Under the pieces are notes generated by a model. The model searched no databases. It saw nothing but the letters and a program-made list of their open reading frames with translations, and had not been told where the DNA came from. DNA of 64,000 bases from Parabacteroides goldsteinii (GTDB lineage Bacteria > Bacteroidota > Bacteroidia > Bacteroidales > Tannerellaceae), in the NCBI RefSeq assembly GCF_015550595.1, contig NZ_JADNBB010000005.1, positions 124,001 to 188,000 on the forward strand, written 5' to 3'. This document shows positions 1 through 64,000 of the stretch, one piece after another. The position numbers and the translations under genes are program-made. How positions within the stretch are numbered: position 1 is the stretch's first letter; the number at the start of each line of letters is the position of its first letter.

Positions 1-1
1 G

Positions 2-991
2 AAGGAACAATATTATGTATATGCACAGACTATGAACGGACGTACACAGTATGGTCTGGTTGTATGTGCTTATGTCGATGATTATCTGCGAGGTAACATC
101 AAAAAACATGAATTGACCCGTCGTGATAAAGAAGAAGACCGTATGAAGCATGTTCGTGTGAACAATGCCAATATCGAACCGGTATTTTTTGCTTATCCTG
201 ACAATCCCGAACTGGATGCTATCGTAAAGAAATATACGGCGAATGCTCCGGAATATGATTTCGTGGCAGAGTTGGATGGATTTGGCCATACTTTCTGGAT
301 CATTGACGAAGATAAAGATATTGCTCGTATCACCGAGTTATTTGAAGCGATGCCCTCATTGTATATAGCTGACGGTCATCACCGTTCGGCAGCGGCAGCT
401 TTGGTAGGAGCGGAGAAGGCGAAGCAAAATCCGAACCATCGTGGAGATGAAGAATATAACTACTTCATGGCTGTTTGTTTTCCGGCTAATCAGTTGACTA
501 TTATCGACTATAACCGTGTTGTCAAAGACCTGAACGGACTTACGGAAGAAGAGTTTTTAGCAAAAATAGCTACAAACTTTATAGTAGAAGATAAAGGTAT
601 GGATATCTATAAACCGGCAGGTTTACACAATTTTTCCCTTTATTTGGGAGATAAATGGTATTCTCTGACAGCTAAACCGGGAACATACAACGACAATGAT
701 CCGATCGGTGTGCTTGACGTTACAATCTCTTCTAATCTGATTCTGGATGAAGTGCTGGGTATTAAAGACCTGCGCTCTGATAAACGAATTGACTTTGTAG
801 GTGGTATCCGTGGCTTGGGCGAATTGAAACGTCGTGTAGACAGCGGAGAAATGAAGGTTGCCTTGGCTCTCTATCCCGTTACTATGAAACAATTGATGGA
901 TATAGCCGATACCGGTAATATCATGCCTCCTAAGACAACCTGGTTCGAACCCAAACTACGTTCGGGACTGGTTATTCATAAATTGGTATAA
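2..991 (+). CDS. DUF1015 family protein, 5' partial
   Basis: The reading frame is open to the window edge, so the N-terminus is missing and the first in-frame ATG (position 32) is internal. The protein keeps the family's conserved segments, including RRDKEEDRMKHVRVN, YIADGHHRSAAAA and FVGGIRGLGELKRRVD near the C-terminus. DUF1015 is an uncharacterised, apparently soluble family; my recollection is that in Bacteroidetes it often sits beside serine-biosynthesis genes (serC, serA), but those would lie outside this window, so the link cannot be checked here. The HHR within GHHRSAAAA looks like a conserved polar site; no catalytic role is claimed. A hairpin terminator follows the stop codon. Family assignment is firm, function unknown. 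Confidence 0.85.
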   Translation, partial: KEQYYVYAQTMNGRTQYGLVVCAYVDDYLRGNIKKHELTRRDKEEDRMKHVRVNNANIEPVFFAYPDNPELDAIVKKYTANAPEYDFVAELDGFGHTFWIIDEDKDIARITELFEAMPSLYIADGHHRSAAAALVGAEKAKQNPNHRGDEEYNYFMAVCFPANQLTIIDYNRVVKDLNGLTEEEFLAKIATNFIVEDKGMDIYKPAGLHNFSLYLGDKWYSLTAKPGTYNDNDPIGVLDVTISSNLILDEVLGIKDLRSDKRIDFVGGIRGLGELKRRVDSGEMKVALALYPVTMKQLMDIADTGNIMPPKTTWFEPKLRSGLVIHKLV

Positions 992-1020
992 GAATAGGTA
1001 ATTTATATTTTATAAATAGA

Positions 1021-1066
1021 AATGCGGATATGCAGGAAATAGCTGACATATCCGCTTTCTTTTATT
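1021..1066. terminator. Hairpin terminator between convergent genes
   Basis: A 9-bp perfect stem (GCGGATATG at 1024-1032 with CATATCCGC at 1047-1055) is followed by a T-rich run on the + strand. It serves the DUF1015 gene and overlaps the stop of the convergent DUF4833 gene, so it may work in both directions. Confidence 0.7.
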
Positions 1067-1583
1067 TCTTTATCCTTTCGGTCACTTTGGTTCCAGTGGC
1101 TGTCGCTGTTCCTTGCAGTTCTACATATTCAACACCTAGCGGATTGCTCGGTTTGGTTTTGACATAGAGCGATTCGAGTTTTGCCTGTTGGTTGTCGATA
1201 GTAGCCAGACAAATATACTTGCCATCCTTCTTGCAAATAGTCAGTACTTTAGCGGGATAAGCACTTAATGTGACTTCTGCTGAATCGTCTTCTGTCGATA
1301 CAAGTTTATATCCGTAAGCCATCTTACGTTGGAAATAACTTAATCCGTTGGTTTCTCCCGGACGTTCTTCGCGGTTCACCCAATAGACATTAAGTGGTGA
1401 TTTGATATTTAGTCTGCCGTTCTCCAGATTAATATCATAGCACACTAAGTTTTTATTGGTACTGCGAGCGATATGAAAAAGCCTTTCTGCAGTTGGATAG
1501 GTGTCTTCATCCGGATTGGCAGCAGAAACAGATGCAGATATCATCAGGCAACAGGATAGGAGAATTATAAGTATATGTTTCAT
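1062..1583 (-). CDS. DUF4833 secreted protein
   Basis: A 173-residue protein with an N-terminal signal peptide (hydrophobic residues 4-20, cleavage likely after SVSA). The core carries FHIARSTNKNLVCYD, VYWVNREER and GLSYFQRKMAYGY, which I recognise as the DUF4833 pattern. Function is unknown; the protein is probably periplasmic. It lies 13 bp downstream of the WbuC-like cupin gene on the same strand, so the two are probably co-transcribed, with the hairpin at 1021-1066 as terminator. Confidence 0.75.
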   Translation of the reverse strand: MKHILIILLSCCLMISASVSAANPDEDTYPTAERLFHIARSTNKNLVCYDINLENGRLNIKSPLNVYWVNREERPGETNGLSYFQRKMAYGYKLVSTEDDSAEVTLSAYPAKVLTICKKDGKYICLATIDNQQAKLESLYVKTKPSNPLGVEYVELQGTATATGTKVTERIKK

Positions 1584-1596
1584 ATGTTTTATGATG

Positions 1597-2070
1597 TTAT
1601 ATCTTTATTTGGGATGATAGATAATCCAGATATTCCCTGATACTTTTTTCATCATCCGGTTCCGGACTCCACGGGGCCATGTTTTCCGGACTTAAAGGTG
1701 CGAAGGGACCCGGTTTTACTTCATAAACGACTGTGCCCGACTCCAGAACAAGCAGGCAATGCCATATACCCGGAGCGATCTCCGCACCGTATGATCCGGC
1801 CTTCGGATCGAGTAGCAGCTTTTCGGTAATATTTCCCTTTTCGTCAAAAAGGAAAAGCATCGCTTTGCCACGGAGAAGCAGGAATATTTCATCCTTATTA
1901 GGGTTGAGATGACGATGCGGGCGAATATAGGTTTCCGGTTCCATTGCGTTTAACAGTCGGTTGACCGGATCGTCCAGTTTTTCATGAAAATTGTAATTCA
2001 TGCGCAGCCGGGGTGATTGTTTTGCTCTGGCTGTTGTTTCGTCAAGTAGCTGTTCATTAATTATTTTCAT
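1597..2070 (-). CDS. WbuC-like cupin fold protein
   Basis: A 157-residue single-domain cupin without a signal peptide. Metal-binding motif 1 is visible as RPHRHLNPNKDEIF (two His, one Glu) and motif 2 as PGIWHCLLVLESGTVVYE. The N-terminal RLRMNYNFHEKLDDPVNRLLNAMEP is typical of WbuC-family proteins, first named in O-antigen clusters of enterobacteria; the reaction is not established. Here it is not in a polysaccharide cluster but leads a two-gene unit with the DUF4833 gene. It is divergent from the hybrid sensor gene at 2172. Confidence 0.75.
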   Translation of the reverse strand: MKIINEQLLDETTARAKQSPRLRMNYNFHEKLDDPVNRLLNAMEPETYIRPHRHLNPNKDEIFLLLRGKAMLFLFDEKGNITEKLLLDPKAGSYGAEIAPGIWHCLLVLESGTVVYEVKPGPFAPLSPENMAPWSPEPDDEKSIREYLDYLSSQIKI

Positions 2071-2114
2071 GTCGTAAAAGTTTTATTTTGAGCTACGAAT
2101 GTACAAAATAAATC

Positions 2115-2145
2115 TTGGTTGTTCTACTGATAATCCTTACATTTG
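2115..2145 (+). promoter_or_regulatory. Bacteroidetes-type promoter for the hybrid regulator
   Basis: A perfect -7 box TACATTTG (2138-2145) follows a -33-like TTGG (2115-2118) with a 19-bp spacer. It lies 27 bp before the ATG at 2172, which supports that start over an in-frame ATG at 2115 that would overlap the promoter. Confidence 0.7.
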
Positions 2146-2171
2146 CGCAGAACCTAAAAATCAACATATAC

Positions 2172-4910
2172 ATGAGGTCTTTTATTCATCGTTTCTGTTT
2201 TGTGATCTTTCTTCTCTCCCTGGTTTTATCTTGTAAGCGGGAAGAAAAGGAAAAGACTTATGTTGTAGGAGTCTCACAATGTTTTAGCAACGACCCCTGG
2301 CAAAAGGCTATGTTACTGGATTTGCAGGTGAAAGCCTCTGATTATCCCAACCTGAAATTAAAAATAAAAGATGCTGCAGAAGATAATGAGAGGCAGATTG
2401 CCGATATTCAGAAGTTTATCAAACAAAAGGTAGATCTTCTCATTATATCCCCCAATGAATCCAAACCTCTGACACCGGTTGCCGTTGAAGCATTTCGGGC
2501 CGGAATACCCACAATTATCATCGACCGGAAGATTGAATCGGATGAATACACAGCGTTTATTGGAGCGGATAATTATGAAATCGGACGCTCTGCTGCCTTG
2601 TTTGTAAATTCATTACTGAAAGAAAAGACAACAATTGTTGAAGTGTGGGGAAGGAAAGGCTCTTCTTCTGCCCGCGAACGTCACCAGGGATTTGTCGATG
2701 CATTGATAGGGAATGATGTTATTACCGTGAAAGAGGTGATGGGTGGGTGGCATAATGAAGAAACAAAAACAAATATTGCGGCCCTGGGTTCGTTTAACGA
2801 TATCGATATCGTTTATGCTCATAACGATCTGATGGCCATGGCTGCCCGGGAAGTAATTATGACGAAAGACCCGAAGGCAGGAGAAAGGATCAAGTTTATC
2901 GGTATAGATGCATTACCGGGCGTGGGGCATGGAATAGAAGCTGTCAGGAATGGATATTTAACGGCTTCGTTCCTGTATCCGACGGGAGGAAGTACGGCAA
3001 TCAAAGTGGCCTGGCAGATATTGACCGGTCAATTCGTGTCTAAGAAATACGCTCTGACGTCTGCCCTGATTGATAAGGGGAATGCCGGAACCATGTATCT
3101 GCAATCTGAACAGTTGACTAACTATCAGGAACAAATCGAGAAACAACGTAATAACCTGGATGAGATCTTTTCACAATACCGTTTCCTGCAAAACTCGGTA
3201 GCAATGATCCTCTTGTTGATGGGATTATTGATTCTGCTTGCCTTGTATGTGGTACATATCAACAGAAAGGTACAAAGAAAAAATCATGAACTGAAACAAA
3301 CGAATATCCAGGTCGAACATCAAAAGGAGGAACTGGCTATAGCCAATCGTAAGATTGAACAGGCAACAGCCCGGAAACTTCAATTTTTCACGAATGTGTC
3401 CCACGAAATAAAAACACCGTTAACTCTTATTTTGGGGCCACTGAATAAATTGTCGAAAGAACTGCCGGAGAACTCGCCATTAACCGATGATATCCATATT
3501 ATCAGGAAGAATGCAGAACGATTGAAGCGTGTAGTCAATCAATTGCTTGACTTCCGTAAGGTGGAGAGTAATAAAATGAATATGCATGTTACGCAAGTCG
3601 AACTGGTAACCTTTGTTGAAGAGGTAAAGTCCTATTTTGAGAATATGGCACAGAGTAAACAGATTAACTATTCTTTTTACCATGATATGCCTTCTGTACT
3701 TCTTTGGGTGGATACGGATAAAATGGAGAAGATATTGGCTAACCTGTTGTCAAATGCTTTTAAGTTTACGCCGGATGGGGGAACTGTAACCATCCGTCTG
3801 CAGGACCATGCAGGTTATGTGATTTTGTCTGTGGAAGATAATGGAAAAGGGATTCCTCCTGAAAACCTTTCTTCCGTATTTGAACAATTCTTTACCGGCG
3901 ATCAGAATTATATAACCGGAACAGGTATAGGTCTTCATCTTACCAATGAATTTGTCAGTATGCATAAAGGACATATCGAGGTACAAAGTACACCTGGTAA
4001 GCTGACAGTCTTTACCGTCGAACTCCTCAAAGGCAAATCTCACTTTGATGAAACCTGTACATTTGCTCCTTCCGTGACTGAACTGTCCAGTGGAGTAGCC
4101 AATCTGGATACGAAAGAGATGGAGGAGATTGTAAAGCGAACTTACGATTATACTATTCTTATTGCTGAGGATGATCCTGATATTGGCGCATACTTACAGA
4201 AAGAACTGAAACAGAACTTCCGTATTTTATTGGTCGAAAATGGGATAAAGGCTTGGGAAATATTACAAAGAGAAGATGTTTCTATGGTTATGAGCGATAT
4301 CATGATGCCGGAAATGAATGGATATGAGTTATGTAAGAAGATAAAATCAGATATCGCATTCAGTCATATTCCTGTAATCCTGCTTACTGCCCTGTCTGAC
4401 GATAAACAGCGTATGTATGGGATAGCCAGTGGGGCGGATGAATATATCCAGAAGCCTTTCAATATGGAAGAAGTTAAATTGCGTATCGTTAAGCGGCTGG
4501 AAGAACGGGCACGCTTACGGGATATACTTGCGCAGGAATTTCAATCGTCCGGTTCTTCGGATATGAAATTCGGGAAGGTGGAAAGTATGGATGAATTATT
4601 CATGAGTAAGTTCCTGAAACTGATAGAAGAGTCATATGCAGACTCAGACTTCAGTATAGAGAAAGCTAGCGAGATGATCGGGCTTTCCCGGGTACACCTC
4701 TACCGGAAAGTAAAGGAACTGGCCGGAGTAACACCTACTGACTTTTTACGGAATTATCGGTTGAAGCGGGCTGCCGCCTTGTTGCAACAAAAGGCATATA
4801 ATGTGAATGAAGTAGCCTATGCTACCGGTTTCGCTTCTCCGGCATACTTTTCCAAATGCTTTAAAGCCCTGTATAATATTACACCTACCGAATATCTGGG
4901 AAAAGAATAA
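2172..4910 (+). CDS. Hybrid two-component regulator, sugar-binding sensor
   Basis: A 912-residue one-protein phosphorelay. In order: a signal sequence with a lipobox-like LVLSC (Cys 21), a type-1 periplasmic binding domain (about 30-320) resembling ribose-binding proteins, one membrane span (about 345-366), a coiled linker, a histidine kinase with NVSHEIKTPLTLIL (His 411) and the ATPase boxes NLLSNAFKF, VEDNGKGIPP and GTGIGLHL, a receiver with MSDIMMPEMNG (Asp 709), and a C-terminal AraC-type helix-turn-helix. This architecture matches the fructose sensor BT1754 of Bacteroides thetaiotaomicron, and the next gene is a fructokinase-like enzyme, so fructose or a related ketose is the inferred ligand. 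No SusC/SusD or fructanase lies beside it. I chose ATG 2172 because of the promoter just upstream. Confidence 0.9.
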   Translation: MRSFIHRFCFVIFLLSLVLSCKREEKEKTYVVGVSQCFSNDPWQKAMLLDLQVKASDYPNLKLKIKDAAEDNERQIADIQKFIKQKVDLLIISPNESKPLTPVAVEAFRAGIPTIIIDRKIESDEYTAFIGADNYEIGRSAALFVNSLLKEKTTIVEVWGRKGSSSARERHQGFVDALIGNDVITVKEVMGGWHNEETKTNIAALGSFNDIDIVYAHNDLMAMAAREVIMTKDPKAGERIKFIGIDALPGVGHGIEAVRNGYLTASFLYPTGGSTAIKVAWQILTGQFVSKKYALTSALIDKGNAGTMYLQSEQLTNYQEQIEKQRNNLDEIFSQYRFLQNSVAMILLLMGLLILLALYVVHINRKVQRKNHELKQTNIQVEHQKEELAIANRKIEQATARKLQFFTNVSHEIKTPLTLILGPLNKLSKELPENSPLTDDIHIIRKNAERLKRVVNQLLDFRKVESNKMNMHVTQVELVTFVEEVKSYFENMAQSKQINYSFYHDMPSVLLWVDTDKMEKILANLLSNAFKFTPDGGTVTIRLQDHAGYVILSVEDNGKGIPPENLSSVFEQFFTGDQNYITGTGIGLHLTNEFVSMHKGHIEVQSTPGKLTVFTVELLKGKSHFDETCTFAPSVTELSSGVANLDTKEMEEIVKRTYDYTILIAEDDPDIGAYLQKELKQNFRILLVENGIKAWEILQREDVSMVMSDIMMPEMNGYELCKKIKSDIAFSHIPVILLTALSDDKQRMYGIASGADEYIQKPFNMEEVKLRIVKRLEERARLRDILAQEFQSSGSSDMKFGKVESMDELFMSKFLKLIEESYADSDFSIEKASEMIGLSRVHLYRKVKELAGVTPTDFLRNYRLKRAAALLQQKAYNVNEVAYATGFASPAYFSKCFKALYNITPTEYLGKE

Positions 4911-4915
4911 CTCTC

Positions 4916-4979
4916 GTTACATCTATGTAACATCTGTGTATTGCTGTCGATACTAAATTTATTATGTAACGATTGTTAT
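4916..4979. promoter_or_regulatory. Candidate operator of the hybrid regulator
   Basis: A perfect dyad GTTACAT-CT-ATGTAAC (4916-4931) is followed 33 bp later by a weaker copy, ATGTAAC-GA-TTGTTAT (4964-4979). Both lie upstream of the sugar-kinase promoter, where an AraC-type output domain would be expected to bind. The assignment is inferred from position and symmetry. Confidence 0.45.
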
Positions 4980-4996
4980 CGATCTTGTAGCATATG

Positions 4997-5030
4997 TTAT
5001 TGCCGGTGCTTGTTCCTTCTTTTAGTTTTG
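4997..5030 (+). promoter_or_regulatory. Promoter of the sugar kinase gene
   Basis: A -7 box TAGTTTTG (5023-5030) is preceded by TTATTG (4997-5002) with a 20-bp gap, matching Bacteroidetes spacing. It shows the kinase gene has its own promoter downstream of the candidate operator. Confidence 0.65.
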
Positions 5031-5076
5031 CATCATCAAAAGTTAGAAAGCAATTTGAACAAGGAATATCTGCACA

Positions 5077-5955
5077 ATGGAACAAATGAAGCAACAAAAT
5101 AGAAAGCCGGTTGTAGTCGGTATAGGTGAACTCCTTTGGGATTTACTTCCTACAGGAAAGACTGCAGGCGGTGCACCGATCAATTTTGTTTACCATGCTT
5201 CCCGTCTGGGGGCGGAGGGATATGCTATCAGTGCCATTGGTGATGATGATAACGGGCGTGAGATATTGAACGAACTGGATAAAAATTCCATCCAGTATCT
5301 GATAGATAAAGTACCTTATCCTACCGGGACAGTTAATGTCGAATTGAAAGAGGACGGGATTCCCGAATATACGATTACCGAAAGGGTTGCATGGGATCAT
5401 ATGTCGCCTACATCGGTTGCTGTCGATCTGGCAGAACGTGTAGATGCTATCTGTTTCGGGACATTAGGACAGCGTTCCTTACAATCGCGTGATGCTATTC
5501 AGGCAATTCTTTCTTTTGCTCCGGATACGGCTTATCGTTTGTTTGATATTAATTTGCGTCAGCACTATTATGATAAAGTATTGATAGAGGAATCGCTTTA
5601 TCTGGCGAATGTGTTGAAGATGAATGACGAGGAGCTACTTCGATTGAAAGAGTTATTTGACTTAACAGGTTCTGAAGAGAAGATCGCTACCTGGTTCATG
5701 AAGAATTATAACTTAAGAATGGTGGTACTGACTGCCGGTGCTTCATACAGTACGGTTTACACGCCGGAAGAAATTTCAACGTTACAGACCCCGAAAGTGG
5801 AAGTGATCGATACGGTAGGAGCAGGTGATGCATTTTCGGCTGCCCTGATAATGTCACTGTTACATGGGGCGAAACTAAGTGAGGCACATCGGTATGCCGT
5901 GAAGATTGCAGCGTTTGTTTGTTCCAATCAGGGGGCATGGCCAGCATACGAATAA
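5077..5955 (+). CDS. PfkB-family sugar kinase, probable fructokinase
   Basis: A 292-residue ribokinase/PfkB-family enzyme that would phosphorylate a sugar with ATP in the cytoplasm. Visible are the N-terminal GIGELLWDLLP, the substrate-side GGAPINFVYHASRLG, and the C-terminal signature DTVGAGDAFSAAL, where the Asp of GAGD is the catalytic base. Length is normal for the family. It follows the fructose-type hybrid regulator and has its own promoter and a candidate operator upstream, as expected for a target of that regulator; this pairs with the BT1754/fructokinase arrangement in B. thetaiotaomicron. Substrate is inferred from context. A second ATG nine bases downstream is equally possible. Confidence 0.85.
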   Translation: MEQMKQQNRKPVVVGIGELLWDLLPTGKTAGGAPINFVYHASRLGAEGYAISAIGDDDNGREILNELDKNSIQYLIDKVPYPTGTVNVELKEDGIPEYTITERVAWDHMSPTSVAVDLAERVDAICFGTLGQRSLQSRDAIQAILSFAPDTAYRLFDINLRQHYYDKVLIEESLYLANVLKMNDEELLRLKELFDLTGSEEKIATWFMKNYNLRMVVLTAGASYSTVYTPEEISTLQTPKVEVIDTVGAGDAFSAALIMSLLHGAKLSEAHRYAVKIAAFVCSNQGAWPAYE

Positions 5956-6056
5956 ATTAAGGATGTTTCAATGTAAGATAATTATGTATAGGTTTACGTT
6001 TATGTTTTAAGGCAAAAAGATGGTTAGTTTTAGGTTTTTAATTTAGGTTGGTAAGA

Positions 6057-6085
6057 AAGGTCCGGTATCCTCCGGGCCTTTTAAT
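6057..6085. terminator. Terminator between convergent genes
   Basis: Stem AAGGTCCGG (6057-6065) pairs with CCGGGCCTT (6072-6080), with one wobble, around a 6-nt loop, followed by a T-rich run. It lies between the sugar-kinase stop and the stop of the convergent TolB-like gene. Confidence 0.75.
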
Positions 6086-7612
6086 TTAATGGTAAGTGAC
6101 GGATTCAGCCTGAGTTTGGTATATTATTTTCTTAAAGGTGTCCGGCATTATATTAATCTTGTCTGTTGTCAGTTCCGGCACGTTATAACTTTTCAGTAAG
6201 GTCATATTTTGTTCCGGGCTTTGTTGAGGTAACAGAAATGCCTTGTAGGCTTGTCCCTCCTTATCGAAGTAAGTAATGTACAAACGAGTATAAGAGCCAT
6301 CGTCCCTGCGCGAACTGAAAACGATCCATCGGCCATTGCTGCTCCAGCTATGATAACTGTCGGAATCTTTGCTGTTTGTTTCATCTAAAGGGTATATGGA
6401 ATCGTTCTCTAAATTCTTTACATATAGATCAGCACTTTTATGCCAGATATGGAATTGTCCATAATTGCTTTGTGTGAAAAGCAGGAACCGTCCGTCCGGA
6501 CTTATGCGGGGAACGGATGCACTTTGTCCGCGTGCGGAGCAATCCACTTCTATTACCGGTTCACCGAAACTACAGGAAGAAGAATCGAAGGGCAAGCTCA
6601 TTATATTGTAATGTAAACGATCGTATTTACGCAGAAAATCGGCAGTCGTTATCGACCCGGAATCTGAACGTAAAGTATTCAGGTCGGCTACACAATAATA
6701 AATCCGGTTGCCGTCTGGTGACCAACAAGGAAATGTCTCCAGCAAACTGTCTGTTTTGAATATATTCCTGACTTTCTTTTGTTCAATATCATAAAATATA
6801 ATATCCGAAGCCTGGTCTATCACTTCAACCTTCTCCCGGTTCATCGTATGGAAAGCCTGTCCAGTTTTATTAGAGGAGAACACGATCCAATCTCTATTCG
6901 GGTGCCAGGACGGATAGACAGCCCCACCGAGAATCGAATCATGACGGAAATCGATCTTCTCGATCTTTTCTCCACGTGCAATAATTGTTCCGCTATGATT
7001 CGTCCGGACATGAAAAAGCATGTTCCGTGTACTGTAATTCTGATAGTTGTGGCAGTTTACACAATGATTCTCATGGAAATCGAACGTACGGTTATTTTCG
7101 TAAATAGGCTGTTCCTCAAATGTAGTCAGGTTGCGTTGGTATAATCCCAATTGGCGATAAAGCGAATATCCCGGTTCGATCAGACGATAAGAAATGTAAG
7201 GATCGATATTTTCGTTGGCGATCCCGATTGTATAGGATGGATAGCGTACCCATTCTTTCCCGGTATTTGCATAGATTGTCATTTTCAGTGGCTCTCCTTT
7301 ATGCTTGCGAATAAAATCCTGCCAGTCTGGTTCTTTAAAACAGATTGAAGGCGTTCCGGAAGAAGATGCTTCCAACTGTGAATGTTTCCCGGCTAAAACC
7401 GCAACGAACTCTTTACCGGGAGAACGTACCAGAAAATTAAGCGGAGCAATATTAGGAGGAATGATGATATCTTTATAGTCTGGATAGATAGATACCGATT
7501 GCTGTGCATCTGTATAGGCAGCAGGTACTCCGGGTTTTGACGAACAGGTAGTAAACAGGCAAAGATACAATGCCAACGTCAGATTCAGTATGTATATTAT
7601 TTGTTTTTTCAT
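6086..7612 (-). CDS. TolB-like beta-propeller lipoprotein with CxxCH
   Basis: A 508-residue protein with a lipoprotein-type N-terminus (hydrophobic residues 8-20, Cys 23 in FTTCSS). The C-terminal half has several PD40/WD40-like blades (WHPNRDWIVFSSNKTG, WSPDGNRIYYC, ISPDGRFLLFTQS, WSSNGRWIVFSSRRD). Before them is a single CVNCH within HENHCVNCHNYQNYS, which fits a c-type heme attachment site. Relatives in Bacteroidales are loosely annotated as cytochrome c-related or TolB family proteins; the function is not known. It is translationally coupled to the DUF6057 gene: the stop of that gene and this ATG overlap as TAATG. Confidence 0.7.
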   Translation of the reverse strand: MKKQIIYILNLTLALYLCLFTTCSSKPGVPAAYTDAQQSVSIYPDYKDIIIPPNIAPLNFLVRSPGKEFVAVLAGKHSQLEASSSGTPSICFKEPDWQDFIRKHKGEPLKMTIYANTGKEWVRYPSYTIGIANENIDPYISYRLIEPGYSLYRQLGLYQRNLTTFEEQPIYENNRTFDFHENHCVNCHNYQNYSTRNMLFHVRTNHSGTIIARGEKIEKIDFRHDSILGGAVYPSWHPNRDWIVFSSNKTGQAFHTMNREKVEVIDQASDIIFYDIEQKKVRNIFKTDSLLETFPCWSPDGNRIYYCVADLNTLRSDSGSITTADFLRKYDRLHYNIMSLPFDSSSCSFGEPVIEVDCSARGQSASVPRISPDGRFLLFTQSNYGQFHIWHKSADLYVKNLENDSIYPLDETNSKDSDSYHSWSSNGRWIVFSSRRDDGSYTRLYITYFDKEGQAYKAFLLPQQSPEQNMTLLKSYNVPELTTDKINIMPDTFKKIIYQTQAESVTYH

Positions 7613-9135
7613 TAGTTGACGCCTCCTTTCATTAATGATTGATATTTAGCCATGTCAGTTTCATTAATTATATTTTCGCAATAAAAGTAATAAGGGTAGA
7701 AGTTACTATATTCCTTTCTTAATTCTTCAAAGTTATCCGGGTCGACAGAACCATTCCTGACGTAGCGGGTAACAAACTCTTTTACCCGACTTATCGTTTG
7801 CGGATTGATTTTGAAATATTTCAGAATATCAGCATTGCTGGTCAGGCTGTATAAGACGATTGCCTGTTCAACGAGGGGAGGTAATTGCTTTCCTGCATAA
7901 GGGCGGGTCCGGTTGAAAGTTTCCGGTAACATTTTTGTGTATAAGCAAGCAGCCAGTGATACTTCGAATGCCTGTAAATTCCGAGCGTTCGTTATCTGCA
8001 CGTTATATCCTACAAAAACCGGGGAGCGGTATTCCTGCTCGAAGTGATCTTCCATAGGAACCAATTCCAATATTTTACTAAAATAAGGATGGGTCATTAT
8101 CTTCTCAGGGTTAGCGACCAGAGGCATATATTTGCGTACAAACCCTCTTTCGGTGGGAACCTGCATCAGTAGATATAAATATTTGTTAGCCAGCACATAT
8201 TCCTCATTCAGTAATGAACAAAAGAACAGTTGTTTCAATGTATAGCAATTCGGGCCGTCGATAACCATTCGTTCCATTGCCTGATGATAGGCCTGATAGA
8301 GCAGTCCGGTAGCGAAGCAACAATCGGCCAGATATAGGTCGGTTCCGTCATCCGGCTGGCCACCGCGATTAATTAATCCCGGGTCTGGATACTGATAAGG
8401 GATCTCGAATAAACGGGTTAGTAGCTGGTTGGTCTGAAGGAGAGCGATGGCATGATAAGCGGCAACGCTACGGGTTGGATGCTTAGCTTTTTGTGCTATT
8501 TCTATCATACTATTCCAGTCTTGTTCTTGCATAAGACACTGTGATGTAGCTGTTAAACGTTCATTCTCTTTGCCTGTCCATCCATAAATATAGAGTGTTG
8601 CGAATAAGAGAACAGAGATCCCCCATGAGAAACGATTTGAAGGAGTTACTTTTGGTTTCTCTTTTTTTAAAAAGCATCTTTTTAAAATAGCGATAACTCC
8701 GGTACATAATAATAAGGCAACCGGCCACAGAAAGACAACCGAAGGTTCCTGCTGGTAATAAAGATTCGAGCCTTTCTGAACTAAATACCATATAACCAGA
8801 ATGGAGGGCAGGAGGGAAAAACATTCCCATTTCCCTTGTAAAGAGAAGATATATTTAAGCAGACATACCGTAGCGGTCAGGATCAATGAGAGTAACATTC
8901 CACCCAGTATGGGTTCATGAAAGGATAACAGTAGGAAACGTCCTGTACAAAGCGCTTCACCAAACGGTTGGTTCAGGATAAACTGCATAACCTGGCGGTC
9001 AAAAACAAATAAGCTATGTTGTTCCGCCATATAAAACATATCTTTATATAATATGCCTGTGAAAAAACAGAATCCGAAGAAGGATGATAACGGAAACAAT
9101 GGAATGGGCAATTTCAAAAAAGTCTTTAACATCAT
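7612..9135 (-). CDS. DUF6057 family membrane protein
   Basis: A 507-residue protein with about six predicted membrane segments in the first 190 residues (for example PLSSFFGFCFFTGILY, ILGGMLLSLILTATVCLL, PSILVIWYLV) and a soluble helical-repeat-like remainder with many aromatic and Ala/Leu residues (GLLYQAYHQAM, ANKYLYLLMQ). I recognise it as DUF6057; function unknown. It is encoded directly before the CxxCH TolB-like lipoprotein with a one-base TAATG overlap, so the two products are probably made together and may act as one envelope complex. Confidence 0.7.
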   Translation of the reverse strand: MMLKTFLKLPIPLFPLSSFFGFCFFTGILYKDMFYMAEQHSLFVFDRQVMQFILNQPFGEALCTGRFLLLSFHEPILGGMLLSLILTATVCLLKYIFSLQGKWECFSLLPSILVIWYLVQKGSNLYYQQEPSVVFLWPVALLLCTGVIAILKRCFLKKEKPKVTPSNRFSWGISVLLFATLYIYGWTGKENERLTATSQCLMQEQDWNSMIEIAQKAKHPTRSVAAYHAIALLQTNQLLTRLFEIPYQYPDPGLINRGGQPDDGTDLYLADCCFATGLLYQAYHQAMERMVIDGPNCYTLKQLFFCSLLNEEYVLANKYLYLLMQVPTERGFVRKYMPLVANPEKIMTHPYFSKILELVPMEDHFEQEYRSPVFVGYNVQITNARNLQAFEVSLAACLYTKMLPETFNRTRPYAGKQLPPLVEQAIVLYSLTSNADILKYFKINPQTISRVKEFVTRYVRNGSVDPDNFEELRKEYSNFYPYYFYCENIINETDMAKYQSLMKGGVN

Positions 9136-9190
9136 ACTAGCTTTAACGGTTAAATATACAAAAAAAGAAAGACTAGAGGTCTTTATACAT

Positions 9191-9230
9191 GAAAAGGGAT
9201 TATCCGGTAACGAATATCCCTTTTCAGATT
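9191..9230 (-). terminator. Probable terminator of the SPOR gene
   Basis: GAAAAGGGAT (9191-9200) pairs with ATCCCTTTTC (9216-9225). The T-rich side lies within the stem rather than after it. It sits between the SPOR gene stop and the DUF6057 gene start. Confidence 0.45.
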
Positions 9231-9280
9231 ATTAATAATAAGTAGTTTACTTATATATAAATCTTCTATTAATCACCCAA

Positions 9281-9772
9281 TCAATATTGTCTTTCCAGCA
9301 ACCATGCATCCTGGAAATTAGGAGCATATTTAGATTTAATAGCGTCGCGGCTGTCGGCTGCATCGGCTTTATCATTGAAGCTGGCAACGATCACACGCAA
9401 CATACCTTGTTCGTTTTCACCTAACACTGCATTGTAGCCATCATTCTGCATACGTTCTTTCAGGGCGTAAGCATTTGTTTTGTTTTTGAAGCTACCGATT
9501 ACTACACTGTAACGTTTCAGACGGCTTGCATCTTCACCTTGTGCGGCATTGATTCTTTCCGCACGTGTTGTCGCAGTTGAAGTTCTGGGTTTGGAAACCG
9601 GAGCGACTTCCTCTACCACCTCTTCTTCTTGTTCTACTACCTCAACAGGAGCTGTAGATTCTTTTTCTTTGGCTTGTTCGTAAGCAGCCTTATAAGCACT
9701 CTGTTTAGGTTTACATGAGCCGAATGCTAATACCATACTTATAGCGGCTCCAAATAACCAAATCTTGTTCAT
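9281..9772 (-). CDS. SPOR-domain lipoprotein
   Basis: A 163-residue protein with a lipoprotein signal (lipobox AFGSC, Cys 20), a Glu/Val-rich low-complexity linker (about 38-62) and a C-terminal SPOR domain beginning around RYSVVIGSFKNKTNAYALKERM and ending near the stop. SPOR domains bind glycan strands lacking stem peptides at division sites, so it is probably an envelope protein involved with peptidoglycan. The -7 box TATCTTTG on the minus strand (9799-9806) lies 26 bases from the start. It is divergent from the S9 peptidase gene. Confidence 0.85.
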   Translation of the reverse strand: MNKIWLFGAAISMVLAFGSCKPKQSAYKAAYEQAKEKESTAPVEVVEQEEEVVEEVAPVSKPRTSTATTRAERINAAQGEDASRLKRYSVVIGSFKNKTNAYALKERMQNDGYNAVLGENEQGMLRVIVASFNDKADAADSRDAIKSKYAPNFQDAWLLERQY

Positions 9773-9798
9773 ACTGTTCAGTTCTTAAATTACTTGTG

Positions 9799-9806
9799 CA
9801 AAGATA
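9799..9806 (-). promoter_or_regulatory. -7 box for the SPOR gene
   Basis: TATCTTTG on the minus strand, a perfect TAnnTTTG match, gives a leader of roughly 22 nt. Confidence 0.6.
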
Positions 9807-9851
9807 TAAATTATATTTACTAATTTCGCACACAGAATATAATATATTATA

Positions 9852-11966
9852 ATGTACATGAATAAATCTATTGCAACAATGGTTATGGCAACATCCGTAT
9901 TACTAGGTGCTTGTAACCAAGATGCTAAAAAAGCAGAGGACACAAGACCCGTTATCGGACGCTCGGAAATCAAGATTACCGACGGACGAATGACGCCTGA
10001 GGCTCTTTGGGCTATGGGCCGTATCGGAGGGATGAACGTATCTCCGGACGGACAAAAAGTCGTTTATACGGTTGCCTATTACAGTGTACCGTTGAACACT
10101 AGTAACCGGGAAGTATTTGTAATGAACGCCGACGGATCTGACAATAAACAGATCACTCACACTCCCTTCTCGGAAAATGAAGCAACCTGGATTAAAGGAG
10201 GAACAAAGATCGCTTTCCTTTCGGGTGAAAGTGGTAGCAGCCAACTTTGGGAAATGAATCCGGACGGAACCGATCGCAAGCAACTGTCCAACTATGACGG
10301 CGATATCGAAGGATTTGCTTTCTCGCCGGACGAAAAGAAAGTCCTTTTTATTTCGCAGGTAAAGACGGTACCGAGCACAGCCGATAAATATCCGGATCTG
10401 GATAAGGCTACCGGTATCATTGTTACTGACCTGATGTACAAGCATTGGGATGAATGGGTGACAACCGCTCCACATCCTTTCGTAGCCGACTTCGATGGAA
10501 GCAAGATGAGCAATCCTGTCGATGTGATGGAAGGTGAACTGTTCGAATCGCCGTTGAAACCTTTCAGCGGTATTGAACAACTGGCATGGAATACTACTTC
10601 CGACAAGGTAGCTTATACCAGCCGCAAGAAAACAGGAAAGGAATACAGCCTTTCTACTAACTCGGATATTTATGTATATGATCTGAATACGAAGCAGACG
10701 GTAAATATCAGTGAAGGTATGATGGGATACGATACTAATCCGCAATACTCTCCTGACGGTAAAAGTATTGCCTGGTTGAGTATGGAACATGACGGTTATG
10801 AATCTGACCAGAACCGTCTGATGGTAATGAACCTGGAGACGGGTGAGAAGACTTTCGTAAGTAAAGCGTTCGATTCCAGTGTCGACGGATTCTGCTGGAG
10901 CAAAGATGCTCAGAAGTTGTATTTTACAGGCGTATGGCATGGTGAGAGCCAGGTATATCAAATAGATCTGACAACCGGTAATACACTCACTCCGTTGACA
11001 AGTGGAATGTATGATTACGAGGGTGTGACTTTGTGTGGCGATAACAAATTGCTGGCAAAACGTCATTCTATGAGTATGGGTGATGAAATCTATGCTATCG
11101 ATCTGGCAGGCGATCATGCTGTTGCTCAGTTGACTACTGAAAACCAGTATATCTACGATCAGCTCACAATGGGTAAGGTGGAAGAACGTTGGATGAAAAC
11201 TACCGATGGCAAGGAAATGCTTACCTGGGTGATCTATCCTGTTAACTTCGACCCGAATAAAAAATATCCTACTTTATTGTTCTGCCAGGGGGGGCCTCAG
11301 AGTCCGGTCAGCCAGTTCTGGTCTTACCGTTGGAACTTCCAGATTATGGCTGCCAACGATTATATAATCGTAGCTCCCAACCGTCGCGGTTTGCCGGGCT
11401 TCGGTAAAGAGTGGAACGAGGCCATCAGTGGCGATTACGGTGGCCAGTGTATGAAGGACTACTTTACAGCTATTGACGAAATGGCGAAAGAACCGTATGT
11501 AGACAATGATCGTCTGGGTTGTGTCGGTGCCAGCTTCGGAGGTTTCTCAGTGTATTGGTTAGCCGGTCATCACAATAAACGCTTTAAGGCATTCATTGCC
11601 CACGATGGTATCTTCAATATGGAAATGCAATATCTGGAAACAGAAGAAATGTGGTTCGCCAACTGGGATATGGGCGGTGCTTACTGGGAAAAGAACAATC
11701 CGGTAGCTCAACGTACATTCGCTAATTCTCCGCACCTGTTTGTAGACAAATGGGACACTCCCATCCTGTGTATTCACGGGGAAAAGGATTACCGTATCCT
11801 TGCCGGTCAGGGAATGGCTGCTTTCAATGCTGCCGTACTTCGCGGTGTTCCTGCCGAACTGTTGATCTACCCGGATGAAAACCATTGGGTTTTGAAACCG
11901 CAGAACGGCGTGTTGTGGCAACGTACTTTCTTCGAATGGCTGGATCAGTGGTTGAAGAAGAATTAA
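9852..11966 (+). CDS. S9 family prolyl-oligopeptidase-like peptidase
   Basis: A 704-residue lipoprotein-type enzyme (lipobox LLGAC, Cys 21 counting from this start; a second ATG two codons later is possible). The N-terminal two thirds are beta-propeller blades (NVSPDGQKVVYT, FSPDEKKVLFIS, YSPDGKSIAWLS) that gate access. The C-terminal alpha/beta-hydrolase carries the triad: Ser 561 in GASFGG, Asp 646 in HGEKDYR and His 678 in DENHW. Family members cleave short peptides, many removing dipeptides; S9C acylaminoacyl or DPP-type activity is likely, but exact specificity cannot be read from sequence. The protein is predicted to be tethered in the envelope. A strong hairpin terminator follows at 12036. 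Confidence 0.9.
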   Translation: MYMNKSIATMVMATSVLLGACNQDAKKAEDTRPVIGRSEIKITDGRMTPEALWAMGRIGGMNVSPDGQKVVYTVAYYSVPLNTSNREVFVMNADGSDNKQITHTPFSENEATWIKGGTKIAFLSGESGSSQLWEMNPDGTDRKQLSNYDGDIEGFAFSPDEKKVLFISQVKTVPSTADKYPDLDKATGIIVTDLMYKHWDEWVTTAPHPFVADFDGSKMSNPVDVMEGELFESPLKPFSGIEQLAWNTTSDKVAYTSRKKTGKEYSLSTNSDIYVYDLNTKQTVNISEGMMGYDTNPQYSPDGKSIAWLSMEHDGYESDQNRLMVMNLETGEKTFVSKAFDSSVDGFCWSKDAQKLYFTGVWHGESQVYQIDLTTGNTLTPLTSGMYDYEGVTLCGDNKLLAKRHSMSMGDEIYAIDLAGDHAVAQLTTENQYIYDQLTMGKVEERWMKTTDGKEMLTWVIYPVNFDPNKKYPTLLFCQGGPQSPVSQFWSYRWNFQIMAANDYIIVAPNRRGLPGFGKEWNEAISGDYGGQCMKDYFTAIDEMAKEPYVDNDRLGCVGASFGGFSVYWLAGHHNKRFKAFIAHDGIFNMEMQYLETEEMWFANWDMGGAYWEKNNPVAQRTFANSPHLFVDKWDTPILCIHGEKDYRILAGQGMAAFNAAVLRGVPAELLIYPDENHWVLKPQNGVLWQRTFFEWLDQWLKKN

Positions 11967-12333
11967 AAAATGTTCACCGTTCACCCTTTAAGGGCTTATT
12001 AGTTGTAAAACAGTATATTGAATGTGTGCGATATGGGTGAATGGTTTATATAAACCATTCACCTTTTTTCTCCTTTCTAGATTGCTTATTATTAGTACTT
12101 ATGTCTTTGTCTATTGAATGACAGATGCCTGATAACTAAACCATTCCCTATATCTTATTTGCTTAACGACCTTGGTCGCAAAGCTTGACGACAAAGGTTG
12201 CTTGATTTGTAAGTTATTACTAAAGGCTTAGTTCCTAACCGGTTTGATGATAGTGGGTGACGGGATGTTGGTTAAATGGTACTTATTGCTGGTATCGGGT
12301 GAATGTTTTTTGCAAAAACTCAATCTTACATGC
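11967..12333. other. Intergenic stretch between convergent genes
   Basis: This 367-bp stretch holds the hairpin at 12036-12069 and nothing else I can support. The open frames in it are short and have neither a promoter box nor a protein-like composition. Confidence 0.6.
12036..12069 (+). terminator. Terminator of the S9 peptidase gene
   Basis: A 13-bp perfect inverted repeat, GGTGAATGGTTTA (12036-12048) with TAAACCATTCACC (12051-12063), followed by six T. Confidence 0.8.
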
Positions 12334-13251
12334 TTACCTGGAGCGTCTTTGCGTCTTGCTCTTAGGGTTGTAAGACGTTTTTCTGCCGGCTGCCGGCTTA
12401 GCCGATTTGAAGTTGCTACCCGATGCTGACCGTTCCTTTTTAGCGGGGGAAGGCTTGGCCTGTTGACTTTTGGTAACCGTACTGTTTTTAGGAGCAGTAC
12501 TGCTTTTCCCGGCAGGTTTACCTTTCTTAGCTGAGGCCTCTTCTGTTTTCACTGAGTTGGCAATCTTCTTGTACAATGTTTCGGACTCTTCGGGATTGAG
12601 GTTGCGGTATTGTCCGATTTTCAGGTCTTTCAGGTGAATGTGCATGATGCGGGTGCGTTGCAGTTTTGTGACATTGTAGCCTAAATACTCGCACATACGG
12701 CGAATCTGCCGGTTGAGTCCCTGGCGTAAAACGATATTAAACGAGTTTGTTCCCTTCTGGGTAATCTCGCATTTACGGGTGACGACTCCTAAAATGGGAA
12801 TGCCTCCCTGCATACGCTTGATAAAATCAGTTGTAACCGGTTTGTCTACCGTTACGAAATATTCTTTATCATGATTGTTGTTGACGCGGAGTATCTTGTT
12901 GACTATATCCCCTTCATTGGTAAGCAATAACAACCCCTGAGAATCTTTGTCCAGGCGGCCGATAGGGAAGATGCGTTCGGGATGCCCGATAGCATTTATT
13001 ACGTTGTCGCGTTCGGCCGGATCGGTTGTGCTGACAATGCCTACCGGTTTGTTGTAAACGATGATAATCGATTCAGCTTTACCGCTGATGATCTCGCCGA
13101 ATACTCTCACCACTTGTCCGGGAGAGACCTGGGTTCCCATTTCTACCCTTTTTCCGTCAAGGGTTACGGCACCTTGCTCGATATATTTGTCGGCTTCCCG
13201 TCGCGAACAGAATCCGCTTTCGCTAATGTATTTATTAATTCGTATTTGCAT
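12334..13251 (-). CDS. rluF: 23S rRNA pseudouridine synthase, RluF type
   Basis: A 305-residue RNA-modifying enzyme. The first 60 residues form an S4 RNA-binding domain (RINKYISESGFCSRREADKY). The catalytic domain follows with the RsuA-family motif GRLDKDSQGLLLLT, whose Asp is the nucleophile, and RQGLNRQIRRMCEYLGY. RluF-type enzymes modify U2604 of 23S rRNA. The last roughly 70 residues are a Lys/Ser/Ala-rich tail absent from the core enzyme and probably contacting rRNA. Its start overlaps the end of the MATE gene by 17 bp, so it is the last gene of a four-gene run. Confidence 0.85.
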   Translation of the reverse strand: MQIRINKYISESGFCSRREADKYIEQGAVTLDGKRVEMGTQVSPGQVVRVFGEIISGKAESIIIVYNKPVGIVSTTDPAERDNVINAIGHPERIFPIGRLDKDSQGLLLLTNEGDIVNKILRVNNNHDKEYFVTVDKPVTTDFIKRMQGGIPILGVVTRKCEITQKGTNSFNIVLRQGLNRQIRRMCEYLGYNVTKLQRTRIMHIHLKDLKIGQYRNLNPEESETLYKKIANSVKTEEASAKKGKPAGKSSTAPKNSTVTKSQQAKPSPAKKERSASGSNFKSAKPAAGRKTSYNPKSKTQRRSR

Positions 13252-14617
13252 TGTGAAAACTGGAATCTGATTTAGTGAAGGCGCAAAGATAATATAATTT
13301 ATCGAATCTCCTCCAAAGCAATATACCTAACGTTGTCAGGCTGACCGGAAAACCACACCAGATACCGATCGCTCCCCAATCAAATACAAATCCACAGATG
13401 TATCCGATTGGTAAAGCCAGTCCGAAATGACAGAAGAACGCCATGTAAGCCATATACTTTACATCGGCTATGCCGCGTAAAGCGTTTGCGAATAGTATTT
13501 GCAAACCGTCTCCGAACTGATACAGGATGACCGACCAGGATAAAAGAGCTACCATCGCTACCACGTCATGCTCTGGTGTGAACAGATATCCCATATTCTT
13601 ATGGAAAGCGAGGATAAACAGGACAAATATAACGGCTACTCCCATAATCAGGTGCAGCCCGGCGAAGGATGCCCGACGTATATCCAGCCAGTCTCCCCGG
13701 CCTTTGAAAGCACTTACCCGTATAGTAACGGCGGCGGCTATACCGTAATAGACCATGAATCCCAGTGTGGTAATGACTCCAAGTACCTGATGGGCAGCCA
13801 ATGCTGTACTGCCTATCCATCCCATCATGATTACACTTAAGCTGAATGAACCTGTTTCGACCCCCATTAACAGGCCGACAGGAAATCCCATCCGGATCAG
13901 ATTGCTCAGATTCACCCGGTTGATGACACCTTCCTTGAAACCTTTCAGGTATTCTTTGTATTTATTATGCCGCAGGAAAAGGATAAAGAAAACGATGAAT
14001 GTCAGGATACGGCTGGCGAGCGTAGATATTCCGGCTCCGGTCAGTCCCATTTCCGGCACACCGCATTTACCGTAAATAAGAAAATAGTTCCCGATAATAT
14101 TCAATACATTGGCTCCCAGCATGATCCACATAGGAGTAACCGTATCGGTCGTCCCGTCGCTGAATTGTTTGAAAGAGTTGAACAACATGGCAAATACGAC
14201 GGAAAATAACTGAAGAATATAATAAGGAACGATATAAGGCATCAGCTCTTCCGGCTGATCCAATATCTCAATATTGAAGAGCAATAGAAGCATGCAAAGG
14301 CTGAGTAATATACCGACGATGAAGTTGATAAATAAACTGTTCTTCAGTGTTTCGCCGGCTTTTTTGAGCTCTTTACCGGCAAAAAGTCCACCGATAATAG
14401 GAGTGAGGCCATAGGAGAAACCCATTCCGAAGATAAAAGCCAGGTTAAAGAAGTTATTGACGAACGAGGCGGCAGCCAGTTCGTTGGTACTGTGATGCCC
14501 CACCATGATGTTGTCGGCAAACCCGACAATAATAATGCCCAACTGTCCCAACATGATCGGGACACCCAGGCGGATTGTATCTTTGTAATGTTCTTTATAA
14601 GCAGAGAATTGTATCAT
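13235..14617 (-). CDS. MATE family efflux transporter
   Basis: A 460-residue, about 12-helix inner-membrane protein with MATE-family features: an N-terminal LGVPIMLGQLGIIIVGFADNIMVG, the internal repeat GFPVGLLMGVETGSFSLSVIMMGW, and a C-terminal RFDKLYYL. These antiporters export cationic drugs or metabolites using Na+ or H+; the substrate is not predictable. It overlaps the upstream cyclophilin gene by 4 bp (ATGA) and the downstream rluF by 17 bp, indicating tight translational coupling of unrelated functions. Confidence 0.9.
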   Translation of the reverse strand: MIQFSAYKEHYKDTIRLGVPIMLGQLGIIIVGFADNIMVGHHSTNELAAASFVNNFFNLAFIFGMGFSYGLTPIIGGLFAGKELKKAGETLKNSLFINFIVGILLSLCMLLLLFNIEILDQPEELMPYIVPYYILQLFSVVFAMLFNSFKQFSDGTTDTVTPMWIMLGANVLNIIGNYFLIYGKCGVPEMGLTGAGISTLASRILTFIVFFILFLRHNKYKEYLKGFKEGVINRVNLSNLIRMGFPVGLLMGVETGSFSLSVIMMGWIGSTALAAHQVLGVITTLGFMVYYGIAAAVTIRVSAFKGRGDWLDIRRASFAGLHLIMGVAVIFVLFILAFHKNMGYLFTPEHDVVAMVALLSWSVILYQFGDGLQILFANALRGIADVKYMAYMAFFCHFGLALPIGYICGFVFDWGAIGIWCGFPVSLTTLGILLWRRFDKLYYLCAFTKSDSSFHNANTN

Positions 14618-15381
14618 TCAAGTATCTCAACCGATTCGATAACCACATTTTCCAACGGACGGTCCTGTCGGTTGGTCTTGACATTTTGGATGGCGTCCAC
14701 AATATCCAATCCTTCTACCACTTCGCCATAAACCGTATATTCATTGTCCAGGAAAGGAACGCCGCCGATTGTTTTGTAGGCTTCCCGTTGTTCCGGAGTC
14801 AGTTTGGCTTCATCCTTACGCTTTTCTGCTTCCATTTCTGTCTTGCCGATCAGGGTATCGCGGATAATAGCCAGTTCGGCTTTGTCACCACTTTGATAAG
14901 CCGCTTTGATCTTGGCACTGTTTTCTTTTTGCAGGCGTGCGAAAATCGCTTGTTTCAGGCGGCCTTCTTTTTGTTTCTCCATCTGGTCCAGTTCGGCATC
15001 TTTGTGTACCTTTCCGGTGACGATATAGAACTGGGAGGCAGAAGATTCTTTCTCCGGATTAACCTCGTCACTAGTACGGGCGGCAGAAAGAGCTCCTTTT
15101 TTATGGAAATATTTCGGATAAACAAATTCGGCCGGTACGGTATATCCCAGGTCACCGGCTCCTAACTGTTTACTCATAGGAGCATCTTTTGAGGTTACAT
15201 CACCACCTTGCACCATGAAATCCTTGATCACACGATGGAAAAGCAGGCCGTTGTAAGTTCCGTCCTCTACCAGTTTGATAAAGTTATCACGATGTTTCGG
15301 TGTTTCGTTGTATAGTTTCAGTTTGATGTTGCCCAAGCTGGTTTTCATCAATACCTGTGTCTCTTTTGTTTGCGTTTCCAT
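14614..15381 (-). CDS. Cyclophilin-type peptidyl-prolyl isomerase with insert
   Basis: A 255-residue cyclophilin without a signal peptide, so probably cytoplasmic. Core motifs are GNIKLKLYNETPKHRDNFIKL, LLFHRVIKDFMVQGGD, SASQFYIVTG and YTVYGEVVEGLDIVD; the active-site Arg is in FHRVI. Compared with its 223-residue neighbour it carries about 50 extra charged residues between VTGKVHKDAELD and LTPEQREAY, likely a helical insertion. The two genes are tandem paralogues 18 bp apart, and this one overlaps the MATE gene by 4 bp. Confidence 0.88.
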   Translation of the reverse strand: METQTKETQVLMKTSLGNIKLKLYNETPKHRDNFIKLVEDGTYNGLLFHRVIKDFMVQGGDVTSKDAPMSKQLGAGDLGYTVPAEFVYPKYFHKKGALSAARTSDEVNPEKESSASQFYIVTGKVHKDAELDQMEKQKEGRLKQAIFARLQKENSAKIKAAYQSGDKAELAIIRDTLIGKTEMEAEKRKDEAKLTPEQREAYKTIGGVPFLDNEYTVYGEVVEGLDIVDAIQNVKTNRQDRPLENVVIESVEILE

Positions 15382-15399
15382 TCTTATTTTGTTTAATGA

Positions 15400-16071
15400 T
15401 TATTTATCGACAAGAGTCATTGTCTTGATCTTTATATTCTTTAACGGCCTGTCGTCCTCATTTGTTTCGACAAACTGTATTTTATCTACAACTTTCATTC
15501 CTTTGACAACTTCACCGAAAACGGTATATTTATTATCCAGATGAGGTGCCCCGCCTTCAAGCATATAGGCCTGGCGTTCTTCGGGGGTAAAGGTTTTATT
15601 GTCGCTCTTCTCCATCTTATCCAGTTCCATTTCAGTATAGAACTTTCCGGTCACGATATAGAATTGCGTACCGGATGAGGCGCGTTCCGGATTTTCGTCG
15701 TCACTGGTACGGGCTGCACATAGCATGCCACGTTTGTGGAAATATTTCGGATAAATGATTTCGGCGGGAATGGTATAACCCGGATCACCATCGCCCAAAT
15801 GCTGTTCGATAGGTGCATCTTTCGAATTAATGTCGCCGCCTTGTATCATAAACTGTTTGATCACACGGTGGAACAGTAGGCCGTCGTAACGTTTTTCTTT
15901 CACATTTTTGATAAAATTATCCCGGTGTTGCGGGGTGTCGTTAAATAACTTTACCTTGATCTTTCCCATGTCGGTGTCGATCTGAACGAGTGTCTCAACA
16001 TCCTGCGCTTGCGAATGAACGGATGTCAATAATCCGGCAACTAATACACATATAGCAAACAGCTTCTTCAT
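15400..16071 (-). CDS. Secreted cyclophilin-type peptidyl-prolyl isomerase
   Basis: A 223-residue cyclophilin with a cleavable signal peptide (hydrophobic residues 5-17, SQAQD cleavage region), so predicted to be periplasmic. It has GKIKVKLFNDTPQHRDNFIKN, LLFHRVIKQFMIQGGD, GTQFYIVTG and YTVFGEVVKGM. The enzyme assists folding by cis-trans isomerisation at proline. It heads the run cyclophilin-cyclophilin-MATE-rluF; a -7 box (TATTTTTG on the minus strand, 16099-16106) lies 28 bp before the start. Confidence 0.9.
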   Translation of the reverse strand: MKKLFAICVLVAGLLTSVHSQAQDVETLVQIDTDMGKIKVKLFNDTPQHRDNFIKNVKEKRYDGLLFHRVIKQFMIQGGDINSKDAPIEQHLGDGDPGYTIPAEIIYPKYFHKRGMLCAARTSDDENPERASSGTQFYIVTGKFYTEMELDKMEKSDNKTFTPEERQAYMLEGGAPHLDNKYTVFGEVVKGMKVVDKIQFVETNEDDRPLKNIKIKTMTLVDK

Positions 16072-16098
16072 CTTCGTTTTATTTTGTTATTAAGGCAA

Positions 16099-16106
16099 CA
16101 AAAATA
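16099..16106 (-). promoter_or_regulatory. -7 box for the cyclophilin operon
   Basis: TATTTTTG on the minus strand matches TAnnTTTG; it is upstream of the first gene of the four-gene run. Confidence 0.5.
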
Positions 16107-16197
16107 GTTACTTTTAGTCGTTAACGCAACCTTTTAACACAACCTTTTCATGTGATGCTTGTTCCTTACTGGTAAAACGTCTAAACAAAACACATTT

Positions 16198-17478
16198 ATG
16201 AAATCATTTGTTAAAGGAGCGATCTTTCTGCTCGGGTTAGGATTGTTGCCGGGCCATGCTCAGGCTCAGAAAGTGGTGATAGAGGATGAAGTGCCGAACT
16301 CTATCATGTTTATTTCGATGGATAAGGCCGGAAGTGAAATTGTCAGGATTATGAATGATACGGAAAATAAGCGTTTTCATGATCCGAAAGCACCCCGTTT
16401 CGTGCTGACAGACAGGAAAGGTAAGTTTGCATTAGGTATCGGCGGATATGTAAAAGCAACTGCCGAGTATGATTTCGGAGGTATTTCCGATGATGTGGAC
16501 TTTTATCCTTCGTTGATACCCAATAAAGGGGCTTCTAATGTAAATAACCAGTTCCAGATGGATGTAACCACCAGTACGATTTTCCTGAAGCTGGTAGGGC
16601 GGACTGGTAAACTGGGTGATATTGTGGTGTATACAGCCGGTAACTTCCGGGGCGATGGAAAGACATTCGAATTGCAGAATGCCTATGCCTCTTTTATGGG
16701 TTTTACGGTCGGATATAACTATGGTTTATTTATGGATCTGTCGGCTCTTCCGCCTACGATAGACTTTGCCGGACCTAACGGACAAATATTCTATCGTTCC
16801 ACACAATTCAGTTATGAACGTTCTTTTGCTAAAGGATGGAAAGCCGGATTGGGAGTAGAAATGCCTGTGGTAGATGGTATAACTAATAAGAATACGAATA
16901 TCACGACTCAGCGTATGCCCAATTTCCCGGCCTATATTCAGTATGGCTGGAATAGCGGTCATGTGCGTGCAGCCGGTATCGTCCGTAGTATGACTTATGA
17001 TAATTTGGAGCAACAGAAAGCCGAGTCGAAAGTGGGATGGGGTACTTTTGTTGCAACAACATTTAATCTCTGTAAAAAGCTACAGTTTTACGGACAGGCA
17101 ACCTATGGTCGTGGCATCGGGCAATACCTGAACGATTTAAGTAATTTGAACGTCGATATTGTGCCGGATCCGGAGAAACAAGGCGCTATGCAGGTACTTC
17201 CTATGATGGGGTGGTATGCCGGATTGCAGTATAATATCACACCGAAAGTTTTTATTTCAAGTACTTACAGTCAATCCCGCTTGTATAGCGACAACAACTA
17301 CCCCGCAACTCCTTCCGAACAATACCGGTATGGGCAGTATCTGGTGGCGAACCTGTTCTGGAATGTGACTCCGGATCTGCAGGTTGGCGCCGAATATCTT
17401 AGAGGATGGCGAACCGACTTTAATGATCAGACACGTCATGCCAACCGTTTGAATGTGGCAATACAGTATAGTTTCTAA
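16198..17478 (+). CDS. Porin-like outer-membrane beta-barrel (DcaP-like)
   Basis: A 426-residue protein from ATG 16198, chosen because residues 1-23 then form a normal signal peptide (GLLPGHAQAQ). The rest alternates hydrophobic and polar residues (FALGIGGYVKATAEYDFGG, FLKLVGRTGKLGDIVVYTAG, AGLQYNITPKVFISSTYSQS) and ends in Phe, the usual outer-membrane insertion signature. The pattern resembles DcaP-type porins; substrate unknown. It is monocistronic, with a strong hairpin terminator downstream and the cyclophilin genes divergent upstream. Confidence 0.7.
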   Translation: MKSFVKGAIFLLGLGLLPGHAQAQKVVIEDEVPNSIMFISMDKAGSEIVRIMNDTENKRFHDPKAPRFVLTDRKGKFALGIGGYVKATAEYDFGGISDDVDFYPSLIPNKGASNVNNQFQMDVTTSTIFLKLVGRTGKLGDIVVYTAGNFRGDGKTFELQNAYASFMGFTVGYNYGLFMDLSALPPTIDFAGPNGQIFYRSTQFSYERSFAKGWKAGLGVEMPVVDGITNKNTNITTQRMPNFPAYIQYGWNSGHVRAAGIVRSMTYDNLEQQKAESKVGWGTFVATTFNLCKKLQFYGQATYGRGIGQYLNDLSNLNVDIVPDPEKQGAMQVLPMMGWYAGLQYNITPKVFISSTYSQSRLYSDNNYPATPSEQYRYGQYLVANLFWNVTPDLQVGAEYLRGWRTDFNDQTRHANRLNVAIQYSF

Positions 17479-17510
17479 AAGATTAAGCATATAAATAGTT
17501 ACTGAATGAG

Positions 17511-17556
17511 AATCTTGTCATCGCGTTTCAAGCGCAGGATGACAAGATTTTTCTTA
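17511..17556 (+). terminator. Terminator of the porin-like gene
   Basis: A 12-bp perfect stem (17511-17522 with 17538-17549) followed by a T-rich run. Confidence 0.85.
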
Positions 17557-17667
17557 TTATGACTGTTAATGTGTGTTAAATAATACTCATCGACCCCTAG
17601 ACGGGAATCTTTTGTGTGTATCCTTTATAAACAGACTAAAAAAAACAATTATTTTATAAAGATACTT

Positions 17668-18675
17668 ATGAGAGACACGATCATCATATCGCTTCTTCAA
17701 AAATATATAAAAGATCAATGTTCGGAACAGGAATTGCGAACATTGCTTCAATGGCTGAAATCTCCGGATAGCCATGCCGGGCTGGATTCTGCTATCCAGC
17801 CGCTTTGGGATGCTATCGATAGGGATATGGCCCAACCGACTTCAGAAAGGGAAACAGAATTACGGAAAGAAGTTTCTTCCTTATTATCAAAGATCGAACA
17901 TAAAAATAAGTCCGCTAACACCCGTGTTAGGAATAAAAACCGTTTAAACGGTTTTTATCGGATTGCTGCTATTTTAATTCTTGCTTTCAGTGTGACGTTC
18001 GGTTTATTAAAAATCTATGACCGTCCGCAACGGATGATTACTTATACGGAAAAGATATCAGCAAAAGGCGAAAAGAAAAGTATACAGTTGGCAGATGGCA
18101 CGAAGATTATTCTTAATTCTGATACAAAGGTTCGCATCCCCAATAATTTTAATAAAGAAGAACGTACCATAGAGATAGAAGGAGAGGGGTTCTTCGATGT
18201 GACTCCCGATCCGGATAAACCTTTTGTTATAAAAAGCGGAGAGGCCCAGGTAAAGGTATTGGGTACTTCATTCGATTTCAAATCTTACAAAGAAGATGAA
18301 TTTATCAAACTAACCGTATCGACAGGAAAAGTCAGGGTAAATGTTGCCGACCAGGACCTTCAGCTGGCTGTTTCACCGAATGAACACCTTTCGATCAATA
18401 AAATAGACGGGAACGTTCGTAAGGAAACCATTGAGGAAAACAACTATATAAAATGGATACATGGTTCTCTGTATTTTAACAAAGAACCGATCCGTGAAGT
18501 AATTAAAACAATCAACCGTACTTATAATCGAAAAGTGATTCTGCAATGTAAAGATTGTGATTACCGCATTACGGGTACCCATGATAACAAAAGTATCGAG
18601 GCTGTAATTGAAGCCATCTGCTTTACGACAGGGCTTCGAAGCCGACTCGAAGGAGATAATATTATATTAATATGA
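17668..18675 (+). CDS. FecR family anti-sigma factor
   Basis: A 335-residue single-span protein from ATG 17668. Cytoplasmic residues 1-100 carry the sigma-binding helices, a membrane span covers about residues 104-124 (FYRIAAILILAFSVTFGLL), and the periplasmic part has the FecR core (LADGTKIILNSDTKVRIP, GEGFFDVTPDPDKPFVIKSG, VLGTSFDFKSY) and a C-terminal DUF4974-like segment (WIHGSLYFNKEPIREVIKTINRTYNRKV). It would hold an ECF sigma factor inactive until the STN domain of the downstream SusC signals substrate. Unusually no sigma gene precedes it; the nearest one is 26552-27148 on the other strand. Confidence 0.88.
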   Translation: MRDTIIISLLQKYIKDQCSEQELRTLLQWLKSPDSHAGLDSAIQPLWDAIDRDMAQPTSERETELRKEVSSLLSKIEHKNKSANTRVRNKNRLNGFYRIAAILILAFSVTFGLLKIYDRPQRMITYTEKISAKGEKKSIQLADGTKIILNSDTKVRIPNNFNKEERTIEIEGEGFFDVTPDPDKPFVIKSGEAQVKVLGTSFDFKSYKEDEFIKLTVSTGKVRVNVADQDLQLAVSPNEHLSINKIDGNVRKETIEENNYIKWIHGSLYFNKEPIREVIKTINRTYNRKVILQCKDCDYRITGTHDNKSIEAVIEAICFTTGLRSRLEGDNIILI

Positions 18676-18746
18676 TAAACATTAAGTCTAACATAAAAAA
18701 ACGGAATGCCTATGATAAACACTAGATGATAAAATACATGAAAAAA

Positions 18747-18770
18747 GCAGTAGTGCTGCTACACTACTGC
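18747..18770 (+). other. Hairpin between fecR and susC
   Basis: A perfect 9-bp stem, GCAGTAGTG with CACTACTGC, around a 6-nt loop, in the 201-bp gap. No T-run follows, so it is more likely an mRNA-stability or processing element than a terminator. Confidence 0.45.
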
Positions 18771-18876
18771 CTTCACTGATTTTCAGCAGGGACTTTCAGA
18801 ACAGTATTGAGCCACTGGGTTGTAAAGTATCTCTGCCTGTCTTAACAAACATCATTTATTAAAACATTACAAATGT

Positions 18877-21800
18877 ATGAATTATAATCTAATCTATAAC
18901 AAGACTCTTATGCGAACTTCGTTAACAGTTTGTGCTATCGCTCTGTCGTCGCAGTTACTTTGTGCGGAAGGAGCTTTAGGGCAAAGTCTTAAAGAAAACG
19001 ATATCACTTATGTAGTGAAACAGACGTCGGTCAGCGACGCTTTTGAACAATTAAGTAAAATTACCGGCTTTAATTTCTTTTATGACGAATCCGTTTTAAA
19101 AGGCTTGAAAAATGTAAGTGTACAAATTAAAGAAGGTTCGATAGATACTATTCTGAATGAATTATCCCGCCAAACGGGATTGTCTTTTAAAAAGATCAAT
19201 AATACGATATCGGTCAGTCGGGGACAAGTTAAAGCTTCTTTTCCGGCTGTTGAACAAAATGTCAAAAAAATAACCGGTACTATCCGTGATAATCATGGCG
19301 AGCCTATTATTGGTGCTAACGTGTTTGTAAAAGGAACTACCAGTGGTACCGTGACGGATATGGATGGTAATTTTTCTCTGGAAGTACCGGAGAAAGGAAC
19401 TTTGGTCGTTTCATACATCGGTTATCTGACAAAAGAAATGCCGATAGGAAAAGGACAACAGAGTGTGGAAGTTGCGTTGATTGAGGATACACAGGCTCTG
19501 GATGAAGTCGTAGTTGTCGGTTTTGCGAAACAGAAAAAAGCCAACCTGACCGGTTCCGTAAGTAGCGTTAAAATGGATGAGGTGATGGGAGACCGCCCGG
19601 TTCCGACTACAGGTGCTTTGTTGCAGGGAGCAGTTCCGGGTTTGCAGGTTACTTCCGGTAGCGGTGAGCCTGGTGGCGGTCTGGATTTTAATATTCGCGG
19701 TACAACGAGTATCAATGACGGTGACCCCCTTATTCTTGTCGATAATGTGCCGTTCTCCGGTTCGTTGAACTTACTCAATCCGAATGATATCGAGTCGGTT
19801 ACAGTCCTGAAAGATGCGGCATCTGCCTCTATCTACGGAGCTCGTTCTGCTTTTGGTGTTATCCTGATTACAACCAAAGGTGTCCAGAAAGAACAGAAGG
19901 TACAACTGACATACAGTAATAATTTTTCTTTTTCAAAGCCAACGAATTTGCCGGTAAAAGCGAACCCGTTCCAGACCGTTCAGGCCTATTCGGATATGGG
20001 TTATATTACTTATTATTCCGGTCAGACTGTGGATACATGGCTGGATCTGCTTCATGAATACGGTTCTAATCCGTCTGCTTACCCGGATGGATATGCAGAT
20101 GTAGGCGGGATGCGTTATCAGTTGGCACAAACGGATATAATGAAGGATTTCTTGTCGGAAACAGGTTTCCAGCAGAAACATGATTTCTCTGTGAGCGGGG
20201 GTACCGAACGTTCTTCATACCGTATTTCTTTGGGATATACGGGTTCCGATGGTATCATGACAACCGATATGGATAGCTATAAACGTTATAATGCGAAAGG
20301 TTTTATCAGTTCGAAAATAACGAACTGGCTGACAGGACAGTTGGATCTTAGTTTCTATAAATCGGATAAAGGCATGCCTAGCGGTGCCAACTATTCCAAG
20401 GCGGTGTGGGCTCCGTCTTACAACCCGACAGGAATGATCACGATCAATGACGAAGATCTATATTCCGGTACGGCAGGTAACCTGACTCGTCTGGGCGGTC
20501 AGAACACGAATGCGATCTCTGATACGCGTGTTTTTGCCAAGTTGATAGCAACGCCGATCAAAGACATGGTTCTGAATGCAGAGTTTACATATGATAACCT
20601 GAATGAAACCGAGACAAAGTATTCAAAACGTATCCGTTTTGCCAATGCCGATAAGTTCTCGGATGAATACACTTCAGATTATTCAACGTATAGCCGCCAA
20701 CGTGCTGTTACAAATTATACGGCTTTGAACATTTACGGCTCATACGCTAAAAGTTTTGCCGATAATAATTTTTCTTTATTATTAGGATACAACCAGGAAT
20801 CCAATCATTATGATTATCTGAAAGCTGAAACTTCAAATATGATCAATGACGATATGCCTTCGATTTCCCAGTCTGTGGGTGTACAGAAAGCGTATGATAA
20901 GTTTACCGAATATACGGTGATGGGATTTTTCGGACGTTTGAATTATGACTACGCAAACCGTTACCTGCTTGAGCTGAACGGACGTTATGATGCTTCTTCC
21001 AAATTCCCGTCGGGTAGCCGTTGGGGATTCTTCCCGTCTTTGTCTGTGGGATGGAGAGTGATGGAAGAAAGTTTCATGGAACCGTTACGCGATTATATTC
21101 CTGAATTTAAGATAAGAGGATCAATCGGTACGGTTGGTAATCAGAATATCGATCCTTACCAGTTTGTTCCGAGTATGGAGTCCGCAAAATCTACTTGGCT
21201 GGACAATAATACACAGCCGATTACTCTGAAGCAGCCGGGTCTGGTGAGTGGAAATTTCACCTGGGAAACGGTTCGTACCTTAAACCTCGGTTTCGATATC
21301 AGTGCCTTGAAGAATCGTCTTTCCGCCAACTTCGATCTTTTCCGTCGCGATACGAAGGATATGTTGACCAGCGGATCGCAATTACCTGCGACTTTGGGTG
21401 CAACAGCACCTTTACAGAATGTAGCCGATTTGAAATCTACCGGTTTCGAACTGGAATTGGCATGGCGTGACCAGATCGGTAAAGTACATTATAATATCGG
21501 TTTCAACCTGTATGATTACAAAGCCTATATCACGAAGTTTAAAAATAATGTAGCTGGTGTGATTCGTACTTCTGATAATAAAACGTATGTGGAAGGACAG
21601 CAGATAGGTGAAATATGGGGATATGTAACAGATAGGTTGTATACGGTCGATGATTTTGTAGAAGGAACTTTGGATGCGAATCTGAAAAATGGTACCCTGA
21701 AAGACGGTATTCCTCATGTGGAAGGTGTGAAACCGAATCCGGGTGATATGATGTTCAAGGATTTGGATGGCAATGGTATCATCAATTCAGGAAATGAAAC

Positions 21801-22338
21801 GATTTATGATCCGGGCGACCGTAAGATTATCGGGAATAATTCATTACGTTTCCAATATGGCATAAACGGTGGTTTGTCATGGAATAACTTCAGCTTCTCC
21901 TTCCTTTTACAGGGAGTCGGAAAATGTGACAAGTGGCTGACAAACGATTTGATCTTCCCGTATTATTATGAATTCGGTACGATCTATGAACATCAATTGG
22001 ATTACTGGACTCCTGAAAATACCGGGGCTTTCTTCCCTCGTTTGTATGAAACAGGTATGAGAAATACGAACTATGCTGCGAATGTTCGTGCCCAGACAAA
22101 GTACCTGACTAACGGAGCTTATCTGCGGGTGAAGAACCTGACACTGGGATATACAATCCCTCAGAGTGTAATTTCTAAAATTGGTATCAGTAACCTGAGA
22201 GTGTATGTTTCTGCAGAAAATCCGTTTACGTTCGATCATATGCCTAAAGGTCTCGACCCGGCAGTCGAAAGTAAAGCGAACGGACTGGGTTATCCGTTCA
22301 TGAGTTCGTATGCTTTTGGCTTCAGCGTAAGCTTGTAA
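18877..22338 (+). CDS. SusC/RagA TonB-dependent outer-membrane transporter
   Basis: An 1153-residue outer-membrane importer; an ATG at 18910 is a possible alternative start giving a cleaner signal peptide. Domains in order: signal peptide, STN domain (about 47-120, FEQLSKITGFNFFYDESVL) that talks to FecR, carboxypeptidase-like regulatory domain (GTIRDNHGEPIIGANVFVKG), TonB box region (DEVVVVGF), plug (RGTTSINDGDPLILVDNVP, LKDAASASIYGARSAFGV) and 22-strand barrel ending in a SusC-type terminus. It pairs with the SusD gene 12 bp downstream to import a glycan or glycoconjugate. With FecR upstream and a sulfatase downstream, a sulfated substrate is plausible but unproven. Confidence 0.93.
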   Translation: MNYNLIYNKTLMRTSLTVCAIALSSQLLCAEGALGQSLKENDITYVVKQTSVSDAFEQLSKITGFNFFYDESVLKGLKNVSVQIKEGSIDTILNELSRQTGLSFKKINNTISVSRGQVKASFPAVEQNVKKITGTIRDNHGEPIIGANVFVKGTTSGTVTDMDGNFSLEVPEKGTLVVSYIGYLTKEMPIGKGQQSVEVALIEDTQALDEVVVVGFAKQKKANLTGSVSSVKMDEVMGDRPVPTTGALLQGAVPGLQVTSGSGEPGGGLDFNIRGTTSINDGDPLILVDNVPFSGSLNLLNPNDIESVTVLKDAASASIYGARSAFGVILITTKGVQKEQKVQLTYSNNFSFSKPTNLPVKANPFQTVQAYSDMGYITYYSGQTVDTWLDLLHEYGSNPSAYPDGYADVGGMRYQLAQTDIMKDFLSETGFQQKHDFSVSGGTERSSYRISLGYTGSDGIMTTDMDSYKRYNAKGFISSKITNWLTGQLDLSFYKSDKGMPSGANYSKAVWAPSYNPTGMITINDEDLYSGTAGNLTRLGGQNTNAISDTRVFAKLIATPIKDMVLNAEFTYDNLNETETKYSKRIRFANADKFSDEYTSDYSTYSRQRAVTNYTALNIYGSYAKSFADNNFSLLLGYNQESNHYDYLKAETSNMINDDMPSISQSVGVQKAYDKFTEYTVMGFFGRLNYDYANRYLLELNGRYDASSKFPSGSRWGFFPSLSVGWRVMEESFMEPLRDYIPEFKIRGSIGTVGNQNIDPYQFVPSMESAKSTWLDNNTQPITLKQPGLVSGNFTWETVRTLNLGFDISALKNRLSANFDLFRRDTKDMLTSGSQLPATLGATAPLQNVADLKSTGFELELAWRDQIGKVHYNIGFNLYDYKAYITKFKNNVAGVIRTSDNKTYVEGQQIGEIWGYVTDRLYTVDDFVEGTLDANLKNGTLKDGIPHVEGVKPNPGDMMFKDLDGNGIINSGNETIYDPGDRKIIGNNSLRFQYGINGGLSWNNFSFSFLLQGVGKCDKWLTNDLIFPYYYEFGTIYEHQLDYWTPENTGAFFPRLYETGMRNTNYAANVRAQTKYLTNGAYLRVKNLTLGYTIPQSVISKIGISNLRVYVSAENPFTFDHMPKGLDPAVESKANGLGYPFMSSYAFGFSVSL

Positions 22339-22374
22339 TTCTGTATTATTATGAAACTATTAAAAAGAAAGAAT

Positions 22375-24195
22375 ATGAATTTGAAAAAATATATCGTATT
22401 ACCGGTCATAGCTTTAACCGGTTTGGGATTGACGGGATGTTCAAGTGATTTTTTGGATAAAATCCCCTTGGACCAGCAGACTGAGGCGACTGCATTTAAA
22501 ACGAATGATAACTTCAAAACGTATGCCTGGGGATTGTATGAATATTTCAACGGATTTCCAACGGATGGCGGTTATACGCCTGCCAATATATCGAGTGAGT
22601 ATGATACGGATAATATAATTTATGCCAATTCAGGAGGAGAGTCCGATTATGCATATCAGTTAAAGAAATTACCGGCAACCAGCGATTCCTGGAGCTTTAC
22701 GTATATCCGTCGTGTAAATATAATGTTGCAGAATATCGATGGTTCTTCCATGAGTGATGTCGATAAAGACCACTGGAGAAGTGTCGGTTACTTTTTCAGA
22801 GCTTTACGTTATTTTGATATGATGGCGGCTTATGGCGATGTGCCCTGGATTGACAAAGTGTTGGATGATACGGATACGGAAGAACTTTACTGCGAACGGA
22901 CTCCGAGAGACGAAGTCGCCAAACATATTCTGGAAGAGCTGCAATGGGCGGAAGAACATATCAAAGAGGATGGTACAGGAACAAATACAATCAATGTTCA
23001 TGTGGTCAGAGCCCTGATTTCACGTTTCGGATTGTTTGAAGGTACCTGGCGTAAATACCACGGATTGAATGATAGCGAAACGTATTTGAAAGCTTGTGCT
23101 AATGCATCAGAAAAGTTGATGAATGCTTATCCTTCTATCATGCCTAATTATGATGACCTTTACAACTCGGAAGAATTGGTCGGAAAAGCAGGTGTGATCC
23201 TGGCTAAACAATATGAAACGGATATGGTAACGCATAGTATCACACGCGTGATCCGCTCTTCGGCATGGTATGTCGATCTGACAAAAGATGCTGTGGACAG
23301 TTATCTGTGTTCAGACGGACGTCCGGTTTCTACCAGTAAGGTGTATGAAGGCGATAAGGATCTGAATGCTCAGTTCCGTCACCGTGACCGCCGTTTATAT
23401 TGGACGGTAGTTCCTCCTTATAAAGTAAACTTGACCGGTGCTGCCGGTACGTCATTCGGTTGGGAGCATACAGGAGTGGCCAGTGACCGTGAATATATTG
23501 ATTATATGGAAGAAATAGGCGGTTCGGCAACAGGCAAGAGTTTACCGGTATCTAACTTCGTCGGGTATCAGGTTTCCGGTTTTCCGCACTTCCGTAACTA
23601 CCCGAACGGACAGGGATTCCTTGTAACCCATTTAGGGTTCTATTTCTGGAAATATTATAACCGTCATGTCGATAATATGGCGTTACGTTCTTCTACTGTC
23701 GATTATCTCTTATTCGGTATAGAAGAAGTGATGCTGAATTATGCTGAAGCTAAATTTGAATTAGGCGAATTTTCTCAGTCCGTAGCTGATGCCACTATCA
23801 ATAAACTTCGTGTTCGTGCGGTTATTCCGTCTATGAATGTGTCGGAAATAGATGCTTCTTTCGATTTGAACAGAGACCAGAGCGTAGATCCTGTTTTGTG
23901 GGAGATCCGTCGTGAGCGTCGTATAGAACTGATGGGTGACGGTTTCCGTTTCCGCGACCTGAAACGTTGGAAGAAAGGGGAATATGTGAATAAACAACCA
24001 TTAGGTGCATGGGTGAAGAGCAGTGACTATGATGGTAAGCTCAATATTCTCAATGGGGCTGATGAGGGATATTCCATCCTGTTCGCAAAACCGTCGGGAT
24101 GGCTGGAAAAATATTATCTGGAACCGATTCCTACTCAGGAAATAGCGTTGAATCCTAAGTTAAAACAAAACCCGGGTTGGGAAACTGCCGAATAA
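22375..24195 (+). CDS. SusD/RagB outer-membrane glycan-binding lipoprotein
   Basis: A 606-residue lipoprotein from ATG 22375 (22351 is also in frame), with lipobox LGLTGC. It shows the SusD pattern: FLDKIPLDQQTEATAF near the N-terminus, TPR-like helices with FFRALRYFDMMAAYGDVPWI, and the conserved C-terminal WEIRRERRIELMGDGFRFRDLKRWKKG and YYLEPIPTQEIALNPKLKQNPGW. SusD proteins lid the SusC channel and bind the oligosaccharide on the cell surface. It is encoded directly after susC and before the phosphodiesterase and sulfatase genes in one apparent transcript. Confidence 0.93.
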   Translation: MNLKKYIVLPVIALTGLGLTGCSSDFLDKIPLDQQTEATAFKTNDNFKTYAWGLYEYFNGFPTDGGYTPANISSEYDTDNIIYANSGGESDYAYQLKKLPATSDSWSFTYIRRVNIMLQNIDGSSMSDVDKDHWRSVGYFFRALRYFDMMAAYGDVPWIDKVLDDTDTEELYCERTPRDEVAKHILEELQWAEEHIKEDGTGTNTINVHVVRALISRFGLFEGTWRKYHGLNDSETYLKACANASEKLMNAYPSIMPNYDDLYNSEELVGKAGVILAKQYETDMVTHSITRVIRSSAWYVDLTKDAVDSYLCSDGRPVSTSKVYEGDKDLNAQFRHRDRRLYWTVVPPYKVNLTGAAGTSFGWEHTGVASDREYIDYMEEIGGSATGKSLPVSNFVGYQVSGFPHFRNYPNGQGFLVTHLGFYFWKYYNRHVDNMALRSSTVDYLLFGIEEVMLNYAEAKFELGEFSQSVADATINKLRVRAVIPSMNVSEIDASFDLNRDQSVDPVLWEIRRERRIELMGDGFRFRDLKRWKKGEYVNKQPLGAWVKSSDYDGKLNILNGADEGYSILFAKPSGWLEKYYLEPIPTQEIALNPKLKQNPGWETAE

Positions 24196-24274
24196 TTAGT
24201 ATCGATACTCTCTTAAAGGTTGTTTCCGGACTGTGTTGTCGTAGAAACAACCTTTATTATTTAATACATAAAAT

Positions 24275-25177
24275 ATGAACACTAGAAAATATTTATATAT
24301 CGTTGCTTTTATTTTTTTATTTGCCAATATATCGTTTGCAGCCAAATGGAAGGCTAAACATGTCATATTGATCGGCCTCGACGGCTGGGGAGCCTATAGC
24401 GTGGAGAAAGCGGAAATGCCTACGGTTAAGAAACTGATGGCGGATGGTTCCTATACGTTGAAGAAAAGAAGTGTACTGCCATCTTCCAGTGCAGTGAACT
24501 GGGCTTCCATGTTTATGGGGGCAGGTCCTGAATTACACGGATATACGGAATGGGGATCGAGAACACCGGAGCTTCCTTCGCGGGTATTGAGTAAAGACGG
24601 TATTTTCCCGACTGTATTTGGCCTGTTGCGTGAATCGGAACCGAAGGCTGAGATAGGTTGTGTCTGCGAATGGAAAGGGATCCGTTATGTAGTGGATACC
24701 CTGGCGCTGAATTACGACAAGCATGTGGCCGAGGCTTCAAAAGAACCTGATGCTACGGTTCGTTATGCTGTCGATTATATCCAATCGGCTAAGCCGAACT
24801 TGTGTGCGGTCATTTTTGATAACCCGGATCATATCGGGCATGCGGACGGACACGACACTCCGGAATATTATAATATGCTGAAAGTATTGGATGGTTATAT
24901 CGCTCGGATCGTAGAAGCTGTAAAAAATGCCGGTATGTTGGATGATACGATCTTTATTGTTACTTCCGACCACGGGGGAATCAATAAAGGACATGGTGGT
25001 AAGACGATGCAGGAAATGGAAACCGCTTTCATTATTTCCGGAAAAGGAATCAAGAAAGGCTATGAATTTTCTGAAAGCATGATGCAGTTTGACACGGCGG
25101 CCACTATTGCTCATATCTTCAATCTGAAACAGCCGCAGGTATGGATCGGTCGTCCGATGTTACAAGTATTTAAGTAA
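24275..25177 (+). CDS. Type I phosphodiesterase/nucleotide pyrophosphatase-like
   Basis: A 300-residue secreted enzyme of the alkaline phosphatase superfamily with a signal peptide (residues 1-22, NISFAAK). Metal-site residues are visible in LIGLDGWG, DNPDHIGHADGH, TSDHGG and GHGG. The expected nucleophile region reads SSSAVNWASMFMGAGPELHGY, where a Ser takes the place often held by Thr. It could hydrolyse phosphodiesters or phosphomonoesters released from a glycoconjugate. It lies 79 bp after susD and 30 bp before the sulfatase gene, so it probably processes the imported substrate. Substrate unknown. Confidence 0.8.
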   Translation: MNTRKYLYIVAFIFLFANISFAAKWKAKHVILIGLDGWGAYSVEKAEMPTVKKLMADGSYTLKKRSVLPSSSAVNWASMFMGAGPELHGYTEWGSRTPELPSRVLSKDGIFPTVFGLLRESEPKAEIGCVCEWKGIRYVVDTLALNYDKHVAEASKEPDATVRYAVDYIQSAKPNLCAVIFDNPDHIGHADGHDTPEYYNMLKVLDGYIARIVEAVKNAGMLDDTIFIVTSDHGGINKGHGGKTMQEMETAFIISGKGIKKGYEFSESMMQFDTAATIAHIFNLKQPQVWIGRPMLQVFK

Positions 25178-25207
25178 TAAGGAAAAGATACAGGTAAGAA
25201 AAGAAAA

Positions 25208-26548
25208 ATGAATAATCATATAAAAATAGCTTTAGCATTGCTGCCGGTACCTTTGTGCCAGACGGTAGCTAAAGAAAACAAGACTACCCGCCCGAATATC
25301 GTTATTATTTACTGTGACGATATGGGGTATGGGGATATAGGTGTGACGGGGCATCCGGATATAAAGACTCCTAATCTGGACCGGATGGCTCTGGACGGTA
25401 TGCGCTTTACGAACTATTACAGTGCATCCCCGGCTTCAACAGCAAGTCGTTATTCTTTGTTAACCGGACGTTATCCGGTGCGTGCCGGTTTCCGGTGGGT
25501 ATTGAGCCCGGATGCTGAAAAAGGCATTCATCCTCGGGAACTGACGATGGCCGAATTGCTGAAAGGGCAGGGATATGCTACGGCTATCTATGGTAAATGG
25601 CATCTGGGAAGTACGAAGAAGGAATATTTGCCTTTGCAGAACGGCTTTGATGAATATGTAGGTCTTCCGTACAGCAATGATATGATCCCCCCGAAATATC
25701 CGGATATAGCTTTGATGTGTGGAAATGATACGCTCAAAATGAATCCCGACCAGTCGGAACTGACGGCGCTTTACACGGAAAAAGCGATATCGTTCATTAA
25801 AAAGCATAAGAAAGAAAACTTCTTTGTCTATGTCCCTTATGCAATGCCTCATGTTCCGTTATATCCCGGAAAAGCCTTTATCGGTAAATCCAAGAGGGGT
25901 ACTTACGGCGATGCGGTGGAAGAGATCGACTGGGGAGTAGGGGAGATTTTGTCTGCTCTCAGGAAAGAAGGTCTTGATAAGAATACGATCGTTTGGTTTA
26001 TGAGCGATAACGGGCCCTGGCTGCCCCGGAACGAGGAAGGCGGATCGGCCGGTATCTTCCGCGACGGTAAAGGCAGTACTTGGGAAGGTGGTGTCCGTGT
26101 ACCATGTTTCGTTAGCTGGGCGGGCCATCTCAACGGCCAGGTCAATGAAGAGGTCATTACTTCCATGGATGTTTTTGCAACTTCCGTATGGATGGGCGGT
26201 GCAAAAATTCCGACAGACCGGGTCATCGACGGAAAGAATGTAGCCTCTTACCTGGGATACGAAGGTGTAGCTCCGAAACCGGAAACGCCATTCTTCTATT
26301 TTGGTATCGACCATCAGTTGATGGCGGTACGGAAAGGCAAATGGAAGTTGCATGTGAAAACATACAGCCAGTTGGGACTGGATTATTTTAAGGGCGAATT
26401 GCCTTTACTGTTTAACATAAATGCCGATCCTTCGGAGAAATATAATCTGGCTACCAAATATCCGGATATAGTAAAGGAATTGACGGCCCTGATAGAAGAA
26501 AAGCTGGAAGAAGTTAAAACAACCGGCGACTTTTTCAGTAATAACTAA
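25208..26548 (+). CDS. Secreted S1-type sulfatase
   Basis: A 446-residue family S1 sulfatase with a short signal-like N-terminus. The metal-binding NIVIIYCDDMGYGDIG starts the domain, and the active-site signature reads STASRYSLLTGRYP, that is Ser-x-Ala-Ser-Arg within the (C/S)-x-(P/A)-S-R pattern. The first Ser would be converted to formylglycine by an anaerobic radical-SAM maturase, which is not encoded in this window. FMSDNGPWLPRNEEGGSAG supplies further metal ligands. It removes sulfate esters in the periplasm, probably from the glycan captured by the SusC/SusD pair. Its stop is 3 bp from the stop of the convergent ECF sigma gene. Confidence 0.9.
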   Translation: MNNHIKIALALLPVPLCQTVAKENKTTRPNIVIIYCDDMGYGDIGVTGHPDIKTPNLDRMALDGMRFTNYYSASPASTASRYSLLTGRYPVRAGFRWVLSPDAEKGIHPRELTMAELLKGQGYATAIYGKWHLGSTKKEYLPLQNGFDEYVGLPYSNDMIPPKYPDIALMCGNDTLKMNPDQSELTALYTEKAISFIKKHKKENFFVYVPYAMPHVPLYPGKAFIGKSKRGTYGDAVEEIDWGVGEILSALRKEGLDKNTIVWFMSDNGPWLPRNEEGGSAGIFRDGKGSTWEGGVRVPCFVSWAGHLNGQVNEEVITSMDVFATSVWMGGAKIPTDRVIDGKNVASYLGYEGVAPKPETPFFYFGIDHQLMAVRKGKWKLHVKTYSQLGLDYFKGELPLLFNINADPSEKYNLATKYPDIVKELTALIEEKLEEVKTTGDFFSNN

Positions 26549-26551
26549 GTA

Positions 26552-27148
26552 TTATTTATACAAGATAAAAGCTGCCAGCAACAGGCTTATGGACATATCC
26601 GCATGTTTGCTGAAATAGGCTTTTATAAATTTGAGCGCCTCTGAAATATGCTCCTGTACGGTATTGACCGAAATACCTAATTCGGCGGCAATTTCCTTAT
26701 GAGACATACTTTCGATGCGGCTCATGTTGAATATCTTCCGGCGTTGCGGGGGAAGCTGGCTGATTGCATTCTGAAGGATCACCTGATATTCAGTGTAGAT
26801 TATTTTGGAATCGATCGCTTCTTCCTCCGTAACTTTTTGTGTGGCAAGTATTTCTTTTACCTTTTCATCGATATCGATATCCCGGAAATAATTAAGTATC
26901 CTGTTGCGTGCCATTGTATAGAGGAACGATGAAAAAGAGAGGTCCGGGTTGATGAAGTTACGTGATTCCCAGATACGGATAAATATTTCCTGAACGATAT
27001 CGCTGGCTTCTTCTTTTGATTTGAGTAAATGGAGGCAGAAGTAATACAGTTTGTCTTTATAGCGCACATATAGCTCACTGAAAGCCGCTTCATTATTTCG
27101 GGTGAGTAAGATAGCTAATTCCGTGTCTGTTTTTTCTTTGATCCTCAT
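26552..27148 (-). CDS. ECF-type RNA polymerase sigma factor
   Basis: A 198-residue sigma-70 factor of the Bacteroides-expanded ECF group. Region 2 is FSELYVRYKDKLYYFCLHL with DIVQEIFIRIWESR, and region 4 is LPPQRRKIFNMSRIESMSHKEIAAELGISVNTVQEHISEAL (split here at residues about 134-172). A hydrophobic C-terminal tail (MSISLLLAAFILY) is typical of this group. It is the only sigma gene near the FecR at 17668 and is convergent with the sulfatase gene, so it is inferred to be the sigma partner even though it is detached from fecR. Confidence 0.9.
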   Translation of the reverse strand: MRIKEKTDTELAILLTRNNEAAFSELYVRYKDKLYYFCLHLLKSKEEASDIVQEIFIRIWESRNFINPDLSFSSFLYTMARNRILNYFRDIDIDEKVKEILATQKVTEEEAIDSKIIYTEYQVILQNAISQLPPQRRKIFNMSRIESMSHKEIAAELGISVNTVQEHISEALKFIKAYFSKHADMSISLLLAAFILYK

Positions 27149-27189
27149 GTGTACGATTACATAGTTTGGAACAATATTACAGATTTTTG

Positions 27190-27245
27190 ATGAGAAAAAG
27201 AAATTCCCGGTAGAATAACTGGAAATAACAGCTCCACCGGGAATT
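27190..27245 (-). terminator. Terminator of the nucleotidyltransferase gene
   Basis: AATTCCCGGT (27202-27211) pairs with ACCGGGAATT (27236-27245); on the minus strand the stem is followed by a T-rich run. Confidence 0.75.
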
Positions 27246-27262
27246 GGTATGATTGTTTTTTG

Positions 27263-28174
27263 TTAAAACAGTTTTTCAGGATATTCACCTGCATCGACCA
27301 ATGCCTGGATCTTATCGACAACTTCCTGACGGTCTTCCGGATAAGTAACGCCGAACCATTTGCTGTTCGTATCCAATACTTTTACAGTAGCCGTATCGGT
27401 GCTGATCAGCTTATCGACCATCAAAGGAATGAAAAATTCGCTTTTCAGATTTTCCATATTCTTCGGATCGCTCAGGAACACTTTGAAGAAATCTTTGCTG
27501 TAAGCGAAATAGTCGGGTGTGAAGCCCCAGAAGTTCATACTTACCGGAGTTGTGTCGGGAGTAGCCACCCATTCGCCGTCGTCGCCGATGTATTTAACTT
27601 CACCGTCCAGACGTTGGATCTTGGTGCGTTCGACAACGGAAGTCAACAACTCGTTTTCGTTTGTGCTGCAAATACCACGGGATACGGTACCGCTTTCGCT
27701 CAACGTATTTCCTACGCGGAAACCGACCATTGCATACGTGTTTTCAGAACCGTCAGGCAGTGCTGAAAGGAATTTGCCCATTACCTGGAAAGAATCGCGG
27801 CCATAGAAGTCGTCACAGTTGATTACGGCGAACGGTTCCTTGATCACGTCGGCACCCATCATAACGGCATGGTTCGTACCCCATGGTTTTGTGCGTTCTG
27901 CCGGGCAGGTAAATCCTTCGGGAAGATTATCGATAGCTTGGAATACTAATTCGCAAGGAATATGACCTTCATATTTAGAAATGATCTTATCACGAAAATC
28001 TTGTTCAAAATCTTTACGGATAACAAAGACGAGCTTTCCGAAACCGGCTTGAATAGCATCGTAGATTGAATAATCCATGATTGTTTCCCCGTTAGGACCC
28101 AGTCCGTCCAACTGTTTCAAACCTCCGTAGCGGCTACCCATACCGGCAGCCAGTAGAAATAATGTAGGTTTCAT
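27263..28174 (-). CDS. Sugar-1-phosphate nucleotidyltransferase-like protein
   Basis: A 303-residue cytoplasmic protein with a GT-A-like nucleotidyltransferase fold. The N-terminal LFLLAAGMGSRYGGLKQLDGLG is the nucleotide-binding loop (GMGSRYGG with Lys of KQL) and VINCDDFYGRDSFQVM supplies the metal Asp. It is related to UTP/dTTP sugar-1-phosphate transferases but is not a standard GalU or RmlA, so the exact sugar is unknown. The gene lies just downstream of GH51 on the same strand but has its own -7 box (28219-28226) and terminator. Confidence 0.75.
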   Translation of the reverse strand: MKPTLFLLAAGMGSRYGGLKQLDGLGPNGETIMDYSIYDAIQAGFGKLVFVIRKDFEQDFRDKIISKYEGHIPCELVFQAIDNLPEGFTCPAERTKPWGTNHAVMMGADVIKEPFAVINCDDFYGRDSFQVMGKFLSALPDGSENTYAMVGFRVGNTLSESGTVSRGICSTNENELLTSVVERTKIQRLDGEVKYIGDDGEWVATPDTTPVSMNFWGFTPDYFAYSKDFFKVFLSDPKNMENLKSEFFIPLMVDKLISTDTATVKVLDTNSKWFGVTYPEDRQEVVDKIQALVDAGEYPEKLF

Positions 28175-28218
28175 AATTCTTTTATTTTAATTAGATAGTG
28201 TATTTTTCATTCTGCTGG

Positions 28219-28226
28219 CAAAGGTA
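28219..28226 (-). promoter_or_regulatory. -7 box for the nucleotidyltransferase gene
   Basis: TACCTTTG on the minus strand, a perfect TAnnTTTG match 45 bp from the start codon. Confidence 0.6.
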
Positions 28227-28297
28227 GAAAACTATTGATAATTGACAATTCACATTTGGAATTAATTTCATCTTATCAGGCAGAAACAGAATCTCGA

Positions 28298-29836
28298 TTA
28301 TTTCACTTCCAGAACCACAATCGATTTGGCTGGCATACTGATCTTCAGCTGACCTTTTTCCACTTTTGCACCGTTGAAAGCTACCGGTTTTACGAGATCG
28401 GGCTTTTCAAAAGTGTTGTGGTCGTTGATGGAAGGTGAGGTGAGGATACGGCCGTTCACACCGGTTATTTTTTGTCCTTGCAGGTCGAGGGTGATGTTTT
28501 GTGTGTTGTCTGTATCTACGTTTGCCAATGTGATGTGGATCACTCCGCTTTTGTCCCTGGAGGCGGAAGCACTCAGCATCGGAACTTCCCGGTTGTCACG
28601 TACCAGGGCCTTGTCGCAGATCAGGTCCATCGGAAGGAATGTGGCATCCTGATGCACTTTATACATTTCGAAGACATGGTACGTCGGAGTCAGCATCATT
28701 TTCGGACCGTTGGTCAGGATCATGGACTGAAGTACATTTACGATCTGGGCGATATTGGTCATTTTCAGACGGTCGGTGTATTTATGGAATACATTTAGGG
28801 AGAGGGCGGCAACGAAAGCATCCCGCATTGTGTTTTGCTGGTAAAGGTGACCATTGATAGTTCCCGGTTCTTCGTCCCACCAGGTACCCCATTCGTCGAG
28901 CATCAGGGCTACGTTCTTTTTCGGATCGTATTTGTCCATGATGGTGATGTGTTTTTTGATAACATCTTCTATTTCGAGGCATTTGCCCATCGTCCAGTAA
29001 TAATCATCTTTGTTGAAGTCGGTAGCGGATCCTTTGCTACCACTCCATCCGGTCACAGTGTAATAGTGCAAGGAAAGTCCATCCATGCGACCACCTACGT
29101 TTTTCATCAGAGTCTCCGTCCAGTTGTAATCGTAATCGCTGGCACCGCTGGCGATCTTGAATAAACGGTTGCCATCGTAATTACGGCAATAAGTCGAGTA
29201 GCGGCGGTAGAGGTCTGCATAATATTCCGGACGCATACTACCTCCGCAACCCCAACTCTCGTTGCCGACACCGATAAACTTTACGTTCCATGCCTTATCG
29301 CGGCCATTTTGCCGACGCAGGCGTGCCATTGGGCTGTCGCCTTCCGAGGTCATATATTCGATCCATTTAGCCATTTCCTCCACAGTTCCGCTTCCTACAT
29401 TGGCACTGACATAAGGCTCACAACCCAATAGTTCACAGAGGTTCAGGAATTCGTGGGTACCGAAACTGTTGTCTTCGATTGTTCCTCCCCAGTTGTTGTT
29501 GACCATCTTAGGGCGGTTTTCTTTAGGGCCGATGCCGTCCATCCAGTGGTATTCGTCGGCAAAACATCCACCCGGCCAGCGCAAGTTGGGAATATGCAAT
29601 TCTTTTAATGCCTGCAATACGTCGTTGCGGTAACCTTGTGTGTTGGGGATATCCGACTCCGGACCGACCCAGAGGCCACCATAGATACAAGTTCCGAGGT
29701 GTTCGGCAAACTGGCCGTAGATATGTTTACTGATCTGTTGTGTACCCTGTTGGGGATATACACGGATACTGGCATCTTTCTGGGCGAACAGGGGGAGTGC
29801 CAGAAAAGTAAGGGCACTAATGATTAACTTTTTCAT
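28298..29836 (-). CDS. GH51 alpha-L-arabinofuranosidase
   Basis: A 512-residue secreted enzyme (signal peptide residues 1-18, PLFAQK). The (beta/alpha)8 domain contains [14 protein letters not shown], the acid/base Glu 193 in [11 protein letters not shown] and the nucleophile Glu 315 in MLDEWGTWW, and a C-terminal beta-domain follows. It would release terminal arabinofuranose from arabinan or arabinoxylan side chains. It lies 27 bp downstream of the GH27 gene on the same strand, so both are probably one transcript acting on arabinose- and galactose-decorated plant glycans. No transporter of its own is adjacent. Confidence 0.93.
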
Positions 29837-29863
29837 GATATTTTTTTTGAGATTAGTATTTGT

Positions 29864-31240
29864 CTATTTTTCGGGAGTTAATTTGTATAATACGGATGCA
29901 TGTGGTTGAAGGCTGCAACTGATCTTGTCTCTTTTTTGATCGACCTCTTTATCGCTCCACATTTCCGTTACGCGGCAATTTTCGATACCCAGGTCTTTAA
30001 GAGGTATGTCGATAACGGATATACCTTCATCGTTGAGGTTGAACAATGCCAGGTACACTTCACCGGTTTTTTCGTTTCCGGAAGTGATAGCTGCTTTCCC
30101 GTCCTGCTGGAAAAGCTGGCGTACATCCGTCCCTTCTCGGTGCATTCTGAGCACTTCTTTATTTGTCAACAAGGAAAGGGTAAACTCGTCGTTGCTGGGC
30201 AGGTCGCCACCGAACATCAACGGGGAACGGAAGATACAGAACAGGTTCATTAAAGTATATTGTTCGTCGTGGGTCAGGCGGGTCATACGGTCTTCCCCCC
30301 GTTCTCCGCGGATAGAGATACGTCCGAGCGGGATCATATCGCAATCAGGCCAAGTACCCGGGGCAATATACGGATACCATTTCCGGGCTACATCGAACAG
30401 GTGGGTGATATGAGGCCAGGTATCCCAAACATCGTCTACCATACGCCACATATTCGCATGGCTGCGTACGTGGTCTGCGTTGGTAATCGGAGTTTCGCCT
30501 GGGGAAGTGCTCAATACGATCGGCCGTCCGCAATGGTCGATGGCGTTTCGTATTAACTCGATTTCGCCGAGGTGGTAGGGGCGCGACAGATCGTCTATCT
30601 TGATAAAGTCCACTCCCCAGGATGCATAAAGTTCGAAGATGGAATTATAATATTCCTGTGCACCCGGCTTATCGGCAACGACCGTGTAGTTATCTCTCAG
30701 CCATTCGCATTGCAGTTCCGGCGAATAGATCTGATCGGCAGTGATCCCGTCGGCACCTTTTATCGGCAGTTTCTTTTCGACGGCCACTTTCGGAATGCCG
30801 CGCATAATATGTATACCGAATTTCAAACCTTTGCCATGTACGTAATCTGCCAATTCCTTGAAACCTTTTCCATCTTTAGCGGATGGGAAACGGTTTACGG
30901 CCGGCTGGTAACGTCCGTATTCATCCAATACATAACGGGGATCGGTCTGATTGTAACCGCCTGCCTTGTCGTTTTCCACGAACCAGCGGATATCTACTAC
31001 TATATATTCCCAGCCGTATTCTTTCAGCTTGTCGGCCATATAGTCGGCATTCGCCTTCACTTCGTGTTCTTCCACTGTCGGGCCATAACAATCCCAACTG
31101 TTCCAACCCATAGGAGGGGTTTGTGCCCATTCTTTAAATTCGCCGTCTTTGAACGGCTCGGGCTGACTTGCTTCTTTTTTCTGTGCGCAGGAACAACATA
31201 GTACGGTTGCTGCGATCCATAATAATAACTGTTTTTTCAT
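29864..31240 (-). CDS. GH27 alpha-galactosidase lipoprotein
   Basis: A 458-residue lipoprotein (lipobox CCSC) from the ATG ending at 31240; an earlier in-frame ATG would lie upstream of the promoter. The GH27 domain opens with TPPMGWNSWDCYG, has the nucleophile Asp 216 in FIKIDDLS and the likely acid/base Asp 269 or 270 in MWRMVDDVWD, and ends in an all-beta domain. It would remove alpha-linked galactose, or alpha-N-acetylgalactosamine or beta-L-arabinopyranose in some relatives. It leads the GH27-GH51 pair; -7 box TATTTTTG at 31271-31278. Confidence 0.9.
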   Translation of the reverse strand: MKKQLLLWIAATVLCCSCAQKKEASQPEPFKDGEFKEWAQTPPMGWNSWDCYGPTVEEHEVKANADYMADKLKEYGWEYIVVDIRWFVENDKAGGYNQTDPRYVLDEYGRYQPAVNRFPSAKDGKGFKELADYVHGKGLKFGIHIMRGIPKVAVEKKLPIKGADGITADQIYSPELQCEWLRDNYTVVADKPGAQEYYNSIFELYASWGVDFIKIDDLSRPYHLGEIELIRNAIDHCGRPIVLSTSPGETPITNADHVRSHANMWRMVDDVWDTWPHITHLFDVARKWYPYIAPGTWPDCDMIPLGRISIRGERGEDRMTRLTHDEQYTLMNLFCIFRSPLMFGGDLPSNDEFTLSLLTNKEVLRMHREGTDVRQLFQQDGKAAITSGNEKTGEVYLALFNLNDEGISVIDIPLKDLGIENCRVTEMWSDKEVDQKRDKISCSLQPHASVLYKLTPEK

Positions 31241-31270
31241 GATATACTGTTGTGATTTTTTATTATGTGT

Positions 31271-31278
31271 CAAAAATA
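31271..31278 (-). promoter_or_regulatory. -7 box for the GH27-GH51 unit
   Basis: TATTTTTG on the minus strand, about 30 bp before the chosen GH27 start. It decides the start: the longer frame would begin inside or before the promoter. Confidence 0.6.
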
Positions 31279-31387
31279 CGTTATATTTTTTGTTTCGCAG
31301 TACCACTAATTCGTCAAAAAGGGTGTATTTTGAGCCAAAACCCTACGAATTATTGTTTTTTATACAAATATTCCTTGAAACCGACAA

Positions 31388-31446
31388 AAAAAAGGCCGGC
31401 TCAAAAATTTCTGTAATGAAACAGTGATGAGTCGGCCTTTTATTAT
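31388..31446 (-). terminator. Terminator of the DUF6261 gene
   Basis: AAAGGCCGGCTCA (31391-31403) pairs with TGAGTCGGCCTTT (31428-31440), with one wobble; T-runs occur on both strands, so it may stop transcription in either direction. Confidence 0.85.
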
Positions 31447-31447
31447 T

Positions 31448-32263
31448 TTATTCGATCACCGGGCGATCGTCGGGATCGGGTTCCGGTGTGGGATCGGGTT
31501 TGGGAGTCGGATCGACGGGGATATCGGGTTTCGTTCCGGCTTTGCGGCGTGAGAGGGTTTCGGAGAACTGCACGATCAATGCGTTGACGTTGTCGATCAG
31601 GCCGGCCAGCTTCGTTGCCTGGTCGGCATCGTGAGTAATCGTCTCGTTCACCAGCCAGAGGGCATTGATAGCCTTCACGGTTGCGCGGTAGGCATCGTCC
31701 ACCTGCGAGCGGACGGCTTTCAGGCTGTCGTTGCTGACACGTCCGAGTTTGACGTCGGAACGGTTCACATACAATTCATTGAACTCATTGTTCGCCTGTT
31801 TCAATAGGGGAAGCACGTCGGTAAGGCCCAGGGCGGTGATATACGCCTGGTTGGCTTCACTTTCCAGTACCTGGAGGCAGTTGGTCACTTGCGCCGTGTT
31901 TTCGGCTGCCGGTTTCGAGGCTGCATCTTTGTAAGGTCTCATCTCGAACTCGATCTTTTGCGCTGCGGTCTTTTTTTCCGGCACCGGGCTGTAGAGCATG
32001 GCGGCGACCATTTGTTTGATGTAGATGTAAAGATCGTCGCGTTCGCGGTCTTTTTCGTTCATGGCCTGTGTTTCTTCGTAAGCGCGGGCCTGTAGATAGA
32101 GGTCGTCTTCGCGTTTGAAAAGGTCTGCATAGGTTTTCTGGAGGCTTTCGATCTTCAACTCGGTGGCCAGGGCGGGGGTGGCGAAGGTGAGGACGTTGGC
32201 GTGGAACTGGAAATGCTCGGCGTTGCGGGCGTTGTTCAAGTTGGTAGTAACAATTTCCTTCAT
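31448..32263 (-). CDS. DUF6261 family protein with DDRPVIE tail
   Basis: A 271-residue, mostly alpha-helical cytoplasmic protein (no signal peptide or membrane span), rich in Ala, Glu and Gln. Residues about 240-264 form a Pro/Asp/Thr-rich linker of the type PTPKPDPTPEPDP, and the protein ends in DDRPVIE. I recognise it as DUF6261; function unknown. The same seven C-terminal residues end the unrelated HU/Ig-like protein at 47143-47901. Upstream lies an array of six TCAGA-N4-TCTGA sites at 41-bp intervals that would fall in its leader or control region. Confidence 0.75.
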   Translation of the reverse strand: MKEIVTTNLNNARNAEHFQFHANVLTFATPALATELKIESLQKTYADLFKREDDLYLQARAYEETQAMNEKDRERDDLYIYIKQMVAAMLYSPVPEKKTAAQKIEFEMRPYKDAASKPAAENTAQVTNCLQVLESEANQAYITALGLTDVLPLLKQANNEFNELYVNRSDVKLGRVSNDSLKAVRSQVDDAYRATVKAINALWLVNETITHDADQATKLAGLIDNVNALIVQFSETLSRRKAGTKPDIPVDPTPKPDPTPEPDPDDRPVIE

Positions 32264-32300
32264 GGCATTTTTTTTATAAGGTTTATACTAAAAAAATCGA

Positions 32301-32519
32301 TCAGATAGTTCTGAAAGTACCCTGTCGTGAAAAAAATATTTTCAGAAAGCTCTGAAAGTACTTTTTCAATCAAAAAACAAAATCAGAATACTCTGAAACA
32401 ACTAAATTGACAGAAATATAAAATCAGAAGGTTCTGAATTCATTTTTTGAAGAAAAAAACGTTTTCAGAACCTTCTGAAAACATCAAATCATCAAAACAG
32501 AGCTATCAGAGAGTTCTGA
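32301..32519. repeat. Six phased palindromes, exact 41-bp period
   Basis: TCAGA-N4-TCTGA starts at 32301, 32342, 32383, 32424, 32465 and 32506, each exactly 41 bp from the last. The ten arm bases are identical in all six; the central four are TAGT, AAGC, ATAC, AGGT, ACCT and GAGT. The 27-bp spacers are A/T-rich and unrelated. Copies 4 and 5 are exact reverse complements of each other over all 14 bp. The array starts 38 bp before the DUF6261 start codon and ends 5 bp before a -7 box on the same strand, so it would be transcribed as a leader of about 255 nt with six 5-bp-stem tetraloop hairpins. Alternatively it is a row of protein-binding sites on nearly one helix face. Confidence 0.9.
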
Positions 32520-32524
32520 TAGGC

Positions 32525-32532
32525 CAAATGTA
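32525..32532 (-). promoter_or_regulatory. -7 box candidate for the DUF6261 gene
   Basis: TACATTTG on the minus strand, immediately outside the six-palindrome array. No clear -33 partner is visible. Confidence 0.45.
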
Positions 32533-32831
32533 GTCTTTTAAAAGTGTTTTACCTAGCGTCTCGTCCTGAATTTCAAAAAATAAACTGCTCTATCCTCGCG
32601 AACCGGGCAGTTTTCAACAAATTAATATGCCCTACTTAAAGCATATGAAATCTGATGTACCTATCATCGATCTCTATTTCCCCTTTCAAAAATTAGTAGG
32701 AGATGTGTTTTTGGGTTCTAAAATCATGCTTAGGCTTTGGTTTTACAAAGGTCGGTGATTTTCTGTTCTCTGAAAAAAACATTTGCTCATAAAATATGCG
32801 GCGCATTGCATATTTTATGCAGTTTTCTTTC
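32533..32831. other. Gene-free stretch with a 12-bp inverted repeat
   Basis: Between the array and the XRE promoter I see no supportable gene. A 12-bp perfect inverted repeat, CATAAAATATGC (32788-32799) with GCATATTTTATG (32808-32819) around an 8-nt loop, may be an operator or a terminator of upstream + strand transcription. AAACTGC and GCAGTTT also pair across 18 bp near 32583-32614. Confidence 0.45.
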
Positions 32832-32870
32832 TGTCCTGGACAGATACTTAATTGTTTGTCCTTATATTTG
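32832..32870 (+). promoter_or_regulatory. XRE gene promoter with an overlapping dyad
   Basis: A perfect -7 box TATATTTG (32863-32870) lies 22 bp before the ATG. A perfect dyad TGTCC-T-GGACA (32832-32842) sits where the -33 element is expected, so binding there would block the promoter; autoregulation by the XRE protein is inferred. Confidence 0.55.
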
Positions 32871-32892
32871 TCTTCAATAAAATAAATAAGGT

Positions 32893-33342
32893 ATGGAAAA
32901 AGATGCAGAACTGAAAAGAAGCAAAAATGTAAACGAGGGTGCGAATGTCCGGAAATTACGCCAGATATTAGGTATCAAGCAGAGTGCTTTTGCTGAAAAG
33001 TTGGGAATAGACCAATCGGCCGTTTCCCGTCTGGAAAGTCGCCGGGTGATCGAAGAGGATACGTTGCTGAAAATAGCTAATATATTTAATGTATCTCCTA
33101 AAATTATTCAGGAACTGGAGGAGAACCCGCTGTCGGTGGTGGTTGAGAATACAATATTCGAAAGTGGAAGTTCTAATAATGGAACAGTTGGATATAATGA
33201 GAAAATAGAGAACACTATCCATCCTCTCGAAAAAATCATAGAATTAAACAAGCAAACGACTGAACTTTACGAGCGCATGGTAGCCCTCGAAAAAGAGAAA
33301 TCAGCCTTGCTGGAACAGTTGTTGAAGGAAAAGCAAGGATAA
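32893..33342 (+). CDS. XRE-family HTH regulator with coiled-coil tail
   Basis: A 149-residue DNA-binding protein. Residues about 17-75 form a Cro/C1-type helix-turn-helix (LRQILGIKQSAFAEKLGIDQ then SAVSRLESRR). The C-terminal residues about 112-149 are a heptad-like coiled coil (LYERMVALEKEKSALLEQLL), suggesting dimerisation. No sensory domain is present. Its own promoter carries a dyad in the -33 region. It is adjacent to, but divergent from, the DUF6261 gene with its six-palindrome array, so it is a candidate regulator of that array; the dyad sequences differ, so this is only positional. Confidence 0.85.
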   Translation: MEKDAELKRSKNVNEGANVRKLRQILGIKQSAFAEKLGIDQSAVSRLESRRVIEEDTLLKIANIFNVSPKIIQELEENPLSVVVENTIFESGSSNNGTVGYNEKIENTIHPLEKIIELNKQTTELYERMVALEKEKSALLEQLLKEKQG

Positions 33343-33376
33343 TATAGAAGTAATTGAACCTACTTTTGGCTTGATC

Positions 33377-33769
33377 CAAAAGTAGTCAAAAGATCAAGGC
33401 TGCACCTGTCTCACTACTCCGCATCCTACATTCGCTGTCGCCTCCGAACTCGCTTCGCTCAAACAGCGGATGCTCCGGCCGCTCACTCCGGCTGCTGCGC
33501 TTTACGCTCGACAGCTGAGGCCTTTCCAAGGAAGCTCTGCTTCCTCTTAGGATTGCCGATACTGCCTGTTATAAAGTGGTCGGTATCGGCCATCCCAAAA
33601 GAACGCTTGGCGTTCTCTAAAAGGCCTTCGGCGGGTGAGCGTCCGCGAAGGGGAAAGACGAAGCGTTAGGGAGGCTGCGCTGTTTGAGCGAAGCGAGTTC
33701 GCAGACGACAGCGTAGTCTTTCACCGTAGCAGCGAAGCCGGTGCAGCCTTGAACTTTTGGTTACTTTTC
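33377..33769. repeat. About 400-bp nested inverted-repeat element
   Basis: Outer arms 33377-33406 and 33740-33769 pair with only a few mismatches, and inner arms 33433-33468 and 33678-33713 pair with about three. Smaller hairpins lie inside: GCCGATAC/GTATCGGC, AGAACGC/GCGTTCT and GGAAGC/GCTTCC. The segment is clearly more GC-rich than its surroundings, has no long protein-like frame, and follows the XRE stop by about 35 bp. It resembles a dispersed structured intergenic element or non-coding RNA rather than a gene; no transposase is present. Confidence 0.7.
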
Positions 33770-33837
33770 TTTCAAGAGAAAAGTAACATTCAAATCTGTC
33801 AATAACTGAAATATTAATACAGGGTAAGGGCAGAAAC

Positions 33838-33882
33838 AAAATCAGCCAGATTGTTATAGATTAAAAACAATCTGGCTGATTT
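33838..33882 (-). terminator. Terminator of the GH35 gene
   Basis: A 17-bp perfect inverted repeat (33838-33854 with 33866-33882) with T-rich flanks on both strands, just past the GH35 stop. Confidence 0.85.
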
Positions 33883-33932
33883 AATTTAATGAGCAATAAT
33901 AAATAACAATTCGTTATTTTCGATACCCTGTT

Positions 33933-36272
33933 TTAATACTTAAACGGTGTCATCCTCGTATACGCCTTGTAATCTTTGATCATTCCCGGGTATCCTTCTT
34001 CGGCACGGGGCAGGTAGCGGAAACCCGAAACTGTTACGGTTTCACGTAAATCGATCACCACCTGATGCGGGTATTTAGCCCCTCTGGCCGTGCTCCAATA
34101 GGTCGACTCCTGCAAATCATAAATTTTATCGGCTGTGAAGTTTCCTCCGTATGTCTCTTCGCTGTCCGCGTAACCGATCTGCCAATGCTGGCGTCCGAGC
34201 GGATTGCCGTTTTCGTCGAGCAGATAGAATTCAGCGATGGCAGCCGTATTTCCTCCATCCTGTGCATTCAATGCTTCCAGGCAGAAGTGACGGGCCTCGA
34301 CTGGTGCATCGAACCTGACTTCCTGCCAGCCGTTGCCGGCCTTTAACGAACCCTGTCCGACAGGTTTCTCATTTTTCAGGTCCAGATTCTGGCCTTCTTT
34401 GCGGTTGGTGAGCGGTGCTTCGGCACGCAACAGATCCAGGATCGGTTGGTTGAGTCCTTTGATCGTTGCCTTTTCCGGGCCTTTCAGGTCGAGAACGATG
34501 ATTTCGTTTTCCCCTTTCTTCAACCAGCAGCCGGGCATGAACAGTGTTTGCTGCGGACCGATTTCCCAGAAACGTCCCATGGCTTTGCCGTTTACCCAAA
34601 CCATACCTTTTCCCCAGGTTTGCATATCGAGGAATACATCACCGGGAGTTTCGAGGTTGAAGGTTGCACGGTAATAAGCCGGGCCTTCTGCTTTTTTACC
34701 GGTTGTGAACTTTTTGTCTTTTACGAAAGAATAGTCAACCGGGAGATTGTATACCTGCCAGTCTTTCAATTCGTCGGAAGACGATTCGGTGATAAGAGCT
34801 ACTTTTTTGGTGATCCCTTTCCTGTCGTGGATGGCTTTGTCGAAGTTGACACGTCCCATCGCTTCGATCAGGATGTCCAGTTGTGAACCGGCTGCTGCTG
34901 CGGGTAACTTGATCGTATTTTCTCCGCGGCGGCGATCCAGACGGCCGATCAGTTTACCGTCGATGAAAACCTGTGCCCAGTCATGTACTTCGTCGATCAG
35001 CAGTGTTGTACCCGCTTTTACAGCCGGAAGAGTGGTACGATACAGGATACTTCCCCATCCTTGGTCGAACTGTTCCATCGGCTTGATGTCGTGGCTGGTC
35101 TTCGGTTCCGGCAGGTTGTCGAACAATAAGGCTGTTTCTTTTAATTCGAATTCGGGGATTTCAATGACAGGGAAAGCCTCCGGTATGTCGGCCATCACTT
35201 CGCCCGGTTCCATATAACCGGCCATGAACTCGCGTAGTTTGTAATACTTCGGAGTGGTCCATCCGGCTTCACTGATAGGAGCGTCATAATCGTATGAGCT
35301 GCACATTGCCGAATAAGCCGGGCTGTTTGCACCGCCCCAGTGTCCGAAGGTGGTACCTCCGTGAGTCATATAAAGGGAGAAAGAAATGTTACGGTCGAGC
35401 ATATCTTTCAGGCCGGCGATCATTGTCTCCGCATCCCGTGTCTCATGCTTGCGTCCCCAATGGTCGAACCATCCGCTCCAGAATTCGCTACACATCAGCG
35501 GGGTGTTCGGACGGACCTCTTTCAGCTTTTTGAATTGTTCGTCTATATTGGCTCCCGTGCCGAAATTCACCGTCCATACCAGGTCGTCGAGCGCGTTGTT
35601 GAGGAAGTTGGAACTCCAGTCGCACTGGAACAGCGGAACATCCGTGAATCCGGCTTCCCGCAGGATGTCCCGGTTCTTGGCAATATATTCCTTGTCCGTA
35701 GCATACGAACCGTATTCGTTTTCCACCTGTACCATAATAATGTTACCGCCACGGGTAATCTGCAGGTCTGCCACTTGTTTTCCGATCTCATTCATATAGA
35801 TACGGGTACGTTCTATGAAATAAGGATCGTTCGTGCGAAGCTGGATATCTTCTTTTTTCAACAGCCACCAGGGGAGTCCGCCCATTTCCCACTCGGAGCA
35901 AACGTATGGGCCGGGACGTAGCATGATATACATATCGTATTTCTGTGCCAGCCGGCAGAATGCGGCGATGTCGTTTTGTCCGGTGAAATCGAATTCACCC
36001 GGTTTCTGTTCATGAATATTCCAGAATGCATAGATGCAGATCGTGTTCATGCCAAGGGCCTTACACATCTGGATACGATGTTCCCAATATTCCACGGGGA
36101 TACGTGTGTAATGGATTTCGGCAGCTTTTATAACAAAAGGCTTGCCGTTTAACAGAAATGTTTTGTCACCTATCTCAAAGGTTCCTTCATTTCCGGATTG
36201 ATTCTTGCAGCCTGTCAATACGCAAATCAACAGGGCCATCAGAATTGTTACGATCTTCATTGAGTAATTCAT
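33933..36272 (-). CDS. GH35 beta-galactosidase lipoprotein with C-terminal F5/8-like domain
   Basis: A 779-residue lipoprotein (lipobox VLTGC, Cys 22) from the ATG ending at 36272; 36260 is an equally good start. The GH35 barrel shows IHYTRIPVEYW, LRPGPYVCSEWEMGGLPWWL, the acid/base Glu 186 in QVENEYGSY and the nucleophile Glu 263 in SEFWSGWFDHWG. Beta-sandwich domains follow (WVNGKAMGRFWEIGPQQTLF), and the last roughly 130 residues look like a discoidin-type carbohydrate-binding module. It would release beta-linked galactose from host or plant glycans outside or in the periplasm. It is monocistronic, with a strong terminator. Confidence 0.92.
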   Translation of the reverse strand: MNYSMKIVTILMALLICVLTGCKNQSGNEGTFEIGDKTFLLNGKPFVIKAAEIHYTRIPVEYWEHRIQMCKALGMNTICIYAFWNIHEQKPGEFDFTGQNDIAAFCRLAQKYDMYIMLRPGPYVCSEWEMGGLPWWLLKKEDIQLRTNDPYFIERTRIYMNEIGKQVADLQITRGGNIIMVQVENEYGSYATDKEYIAKNRDILREAGFTDVPLFQCDWSSNFLNNALDDLVWTVNFGTGANIDEQFKKLKEVRPNTPLMCSEFWSGWFDHWGRKHETRDAETMIAGLKDMLDRNISFSLYMTHGGTTFGHWGGANSPAYSAMCSSYDYDAPISEAGWTTPKYYKLREFMAGYMEPGEVMADIPEAFPVIEIPEFELKETALLFDNLPEPKTSHDIKPMEQFDQGWGSILYRTTLPAVKAGTTLLIDEVHDWAQVFIDGKLIGRLDRRRGENTIKLPAAAAGSQLDILIEAMGRVNFDKAIHDRKGITKKVALITESSSDELKDWQVYNLPVDYSFVKDKKFTTGKKAEGPAYYRATFNLETPGDVFLDMQTWGKGMVWVNGKAMGRFWEIGPQQTLFMPGCWLKKGENEIIVLDLKGPEKATIKGLNQPILDLLRAEAPLTNRKEGQNLDLKNEKPVGQGSLKAGNGWQEVRFDAPVEARHFCLEALNAQDGGNTAAIAEFYLLDENGNPLGRQHWQIGYADSEETYGGNFTADKIYDLQESTYWSTARGAKYPHQVVIDLRETVTVSGFRYLPRAEEGYPGMIKDYKAYTRMTPFKY

Positions 36273-36390
36273 GATAAAAATTAAGTTTATAACTGTTTTC
36301 GGACGATAAAAGTACATAAATTAATATAGGATAGAGGTATAATAATCGGTCATATTAGGGTAAAAAAGGTTCCTTTTAGCTGTTTTTATA

Positions 36391-36398
36391 TACCTTTG
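36391..36398 (+). promoter_or_regulatory. -7 box for the M13 peptidase gene
   Basis: TACCTTTG, a perfect TAnnTTTG match 30 bp before the ATG. Confidence 0.6.
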
Positions 36399-36428
36399 CG
36401 GCATAATTCAAGTAAACGTTGAACAAAA

Positions 36429-38471
36429 ATGAGAAAGTTAATGGTAATTCCGTTGGTTGCTGCCGGTATGGTTGCAATGTCGGGTTGCAGTAAATCACCT
36501 GTGAAGGAAACTGCAAAAGTAGACGCCATCGATCTGGCTAATCTGGACACAACTGTAGCGCCCGGAACTGATTTTTATCAGTATGCCTGTGGTGGATGGA
36601 TAGAAAAAAATCCTCTGAAACCGGAGTATTCACGTTTTGGCACATTCGACCAACTGCGTGACAATAATCAGGAACAACTTCGTTCGCTTATCGATGAACT
36701 GGGAAGCACTCCCCAGGAGGCCGGAAGCGTGGCTCAAAAGATCGGTTCCCTGTATGAAATGGGATTGGATAGTGTGAAGCTGAACAAGGAAGGTATGGCT
36801 CCTATAAAAGATCAGCTGGAAGCCATCCAACGACTGGGAACGAAAGCCGATGTAGCCAGGATGGTTGCCGTTTTGCATAAGGAGGGGATGGCCCCGTTCT
36901 TTGCCCTTTTCGTAGATGCCGACGAAAAGAACAGTTCGATGAATATCGTACAACTCTACCAGGCGGGTATCGGCATGGGCGACCGCGATTATTATCTGCT
37001 GGATGATGAAGCGACAATGAAAATGCGTGATGCTTACAAGCAATATATCAATCACCTGTTTACGCTGACCGGAGCATCCCCCGAACAGGCAGAAGCTGCT
37101 GTAAATGCAGTAATGAAGGTTGAAACGGGTATCGCTGAAATCTCTTTCAGCCGTGAAGACCTGCGTGACAGCCAGAAGAATTACAACAAGATCAAGCTGA
37201 GTGAGTTCAAAGCCAAAAACAACCCGATCGACTGGGATGTCTATTTTGAAAGCATGGGTCTGATGGAAATCGAATACCTGGATGCCAAACAACTTCCGTT
37301 CTATGACGCATTGGGAGAGTTTATGAAAAATGTTTCTATCGACGAACAGAAATATTACCTTGCATTTAACCTGCTCGATGCCGCTGCTCCTTACCTGAGT
37401 GACGACTTTGTAGCGACGCAATTTGACTTCTACGGAAAGACAATGTCCGGAAAACAAGAACAACAGCCTCGCTGGAAACGTTCCCTGTCTACTGTGAACG
37501 GTGCTTTGGGAGAAGCTGTCGGCCAGATGTATGTGGCTAAATATTTCCCGGCTTCTTCGAAGGAAAAGATGCTGACACTGGTAGGTAATTTGCAGAAAGC
37601 GTTATCCGAACGTATCGCCGGCCTTGAATGGATGAGCGAAGCAACGAAGGCAAAGGCGCAGGAAAAACTTTCTGCCTTTATCGTAAAGATCGGTTATCCT
37701 GATAAATGGCGCGATTATAGTGCACTGGAAATCAAAGACGATTCTTACTGGGCAAACGTATGCCGCTCGAATATCTTCGAGATGGACTATATGCTGGCAC
37801 AGGCCGGAAAACCGGTCGACCGCTCTCGTTGGGGAATGACTCCGCAGACAGTGAATGCCTATTATAACCCTACGACAAACGAGATCTGTTTCCCCGCTGC
37901 CATTTTGCAACCTCCTTTCTTCAACCCGGATGCAGACGATGCAGTAAACTATGGAGCTATCGGTGTCGTGATCGGTCATGAAATGACTCACGGTTTCGAC
38001 GACCAGGGACGTAACTATGATAAAGACGGTAACCTGAGCGATTGGTGGACTCCGGAAGACGCTGCTCTTTTCACTGAACGTGCCGACCGCTTGGTTCAGC
38101 AGTACGACGATATCATCGTAGTAGACAGCGTACATGCCAACGGACGTTACACATTGGGTGAAAACATTGCCGACCAGGGCGGTTTGCTGGTATCTCACTT
38201 GGCTTACCTCAATTCGTTGAACGGAAAAACACCGGCTCCGATAGACGGTTTCACTAACGAACAACGTTTCTACCTCGGATATGCAACCCTTTGGGGACAG
38301 AACATCCGTCCGGAAGAAATCCTGCGCCTGACAAAGATCGACCCGCATTCATTGGGTAAATGGCGTGTCAATGCCGCCCTCCGCAATATCGACACATTCT
38401 ATACCGCTTTCGATATCAAAGAAGGCGATCCGATGTACATGATGCCTGCCGACCGGGTGGTGATTTGGTAA
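36429..38471 (+). CDS. pepO: M13 (neprilysin/PepO) family metallopeptidase
   Basis: A 680-residue lipoprotein (lipobox AMSGC, Cys 20). The N-terminal M13 domain starts with DTTVAPGTDFYQYACGGWIEKN. The catalytic half has the zinc motif HEMTH (His 517, Glu 518, His 521), the third ligand in ENIADQGG, and NAYYNPTTNEICFPAAILQPPFF, all standard for the family. Full length. M13 enzymes cut short peptides on the amino side of hydrophobic residues; in Bacteroidales they are probably envelope oligopeptidases. It has its own promoter and a hairpin terminator. Confidence 0.92.
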   Translation: MRKLMVIPLVAAGMVAMSGCSKSPVKETAKVDAIDLANLDTTVAPGTDFYQYACGGWIEKNPLKPEYSRFGTFDQLRDNNQEQLRSLIDELGSTPQEAGSVAQKIGSLYEMGLDSVKLNKEGMAPIKDQLEAIQRLGTKADVARMVAVLHKEGMAPFFALFVDADEKNSSMNIVQLYQAGIGMGDRDYYLLDDEATMKMRDAYKQYINHLFTLTGASPEQAEAAVNAVMKVETGIAEISFSREDLRDSQKNYNKIKLSEFKAKNNPIDWDVYFESMGLMEIEYLDAKQLPFYDALGEFMKNVSIDEQKYYLAFNLLDAAAPYLSDDFVATQFDFYGKTMSGKQEQQPRWKRSLSTVNGALGEAVGQMYVAKYFPASSKEKMLTLVGNLQKALSERIAGLEWMSEATKAKAQEKLSAFIVKIGYPDKWRDYSALEIKDDSYWANVCRSNIFEMDYMLAQAGKPVDRSRWGMTPQTVNAYYNPTTNEICFPAAILQPPFFNPDADDAVNYGAIGVVIGHEMTHGFDDQGRNYDKDGNLSDWWTPEDAALFTERADRLVQQYDDIIVVDSVHANGRYTLGENIADQGGLLVSHLAYLNSLNGKTPAPIDGFTNEQRFYLGYATLWGQNIRPEEILRLTKIDPHSLGKWRVNAALRNIDTFYTAFDIKEGDPMYMMPADRVVIW

Positions 38472-38498
38472 TACAGGAATACAGATAGTATAATGTAT

Positions 38499-38536
38499 AA
38501 AGCGGGATAGTCGTTACGATTATCCCGCTTTTTTAT
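38499..38536. terminator. Bidirectional terminator between convergent genes
   Basis: AAGCGGGATA pairs with TATCCCGCTT around an 11-nt loop, with a T-run on the + side and an A-rich left flank. Confidence 0.85.
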
Positions 38537-38551
38537 ACCTGAAATAGTTGT

Positions 38552-39847
38552 TCAGGCAAATATAAATTTTAAAAGGAACAGGGCAGCCAGTATATACATG
38601 GTAATACTTATATCCCTATGTTTACCACAGAACATCTTGACCAGTACATAGCAAAGTAATCCCAGTACCATCCCGTCTGCGATAGAGTAGGTGAGTACCA
38701 TCATGATAATGGTAATGAAAGCCGGGAGTGCTTCGGATATATCATCCATGTCGATCTTTGATACCGAGTCCATCATAAACACCCCGACAAGCACTAAAGC
38801 CCCGCTTGTTGCCGCACTGGGAATAAGCAGGAACAACGGAGCAAAGAACAAAGCCAGGATAAACAGCAGTCCTGTTACCAGGGAAGTAAAGCCGGAACGC
38901 CCTCCTTCAGCAATGCCCGAAGCACTTTCCACATACGTGGTAATGGTCGAGCTGCCCATCATCGCCCCGATCGTAGTACCTATCGCGTCAGACATCATCG
39001 CCTCTTTCACATGCGGAATATGCCCGTCTTTCCCCATGATACCGGTTTTGGAGGCCAAGCCCACCAGTGTCCCTACCGTATCGAATATATTCATAAATAA
39101 TAAGGTGAAAATCACGACTGCCATATCCAAAGTAAAGAACTCGGTGAAATCGAATTTGCAGAAAGTCGGCTCTATCGAATGAGGCATGGAGACTGGAAGA
39201 AAACCTTCCGGTATTTCCGTTACTCCCAGCGGTATCCCGGCCAACGTACAAATCAGGATACTGTAAAATAAAGCACCCTTCACCTTCTTTACAACCAGGA
39301 TTCCGCTCAGTAGGATACCCGCCATTGCCAGGACGGAAGACGGCGTGAACTCCCCGAACATAACGAACGTTGCCGGGTTCGGGGCAATGATCCCAGCGTT
39401 TTTTAACCCAATGAAAGCGATAAACATACCGATCCCGGCCGAGATGGCATATCGCAGGTTCATCGGGATGCTGTTGAGAATAATCTCCCGGATGTTCAGG
39501 AAAGTGATCAGGATAAATATCACCCCTTCGACAAACATTGCCGTCATTGCTGTTTGCCAGGAGTACCCCATTCCCTGCACCAGGGTAAAAGCGAAAAAGG
39601 CATTTAACGCCATACTCGGTGCTTGGGCAAACGGAAGTTTGGCCATAAATGCCAGCAAAAAAGTCGCAATAGCGGAAGCCAGTGCCGTTGCTGTGAAGAC
39701 AGCCCCCTTGTCCATTCCGGTAGTGCCCAGGATAGAAGGGTTGACGGCTAGTATATAACTCATTGTCAGGAAGGTCGTTATTCCTGCGATCACTTCCGTT
39801 CGGATTGTCATGGTCTGTTTGTCAAACCCCAATAGTTTTTGTATCAT
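38552..39847 (-). CDS. NCS2 family purine permease (AzgA type)
   Basis: A 431-residue inner-membrane transporter with about 12-14 helices. Typical motifs are EVIAGITTFLTMSYILAVNP at the N-terminus, APSMALNAFFAFTL, SSTITTYVESASGIAEGGRSG and NIFDTVGTLVGLASKTG. AzgA-type members import adenine, guanine or hypoxanthine with protons. It lies 10 bp downstream of the DUF5020 gene and shares its promoter, forming a two-gene unit that would move purines across both membranes. Confidence 0.9.
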   Translation of the reverse strand: MIQKLLGFDKQTMTIRTEVIAGITTFLTMSYILAVNPSILGTTGMDKGAVFTATALASAIATFLLAFMAKLPFAQAPSMALNAFFAFTLVQGMGYSWQTAMTAMFVEGVIFILITFLNIREIILNSIPMNLRYAISAGIGMFIAFIGLKNAGIIAPNPATFVMFGEFTPSSVLAMAGILLSGILVVKKVKGALFYSILICTLAGIPLGVTEIPEGFLPVSMPHSIEPTFCKFDFTEFFTLDMAVVIFTLLFMNIFDTVGTLVGLASKTGIMGKDGHIPHVKEAMMSDAIGTTIGAMMGSSTITTYVESASGIAEGGRSGFTSLVTGLLFILALFFAPLFLLIPSAATSGALVLVGVFMMDSVSKIDMDDISEALPAFITIIMMVLTYSIADGMVLGLLCYVLVKMFCGKHRDISITMYILAALFLLKFIFA

Positions 39848-39857
39848 ATATTTTGGA

Positions 39858-40562
39858 TTAATCGAATGTCCACTTTATTGCCAGCGTCGGAATGGTATAA
39901 AAACCGTTGCGGCCACCGAAGTTATGACTCAGTTCCACTTCACTTCCGACACTCAGCTTGAACTTATCATCAACACCTTTCAGCTTGTTTAAATTCACCC
40001 ATATCTGTGGTTCGGAAAGGAAAATGAAGTTCCCGTGATCGTTTTTCTCCCGCCACCAGTCGGCAAACCCGCTGAATGTGCACAATCCGTTTTTAGCAAA
40101 ATGAATATACCAGGTACCTGTCAATTGGAAATTGTTCGGGCTGCGGTGTTTCTGGATATATTTGTACATGGGAGTAAAAGTAAATCCTTTGGAGAAGTCC
40201 TTATTATTATATGTATAGGTGAAACCACCGAGGTAAGCGTTATTATAAGAAGCCCCCTTCATCAGTCCCCCGTTATATTCTATATGTATGGAGAAGGGTG
40301 GTTGCCAGAATTTCAGTTCACGGGCGATTTCCCAATAGGCCGAAGCGACGCCCTCTTTTTTATAATCCATATCTACAAAGAAGTAAGTGCTTCCCCATTT
40401 ATCGACCCTGAACATTTCGACGGTAGAGGTCAGAGCCGGACGGCCGTCGAGGTCTTTGTCATAAAGAGCTCCGCCAAAATCATAATGTAACTGGATATTT
40501 TGCGCTTTCCCGCATAGAGTAGTGGCCAGTAGGATAATGGCCAGAGTAAAGATCTTTTTCAT
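39858..40562 (-). CDS. DUF5020, Tsx-like outer-membrane channel
   Basis: A 234-residue protein with a signal peptide (residues 1-20, LCGKAQ) and a barrel-like alternation of aromatic and polar residues (YFFVDMDYKKEGVASAYWEIARELKFW, FKLSVGSEVELSHNFG) ending in WTFD. DUF5020 resembles the nucleoside channel Tsx. Its place 10 bp before a purine permease gene supports an outer-membrane nucleoside or nucleobase channel. A -7 box TATCTTTG is at 40600-40607 on the minus strand. Channel function is inferred. Confidence 0.75.
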   Translation of the reverse strand: MKKIFTLAIILLATTLCGKAQNIQLHYDFGGALYDKDLDGRPALTSTVEMFRVDKWGSTYFFVDMDYKKEGVASAYWEIARELKFWQPPFSIHIEYNGGLMKGASYNNAYLGGFTYTYNNKDFSKGFTFTPMYKYIQKHRSPNNFQLTGTWYIHFAKNGLCTFSGFADWWREKNDHGNFIFLSEPQIWVNLNKLKGVDDKFKLSVGSEVELSHNFGGRNGFYTIPTLAIKWTFD

Positions 40563-40599
40563 ACCGATCGTTTCATATGGTTTATTGTTAGGAAAGCCG

Positions 40600-40607
40600 C
40601 AAAGATA
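40600..40607 (-). promoter_or_regulatory. -7 box for the DUF5020/permease operon
   Basis: TATCTTTG on the minus strand, 38 bp before the start codon, overlapping the terminator of the exchanger gene upstream. Confidence 0.6.
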
Positions 40608-40642
40608 TAAAAAAAGCAGGACTTCCCAGAAGGTCCTGCCTT
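40605..40642 (-). terminator. Terminator of the Na/Ca exchanger gene
   Basis: GCAGGAC (40616-40622) pairs with GTCCTGC (40633-40639); on the minus strand seven T follow. Confidence 0.75.
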
Positions 40643-40650
40643 GTATTATC

Positions 40651-41598
40651 TTATATCAAATCACGTAGTAACCATGCCAGGTAACACAGGTAGATAACAA
40701 GTAAGACCCACCCTTCGGCCCGCGATATCTTTTGTCCGGTTTTTACAACCGGCAATAGGATCACTGTTAGACCGAGCATGACCAGCAGGTCGATATAGTT
40801 TACGTTTTTGGCTACGATCGGATTGATTATCGAACTTGTTCCCGCTATTGCAAGGATATTGAACAAATTCGACCCTACGATATTACCGATCGCAATATCC
40901 TGGTTTTTCTTCAGGGCGGCAACGACAGAGGTGGCCAATTCCGGCAGGCTTGTCCCTGCGGCAACCAACGTAAGGCCGATAACAGCCTCGCTAACTCCCA
41001 GTTCCTGTGCTATCGATACGGCATTGTCGACCATTAAATGAGAAGCAAAGATAAGGATTACCAGTCCGCCGAGGATATACAACACATCCTTATACCAGGG
41101 ATCAGGTTGTTTTTCCAGTTCACCTTTGTTTTCTTCCACCTTTTTCTCATACTTGCGCGAGTAATAGAGGCTAAAAGCCGTATAAATAATGATACCGGCA
41201 AGGAATAGAGATCCTTCCAGGCGGTTTAAAGTGCCGTTCCAGAAAAGAACAGTAAGTAAAACGGTCGACAGGATTAAAAGAGGAATATCTATTCTGGTCA
41301 ATTGGCGTTTGGCTTGCAGAGGATGGATGATGGCAGAGATACCGAGAATGACGGCGATATTGAATATGTTCGACCCCACAATATTACCGATGGCAATATC
41401 TCCCTGTCCGGTTAAAGAGGCGTTAATACTGACAACCAGTTCCGGAGCACTGGTACCGAATGCTACAATGGTAAGCCCTATGACCAGATTCGATACATTT
41501 GCTTTTAGGGCGATCTCCGCACTTCCCCTTACTAACCAGCCTGCCCCGATATAAAGGGCAAACAATGAAAGAACTAATAATGTTACACTTGTTATCAT
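40651..41598 (-). CDS. Calcium/sodium antiporter, YrbG type
   Basis: A 315-residue inner-membrane protein with about 10 helices. The two CaCA-family alpha repeats are visible as AFGTSAPELVVSINASLTG with GNIVGSNIFN and AAGTSLPELATSVVAAL with GNIVGSNLFN. It exchanges Na+ or H+ for Ca2+. The minus-strand sequence TAAATTTG-CAGCC-ATG puts a perfect -7 box five bases from the start codon, so the transcript may be leaderless. Confidence 0.9.
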   Translation of the reverse strand: MITSVTLLVLSLFALYIGAGWLVRGSAEIALKANVSNLVIGLTIVAFGTSAPELVVSINASLTGQGDIAIGNIVGSNIFNIAVILGISAIIHPLQAKRQLTRIDIPLLILSTVLLTVLFWNGTLNRLEGSLFLAGIIIYTAFSLYYSRKYEKKVEENKGELEKQPDPWYKDVLYILGGLVILIFASHLMVDNAVSIAQELGVSEAVIGLTLVAAGTSLPELATSVVAALKKNQDIAIGNIVGSNLFNILAIAGTSSIINPIVAKNVNYIDLLVMLGLTVILLPVVKTGQKISRAEGWVLLVIYLCYLAWLLRDLI

Positions 41599-41603
41599 GG
41601 CTG

Positions 41604-41611
41604 CAAATTTA
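41604..41611 (-). promoter_or_regulatory. -7 box abutting the exchanger start codon
   Basis: TAAATTTG on the minus strand with only five bases before the ATG; it would start transcription at or next to the A of ATG. Confidence 0.5.
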
Positions 41612-41803
41612 CTAATCTTTTTATTACAATGTCCGGCTTCCTGCTGCCCGACAATCGTGAGATTGCCGTAGCCAAGTAAACAGCAAGTTATTTTTTAGGC
41701 AGAAAAACGTACCTCGGATAACCCCAGGAATCGCTCCGGAGTAACAACAGGAAGCATATCAGACATTTCAGTTAGGGTTGTTAGGAATATTCGTATTAGT
41801 GAT

Positions 41804-42010
41804 TTAATATTCGTATTCTTCTTTTGGCTGTTTAGCATCTATACGCATCTGTATACCGCGCAGCACAACCATAATAACTGTAATCAGTCCGAGAATCCCC
41901 ATTGTTACATCCTTTGCAACAATATTCTCAAAATCCGTAGTACCGATCAGTACTAAAATGATAAACGACAACATCATGGTTGCATCTACTAAATCTTTAT
42001 TTATCTTCAT
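41804..42010 (-). CDS. Small two-helix membrane protein
   Basis: A 68-residue protein with two predicted membrane segments (about 11-24 and 38-52) and a charged C-terminus (KQPKEEYEY). I do not recognise a family. It lies 41 bp downstream of another small membrane protein gene of similar size on the same strand, so both are probably one transcript. The composition is protein-like and there is no competing frame. Confidence 0.55.
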   Translation of the reverse strand: MKINKDLVDATMMLSFIILVLIGTTDFENIVAKDVTMGILGLITVIMVVLRGIQMRIDAKQPKEEYEY

Positions 42011-42051
42011 TTTATTAACTTTTTAATTATGATTATTGTTCAAATTAGGTA

Positions 42052-42264
42052 TTATTCTTTTTCGTCGATAGCGGCTTCTTCCGTAGAACCCGAGCCGCTC
42101 AGTCCCTTCATTATACCATATAATCCATAACCCAGAGCTCCCATTACAACGAGCAACTTCAGATAATCGTTAGGTATAATCGAGCTACAAGCCAATACAC
42201 AACCAACAATAGTTATAATAACAGAAAGATAAATACGACTCTTATTTGATTTTTTAGTTGACAT
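42052..42264 (-). CDS. Small two-helix membrane protein
   Basis: A 70-residue protein with a basic N-terminus (MSTKKSNKSR), two predicted membrane segments (about 11-28 and 36-53) and an acidic tail. It is not recognised. It precedes the other small membrane protein gene on the same strand; the similar topology suggests they work together or are distant duplicates. No promoter box was found. Confidence 0.55.
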   Translation of the reverse strand: MSTKKSNKSRIYLSVIITIVGCVLACSSIIPNDYLKLLVVMGALGYGLYGIMKGLSGSGSTEEAAIDEKE

Positions 42265-42342
42265 AATACTTTGATTTTTAAATGGATAAATATAAAATTG
42301 CTTTTTCGGACTGTTTCGTAGTAGCCGATAGTAACTCTCTAT

Positions 42343-42372
42343 CCCCTCTTGAGAGGGGGCAGGGGGTGTGTG
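42343..42372 (+). repeat. Dispersed CCCCTC...GGGGTGTGT repeat, copy 1
   Basis: A palindromic CCCCTCTTGAGAGGGG head followed by GCAGGGGGTGTGTG. Near-identical copies lie at 45159, 45325 (inverted) and 50233, all in or next to intergenic sequence of the accessory region. Confidence 0.75.
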
Positions 42373-42444
42373 AAATTACGTTACTCCCGTCGCTCTATAA
42401 GCCGAACGGTCTAAATACGATTAGACGGAGTTATCCCATAAAAA

Positions 42445-42843
42445 TCAAATAATAAGCTTCCGCAGGACAAACACATGTTGTGCCATACGGCAAAGAAGAG
42501 TGGAAAGATTTATGGTTTGACATTCTGATACATCTAGTGAGATTTTGCGTAACGTATTCATTTCTTTCAGGCGGATATCCTGAAGAACCTTTTCTGCTAT
42601 TTTCAGCGTACGCAAATTTAATGTATTATTAGTCGATTGAACCGTTCTGCGTGCAGTGAGTCCATTGCTTCCCTTCAAGTCCGTACTTAACACGGTCAGG
42701 AAGTATTGCATATCCGCAGAACCTTTTTCCTTCATAATAGCCTCCTTTTTCAACACAACGATATCGTTGCTCTCTGTCTCCTCCTGAGGAGAAAAAAGCA
42801 AAATGCCGAAAAGCAGAGTCAGTATGAACAAAATATTTTTCAT
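42445..42843 (-). CDS. Hypothetical secreted protein
   Basis: A 132-residue protein with a signal-like N-terminus (MKNILFILTLLFGILLF) and a helical, Leu/Arg/Thr-rich mature part. No family is recognised. The minus-strand context TATCTTTG-CGGC-ATG places a perfect -7 box four bases from the start codon, suggesting a leaderless transcript. It is divergent from menA. Confidence 0.55.
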   Translation of the reverse strand: MKNILFILTLLFGILLFSPQEETESNDIVVLKKEAIMKEKGSADMQYFLTVLSTDLKGSNGLTARRTVQSTNNTLNLRTLKIAEKVLQDIRLKEMNTLRKISLDVSECQTINLSTLLCRMAQHVFVLRKLII

Positions 42844-42847
42844 GCCG

Positions 42848-42855
42848 CAAAGATA
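42848..42855 (-). promoter_or_regulatory. -7 box abutting a start codon
   Basis: TATCTTTG on the minus strand, four bases before the ATG of the hypothetical secreted protein. Confidence 0.5.
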
Positions 42856-42899
42856 TACGAATTCTTATGAAAAAAACAAATGATTGTGCTTTTTGTTTA

Positions 42900-42907
42900 T
42901 ACTTTTG
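42900..42907 (+). promoter_or_regulatory. -7 box for menA
   Basis: TACTTTTG, 24 bp before the ATG at 42932. It supports that start over an in-frame ATG at 42884, which would lie upstream of the promoter. Confidence 0.6.
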
Positions 42908-42931
42908 TCCGTTAATTGTGAACGCGAAGAA

Positions 42932-43831
42932 ATGAAAGAAGAGAAGAACCTTTTGAAATCATGGTTGGAAGCCGCCCGCCCCAAGACGCTGCCGGCATCA
43001 TTGAGTCCGGTGTTATTAGCTTGTGTTTTAGCCTGGTGTGAAGGCGTATTTAGGTTAATACCCGCTATTTTGTGTTTTGGAGTCGCTTTGCTGGCACAAA
43101 TAGCCAGTAATTTTGCCAACGATTACTTTGATTTTAAGAAAGGAGCCGACAAGGAAGACCGTCTGGGGCCGGAACGGGCAGTAGCCCAGGGATGGATTAC
43201 CCCCAAGGCTATGTTGCAGGCTACCTTCCTTACATTAGCTCTGTCGTGCCTGTGTGGCTGCATGCTTCTGTTCTATGCCGGCTGGGAACTGATACCCGTC
43301 GGGATCGCTATCGCCCTTTGCGTATTGGCTTATTCTGCCGGACCCTTTCCATTGGCTTATAACGGGTTGGGGGATGTCTGCGTGGTGTTGTTCTATGGCA
43401 TTATCCCGGTATGCTTCACCTATTATGTGCAGGCGCTCTCATTCTCGACCCTGTCCTTTCTACTGTCCTTGTCGGTCGGATTACTTTCTACGAATATCCT
43501 GGTCGTGAATAATTACCGCGACTATGTACAAGATAAAGCCGCACATAAACGGACTACGATCGTGCTTTTCGGTCGTGGCTTCGGTCGTATCTTCTACCTG
43601 TTGAACGGTGTTGTTGCGCTTTTGCTCGCCATGCCCCTGATATTCGATGCCCCTTGGTGGATACTGTTTCTTTTCGGAGCTTTTTTCACCCTCTTTTATA
43701 CTACTTGGCGCGAACTTTACCGCTTTGAAGGCCGCGAACTCAACCGGACACTGGCCCATACCGCCCGCAATGTCTTTTTCTTCACCCTCTTATTGTCTGT
43801 ACTGCTAATCGCATTAACGACAGGTTTATAG
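42932..43831 (+). CDS. menA: 1,4-dihydroxy-2-naphthoate polyprenyltransferase
   Basis: A 299-residue inner-membrane UbiA-family prenyltransferase that attaches the isoprenoid chain in menaquinone synthesis. The N-terminal WLEAARPKTLPASLSPVLLA and the Asp-rich site NFANDYFDFKKGADKEDR are diagnostic for MenA; a second Asp motif is NNYRDYVQDKAAHKRTT. About nine membrane segments. Start chosen from the promoter position. It is followed directly by the disrupted recombinase gene. Confidence 0.9.
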   Translation: MKEEKNLLKSWLEAARPKTLPASLSPVLLACVLAWCEGVFRLIPAILCFGVALLAQIASNFANDYFDFKKGADKEDRLGPERAVAQGWITPKAMLQATFLTLALSCLCGCMLLFYAGWELIPVGIAIALCVLAYSAGPFPLAYNGLGDVCVVLFYGIIPVCFTYYVQALSFSTLSFLLSLSVGLLSTNILVVNNYRDYVQDKAAHKRTTIVLFGRGFGRIFYLLNGVVALLLAMPLIFDAPWWILFLFGAFFTLFYTTWRELYRFEGRELNRTLAHTARNVFFFTLLLSVLLIALTTGL

Positions 43832-43849
43832 CTGCAACTTCCTGTGTCG

Positions 43850-43857
43850 TATATTTG
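43850..43857 (+). promoter_or_regulatory. -7 box for the recombinase gene
   Basis: TATATTTG, 27 bp before the ATG; the promoter looks intact although the gene is frameshifted. Confidence 0.55.
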
Positions 43858-43884
43858 TTCATTTGAATCATTAAATGAATAAGT

Positions 43885-44800
43885 ATGACACAGAATGTTT
43901 TCGATTACATGACAACGTTGGTCGTTCGTAAACGAAAGGCCGGCAAGGAAAGTACAGCCGATCTTTACCGGGCCGTATGCAACCGCCTGCACTCTTTTAT
44001 GCAAGGGAAAACCTTGTATTTTAGAGGGATTACCGGAGAATTGGTCAATGAATTTGCCGGGTGGCTGCGTAGCGGAGGACTTGCCGTGAATACCGTCAAC
44101 AGCTACCTGAGCAGCCTGCGTGCCATCTACCATGCCGCCCTGCGCGAAGAGTTGTTTAAGACGGATAGAGACCCGTTCTTCAACCTGCATCTGCGGCGGG
44201 AAGAGACGCCGAAACGGGCACTTAAAGCCGATGTTATCCATGAAATGATGCAGGTCGACCTGTCCGGATCGTTGCCCCCACCGCTTTGCCCTCGATCTTT
44301 TTATCTTTTCTTTCCTCGCCTGCGGTATGCCTTTTATCGACCTCGCTTACCTGACACGTAAGAACATCGTGGGAAATGAAATCGTCTACCACCGGCATAA
44401 GACGGGAACACTGGTACGGGTAGGCATAACCGGAGCGATGCGTATATTATTGGCGAGGTACGAGCGAAAAGGCTCGAACTATCTGTTCCCCATCCTGAAA
44501 GAAGGGAAAGATTCGCATTCTGCCTATAAGGCGGCTTTGTTTACCTACAATACATTGTTGAAAGAGATTGGCGAACTGCTTCACCTGCCTGGAAAACTCA
44601 CTTCGTATGTGGCGCGCCATTCGTGGGCAACGGAAGCTCTCCGGCAAAATACCCCGGTGGCTGTCATCTGCCAGGCATTGGGGCATACATCTGAGAAGAC
44701 AACCCGTATCTATCTGGACCAACTTGACCAGTCAACGTTGAATGAGGCAAATGAAAAGATTACGAAAGAAATTAGTGAACTGGTTCTGAGAAGTGCCTGA
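43885..44800 (+). pseudogene. Tyrosine recombinase, frameshifted in a C5 run
   Basis: Two overlapping frames together encode one Bacteroides-type tyrosine recombinase of about 305 residues. Frame 1 gives the SAM-like N-terminal domain (VNTVNSYLSSLRAIYHAALRE); frame 2 gives the catalytic domain (DLFIFSFLACGMPFIDLAYL, ARHSWATEAL, LGHTSEKTTRIYLDQL). The switch falls at CCCCC, 44275-44279; removing one C restores a continuous reading. The HxxR and H/Tyr motifs are present, but the usual catalytic Arg before GM appears as Cys (ACGMPF instead of the common RGM). It could be a decayed gene, a phase-variable homopolymer or a sequencing error. Confidence 0.8.
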
Positions 44801-45158
44801 GATACCTTATTTACGAAATAAGGTTTGTCGGTGGTCGTATTATTCTTAAAGTTCAAGCAAAGATTGTTTATCAAAGCGTCTTGTGAGGACAAAGATAAAG
44901 AATAAAACTTAAGAATGCTCAAATATTATCTCTTTTCTGGGATATGAATTTATCCCGGCTTATTTGTCATGCCCTTATATGATGTAGCTATAACCTTTTT
45001 TATAGTTTAAACAGGTTGTTTTGCTAAAATATATTAACGGAGGTGAATTTTGAATATACCGCTCCGGGATGCCAGTGGAATTAACATCCTTTTAGGAATT
45101 ACTTGGATAAAATGTAGCCTTATATTGGCTGTTTAGTGCATCTGAGAGTATCTAAACT

Positions 45159-45187
45159 CCCCTCTTGAGAGGGGGTAGGGGGTGTGT
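45159..45187 (+). repeat. Dispersed CCCCTC repeat, copy 2
   Basis: 28 of 29 bases match copy 1; it forms an inverted pair with copy 3 about 137 bp away. Confidence 0.75.
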
Positions 45188-45324
45188 CACCTGCTTACCG
45201 TCATGACAGACTTAATCTATCCAACTATCCTGATTACTGTCTTTTGACTTAGTATGAAATAGCAATCAAGGCCATTGTATAACAGTGGTTTAGGAATCTT
45301 CTTTGTCTTCCGGGTATGAATATA

Positions 45325-45353
45325 ACACACCCCCTGCCCCCTCTCAAGAGGGG
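45325..45353 (-). repeat. Dispersed CCCCTC repeat, copy 3 (inverted)
   Basis: Minus-strand copy identical to copy 1 over the 29-bp core. Confidence 0.75.
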
Positions 45354-45402
45354 AAAGGTTACTCCCGACACTATAAAAAAATAGGATATAGTTCCTGCTT
45401 TC

Positions 45403-45462
45403 CCCCAACATGTCAAATCCGTTCCGATCCCGCAAGGGATAGCGTTCTTTGACATGTTGGGG
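45403..45462. repeat. 60-bp palindromic element, left of the MNT/HEPN pair
   Basis: Arms CCCCAACATGTCAAA and TTTGACATGTTGGGG are perfect 15-bp inverted repeats; inside is ATCCC-GCAA-GGGAT. A near-identical copy (about three differences) lies at 46228-46287 on the other side of the MNT/HEPN pair. Confidence 0.85.
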
Positions 45463-45479
45463 TTTAGAATAAATATTAC

Positions 45480-45487
45480 TATATTTG
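45480..45487 (+). promoter_or_regulatory. -7 box for the first MNT gene
   Basis: TATATTTG, 21 bp before the ATG. Confidence 0.55.
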
Positions 45488-45508
45488 TAAGTCTAAAATT
45501 GATGTTTT

Positions 45509-45817
45509 ATGAAACGTCCTGAAATAGTAAAAGCAATAAAGAAAGTATTGAAACAGGTAGCTCCCGATGCTACTGCAATACTTTATGGCAGTGAAGCACG
45601 TGGTGACGCACGTCCTGATAGCGATATTGATTTGCTGATACTGGTAGACAAGGAACGTATTTCATTAGAAGACGAAATGCGTATCATGGAACCAATATAT
45701 GAGATCGAACTTCAGTCCGGTGTTCAAATCAATCCTTTTTTCGAAACACTAAAGAAATGGGGTAAGCGCATTACTCCTTTTTATCTGAATGTAATGAAGG
45801 AAGGAGTCGCTTTATGA
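45509..45817 (+). CDS. MNT-type nucleotidyltransferase, probable antitoxin
   Basis: A 102-residue minimal nucleotidyltransferase with LYGSEARGDARPDSDIDLL, the GSx(10)DxD active site. In characterised MntA/HepT pairs the MNT protein AMPylates and silences the HEPN toxin. The HEPN gene follows with a 4-bp ATGA overlap, so the two are coupled. The module is bracketed by near-identical 60-bp palindromes. The partner here is a PF05168-like HEPN rather than HepT, so the same mechanism is inferred, not established. Confidence 0.85.
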   Translation: MKRPEIVKAIKKVLKQVAPDATAILYGSEARGDARPDSDIDLLILVDKERISLEDEMRIMEPIYEIELQSGVQINPFFETLKKWGKRITPFYLNVMKEGVAL

Positions 45818-46209
45818 ACGACGAACTTAGAAAAGAGATTATTCTGTATCGTATGGAGTCCGCCGAAGCATTACTAAAGGAAATAGATAGCCATATCAAT
45901 AATGGTTTTTATAATACGGCTGTCAACCGGATGTATTATGCTTGCTTTTACTCCGTAAGTGCTTTATTACTTCATCATCTGGTAGATGGTGTTAAAACAC
46001 ATGAAGGTATCCGACAAATGTTCGGAAAGCACTTCATCACCACAGGTCTATTACCTAAAGATTTTGGGAAGTTTTATACAATTCTGTTTGCAAGACGAAG
46101 TGCAGCCGATTATGAAGATTTTTTGAACTATGACGAACAATCTGCCAGGGAATTGCAACCTCAAACAAAAGTCTTTATAAAAGCTATACATGATCTGATA
46201 AATAAGTAA
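45814..46209 (+). CDS. HEPN domain protein, probable toxin
   Basis: A 131-residue all-alpha protein with the HEPN pattern NTAVNRMYYACFYSVSALL and the C-terminal FARRSAADYEDF. Many HEPN proteins are RNases, but the canonical Rx4-6H catalytic motif of HepT is not obvious here, so RNase activity is uncertain. It overlaps the MNT gene by 4 bp and is followed 18 bp later by the second 60-bp palindrome. Confidence 0.8.
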   Translation: MNDELRKEIILYRMESAEALLKEIDSHINNGFYNTAVNRMYYACFYSVSALLLHHLVDGVKTHEGIRQMFGKHFITTGLLPKDFGKFYTILFARRSAADYEDFLNYDEQSARELQPQTKVFIKAIHDLINK

Positions 46210-46227
46210 TATCTTATCAAACTTTTC

Positions 46228-46287
46228 CCCCAACATGTCAATTTCGTTCCGATCCCGCAAGGGATAGCGTTCTTTGACATGTTGGGG
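46228..46287. repeat. 60-bp palindromic element, right of the MNT/HEPN pair
   Basis: A direct copy of the element at 45403-45462, with the same 3' flank GGGGTTTAGAA. It may double as a terminator for the HEPN gene. Confidence 0.85.
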
Positions 46288-46357
46288 TTTAGAAGAAAAA
46301 ATAGTGGGTCCAATAGGATAATGTGCCAATTGTTTTTGAAAGAATGGAGGGATTTGC

Positions 46358-46388
46358 TTTGTATTTAGTATTAATATTCTTATTTTTG
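46358..46388 (+). promoter_or_regulatory. Promoter of the small gene at 46411
   Basis: -33 TTTG (46358-46361) and -7 TATTTTTG (46381-46388) with a 19-bp spacer, the ideal Bacteroidetes arrangement, 22 bp before the ATG. Confidence 0.7.
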
Positions 46389-46410
46389 TGACATCAAAAT
46401 CAGAATACTT

Positions 46411-46566
46411 ATGGCACTAACAATTAGAGCAATTCCCACTCTCACGGGACAAGCGGCTATCGATTTCGAAAAGAAAGCGAGGGAGGCCGAGAAAAAACGA
46501 GGTTCTGTCGATTTCTCCGAACAAAAAAAGATAGCGAAAGAGATTTTGGCAAAAGTAAAGTTATAA
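46411..46566 (+). CDS. Small antitoxin-like protein upstream of GNAT
   Basis: A 51-residue charged, helical protein (start MALTIRAIPTLTGQAAIDFE, end AKEILAKVKL) with an ideal promoter. Similar 50-60-residue proteins commonly precede GNAT acetyltransferase genes in Bacteroidales and look like antitoxins; this is from memory of the family pattern, and no activity is shown. The GNAT gene begins 19 bp downstream but is broken, so this gene may be a surviving orphan antitoxin. Confidence 0.6.
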   Translation: MALTIRAIPTLTGQAAIDFEKKAREAEKKRGSVDFSEQKKIAKEILAKVKL

Positions 46567-46585
46567 CAACATTTAAAACTTGACT

Positions 46586-47036
46586 ATGAAAATGGAATTC
46601 CTGAATAATAACTGTTTTTTCTCTGTATTGAATGCAGAAACCTTATCGGATGCAGCCTCTTTTGGCTGTGGAGATACTTCTACCTAATGCACGAAGAAAG
46701 AGAGTAGCACGAAATATTCCGCATATAAAAGAACATAAAAGTTATCCTGCTGTATTAATCGGACGTTTGGGAGTAAATGTAAACTTTCAATCGCATCATA
46801 TTGGTTGCGAATTGATGGATTTTATAAAATCTTGGTTTGTTGATCTGCTTAATAAAATGGGATGTCGTTTTATTGTTGTTGATGCTTACAACAATGAAAA
46901 AACAATAGCTTATTATAAAAAGAATAATTTTGAACTGGTCTTTAGCTCAGAAGATCAGGAAGCCGGTATATTAAGCCATGTCGATGAAAAGCTGAATACA
47001 AGATTCATGTTTTTTGATCTGATAACTGTTTGTTGA
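46586..47036 (+). pseudogene. GNAT acetyltransferase remnant with internal deletion
   Basis: The frame starting at 46586 encodes an intact N-terminus (FLNNNCFFSVLNAETLSDAA) and stops after 33 residues. The C-terminal half continues in another frame from about 46672 (LPNARRKRVARNIPH, YPAVLIGRLGVN, FIVVDAYNNEKTIAYYKKN). Against the usual length of the family, several dozen middle residues are missing, and the deletion is out of frame. The acetyl-CoA loop, normally like QRKGIG, reads QSHHIGCELM. The GNAT toxin-like protein is therefore dead, while its small upstream partner is intact. Confidence 0.8.
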
Positions 47037-47056
47037 ATAAAAATACATTTCTTCTA

Positions 47057-47100
47057 AACCCCTCATCATCTGAACGAACAGATGTTGGGGGATTTTTATT
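47057..47100 (+). terminator. Terminator after the GNAT remnant
   Basis: CCCCTCATCATCTG and CAGATGTTGGGG form an imperfect stem, followed by ATTTTTATTTT. Confidence 0.55.
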
Positions 47101-47142
47101 TTCCCCCGACAGCTAGTATTAATTATTAAAAACAAAAGAATT

Positions 47143-47901
47143 ATGTCTGACATAAAATTATATGCCGATCTGTATGATAACGCATTAACAGAAAAATTGG
47201 GCGATTGCGTAGCACGCCCACGTATTAACGGTACACTTTACAATGCCGATATTGCCCGGCGCATTGTCGAGAAAAGAACGGGGTATCGTGCCGAAACCAT
47301 CGAGAACATCCTGCGTATGGCCGACGATGAAAAATCGTTGGGGATAGCCAGCGGGATGAGTGTGGTAGATGGGGTAGGGCAGTACCTTCCCCAGATCAAA
47401 GGTGTATTTGCCAAGCCGACCGACCCGTTCGACCCGGAGAAACATTCACTTGTTGTAGCCTATACTACCGGTAAGATCTTGCGTAAACGACTGCTGGAAA
47501 CCGAGGTAGTGACAAACGGTGCCGCTATCGTAGGCCCGGTGATCGGTGGTATCACCGACTCGTCTACCGGCAAAGATGACGGAACTTTTACTCCCGGTAT
47601 GCCGATCGTTGTGGATGGCAGCAATATCAAGATCACAGGCGCGAACGAGGCCAACGGCTTCTATTTCATCCCGGCAGCCGTGGGTGGCACGCCGGTGAAG
47701 GTCACTGTGATTGTTCATAATAATCCTTCGCAACTGACCCTGATGGTGCCGGCTGATCTTCCGGCAGGCGATTATTATGCCAGCATCACCACTCAGTACG
47801 GACGTACGGCCAACGTAAAAGACCCCCGCACATATAAGTACCCGATCCTGCTAAGTACTGCCGGAAGGGGTGGAGACGACGACCGTCCGGTGATCGAGTA
47901 A
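47143..47901 (+). CDS. HU-like/DUF4469 Ig-like protein with DDRPVIE tail
   Basis: A 252-residue cytoplasmic protein without a signal peptide. Residues 1 to about 125 resemble an HU/IHF-type DNA-binding fold (ADIARRIVEKRTGYRAETIENIL, KPTDPFDPEKHSLVVAYTTGK); residues about 135-240 are an Ig-like DUF4469 domain (PIVVDGSNIKITGANEANGFYF, VTVIVHNNPSQLTLMVPADL). The final residues are DDRPVIE, shared with the DUF6261 protein at 31448-32263. It may be a nucleoid or regulatory protein; function is not known. It precedes the fimbrillin-like genes, separated by a structured leader. Confidence 0.75.
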   Translation: MSDIKLYADLYDNALTEKLGDCVARPRINGTLYNADIARRIVEKRTGYRAETIENILRMADDEKSLGIASGMSVVDGVGQYLPQIKGVFAKPTDPFDPEKHSLVVAYTTGKILRKRLLETEVVTNGAAIVGPVIGGITDSSTGKDDGTFTPGMPIVVDGSNIKITGANEANGFYFIPAAVGGTPVKVTVIVHNNPSQLTLMVPADLPAGDYYASITTQYGRTANVKDPRTYKYPILLSTAGRGGDDDRPVIE

Positions 47902-47905
47902 AATA

Positions 47906-48014
47906 CCCGAATGTTTCTCCGTCCCGGGTCGGAGGCCTCTTCCGTCTCCCGTTGGACATCAGTTCCGACCCGGGACGGACACCGCTTCCGTCGGGAGACG
48001 GACGAACATTCGGT
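47906..48014 (+). promoter_or_regulatory. Structured leader with interleaved inverted repeats
   Basis: Three perfect pairings are present: 47907-47915 with 48005-48013 (9 bp) encloses 47919-47933 with 47964-47978 (15 bp) and 47941-47951 with 47992-48002 (11 bp). The last two cross, giving an H-type pseudoknot topology. It starts just after the HU/Ig-like stop and ends 42 bp before the fimbrillin-like start. It may be an attenuator, a riboswitch-like element or a dispersed repeat. Confidence 0.6.
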
Positions 48015-48055
48015 AATTCTGTTTTTACAACTAAATAATAAGAGAAATGAAATAA

Positions 48056-50317
48056 ATGAAACTAATATACTGGATATCCGTTTTTCTTCTGCCGCTCCTG
48101 TTCCTCTACTCTTGTGATGAAGAAGAGATCGGCAAAAAGAACCAACCGCTGCCCGACGGTGTGATGCGCCTTTCGGCAACGGTACGCAATGGGTTGAAGA
48201 CCCGTGCATTGAATGATCCGCTGAGTGATGCTACCGTCGATGAGAAACGGGTAGACCGCATCGCCTTCTTTGTCCATACCGAAGCCGAAGGCATGCAGGT
48301 CTATCCACCGGCTACACCGGCTTCTGTTTATCCTGATGAACCTAACAAGGTGCATTTGACCGATAACGGCGACGGAACTTACAGTGCCAATGTAGACCTG
48401 ACGGCCGGTGCGGGTTACGATGCCGATGTGATTGCCGTAGCCAACCTGCCGGAAGCGTATGATTACACGCAGATAGTCAGCTGGAAAGGTTTACTCGACA
48501 GCGTGACGGTTGCGACCACGGCGATGCCGCTCTGCACGGGTGAGTATGACACGGGCAAAAAGAATGCCTTTGTTATGTTTGCCTCTGCTACCGTTGCCTT
48601 GCACAAAGAAAAAGAGGCGGCTGTCAATTTTGCGATGGAGCGTCTGGTGGCACGTATCGACATCACCAATAAGGCGTATGGTACGGGAAAGAATGCCTTT
48701 AAGCTGACTAAAGCCCGTATCCTGCAAGCCAAACCGGCCAGCTACATCACGCCGCACGACCTTTATGCCTCTCCGGAAGTGCTGACGGTGAACGACTGGG
48801 AACTCGATCCGGCAGCGGTCAAATTCTACAAAGGGGAAGTGAATACCGCCAACGAAACGACGGAAGCCGCCGGTGATGCCGTCTGCCAGGTAGCCTAGCA
48901 GACCCTCTACACCTACGAGAATGATGATGTGGCGCATACCCCGACTTGCCTGGAAGTGACCGGCGAAATGAATGGGGCAACGATCACCCGTAAGATTCCT
49001 TTCGAAGTGACGGATGCCGACGGTATCACTAAAAATCCTGTCCCTATCGTCCGCAACCATCGTTACCTGGTACAGATTAATCCGGCTCCCGCTGAAACGG
49101 ATATCACCTACAAGCTGACGGTGGACGAATGGAACGCCGTGGATACGGTGAATGTGCAGCCGAACCAGAATCAGGTGCCGGTAATAAGTAATTATTCCTG
49201 TGCCGAGGCGACGAAGACTTTCGGCACTTTCGATGCTTCAACGGGTATGCCCGACACAATTGTCGTTCCGGCTACCGGGGGGATGATCGGTTTCACCGCC
49301 TCTTGTCCGTTCGACAGCCGCGTGATCGTGGATTATGCCTCCGCTGCTGATGGTAACGGCTGGCTGGAAATAATTGATCGTTCGGATGCGGTGGTGACAA
49401 AAGCGGGAAGCAGCCTGTCCCGTACATATAAAATCACCGTCAAAGCCGATCTGGCTCTTGATCCAACGCAGGTGAACCGGGGGGCTCTCTATATTGTGAA
49501 TGGTGGAAATGGCTCGGTGATGGATACGGTTACGGTTTATCAGGGGGCTGATATCGCTTATGCGGATACCCGGTTTGCTGCAGTTACGGCTTATGGTGCT
49601 GTCTGGGCTCCGTATAATAGTGGGGCAACGGAGGTGGTCGGTAAAGATGAGACGATTACAGTATGGACACTGGAAAAGTGCGGTTATTTGTATCAGTGGG
49701 GCCGTAATGTACCGTTTGTTTACGATGGACTATCCAGTGCTCTTTACACAGGGGATTTATCGGCATTGAATAAATATCCGAATTATAATGATGCCTGCAG
49801 GAATGAAGGTGTATATGCAGATAAATTCATTACAGGTTTTGCCGATGCAGGTAATACTTGGTTTAAAGATTACAAGACCGGAGGAGTAACTGCGGGGGAT
49901 AATGCATGGTTACGTGAAAATCAGCCTTGTCCTGTAGGTTGGCGTGTCCCGACGCAAGCTGAATTGGAAAAAATTTTGGTCGACACCCCCAAAGTCTCTG
50001 ATGGAAAATGGGTATCACCGTCTAATAACAGCTTCATCCTGATAGCGGGAGGGTATTGGAATTTCAGTGGGACTTCGAGTACCCCTGTTGCAGAAGGGGA
50101 TTATTGGGCCTCTTCTTTTACAACGAGTGAGGGTGCGGCTTCACGTCTGATGTTGAGAAGTGATCGTGCCCTTGTGGATATCCGAACACCGGCTTACGCT
50201 TTTTCTGTCCGTTGCGTAAAAAACGAACCTTTCCCCTCTCCGAGAGGGGGCAGGGGGTGTGTGAATTTATCGTATAAGGCCGCAAGGCCAATGTTCTTTG
50301 ACATGGTGGGGGATTAA
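48056..50317 (+). pseudogene. Fimbrillin-like tip adhesin, split by in-frame amber
   Basis: One continuous frame interrupted only by TAG at 48896-48898. The first part is a lipoprotein (lipobox LFLYSC) with fimbrillin/Mfa-like features (VIAVANLPEAYDY, MERLVARIDITNKAYG). The second continues with TLYTYENDD, PIVRNHRYLVQINPAP and a C-terminal Fibrobacter-type paralogous domain (CPVGWRVPTQAELEKIL, DYWASSFTTSEGA, FSVRCVKN). The paralogue at 51158 reads LWHELYTYEND where this gene reads stop-QTLYTYEND, so a single-base change, probably in a Trp codon, explains the stop. After RCVKN the frame runs on through dispersed repeat 4, adding about 29 non-native residues. Confidence 0.8.
50233..50262 (+). 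repeat. Dispersed CCCCTC repeat, copy 4
   Basis: CCCCTCTCCGAGAGGGGGCAGGGGGTGTGTG-type copy lying inside the 3' end of the adhesin reading frame. Downstream, TTCTTTGACATGGTGGGGG (50294-50312) resembles the right half of the 60-bp palindromes. Confidence 0.7.
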
Positions 50318-50354
50318 ATATAAATGACACAGTGAAGTTGTTATTGAAATTTGT

Positions 50355-50362
50355 TATCTTTG
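50355..50362 (+). promoter_or_regulatory. -7 box for the second MNT gene
   Basis: TATCTTTG, 24 bp before the ATG at 50387; it supports that start. Confidence 0.6.
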
Positions 50363-50386
50363 TGATTGTTTCTAATGTATATAATT

Positions 50387-50680
50387 ATGAAGTCTACAGG
50401 CGAATATTTGGCAATCCTGCGATCATTTATGCAAAAACATGCGGAAAAGTATGGCATATTATCTATGGGTATATTCGGTTCGGTAGCACGTGGCGAACAA
50501 CGGGCAGACAGTGATCTCGATGTCTTTGTTGAGTTGCGCGAGGCCGACCCTTTTATCATGGGAAATATCAGTGACGATCTGGAAGCTCTTTGTGGTTGCA
50601 AAATAGACTTGTTGCGTCTTCGAAACGGATTAAATAAACTATTATTAAAAAGAATAGAACAAGATGGAATCCCAGCTTAA
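50387..50680 (+). CDS. mntA: MntA-type nucleotidyltransferase, probable antitoxin
   Basis: A 97-residue minimal nucleotidyltransferase with GIFGSVARGEQRADSDLDVFVEL, the GSx(10)DxD site. It would AMPylate the HepT partner encoded next to it, which overlaps it by 17 bp. It differs clearly from the first MNT protein at 45509, and the two HEPN partners belong to different families, so this is an independent module rather than a duplication. Confidence 0.88.
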   Translation: MKSTGEYLAILRSFMQKHAEKYGILSMGIFGSVARGEQRADSDLDVFVELREADPFIMGNISDDLEALCGCKIDLLRLRNGLNKLLLKRIEQDGIPA

Positions 50681-51041
50681 AGAAGAAGTTATCAATCGAT
50701 TGGAACAAATCGTCGAATCGATAGATGTCTTGCTTGAAAGGAATAAGGAGATAACTTCTGTAGAAGATTATTTGTCCACTCCCTGGGGTATGACACTTCT
50801 GGATGCAAACCTGATGCGTATTCAGTTTATTGGCGAAACAGCTTCGGCTATAGACAAGAAAACCGATAAATTGTTATTGGTCAATTATCCGGAGATACCC
50901 TGGAAACAAATATTTGGTATGAGAAATTATATTTCTCACCAATATGCGGATATTGACCCGGATATGGTTTTGGTGGTTGTTAGAAAACATTTGAAACCGT
51001 TGAAAGTGACTGTACAACAAATAATTCAAAATTTGGAATAA
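50664..51041 (+). CDS. hepT: HepT-type (DUF86) HEPN RNase toxin
   Basis: A 125-residue all-alpha DUF86 protein. The diagnostic Rx4HxY motif is present as RNYISHQY in IPWKQIFGMRNYISHQY: Arg and His form the RNase site and the Tyr is the residue AMPylated by MntA in characterised systems. All key residues are intact, so the pair looks functional. A terminator follows 18 bp after the stop codon. Confidence 0.9.
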   Translation: MESQLKEEVINRLEQIVESIDVLLERNKEITSVEDYLSTPWGMTLLDANLMRIQFIGETASAIDKKTDKLLLVNYPEIPWKQIFGMRNYISHQYADIDPDMVLVVVRKHLKPLKVTVQQIIQNLE

Positions 51042-51058
51042 GTTATCATTTTATATTG

Positions 51059-51096
51059 AATCCCCCGCCAGTAATCTCTGCCGGGGGATTTTTTAT
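51059..51096 (+). terminator. Terminator of the mntA-hepT pair
   Basis: AATCCCCCG pairs with CGGGGGATT, followed by six T. Confidence 0.8.
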
Positions 51097-51157
51097 TCTC
51101 TTAGCCTTCGACAGTTTATAAAAAACAAGGGAATATAAAAAATGAACTGATAAACTT

Positions 51158-52705
51158 ATGAAACATTATCTATATATGTCGGCCTTATTGTTAGCCGGCT
51201 TTTTCCTCGGTAGTTGTACCGAGGATAAGATTAGCGGAGGAGAACCGCCTGTTCTGACAGGCGATGCCGCTATGCTGAAAGTCTCTTTCCGCAACGGAAC
51301 GGTTACCCGTGCCCTCGGTGACCCGTTTGCAGCCACCGACGCAGAAAAGACAATCACCAAACTCTCTTTTTATGTCTACCCTGAAAAGGAGGCTGATAAA
51401 GAGTTCGTTCCTTTTCAGCGCTATGTGTTCGATATGACGACACTCCCACTGGAAAAAGACAGTGTGAAGATCACGGAAACGGCTAAAGGTGAATACGACT
51501 GTGACTTTATCCTGCTTGAAGGCGGTGGTTTCAGTTGCCGGATCGTCGCCCTGGCCAACTTGCCGGACGATTTCGACGAGACAAACAACCTGAATACTTA
51601 CGCTAAATTGCAGGAAGCTGTTTTGCAGACTGATATTATGCCGACAGTCGCTTCTGCTGATCCGAAGGTTGATAATCAATATGGCCTGGTGATGTATGCA
51701 GAAGATGCGAAGATGATCAAAAAGTCGGTAGAGACGGGGATGGCTTTCACTATGCAACGCTTGGCCGCCCGTATCGATATAACGAACCGGGCTTTCGATC
51801 AGGATTTCCCGGAAAAAGGGTTTGTCCTGACCTCTGCCCATATAGTCAATGCCAAACCGGGCAGTTACCTGATCCCGGCTGCAACTACTGCTTCTTTACT
51901 GACCCGTAATTTTGCGGAAGTGAATGACCCGGCTAAGATAATAGGCTACAGTCAGGACGGTACGGATTATAAGAGTCCGACACCGGGAACGAGCGATATA
52001 AATGGAAATACAATCGGGGTGGATGCCTCGATAGAAGCAGGTGTTGTAGAACAACGTCTCTGGCACGAGCTCTACACCTATGAGAATGACGACGAGGATG
52101 CCGGTTCGGCTACCTCGGTACTAATCAAAGGTAAGTTTCGCGACTCACCGTTCAGCCGTGTGATTCCGTTTGTGAACAGTAAAGGCGCCCCGGTTATTAT
52201 CGAACGTAACCATCGTTACCTGATCCGTATCAATCCGGCTCCCGATATGACGGATGTCTCTTTCAATATCCAGGTAACGGATTGGAATGCCGTCGACACT
52301 GTCAACGTGAAACCGACGCAGAAGGTGGTACCCGAATTGGGTAATTTTTCCGCCGATTTTATTCCGGATACCGATAATAAGATTGCCCTGCCTGCCGCTA
52401 CCGGCACTTTCACGTTCGAAGCAGTGAATCCTTTCGATACGGATTGTGTGATCGTACCCGAACCCGATGATGAGGATGCCGCCGCCGGTGACGAACATTA
52501 TCTGGAGTGGATCAGCGTTTCGGCTTCCGATCCGACGATCGTGACAAAAGCATCTACCGGCTACAAAAGAACTTATACCGTCCAGGTGGACGAATTATCG
52601 GATGCAGGTACCCGCCGCTCCATGTTGTTGATCCGTAATAAAGCGAATGTGACAGCCCGTGATACGTTGCACATCAGTCAAACGAAGGATGCGGTGACTC
52701 CTTAG
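51158..52705 (+). CDS. Fimbrillin-like (FimA/Mfa-type) lipoprotein
   Basis: A 515-residue lipoprotein (lipobox FLGSC, Cys 20) paralogous to the broken adhesin at 48056. It shows LSFYVYPEKEADK, CRIVALANLPDDFD, MQRLAARIDITNRAFD, VIIERNHRYLIRINPAP and WNAVDTVNVKP, the latter two nearly identical to the paralogue, but lacks its C-terminal Fibrobacter-type domain and ends after a BACON-like beta domain. Fimbrillin family members form or cap surface pili. No chaperone or usher is needed in this type of pilus; polymerisation depends on gingipain-like proteases not seen here. Confidence 0.75.
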   Translation: MKHYLYMSALLLAGFFLGSCTEDKISGGEPPVLTGDAAMLKVSFRNGTVTRALGDPFAATDAEKTITKLSFYVYPEKEADKEFVPFQRYVFDMTTLPLEKDSVKITETAKGEYDCDFILLEGGGFSCRIVALANLPDDFDETNNLNTYAKLQEAVLQTDIMPTVASADPKVDNQYGLVMYAEDAKMIKKSVETGMAFTMQRLAARIDITNRAFDQDFPEKGFVLTSAHIVNAKPGSYLIPAATTASLLTRNFAEVNDPAKIIGYSQDGTDYKSPTPGTSDINGNTIGVDASIEAGVVEQRLWHELYTYENDDEDAGSATSVLIKGKFRDSPFSRVIPFVNSKGAPVIIERNHRYLIRINPAPDMTDVSFNIQVTDWNAVDTVNVKPTQKVVPELGNFSADFIPDTDNKIALPAATGTFTFEAVNPFDTDCVIVPEPDDEDAAAGDEHYLEWISVSASDPTIVTKASTGYKRTYTVQVDELSDAGTRRSMLLIRNKANVTARDTLHISQTKDAVTP

Positions 52706-52753
52706 TGGAGCTTTGAAATAATGGAAACAACATCTTACTACCAACAATAAATA

Positions 52754-53035
52754 ATGAATAAAACAGACTTGATAAAACATGTAGCTGCCCATACCGGAAA
52801 TACGGAGTGTTGCTGTCGTCGGATGGTGGATGCTGTATTGGATGCTATGGCGGAGGGGCTAAGCGACGGGGAAGGAATAACCCTGCAGGGTTTTGGCTCT
52901 TTTCGTCCGTGGGCACAAAGTCAGCGACTGGGACGGAATCCCCGCACGGGAGAAAGCTGCCAGATAACTTCCCGGACGAGCGTTAAGTTCAGAGCCGGTA
53001 AGGAGTTATTGAAAGTAATGAACAAGCAAAAATAA
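52754..53035 (+). CDS. HU family DNA-binding protein
   Basis: A 93-residue HU/IHF-type protein. MNKTDLIKHVAAHTG and the beta-arm LQGFGSFRPWAQSQRLGRNPRTG are characteristic; the usual Pro at the arm tip is within GRNPRTG. Cys 19-21 (CCC) is unusual for HU. It would bend and compact DNA. It is 48 bp after the fimbrillin-like gene and may be co-transcribed with it. Confidence 0.88.
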   Translation: MNKTDLIKHVAAHTGNTECCCRRMVDAVLDAMAEGLSDGEGITLQGFGSFRPWAQSQRLGRNPRTGESCQITSRTSVKFRAGKELLKVMNKQK

Positions 53036-53038
53036 TAA

Positions 53039-53962
53039 TCAATGCTTGGAATAATGTAATAAGGCCCTGCGGACACCCCGCAGGGTTTTTTGTATGGTTT
53101 TGGATAAGATGATCATTGTTACGGCTATGATTATAAGCAGAATGCCGACGGCCAGATTGAAAGTGAACGGTTCTCCGAATACCAATACACCGACAAATAC
53201 GGCCGTTACAGGTTCCATAGCTCCCAGCACGGCAGTGAGTGTGCCACCTATATTATGCACAGCCAATACGAGCGTTATGTTGGATATCACTGTCGGTACG
53301 ATAGCCAGCAGGATCAGGTTGACAACCGACATGGCATCGGGAATGGGTTGTATCCCCTCATTCGTGCTTGCTTTGATGGCAAACAGGAAGGTACTGACAA
53401 TGAATACGTAGAACGTCAGTTTCCTGCCTGTCATATTGTGTATCCGCGATTTATTGACGGTCGTGATATAAAGGGCATACCCGACAGCCGAAAGCAGTAC
53501 GATAAAGACACCCAGTACGCTCAATTTCATTTCCCCTTCGTTGATAGACAGGCGGGCAACTCCACAGATCGCCAGGCAGATCGCCAGCAACGTGACCCAT
53601 GATGTTTTTTCGCGGAAAAACACCAGCATGATAAGGGTGACGAATATCGGATAGGTGAAATGCAACGTTGTAGCTATCCCCGCCGACATGAAGTTATATC
53701 CCCAGAAAAGGAACATGGCGGATGCCGTGTAAAAGAAGCCGAGCAATATCAGTACGGGAATGTCTTTTTTGTCGATATGCATGGATTCCTTTTTCACCGC
53801 CATGATGCCGATAAGGGCTATCGATGCAAAAAGGAAACGGTAGAACAGGATCGAATCGAACTGCATCCCCTTTGCCATAAGCGGCAAAGTAAACAATGGT
53901 ATCAAACCGAATGTAGCCGAAGTGGCAATGCCGTATGCGAATCCTTTCAAATTGTTGTTCAT
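53039..53962 (-). CDS. EamA/DMT family transporter
   Basis: A 307-residue inner-membrane protein with ten predicted helices in two EamA repeats (FGLIPLFTLPLMAKG; PTVISNITLVLAVHNIGGTLTAVLGAMEPVTAVFVG). The AMEPVTA segment at the end of repeat two is typical. Members export metabolites; the substrate is unknown. The -7 box TATGTTTG is at 53996-54003 on the minus strand. Confidence 0.88.
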   Translation of the reverse strand: MNNNLKGFAYGIATSATFGLIPLFTLPLMAKGMQFDSILFYRFLFASIALIGIMAVKKESMHIDKKDIPVLILLGFFYTASAMFLFWGYNFMSAGIATTLHFTYPIFVTLIMLVFFREKTSWVTLLAICLAICGVARLSINEGEMKLSVLGVFIVLLSAVGYALYITTVNKSRIHNMTGRKLTFYVFIVSTFLFAIKASTNEGIQPIPDAMSVVNLILLAIVPTVISNITLVLAVHNIGGTLTAVLGAMEPVTAVFVGVLVFGEPFTFNLAVGILLIIIAVTMIILSKTIQKTLRGVRRALLHYSKH

Positions 53963-53995
53963 CTTTTTCCTTTTTACCTTTTGCTAAAACGGCTG

Positions 53996-54003
53996 CAAAC
54001 ATA
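53996..54003 (-). promoter_or_regulatory. -7 box for the EamA gene
   Basis: TATGTTTG on the minus strand, 33 bp before the start codon. Confidence 0.6.
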
Positions 54004-54042
54004 CAAAAAAGCCGCGATATTATCAGGTAATATCACGGCTCT
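54004..54042 (-). terminator. Terminator of the DJ-1/PfpI gene
   Basis: A 13-bp stem with one wobble (54010-54022 with 54028-54040), followed on the minus strand by six T. Confidence 0.8.
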
Positions 54043-54061
54043 TAAATATTATTTCAGATGA

Positions 54062-54607
54062 TTAAACCAACAGACCGGCGGCAACTTCTTCGGCTACAGC
54101 CTGACTTTTGATAGCAGCTACCAGGGCAAGACCGAAGTTAATGATCAGTCCAGGACCTTTGCCGGTAATCACGTTGTCGGAAACTTCAACAGCTTCACCA
54201 GTCACATTAGCTCCGATCAGTTTCGGTTCGAAGCCCGGATAGCAGGTAGCGTTACGGCCTTTCAGCAATCCTAGTCCGCCTAGTACCATCGGAGCTGCAC
54301 AGATGGCGGCAACGATCTTTCCTTCACGGTATTGCTGCAACAGGGCTTCTTTTACCGGCTCCGAATCATTCAGGTTGGCTGCTCCGGGCATACCACCGGG
54401 CAGAACAAGCGCATCGGTTCCTGCCAGGTCTGCTTTTCCCAGCGTTGTATCAGCAGTAACCGGAACATTATGTGCTCCCGTTACAACAGGATTGTCTGTG
54501 ATGGAAACAGTTGTCACTTCGATACCTCCGCGGCGCAGGATATCGACTGTGCCCAGGGCTTCCATTTCTTCGAAGCCATTGGCTAAAAATACAATTGCTT
54601 TCTTCAT
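54062..54607 (-). CDS. DJ-1/PfpI family protein
   Basis: A 181-residue cytoplasmic protein from the ATG ending at 54607; the longer frame upstream adds 35 residues with no family match. The active Cys 103 is in AAICAAPMVLGGLG and the supporting Glu is in NGFEEMEA, both as in DJ-1/YajL. Members act as chaperones, deglycases or oxidative-stress proteins; which applies is disputed for the family. It is 10 bp downstream of tonB on the same strand, so it ends the exbB-exbD-tonB unit. Confidence 0.85.
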   Translation of the reverse strand: MKKAIVFLANGFEEMEALGTVDILRRGGIEVTTVSITDNPVVTGAHNVPVTADTTLGKADLAGTDALVLPGGMPGAANLNDSEPVKEALLQQYREGKIVAAICAAPMVLGGLGLLKGRNATCYPGFEPKLIGANVTGEAVEVSDNVITGKGPGLIINFGLALVAAIKSQAVAEEVAAGLLV

Positions 54608-54617
54608 ATTACTTCCG

Positions 54618-55454
54618 TTATTTAAGTTTATACACATAGGTGATCGTACCGCTTTGGTTGTTCGCCCCGTTGATGCTGTTGAATTTAGCACGTTTGGCGG
54701 CATCCAGTGCACTCTTACGCATGGAAGCGTTGTCGATGTTGGTACCTCTTCCTATTTCTGTGAATATTACATTGCCTTTCGGATCTACCGTAATGTTGAT
54801 CACGATTTTGCCTTCTTCCTGGATCGTGTAAGCGGGGCGGGGCAAGCCTCCGGCTCCGATAGAACGACCGTTCAGGTTGAATGAACCGTAACCGCCTACG
54901 CCTTCGTTGGCTCCGTGGTCGGAGTTGCCGAACGGACTTCCCTGGTTACCCGTACCTGTTTCTGCATCGCCCTGGCTGTTCCCTTCAGCGCCGCCGATAC
55001 CGAATGCTCCGGCAACACGATTGCTGATGGCCTGCTCTTTCTTGCGACGTTCTTCTTCCAAACGTTTCTTTTCGGCCTCTTCCCGTTTGCGGCGATCCTC
55101 TTCCTCTTTCCGTTTACGCTCTTCTTCCTTTTTGCGTTGCTCTTCTTTCTTTTTAGCGTCTGCTATGGCAACACTCTCTTCGATGTCCTGCGTGATCACT
55201 TCCTCTTTCGGTGTTTCTACCGGTGGAGTGGGTGGCGGTGGAGGAGTGGTCGTCTCCTGGGGTAGTTCCTGTCCGGTGTATTTGGGTTCGAAGGTACCGG
55301 CGGCGGAGTTTACATTCCCGAAGTTGACAAGGACACCCCCGTCTTCATCCGGAATTTCCGTACGTAGTACCGTGAACAACAGGATCAGGAAGATCGCCAG
55401 GTGAAATGCGACCGAACCGGTTATACTGTATATGTCATCTTTGTTGAATTTCAT
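54618..55454 (-). CDS. tonB: TonB family energy transducer
   Basis: A 278-residue protein with one membrane span (about 13-30, AFHLAIFLILLFTVL), a Pro-rich stretch (about 69-79), a long Lys/Glu/Arg-rich rigid segment (about 98-143) and a C-terminal TonB domain (GKIVINITVDPKGNVIFTEIGRGT). It passes proton-motive energy from ExbB/ExbD to SusC-type receptors, including those in this window. It is 5 bp after exbD. Confidence 0.88.
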   Translation of the reverse strand: MKFNKDDIYSITGSVAFHLAIFLILLFTVLRTEIPDEDGGVLVNFGNVNSAAGTFEPKYTGQELPQETTTPPPPPTPPVETPKEEVITQDIEESVAIADAKKKEEQRKKEEERKRKEEEDRRKREEAEKKRLEEERRKKEQAISNRVAGAFGIGGAEGNSQGDAETGTGNQGSPFGNSDHGANEGVGGYGSFNLNGRSIGAGGLPRPAYTIQEEGKIVINITVDPKGNVIFTEIGRGTNIDNASMRKSALDAAKRAKFNSINGANNQSGTITYVYKLK

Positions 55455-55459
55455 ATCTG

Positions 55460-55870
55460 TTATTTCTGCGCACGGGTGGCAAGCACCATCTTGAATTTGT
55501 TTTCGTTCGCTATGTTCAGGATCTTTACGATTTCTTTATAAGGAACTGTCTCGTCTGCATAAAGGGCGACGAACATTTCGGGCTCTTTTGCGTAACTGTC
55601 TTGCAGGAACGGGGTGATCTCGTCGAACGTGACCTGCGTTTCCCGCTGGTTACCGAATGCTACGTAGTAATTCAGGTTGGCATCGATGGTAACCCGCGTG
55701 AGCGGTTTGGCTGCCGTTTGCTTCTTCGCCTGCGGCAATGTTACCTTGATGGCATTCGGAATGACTACCGTAGAGGTGACCATAAAGAAGATCAACAGCA
55801 GGAATATGACGTCGGTCATGGAGGCCATGCTGAAGGCTTCGTTTACTTTTGTTCTTCGTTTTAGTGCCAT
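55460..55870 (-). CDS. exbD: ExbD/TolR family biopolymer transport protein
   Basis: A 136-residue single-span protein. The membrane segment SMTDVIFLLLIFFMVTST contains the conserved functional Asp (MTDVIF), and a small periplasmic domain follows. It forms the proton channel with ExbB. Gene order exbB-exbD-tonB with 5-8 bp gaps indicates one transcript. Confidence 0.9.
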   Translation of the reverse strand: MALKRRTKVNEAFSMASMTDVIFLLLIFFMVTSTVVIPNAIKVTLPQAKKQTAAKPLTRVTIDANLNYYVAFGNQRETQVTFDEITPFLQDSYAKEPEMFVALYADETVPYKEIVKILNIANENKFKMVLATRAQK

Positions 55871-55878
55871 TCGCTTTG

Positions 55879-56589
55879 TTAATTAGCCGGTTCGTTCAAT
55901 AAATCCATAAATTCCATGGTGCGGGCTTCCATCTTGTTCACCACGTTGTCGACTTGTGAAACCAGGTAGTTGTAAGCAAACAGGGTGATGATACCGACTA
56001 CCAGACCGCCGACGGTGGTTACAAGTGCTTCGTAAATACCTCCGGACAATAAGGATACGTCAACGTTCGTTCCGGCATTCGCCATATCGAAGAAGGCGCG
56101 TACCATACCGGTTACCGTTCCGAGGAAACCCAACATAGGAGCTCCGGCAGCTGTCGTAGCGATCAGCGGGAAGCCTTTTTCCAGTTTCGCAATTTCCAGG
56201 TTACCCACGTTTTCGATAGCAACGAGTACATCGTTCATCGGACGTCCCAGACGTGTGATACCCTTTTCGATCATACGGGCGGAAGGGGTGTTGGTGCTGC
56301 GGCACAGGTTCAGTGCCGAGTCGACTTTCCCTTCATGGATATAGTCTTTGATACGGTTCATGAAATTCTGATCTTCTTTACCCGCACGGCGGATAACTAA
56401 TAAACGCTGGATGAAGATGTAGCCTGCCATTAGTGATAACAGCAATAATACAACCATGATCCACCCTCCTTTGAATGCAAGGTCTATTACATTGATCTCT
56501 GCTTCAGTGGGGACTGTTACTGCCGTCAGATCCGGCATCTGCTCTGCTGTCTGTGCCCCTACTGCCTGTAGGGAAAGTAAAATACTCAT
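55879..56589 (-). CDS. exbB: ExbB/TolQ proton channel protein
   Basis: A 236-residue MotA/TolQ/ExbB protein with three membrane segments (about 36-58, 141-165, 185-208); the conserved core is IATTAAGAPMLGFLGTVTGMV and ISSG-like GGIYEALVTTVGGLVVGI. It leads the TonB energisation operon, 36 bp downstream of pdxJ on the same strand. Confidence 0.9.
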   Translation of the reverse strand: MSILLSLQAVGAQTAEQMPDLTAVTVPTEAEINVIDLAFKGGWIMVVLLLLSLMAGYIFIQRLLVIRRAGKEDQNFMNRIKDYIHEGKVDSALNLCRSTNTPSARMIEKGITRLGRPMNDVLVAIENVGNLEIAKLEKGFPLIATTAAGAPMLGFLGTVTGMVRAFFDMANAGTNVDVSLLSGGIYEALVTTVGGLVVGIITLFAYNYLVSQVDNVVNKMEARTMEFMDLLNEPAN

Positions 56590-56625
56590 AGATTTGTATA
56601 CTTATTCGTTAATATTAGTTTGTTC

Positions 56626-57342
56626 TTATTGTTGCAAGCATGCTTTATATAATGAAATGGTCTCCTGCAATCCGTGATACAACGCGTCGCAGATCAGGGC
56701 ATGACCGATGGAAACCTCTTCCAGCCAAGGTATGTTCTGACTGAACCACGCCAGGTTTTCCAGGCTCAGGTCGTGGCCGGCATTGACTCCCATTCCCAGA
56801 TTCTTTGCCAGTTGTGCGGCAGCAACGAAAGGAGCGACGGCTTCTTCCTTGTTTACCGGGTAATTGGTTGCATAAGGCTCTGTGTACAGCTCGATGCGGT
56901 CGGTACCTGTTTTTGCCGCCAGTTCGATGTTGGCCAGGTCGGTCCCTACGAAGATAGAGGTGCGGATTCCCTGTGCGGTGAACGTATCGACCAGTTCACT
57001 CAGCAGGTCGAAGTTTGCCTTTACATCCCAGCCGGCATTGGAGGTGATGGCATCGGGTGCATCCGGAACCAGTGTCACCTGTGTCGGTTTTACTTTTAAT
57101 ACCAGGTCTATAAAATTGTTACAAGGATACCCTTCAATGTTAAATTCTGTCCTGATAAGAGGTTTTAACGCGTACACGTCACTGTATTTGATATGTCGTT
57201 CGTCCGGACGTGGATGGACTGTAATTCCTTGTGCACCGAAATTTTCGCAATCTTGAGCTACTTTTAAAATGTCAGGCATGTTACCTCCGCGTGCGTTACG
57301 GATGGTTGCAACCTTGTTAATGTTTACACTTAAATTTGTCAT
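56626..57342 (-). CDS. pdxJ: Pyridoxine 5'-phosphate synthase
   Basis: A 238-residue TIM-barrel enzyme that condenses 3-amino-2-oxopropyl phosphate with deoxyxylulose 5-phosphate to make pyridoxine 5'-phosphate. Motifs are [48 protein letters not shown] and [15 protein letters not shown], all family-typical. It is divergent from the CBS-domain gene; -7 boxes for both genes overlap in the 85-bp gap. Confidence 0.93.
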
Positions 57343-57371
57343 CGTATATCGTTATATCTTTTTTCTTTCAT

Positions 57372-57389
57372 TACATTTGCACAAAAGTA
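57372..57389. promoter_or_regulatory. Divergent -7 boxes for pdxJ and the CBS gene
   Basis: TACATTTG (57372-57379, + strand, for the CBS gene) and TACTTTTG (57382-57389, minus strand, for pdxJ) are only two bases apart, so the two promoters face away from each other over the same DNA. Confidence 0.6.
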
Positions 57390-57427
57390 TCGGCAAATTT
57401 AGCAGAATTAAGGGAATTAACAGAATA

Positions 57428-58087
57428 ATGTTGGTGAAAGATTTCATAACGAAGGAACTTCCCGTGTTAAAAAGTTTTGACACAGGGGAATACGCGTTGG
57501 CATTGATGGATGATTTTAAGTTAAAACATCTGCCTTTGTTGAGCGAGGGGATATACCGTTGCCTGATCTCGGAAAAGGATCTGATGGCTATGCCTGATCC
57601 TGAGGCAACGATTGGCGAGCCGGTTCTGTTTGCTCCCAGTGCGATGGAGAATACGCATATCCATGAGGCGCTTTCGCTGATCGCCCGCTACCAGTTGAGC
57701 CTGCTGCCGGTGGTCAGTCCGGAAGGGGAGTATCGGGGGGCGATTACGAGAGAGAAACTGATCGATATTCTTTCAGAGCTGTGTAATGCCGAGACTTCGG
57801 GCAGTGTGTTTGTTCTGGAGGTGATGCCGCAGGATTATTCGCTGACGGATATTGCCCGTTTGATCGAATCGAACAATGCGCATGTATTGAATCTGCTTTC
57901 GTACACGGATAAAGATACCGGAAGGTTACATCTTATTATTAAAATCGATCTGGAGGATGCTTCGCCGGTGATCCGTAGTTTCGAGCGTTTCAATTATACT
58001 GTTCTTTATTATTTCATGGAAAAAGGGATGGTGGATGATCTGTTGCAGCAGCGGATGAACGAGTTGTTGCATTATATGAATATTTAA
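57428..58087 (+). CDS. CBS-domain protein
   Basis: A 219-residue cytoplasmic protein from ATG 57428, chosen because the -7 box lies at 57372. Two CBS motifs fill residues about 1-125 (MLVKDFITKELPVLKSFDTG; LLPVVSPEGEYRGAITREKL), and the rest resembles an ACT-like regulatory segment. CBS pairs bind adenosyl ligands. It lies 15 bp before nadK, an order I have the impression is common in Bacteroidales, so it may link nucleotide state to NAD metabolism; this is inference. Confidence 0.8.
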   Translation: MLVKDFITKELPVLKSFDTGEYALALMDDFKLKHLPLLSEGIYRCLISEKDLMAMPDPEATIGEPVLFAPSAMENTHIHEALSLIARYQLSLLPVVSPEGEYRGAITREKLIDILSELCNAETSGSVFVLEVMPQDYSLTDIARLIESNNAHVLNLLSYTDKDTGRLHLIIKIDLEDASPVIRSFERFNYTVLYYFMEKGMVDDLLQQRMNELLHYMNI

Positions 58088-58102
58088 TCAATTGACAGTT
58101 TT

Positions 58103-58978
58103 ATGAAGGTTGGTGTATTTGGCAGTGAATATCAGGTAGAGAAACAGAGTCAGATAAAACGTTTGTTTGAAAAGCTTCGTTTGCAGGAGGCGGAGGTGTA
58201 TGTGGACTCTCAATTCTACTACTTCCTGACAGATGTCCTGAATTTCGCACCTGTAGTGGCCGGGTTGCTGACAGATGATGATTTCGATCTGGATGTGGCT
58301 CTCAGTGTGGGAGGTGACGGTACTTTCCTGCGTACGGCAGCCCGGGTGAATCGGCAGGATATTCCTATTCTGGGTATTAATACCGGACGGCTCGGTTTTC
58401 TGGCAGATGTGGGTGGTAATGATATCGAGGACACGTTGGATGAGTTATTCAAGAACTATTATAAAATAGAAGAACGTACTTTATTGCGTCTGAATACGGA
58501 AGACCGTGTTTTTAAGGGGTATAACTATGCGTTGAATGAGATCGCCATATTGAAGCGCGACACCTCTTCAATGATCACGATCCATACGTCGCTTAATGAT
58601 GAGTACCTGGCTTCATACCAGGCAGATGGATTGCTGATCGCAACGCCGACCGGTTCGACAGCTTATTCCATGAGTGTGAACGGACCGATCATTATACCGC
58701 AAAGTAACAATATCGTATTGAGTCCCGTTGCCCCTCATTCCCTGAATGTTCGCCCTCTGGTTATTCCTGATACTTATAAGATCACGCTAGGGGTCGAGAG
58801 CCGGAATAAATATTTCCTGATCTCATTGGACGGACGTTCGGAAATATTCCCTACCGGTATACAACTGACGGTATCGAAAGCAGATTATACAACAAAAGTG
58901 ATTAAAAGATATAATCATACCTTTTATCAGACGCTTCGTGAGAAACTCATGTGGGGCGCAGACGCAAGGATGAAATAG
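58103..58978 (+). CDS. nadK: NAD kinase
   Basis: A 291-residue enzyme that makes NADP from NAD and ATP. The nucleotide motif GGDGTFLRTAARVN (GGDG at residues 70-73), NEIAILKRDTSSMI and TPTGSTAYSMSVNGPII are diagnostic. It is co-directional with the CBS gene 15 bp upstream. Confidence 0.95.
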   Translation: MKVGVFGSEYQVEKQSQIKRLFEKLRLQEAEVYVDSQFYYFLTDVLNFAPVVAGLLTDDDFDLDVALSVGGDGTFLRTAARVNRQDIPILGINTGRLGFLADVGGNDIEDTLDELFKNYYKIEERTLLRLNTEDRVFKGYNYALNEIAILKRDTSSMITIHTSLNDEYLASYQADGLLIATPTGSTAYSMSVNGPIIIPQSNNIVLSPVAPHSLNVRPLVIPDTYKITLGVESRNKYFLISLDGRSEIFPTGIQLTVSKADYTTKVIKRYNHTFYQTLREKLMWGADARMK

Positions 58979-59294
58979 AGGATTGTAGCTGAATTATGCT
59001 GCAAAAAGATGTTTTATAGCATGTATTTGTTAAATCATATTAAAGATGTGAGAAAAACAAATGATATATTATGCTACATAACATAAAACCTCTATATTTG
59101 TACTGTGTTTTTCATGGTATTAGATTTAAGGTTAACAATGAAGATTGGCTGTCCGCGATGGATGGCCTTTTTTATTTTCTGCCAATTGGACTTTTCTGAA
59201 ACAATTATTTTTATATTTGCCTCTGATAAAATCCACATAAGTAATTTAAGTACGATTGATATTGGTCTTATCGATGAAGGGGAGATTTGCTGTT
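58979..59294 (+). other. Intergenic stretch with two promoters and a terminator between
   Basis: Two perfect -7 boxes, TATATTTG at 59093-59100 and 59212-59219, are separated by a hairpin (GGCTGTCC with GGATGGCC, two wobbles) ending in TTTTTT near 59177. The first promoter would give an RNA of about 70 nt; the second would serve the ECF sigma gene. No protein gene is supported. Confidence 0.5.
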
Positions 59295-59852
59295 ATGATT
59301 ACATCCAGGGAAGATGAGTATGTTAAGGCGCTGAGTAACGGTGATTCGAAAGCATTCGAATTATTGTTTCTGCGGTATCAGCCTAAACTTGTCTATTTCT
59401 TTACAGGCTTTGTACACGATGACGAGATCGCGCAGGACTTAGCCCAGGATCTTTTTTTTAATCTTTGGAATAACAGAAGCAAGCTTTCGGATATACGTTT
59501 GTTTCAATCTTACCTTTATCAGATGGCACGTAACATCTTATACAATTATTATGATCATTCTTTGGTGCAGGAAAAATACGGGATGGCGCAATTTTTATCT
59601 CCATCGGTATCCGATGATCCGGAAGAACAGTTATTTGCCAGCAACTTACAGGAATTGATTAACCTCAGAGTCGATCAGATGCCTCCCCAACGGAGACAGA
59701 TTTTTCGTATGAGCCGGATGGAAGGTCTGAATAATGAGGAAATTGCAAACCGGCTCAATATAAATAAACGGACTGTGGAGAACCATTTAACCGTCGCCCT
59801 GGCGGATTTGAGGAAAATGTTTAAAATCTTTATTCTGCTCTTTTTCCATTGA
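59295..59852 (+). CDS. ECF-type RNA polymerase sigma factor
   Basis: A 185-residue ECF sigma of the Bacteroides-expanded group from ATG 59295. Region 2: FELLFLRYQPKLVYFFTGF and QDLAQDLFFNLWNNRS; region 4: MPPQRRQIFRMSRMEGLNN and NEEIANRLNINKRTVENHL. A short hydrophobic tail ends the protein. The fecR and susC genes follow in the classical order, so this sigma probably drives them. Confidence 0.92.
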   Translation: MITSREDEYVKALSNGDSKAFELLFLRYQPKLVYFFTGFVHDDEIAQDLAQDLFFNLWNNRSKLSDIRLFQSYLYQMARNILYNYYDHSLVQEKYGMAQFLSPSVSDDPEEQLFASNLQELINLRVDQMPPQRRQIFRMSRMEGLNNEEIANRLNINKRTVENHLTVALADLRKMFKIFILLFFH

Positions 59853-59932
59853 TTATTTGTTTTCGATAAAAAATCAATTTAGACTGTGTGTAAAACCGAA
59901 GTTCGCTTTCTTATTCATAAAAAGCGATAATT

Positions 59933-60925
59933 ATGCACGAAAAAGAGATAAGGGAGATAATCAGGTTATTTTTTAGAAAACGGTTTTCGAAGGATACTCA
60001 ATTACGTTTTCGTTATTGGTTTCGTTCGGAAGGAGATCGTGATGAAAAGGAGCATGCCCTGCAGGAAATCTGGGAGACAAGTCCGTCTGATATTTCAGAG
60101 CAGACCTGGAACAGGCTGTCGGAAATTCAGGACAGGATTTCAAAGTCAGGGAATGTGACATTACCGGAGAGACGCAACAGGCGCTGGTTGAAATATGTAG
60201 CAGTAGCCGCTGTTTGGATACTGACAGTGTTCACAACCCGTTATTTCTCTGAACAGGATGTTAAAATAGTATCTCCGAAACTAACTGAATTTTATGTCCC
60301 TTATGGTGATAAGCAGGAGATAACGTTATCCGATGGCTCTGTTGTGTGGGTAAATGCCGGGTCAGTCCTTATTTATCCTTCGGAGTTTACTGCTGCCACA
60401 CGTACCGTTTTTCTTAGTGGGGAAGCTTGTTTCAAGGTGGCGAAAAATCCAGAACAGCCGTTCATTGTAAGTACGAAACATCTGGATGTTCAAGCTTTGG
60501 GTACTGTTTTTAGTGTAAATGCTTATCCCGGTTCAACAGAAACTATTGCAACGTTGGAGGAAGGAAGTATACAGGTGGATACGAAATCTTCGATGACTCT
60601 GGCTTCCATTTTAAAGCCCAATGAACAATTTGTCTACTCCCATTTGACACACCAGGCGACAATCAATGTGGTGGATGCTGAACAAGTCTCGGCCTGGAAA
60701 GATGGTTACCTGATATTCAAAAATGCCAGCTTTGAAGAAGTGACTGCCGCTTTGGAACGCAAATATAATGTGACAATTAATTATAATGCGGAAAAATATA
60801 AGGGGCGTACCTATTATGTGAAATTCAATCCGGATGAAAGTATAGAAGATGCTCTTCTGATTTTAAAACATTTGATAGAAGACTTCAGATACCGGATAAC
60901 AGGGCAAACAATCAGTATAAACTAA
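59933..60925 (+). CDS. FecR family anti-sigma factor
   Basis: A 330-residue single-span protein: cytoplasmic residues 1-84, membrane span about 85-101 (WLKYVAVAAVWILTVFTTRY), then the FecR domain (LSDGSVVWVNAGSVLIYPSEF, GEACFKVAKNPEQPFIVSTK, ALGTVFSVNAYPG) and the C-terminal WKDGYLIFKNASFEEVTAALERKYNV. It links the STN domain of the downstream SusC to the sigma factor upstream. Confidence 0.92.
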   Translation: MHEKEIREIIRLFFRKRFSKDTQLRFRYWFRSEGDRDEKEHALQEIWETSPSDISEQTWNRLSEIQDRISKSGNVTLPERRNRRWLKYVAVAAVWILTVFTTRYFSEQDVKIVSPKLTEFYVPYGDKQEITLSDGSVVWVNAGSVLIYPSEFTAATRTVFLSGEACFKVAKNPEQPFIVSTKHLDVQALGTVFSVNAYPGSTETIATLEEGSIQVDTKSSMTLASILKPNEQFVYSHLTHQATINVVDAEQVSAWKDGYLIFKNASFEEVTAALERKYNVTINYNAEKYKGRTYYVKFNPDESIEDALLILKHLIEDFRYRITGQTISIN

Positions 60926-60960
60926 AAGGAAGGAGGAACCACAGCATATATAAAAGAAAG

Positions 60961-61000
60961 ACGGGGAGAACGACCGGCAAAATCTCCTCCCCGTATTTTG
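60961..61000 (+). terminator. Hairpin between fecR and susC
   Basis: ACGGGGAG (60961-60968) pairs with CTCCCCGT (60987-60994), followed by ATTTTG. It probably separates low-level regulatory transcription from high-level susC expression. Confidence 0.6.
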
Positions 61001-61075
61001 AAATCATAGAATACCATCAAAAACATTTCAAGAAATATTAAAATAGTATTCATATTAATAATAACACACAAAGAT

Positions 61076-64000
61076 ATGCGAATTACCTTTCTAATACAAT
61101 CAGAAAAGACTAAAATCTTTTCATGTATATTAATAACATTCCTATTGTTGGCTTTTGTGCCATTGGTAGAAGCACAGAATCAAAAGGTTCATCTGACCGG
61201 AACGGATAATTCCCTCCGTACTGCTTTTGAGCAGATAGAGAAACAAACAAAGATGTCAGTAGATTATGATGCGAAAATACTTGATACTTCGCGTCCGGCT
61301 CCTGCAACTTCGGGGGAAACAACTGTCGGCGATCTGATGAAAGTGTTGTTGCAAAACTCCGGTTGTACTTTCACAATACAGGGATCACATATCCTTATTT
61401 CGAGACAGCTGGTTGCTGAAAGCAAAAATAAGGTAACCGGATCGATAACCGATGAAAGGGGAGAACCTGTAATCGGAGCATCCGTATTGGAAAAAGGAAC
61501 AACCAATGGAACTATAACAGATCTGGATGGTAAATTTGCATTGGAAGTATCTTCCGGTGCAGTCTTGTCAGTCAGTTTTGTTGGCTACCAGACTCTTTCC
61601 GTTAATGTTGAGGGGAGAAGAAATGTCAATATCACTCTGAAAGAAGATATGGAACAGCTGGAAGAAGTGGTCGTTGTCGGTTATGGTACACAGAAGAAAT
61701 CCAGTTTAACAGCCTCTGTTGCTACTGTTCCTGCCCAGGAGTTGAACAAACAAGTGGGACACTCGGTAGCATCCGCCTTGCAAGGACGTACTCCTGGTGT
61801 GGAAGTCTTGCAAAAAGGAGGAGAAGCAGGTGCTGATATAAAGATACTTGTGCGCGGAGCTGGTACATTCGGTGCTACGGAGCCTCTGTATGTCATTGAC
61901 GGTGCATTCTCAAACAATGGCCTTAACTCGCTGAATCCGTCGGATATCGAGTCGATGGAAATATTGAAGGATGGTTCTGCTGCTGCCATTTATGGTTCAC
62001 GGGCTGCGAACGGTGTAGTTCTGATCACAACGAAACATGGTCAGAAGGGGAAGGCGAAAGTGGAGATATCCGCAAACTACTCTATGCAAACACCTTCCAA
62101 ATACCTGGATTTCCTGGGTGCAAACGAACATCGTGAATATACAAAGCAGCTTGTCGCTAATTCCAGTAATCAGACCCAGGCACCGGAAAATGTAAATCCG
62201 ACTAATCCGGGTATCAATACGGACTGGCAGGATGCTTATTTAAGAAACTCACCTATGTATAATCTGAATGCGGCTATTTCCGGTGGCGGTGAATATTCGA
62301 CTTTCAATACCAGTATCGGTTATTTCGATCAGCAAGGTATTATGGAGTTCTCCGGTTTCAAGAAGTACAATGCACGTGTGAACGGAACTTTCAAGAAAGG
62401 CCGTCTGACTGTCAGTGAAACACTTTCTGCCGCATTCACGAATAAAGAACCACAAGTAAGAATGGTCATGGGAATTCCGACCGTGCCGATGACAGATGCC
62501 GAAGGACGATATGTTTCGGCAGGCAGGGAGTTTTACGTGAACGAAAGTAAGGTGACGAATCCTTTCGCTTCTTATTCCAATACCGTCAGAAGAAATAAGA
62601 CAGTCAATGTAACAGGTAGCTTAAACATAGGATTGAACTTGTTTAAGGGGCTGGACTATAAGCTTGTACTGGGTGGTGATTATATTTCCACAAATAATTA
62701 TTCCCGCTCCATTGCATTCGATTCCAACTGGGATGCCAATGGTGACCCAGATCCGGATTACAGCCGAACGCTCAACTCCCTGTCAGAAAGCCGGGGGCAG
62801 CGATTCAACTATACGATCGATAATATATTGACTTATAAGAATACTTTTGAAGGCCATACTTTCGACGCAATGATAGGTACCAGCTGGATGCGTGAATATT
62901 ACAGAACAATGGGAATTGGTTCGGGTTCTACGGATCTGGGAGGCCCCAGTATTACTATCTATAATGGAAAAGGAGATATAACCAGCGAGGAATATAATTC
63001 GGCTTTACTTTCATTTTTCGCCCGGTTAAACTATGACTACAAAGACTGCTATCTTGTTTCTGCAAGTATCCGTAGTGATAAGTCTTCAAAATTTGCCAAA
63101 GGAAACCGGGTAGGGTATTTCCCTTCTGTCTCTATCGGATGGAATATACATGAAGAAGAATTCTTTAATATCGATTGGATCAGCAGAATGAAAATTAGAG
63201 CCAGCTATGGAGAATTAGGGGCAAACTTTATTGATCCTTATTCATTCCTTTCCACGGCATACGGCCCTATTCCATCAGTGTTCGGTGAAAATCAAACCGG
63301 GCAGGAAAGTGTGATGAACGGTTACGTTACTAAATTTGCTCAGGAGAACCTGACGTGGGAGAAATCCATCTCTAAAAACATCGCATTAGAAATGGCATTT
63401 CTGAATAATCAATTATCATTCACGGCTGAATATTTCTGGAAAGATAACAATGACCTGCTTGCTCCGTTGCTGCCTTTGGCTTCATCCGGGCAGACCATTA
63501 TGACCAATGGCGGTGATTTACCAGTTTTCAACTCTGCGTCGGTAGAGAACAAAGGCTTTGAATTTACGGTAGGTTATCGCAAAGACTGGAAAGACTGGAG
63601 CCTGGGGGTAACTGCCAATATTTCTGCTTTGAAAAATAATGTAAAGAGTCTGGGCGAAGGGGTACAACCTATCAAGGCGGAAGTGATGATGAGCGGTTCA
63701 TTCAACGACCGTCCTACCATTACGAAGCCGGGGCTTCCTATCGGTACATTCTGGGGATATGTGGTCGATGGTTTTGATGCTGACGGAAACTTTATTTTCC
63801 AGGATAATAATGGTAGCGTAGATGGTGTATTGACCGGAAAACCGGATGGGAAGATCGATGAAAACGATAAAACAGCTATCGGCAATCCTCATCCGGATTT
63901 TACTTATGGGTTGAACATCAATGTCGGCTATAAGAACTGGGATCTGACCGCTTTCTTCCAGGGTACGCAAGGCAATGACGTCTTTGCTTTGATGAAGTAC
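61076..64000 (+). CDS. SusC/RagA TonB-dependent transporter, 3' partial
   Basis: 975 codons are open to the window edge. The start at 61076 gives a signal peptide (FLLLAFVPLVEAQ). STN domain (about 45-115, FEQIEKQTKMSVDYDAKIL), carboxypeptidase-like domain (GSITDERGEPVIGASVLEKG), TonB box (EEVVVVGYGTQKKSSLTASV), plug (RGAGTFGATEPLYVIDGAF, LKDGSAAAIYGSRAANGVVL) and most of the barrel are present. It is the receptor of the sigma-FecR-SusC locus; the SusD partner must lie beyond the window. Substrate unknown. Confidence 0.93.
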   Translation, partial: MRITFLIQSEKTKIFSCILITFLLLAFVPLVEAQNQKVHLTGTDNSLRTAFEQIEKQTKMSVDYDAKILDTSRPAPATSGETTVGDLMKVLLQNSGCTFTIQGSHILISRQLVAESKNKVTGSITDERGEPVIGASVLEKGTTNGTITDLDGKFALEVSSGAVLSVSFVGYQTLSVNVEGRRNVNITLKEDMEQLEEVVVVGYGTQKKSSLTASVATVPAQELNKQVGHSVASALQGRTPGVEVLQKGGEAGADIKILVRGAGTFGATEPLYVIDGAFSNNGLNSLNPSDIESMEILKDGSAAAIYGSRAANGVVLITTKHGQKGKAKVEISANYSMQTPSKYLDFLGANEHREYTKQLVANSSNQTQAPENVNPTNPGINTDWQDAYLRNSPMYNLNAAISGGGEYSTFNTSIGYFDQQGIMEFSGFKKYNARVNGTFKKGRLTVSETLSAAFTNKEPQVRMVMGIPTVPMTDAEGRYVSAGREFYVNESKVTNPFASYSNTVRRNKTVNVTGSLNIGLNLFKGLDYKLVLGGDYISTNNYSRSIAFDSNWDANGDPDPDYSRTLNSLSESRGQRFNYTIDNILTYKNTFEGHTFDAMIGTSWMREYYRTMGIGSGSTDLGGPSITIYNGKGDITSEEYNSALLSFFARLNYDYKDCYLVSASIRSDKSSKFAKGNRVGYFPSVSIGWNIHEEEFFNIDWISRMKIRASYGELGANFIDPYSFLSTAYGPIPSVFGENQTGQESVMNGYVTKFAQENLTWEKSISKNIALEMAFLNNQLSFTAEYFWKDNNDLLAPLLPLASSGQTIMTNGGDLPVFNSASVENKGFEFTVGYRKDWKDWSLGVTANISALKNNVKSLGEGVQPIKAEVMMSGSFNDRPTITKPGLPIGTFWGYVVDGFDADGNFIFQDNNGSVDGVLTGKPDGKIDENDKTAIGNPHPDFTYGLNINVGYKNWDLTAFFQGTQGNDVFALMKY

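Follow-up and report, generated by a model that had tools for sequence, protein, structure and literature searches.

At positions 32,301 to 32,519 of the window, by which we mean the whole 64,000-nucleotide stretch of Parabacteroides goldsteinii DNA that was analysed, six palindromes stand in strict register upstream of a gene of the uncharacterised DUF6261 family. The locus raises the question of what reads such an array, and whether the neighbouring gene takes part in the reading. The coordinates of the features are collected in Table 1.

The copies of TCAGA-N4-TCTGA start at 32301, 32342, 32383, 32424, 32465 and 32506, and all five steps are 41 bp. In 100 dinucleotide shuffles of the window the motif occurred 0.06 times on average and once at most, and no shuffle reached six, so the six palindromes with an exact 41-bp period reported by the first-pass annotation are real. 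Copies 4 and 5 are indeed exact reverse complements of each other. Comparison with the array of P. gordonii gave identities of 60/60 for the arms, 14/24 for the N4 positions and 78/135 for the spacers (Fisher p 7e-12), in agreement with the earlier view that arms and spacing look selected, and the arms are complete, at every one of their ten bases, in 22 of the 23 units of four TCAGA arrays. The same annotation held that the arms are invariant in all six copies, which stands, and that the spacers are unrelated, which does not: they carry T-tracts and A-tracts symmetric about the spacer middle, with mid-spacer dyad centres near 32328, 32369, 32410, 32451 and 32492.

The genome itself (6.53 Mb in 85 contigs) contains 22 exact TCAGA-N4-TCTGA sites, six in the window array, five in one further 41-bp array and 11 single. 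Two such sites at a 41-bp step were found in 3 of 41 genomes searched, namely this one, Parabacteroides gordonii MS-1 (G019; order Bacteroidales) and genome G022. Elsewhere in the window, an imperfect 45-bp periodic stretch at 55003-55161 is apparently a coding repeat.

Table 1. Coordinates of the array, its neighbours and the arrays found apart from DUF6261 (window positions unless a locus is named)
Feature	Position	Strand	Remark
DUF6261 gene (PF19775), 271 aa	31448-32263	minus	Pfam E 1.4e-36
Hypervariable N-terminal segment, codons 5-13 of DUF6261	32225..32251	minus	proposed palindrome reader
Segment replaced as a unit in G022	32231..32560	minus	from the promoter-proximal edge through array and leader to codon 11
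Array of six primary dyads TCAGA-N4-TCTGA	32301..32519	.	period 41 bp
Five 27-bp spacers with weak second dyad at mid-spacer	32315..32505	.	T-tract/A-tract symmetry
-7-like box TACATTTG	32525-32532	minus	predicted from the promoter consensus
Divergent XRE-type HTH gene	32893..33342	plus	beside DUF6261 only at this locus among fetched loci
TCAGA array	L061 3919-4137		between MoxR-type AAA and DUF58 genes; without DUF6261
Palindromic array	L156 17576-17833		between convergent GH20 and arabinofuranosidase genes; without DUF6261
Palindromic array	L158 15331-15634		own genome, 40-42 bp; without DUF6261
Palindromic array	L171 11918-12279		own genome, 40-42 bp; without DUF6261

Arrays with and without DUF6261

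To define an array, we required an autocorrelation of at least 0.55 over 100 bp, a cut-off of our own setting. Once loci agreeing in both the protein and the last 60 upstream bases had been dropped as duplicates, the collection comprised 191 distinct DUF6261 genes, of which 184 had at least 300 bp of upstream sequence and seven had less. An array with a period of 40-43 bp was found upstream of 169 of the 184 genes. The best periods were 40, 41, 42 and 43 bp in 13, 70, 77 and 9 arrays, with none other between 20 and 79, and among the 15 genes below the cut-off the best period was still 41 or 42 in eight. In an earlier subset, 91 of 101 DUF6261 genes had arrays, compared with 6 of the 138 regions that precede other long ORFs at these loci; four of these six positive controls likewise had a period of 41-42.

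Sampling across the Bacteroidales detected DUF6261 in 46 of 393 genomes and 27 of the 206 genera sampled, with at most nine candidates scored per genome. Arrays of 41-42 bp preceded 24 of the 28 genes of this sample (27 newly found loci and L056, 27 of the 28 lying outside the genus); a further locus, L089, yielded no gene. Within the genus the family is expanded (29 of 59 genomes searched, one with 52 copies), and the genome of the window has four DUF6261 genes. Among individual genomes of 3.3-3.7 Mb, DUF6261 matches numbered 52 in G009, 36 in G020 and 38 in G042, and in two of the matches listed (G009:C10:43213 and G020:C7:89326) the domain is interrupted by stop codons. The supposition that the element tracks DUF6261 genes is thus borne out, both in the main collection and order-wide. 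A survey of 82 loci, taking ORFs of at least 100 aa, found no other recurrent neighbour family, the next commonest occurring in 6 of the 82, which indicates that the module consists of the array and DUF6261.

The half-sites vary by locus, GAGAC, CCACAA, TTACACC, ATGTTC, GGAGCG and TTGCCCA being examples. As read, the letters of a palindrome are private to a locus or its close relatives. What stays constant in the element is thus its position, its palindromy and a period close to four helical turns. The anatomy of the array and its linkage to DUF6261 are solid at the level of sequence.

Arrays of the same kind also occur apart from the gene. In 1.26 Mb surveyed from the genome of the window (60 stretches together with the window and L061), only eight stretches showed periodicity of the strength required of an array at 30-60 bp; six were intergenic arrays of 40-42 bp, and four of the six lacked DUF6261. 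The array between the MoxR-type and DUF58 genes has five exact TCAGA units and a sixth with one mismatch. Besides this and the array between convergent genes, one lies between RhaT and class II aldolase genes and one between genes for a TonB-dependent receptor and an MFS transporter. All sit at or just after stop codons, with co-directional flanking genes except at the convergent L156. The RhaT array resembles a DUF6261-linked array of P. gordonii (L085; 69-74% over 114-167 bp) and the TonB array one of G022 (L171 versus L213; 80% over 176 bp), and these matches to sister-species arrays show that the gene accompanies some arrays of a given kind and not others. G022 has a TCAGA array without DUF6261 between the 3' end of an AcrB-family gene and the following large ORF in the same direction, which runs off the fetched stretch; no DUF6261 gene with a TCAGA array was found in G022, whose DUF6261 allele has another array. 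Two further arrays were noted. One of 41 bp in L103 (5545-5778), with varying dyads such as CTGTCGACTGAATCGACAG, has no DUF6261 directly beside it and lies near a convergent gene with an Abi_2 domain; the other, in G022 (L213 2239-2414), lies upstream of DUF6261 within an ORF that continues into the gene, and could be readable as protein repeats.

That some arrays are near-perfect tandem repeats (autocorrelation 0.99 in L035 and L040) and that similar arrays recur at different loci, as in the L171/L213 pair, would suit a self-propagating or mutational repeat, REP/BIME-like or satellite-like, growing by unit duplication without a specific reader. We regard this as very improbable: the spacers have drifted between the window and P. 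gordonii, yet arms and spacing are kept, and the four-turn period and near-obligate linkage to DUF6261 need selection.

Array symmetry and the leader-RNA reading

Palindromicity exceeded the 95% level of a column-shuffled null in 92 of the 169 unit profiles (median 7.8 versus 5.2 bits). The other 77 fall below the null level in part because near-identical units raise it; conserved columns lift the shuffled null too, and palindrome calls on near-identical arrays are uncertain for this reason. L106/L124 and L048, which looked mis-centred or ambiguous, were kept in the counts.

Many of these 92 arrays have a second, weaker dyad exactly at half the period. Mean complementarity was 0.446 at mid-spacer versus 0.23-0.31 at other off-primary centres, most of which were near 0.25, and the mid-spacer dyad had a z above 2 in 59 of the 92. 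A dyad at exactly half the period means that two-fold axes alternate every two turns. Complementarity at the primary dyad was 0.675 within a unit versus 0.61-0.67 between units (0.614-0.668 to three places), and at mid-spacer 0.445 versus 0.41-0.44. Since the within-unit values are only slightly higher, the symmetry would arise from common sequence, as in protein sites, and so not mainly from arms paired unit by unit. Pairing continues through the dyad centre, where a hairpin would need a loop, in 70 of the 92 arrays; 23 of 39 arrays of the column-shuffled null were also paired through the centre, so this is only modest evidence against hairpins.

The first-pass annotation had predicted that the array is transcribed as a leader of six tetraloop hairpins. 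The -7-like box it described is present outside the array, and because it lies on the outer side, the array may be transcribed. The 259-nt array RNA folds strongly (z -9.66 versus 200 shuffles), mainly, however, by units pairing together and not as six tetraloops, so the strong folding stands and the predicted shape does not. When spacers were shuffled with the primary dyads fixed, folding was weakened: z was -4.4 for the window, -1.8 for P. gordonii, -1.5 for L061 and -2.3 for L063, and the median over 45 other arrays was -2.9, with 67% below -2 and none above 2. The mid-spacer dyad would produce this spacer contribution by itself. An Rfam search returned 10 matches at E<=1, all below the gathering score, eight of them miRNA precursor models.

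These data bear on a wider reading, in which the transcribed array would be a structured leader or intercistronic RNA controlling, for example, transcription or mRNA stability, either as hairpins or as one long stem formed by units pairing with each other. In line with it are the outer box, the folding of the RNA and its dependence on the spacers, the position of the arrays without DUF6261 between genes, some in apparent operons, and an excess of complementary double changes (174 versus 56.5 expected under independent variation of both sides). The excess, however, comes partly from decayed edge units, and complementary and non-complementary doubles stand at 174 to 216, a ratio expected to be about 1 to 2 for random doubles. 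The near-equality of within-unit and cross-unit complementarity at either dyad leaves little sign of unit-wise compensation, and the TCAGA arms stay intact in nearly every unit and do not drift in compensated pairs. Promoter-like sites above the null, found in 36 of the 169 upstream regions, occur on either side of the arrays (18 between array and gene, 10 outside and 8 inside the array). An RNA element also gives no reason for a 40-43 bp period or for coupling to residues 5-13 of the protein. The idea of an RNA leader is weakened by these results; we consider an RNA element quite unlikely, and the complementarity values do not support a hairpin leader as a general mechanism. Of the explanations offered at first, protein sites about four turns apart fit best.

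The DUF6261 N-terminus and the palindrome

If proteins occupy the array, the window offers two neighbours as candidates. The DUF6261 protein scored 126.2 bits in Pfam against a gathering cut-off of 27, and was the sole family listed for it at E<=0.001, with no ribbon-helix-helix profile. Its AlphaFold2 monomer model (mean pLDDT 85.6, pTM 0.60) predicts an all-helical body with confidence and a low-confidence acidic C-terminal tail, with residues 1-13 in neither helix nor strand and helices at 14-27, 30-35 and 39-89, the last of 51 residues. Pfam, NCBIfam, PHROGs and PADLOC recognised no DNA-binding family in DUF6261. For three DUF6261 proteins, NCBIfam and PHROGs gave no ribbon-helix-helix model at E<=1, and PHROGs gave no significant match (best E 0.014, unknown function). 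Searches found no PDB sequence match, no Foldseek match at E<=0.001 and no close relative in viral contigs; the structure matches listed for the monomer model include no strand-helix-helix dimer entry. Mean net charge is -7.8 for residues 31-240 and -8.3 for the tail, versus only +0.9 for the first 30 residues. In many relatives, as in the window protein (codons 31448-31530), the tail is acidic and proline-rich; letters such as DDRPVIE, DDRPVVQ, PENPDVV and SPEVV recur there (a loose motif in 67 of 169) and resemble a short docking motif, and some proteins carry a similar tail-like motif in an insertion near the N-terminus.

The other neighbour, the XRE-type gene, had been suggested for a test of DNA binding. 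Comparison with G022 speaks against it. Identical columns number 57-60 of 60 in most blocks on both sides of the locus and 22-31 of 60 inside an exchanged segment, which runs from just 5' of the promoter-like box to codon 11 of DUF6261; the stretch ACTTTTAAAAGACTACATTT around the box lies within this segment and is common to both genomes. The G022 array has the palindrome TTGY-N6-RCAA, read by eye, also at a period of 41. Residues 14 to 240 of the two DUF6261 proteins are 99.6% identical, and the N-termini are MKEIV-TTNLNNARN in the window and MKEIVEVTSLARARN in G022. In P. gordonii, where the DUF6261 body is about 91% identical, the N-terminus AANLNNARN accompanies a TCAGA array. The XRE gene is present at the locus in all three genomes, and its HTH region is identical in the window and G022. 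Because this region is unchanged while the palindrome has changed, the XRE gene is not the specificity determinant.

Two other sequences were noted around the XRE gene. Upstream of it, a 12-bp inverted repeat CATAAAATATGC with an 8-bp loop (32788-32819) is kept in P. gordonii and G022, where differences are confined to the loop and a single arm base, and could be an XRE operator. Between the XRE gene and the next gene, 33360-33780 is G+C-rich and looks like a dispersed repeat; a similar stretch adjoins DUF6261 in L060.

The part of DUF6261 that is exchanged is also its most variable part among close homologues. Mean pairwise difference over 20 of these was 0.386 for residues 5-13, 0.041 for 14-100 and 0.053 for 101-240. 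The N-terminal classes VAANLNNAR, VSVDLAKGR and VEVTYLSRAR, drawn from database relatives as protein sequences alone, apart from their DNA context, stand on bodies 99.6-100% identical in the closest pairs. Family-wide, the variability of the N-terminal positions only about equals that of the most variable tenth of body columns. In the 113 of 169 genes with an Asn anchor, counting back from the Asn, positions -10, -7, -5 and -2 are mostly hydrophobic, -8, -6 and -4 are polar and variable, and -3 and -1 are often basic. By analogy, such a pattern would look like a strand with one DNA-facing side; ribbon-helix-helix repressors read DNA via such a strand.

We then compared N-terminal similarity with palindrome similarity, using cut-offs of our own choosing (dyad similarity 0.85; body identity 75, 60 and 50%). 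Once body identity had been removed, identity over the nine residues that precede the conserved Asn predicted palindrome similarity with a partial rho of 0.59 in the 40 pairs with body identity of 75% or more, first of 73 protein windows, the median of the others being 0.08. The value was 0.47, again first of 73, for 69 pairs at 60% or more, and 0.25, only fifth of 73, for 199 pairs at 50% or more. Whole-body identity gave partial rhos of 0.56, 0.24 and 0.45 in the three sets, so that in close pairs it is a predictor of the palindrome about equal in strength to the N-terminus. Dyad similarity of at least 0.85 was found in 8 of 12 pairs with identical N-termini versus 4 of 28 others (Fisher p 0.002). 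The pairs are not independent overall; in 22 non-overlapping pairs, picked greedily by body identity, the counts were 6 of 8 versus 2 of 14 (p 0.008), but the bodies are also closer in the first group (median identity 0.98, versus 0.89 in the second). When all pairs of 106 arrays were taken, the N-terminus had no effect beyond the body (partial r -0.005; body r 0.135), a result that is still negative and that we read as a signal lost once sites share no letters.

Individual pairs are telling, and there are exceptions both ways. L119 and L120, paralogues of one genome, have bodies identical to rounding (1.00) and three differing N-terminal residues; their otherwise like arrays, TCCTACC-A-GGTAGGA (one unit centred on T) and TCCTACA-A-TGTAGGA, differ by one symmetric base-pair change in every unit. 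L334 and L339, from two related genomes, have bodies 95% identical, N-terminal changes of T to K and D to M, and half-sites read as TTTGGAAA and TATGAAA. The exceptions are L241/L242, which differ at 5 of 12 N-terminal positions and share a palindrome (0.94), the window and P. gordonii, which differ at 2 of 12 and share theirs (0.98), and the 4 of 12 identical-N-terminus pairs that score below 0.85. Taken together, palindrome and N-terminal residues tend to change together among close relatives, judging from the sequences compared.

Such co-variation might have another source. A crossover within the conserved body codons would move the array along with the N-terminus simply through linkage, which could explain the cassette exchange, and the arrays might be read by an unlinked DNA-binding family of which DUF6261 genes are regular targets, N-terminus and array moving together through adjacency. 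The acidic DUF6261 protein without a recognised DNA-binding domain, the arrays that stand without it and the predictive power of whole-body identity all fit this alternative, which we nevertheless judge unlikely. It requires a separate reader for each of the many palindromes of a genome, yet no neighbouring family recurs and the XRE gene is unchanged where the palindrome changes. Linkage also leaves unexplained both the L119/L120 pair and the rank of the N-terminus, first of 73 in the two closest pair sets.

A candidate private operator and its counterparts

We think it rather probable, from these sequence relations, that each array is the private operator of its own DUF6261 protein, with self-specific binding, a dimer filament, autoregulation and a few extra targets. 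Because there is no binding family or fold match and the protein is acidic, we infer DNA binding by DUF6261 from the co-variation. DUF6261 dimers would bind each primary dyad through an N-terminal strand (about residues 5-13) that contacts the bases, much as ribbon-helix-helix repressors do. Adjacent dimers, lying on one face of the DNA, would touch above the mid-spacer dyad; in the resulting filament two kinds of two-fold axis would alternate at intervals of two turns, and occupation of the whole array would repress or tune the DUF6261 gene. Same-sequence arrays between genes of other operons would place those operons under the same protein. Avoidance of cross-talk among paralogues, up to 52 per genome, would drive palindrome and N-terminus to diversify as a matched pair. 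Against an operator stands the position of some arrays without DUF6261, between convergent genes or right after stop codons, which is odd for operators. The TCAGA array of G022, a genome in which no DUF6261 gene has such an array, also counts against it.

The broader proposal has, in our estimate, about an even chance: that DUF6261 proteins form a new class of DNA readers, each pairing a hypervariable N-terminal strand of about nine residues with a private array and assembling on it as an isologous dimer filament with two-fold axes every two turns, with up to about fifty orthogonal pairs in a genome, cassette swaps from strain to strain and control spread to other operons by seeding array copies. 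A literature search found no published description of such a system of array and DUF6261. If true, the proposal would give a function to an uncharacterised family present in 27 of 206 Bacteroidales genera sampled, at up to 52 copies per genome. The recognition peptides and their matching DNA sites would form a natural library for working out a recognition code, and would supply many regulators, insulated from one another, for use in gut Bacteroidales. The joint origin of DNA-binding specificities and their sites would also become testable via near-isogenic pairs, in which two or three N-terminal residues differ along with a symmetric change of site.

Several known systems share parts of this design. 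In the ribbon-helix-helix repressors Arc, MetJ, CopG and omega, the first helix is directly preceded by an N-terminal strand in which every other residue reads bases. These repressors bind cooperatively to repeated symmetric sites, and are small proteins with short site spacing; DUF6261, by contrast, is a helical protein of about 270 aa with a 51-residue helix, and no sequence or fold match to them was found. In lambdoid heteroimmunity, the DNA-reading part of cI/cro and the operators swap as a cassette between conserved flanks, which resembles the exchange between the window and G022. Lambdoid phages differ in having HTH repressors and three operators per promoter region, and have neither four-turn arrays nor dozens of paralogues in one genome. 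CRISPR arrays combine palindromic repeats with dissimilar spacers of fixed length, whereas the window dyads are short (14 bp), their spacers drift between orthologues, and the 82 loci surveyed for ORFs of at least 100 aa have no recurrent neighbour family.

REP/BIME elements (PMC3733652) are likewise intergenic palindromes, and comprise few sequences in high copy, whereas here each locus has a palindrome of its own, the period is near-constant and the arrays go with one protein family. High-copy dispersal of that kind was considered for TCAGA-N4-TCTGA and set aside, there being only 22 sites in 6.5 Mb. The Cluster A mycobacteriophages have one repressor and many stoperators, of which some lie at promoters and the majority do not; at sites far from a promoter the bound repressor stops elongation, and among relatives distinct site consensuses track repressor divergence (PMC6550527). 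Arrays without DUF6261, such as the AcrB-side TCAGA array of G022, resemble these stoperators in position (PMC6550527). The Cluster A system serves phage immunity through dispersed asymmetric 13-bp sites and a helix-turn-helix repressor (PMC6550527), whereas DUF6261, in which no HTH is recognised, is a chromosomal multi-copy family accompanied by symmetric dyads in phased arrays.
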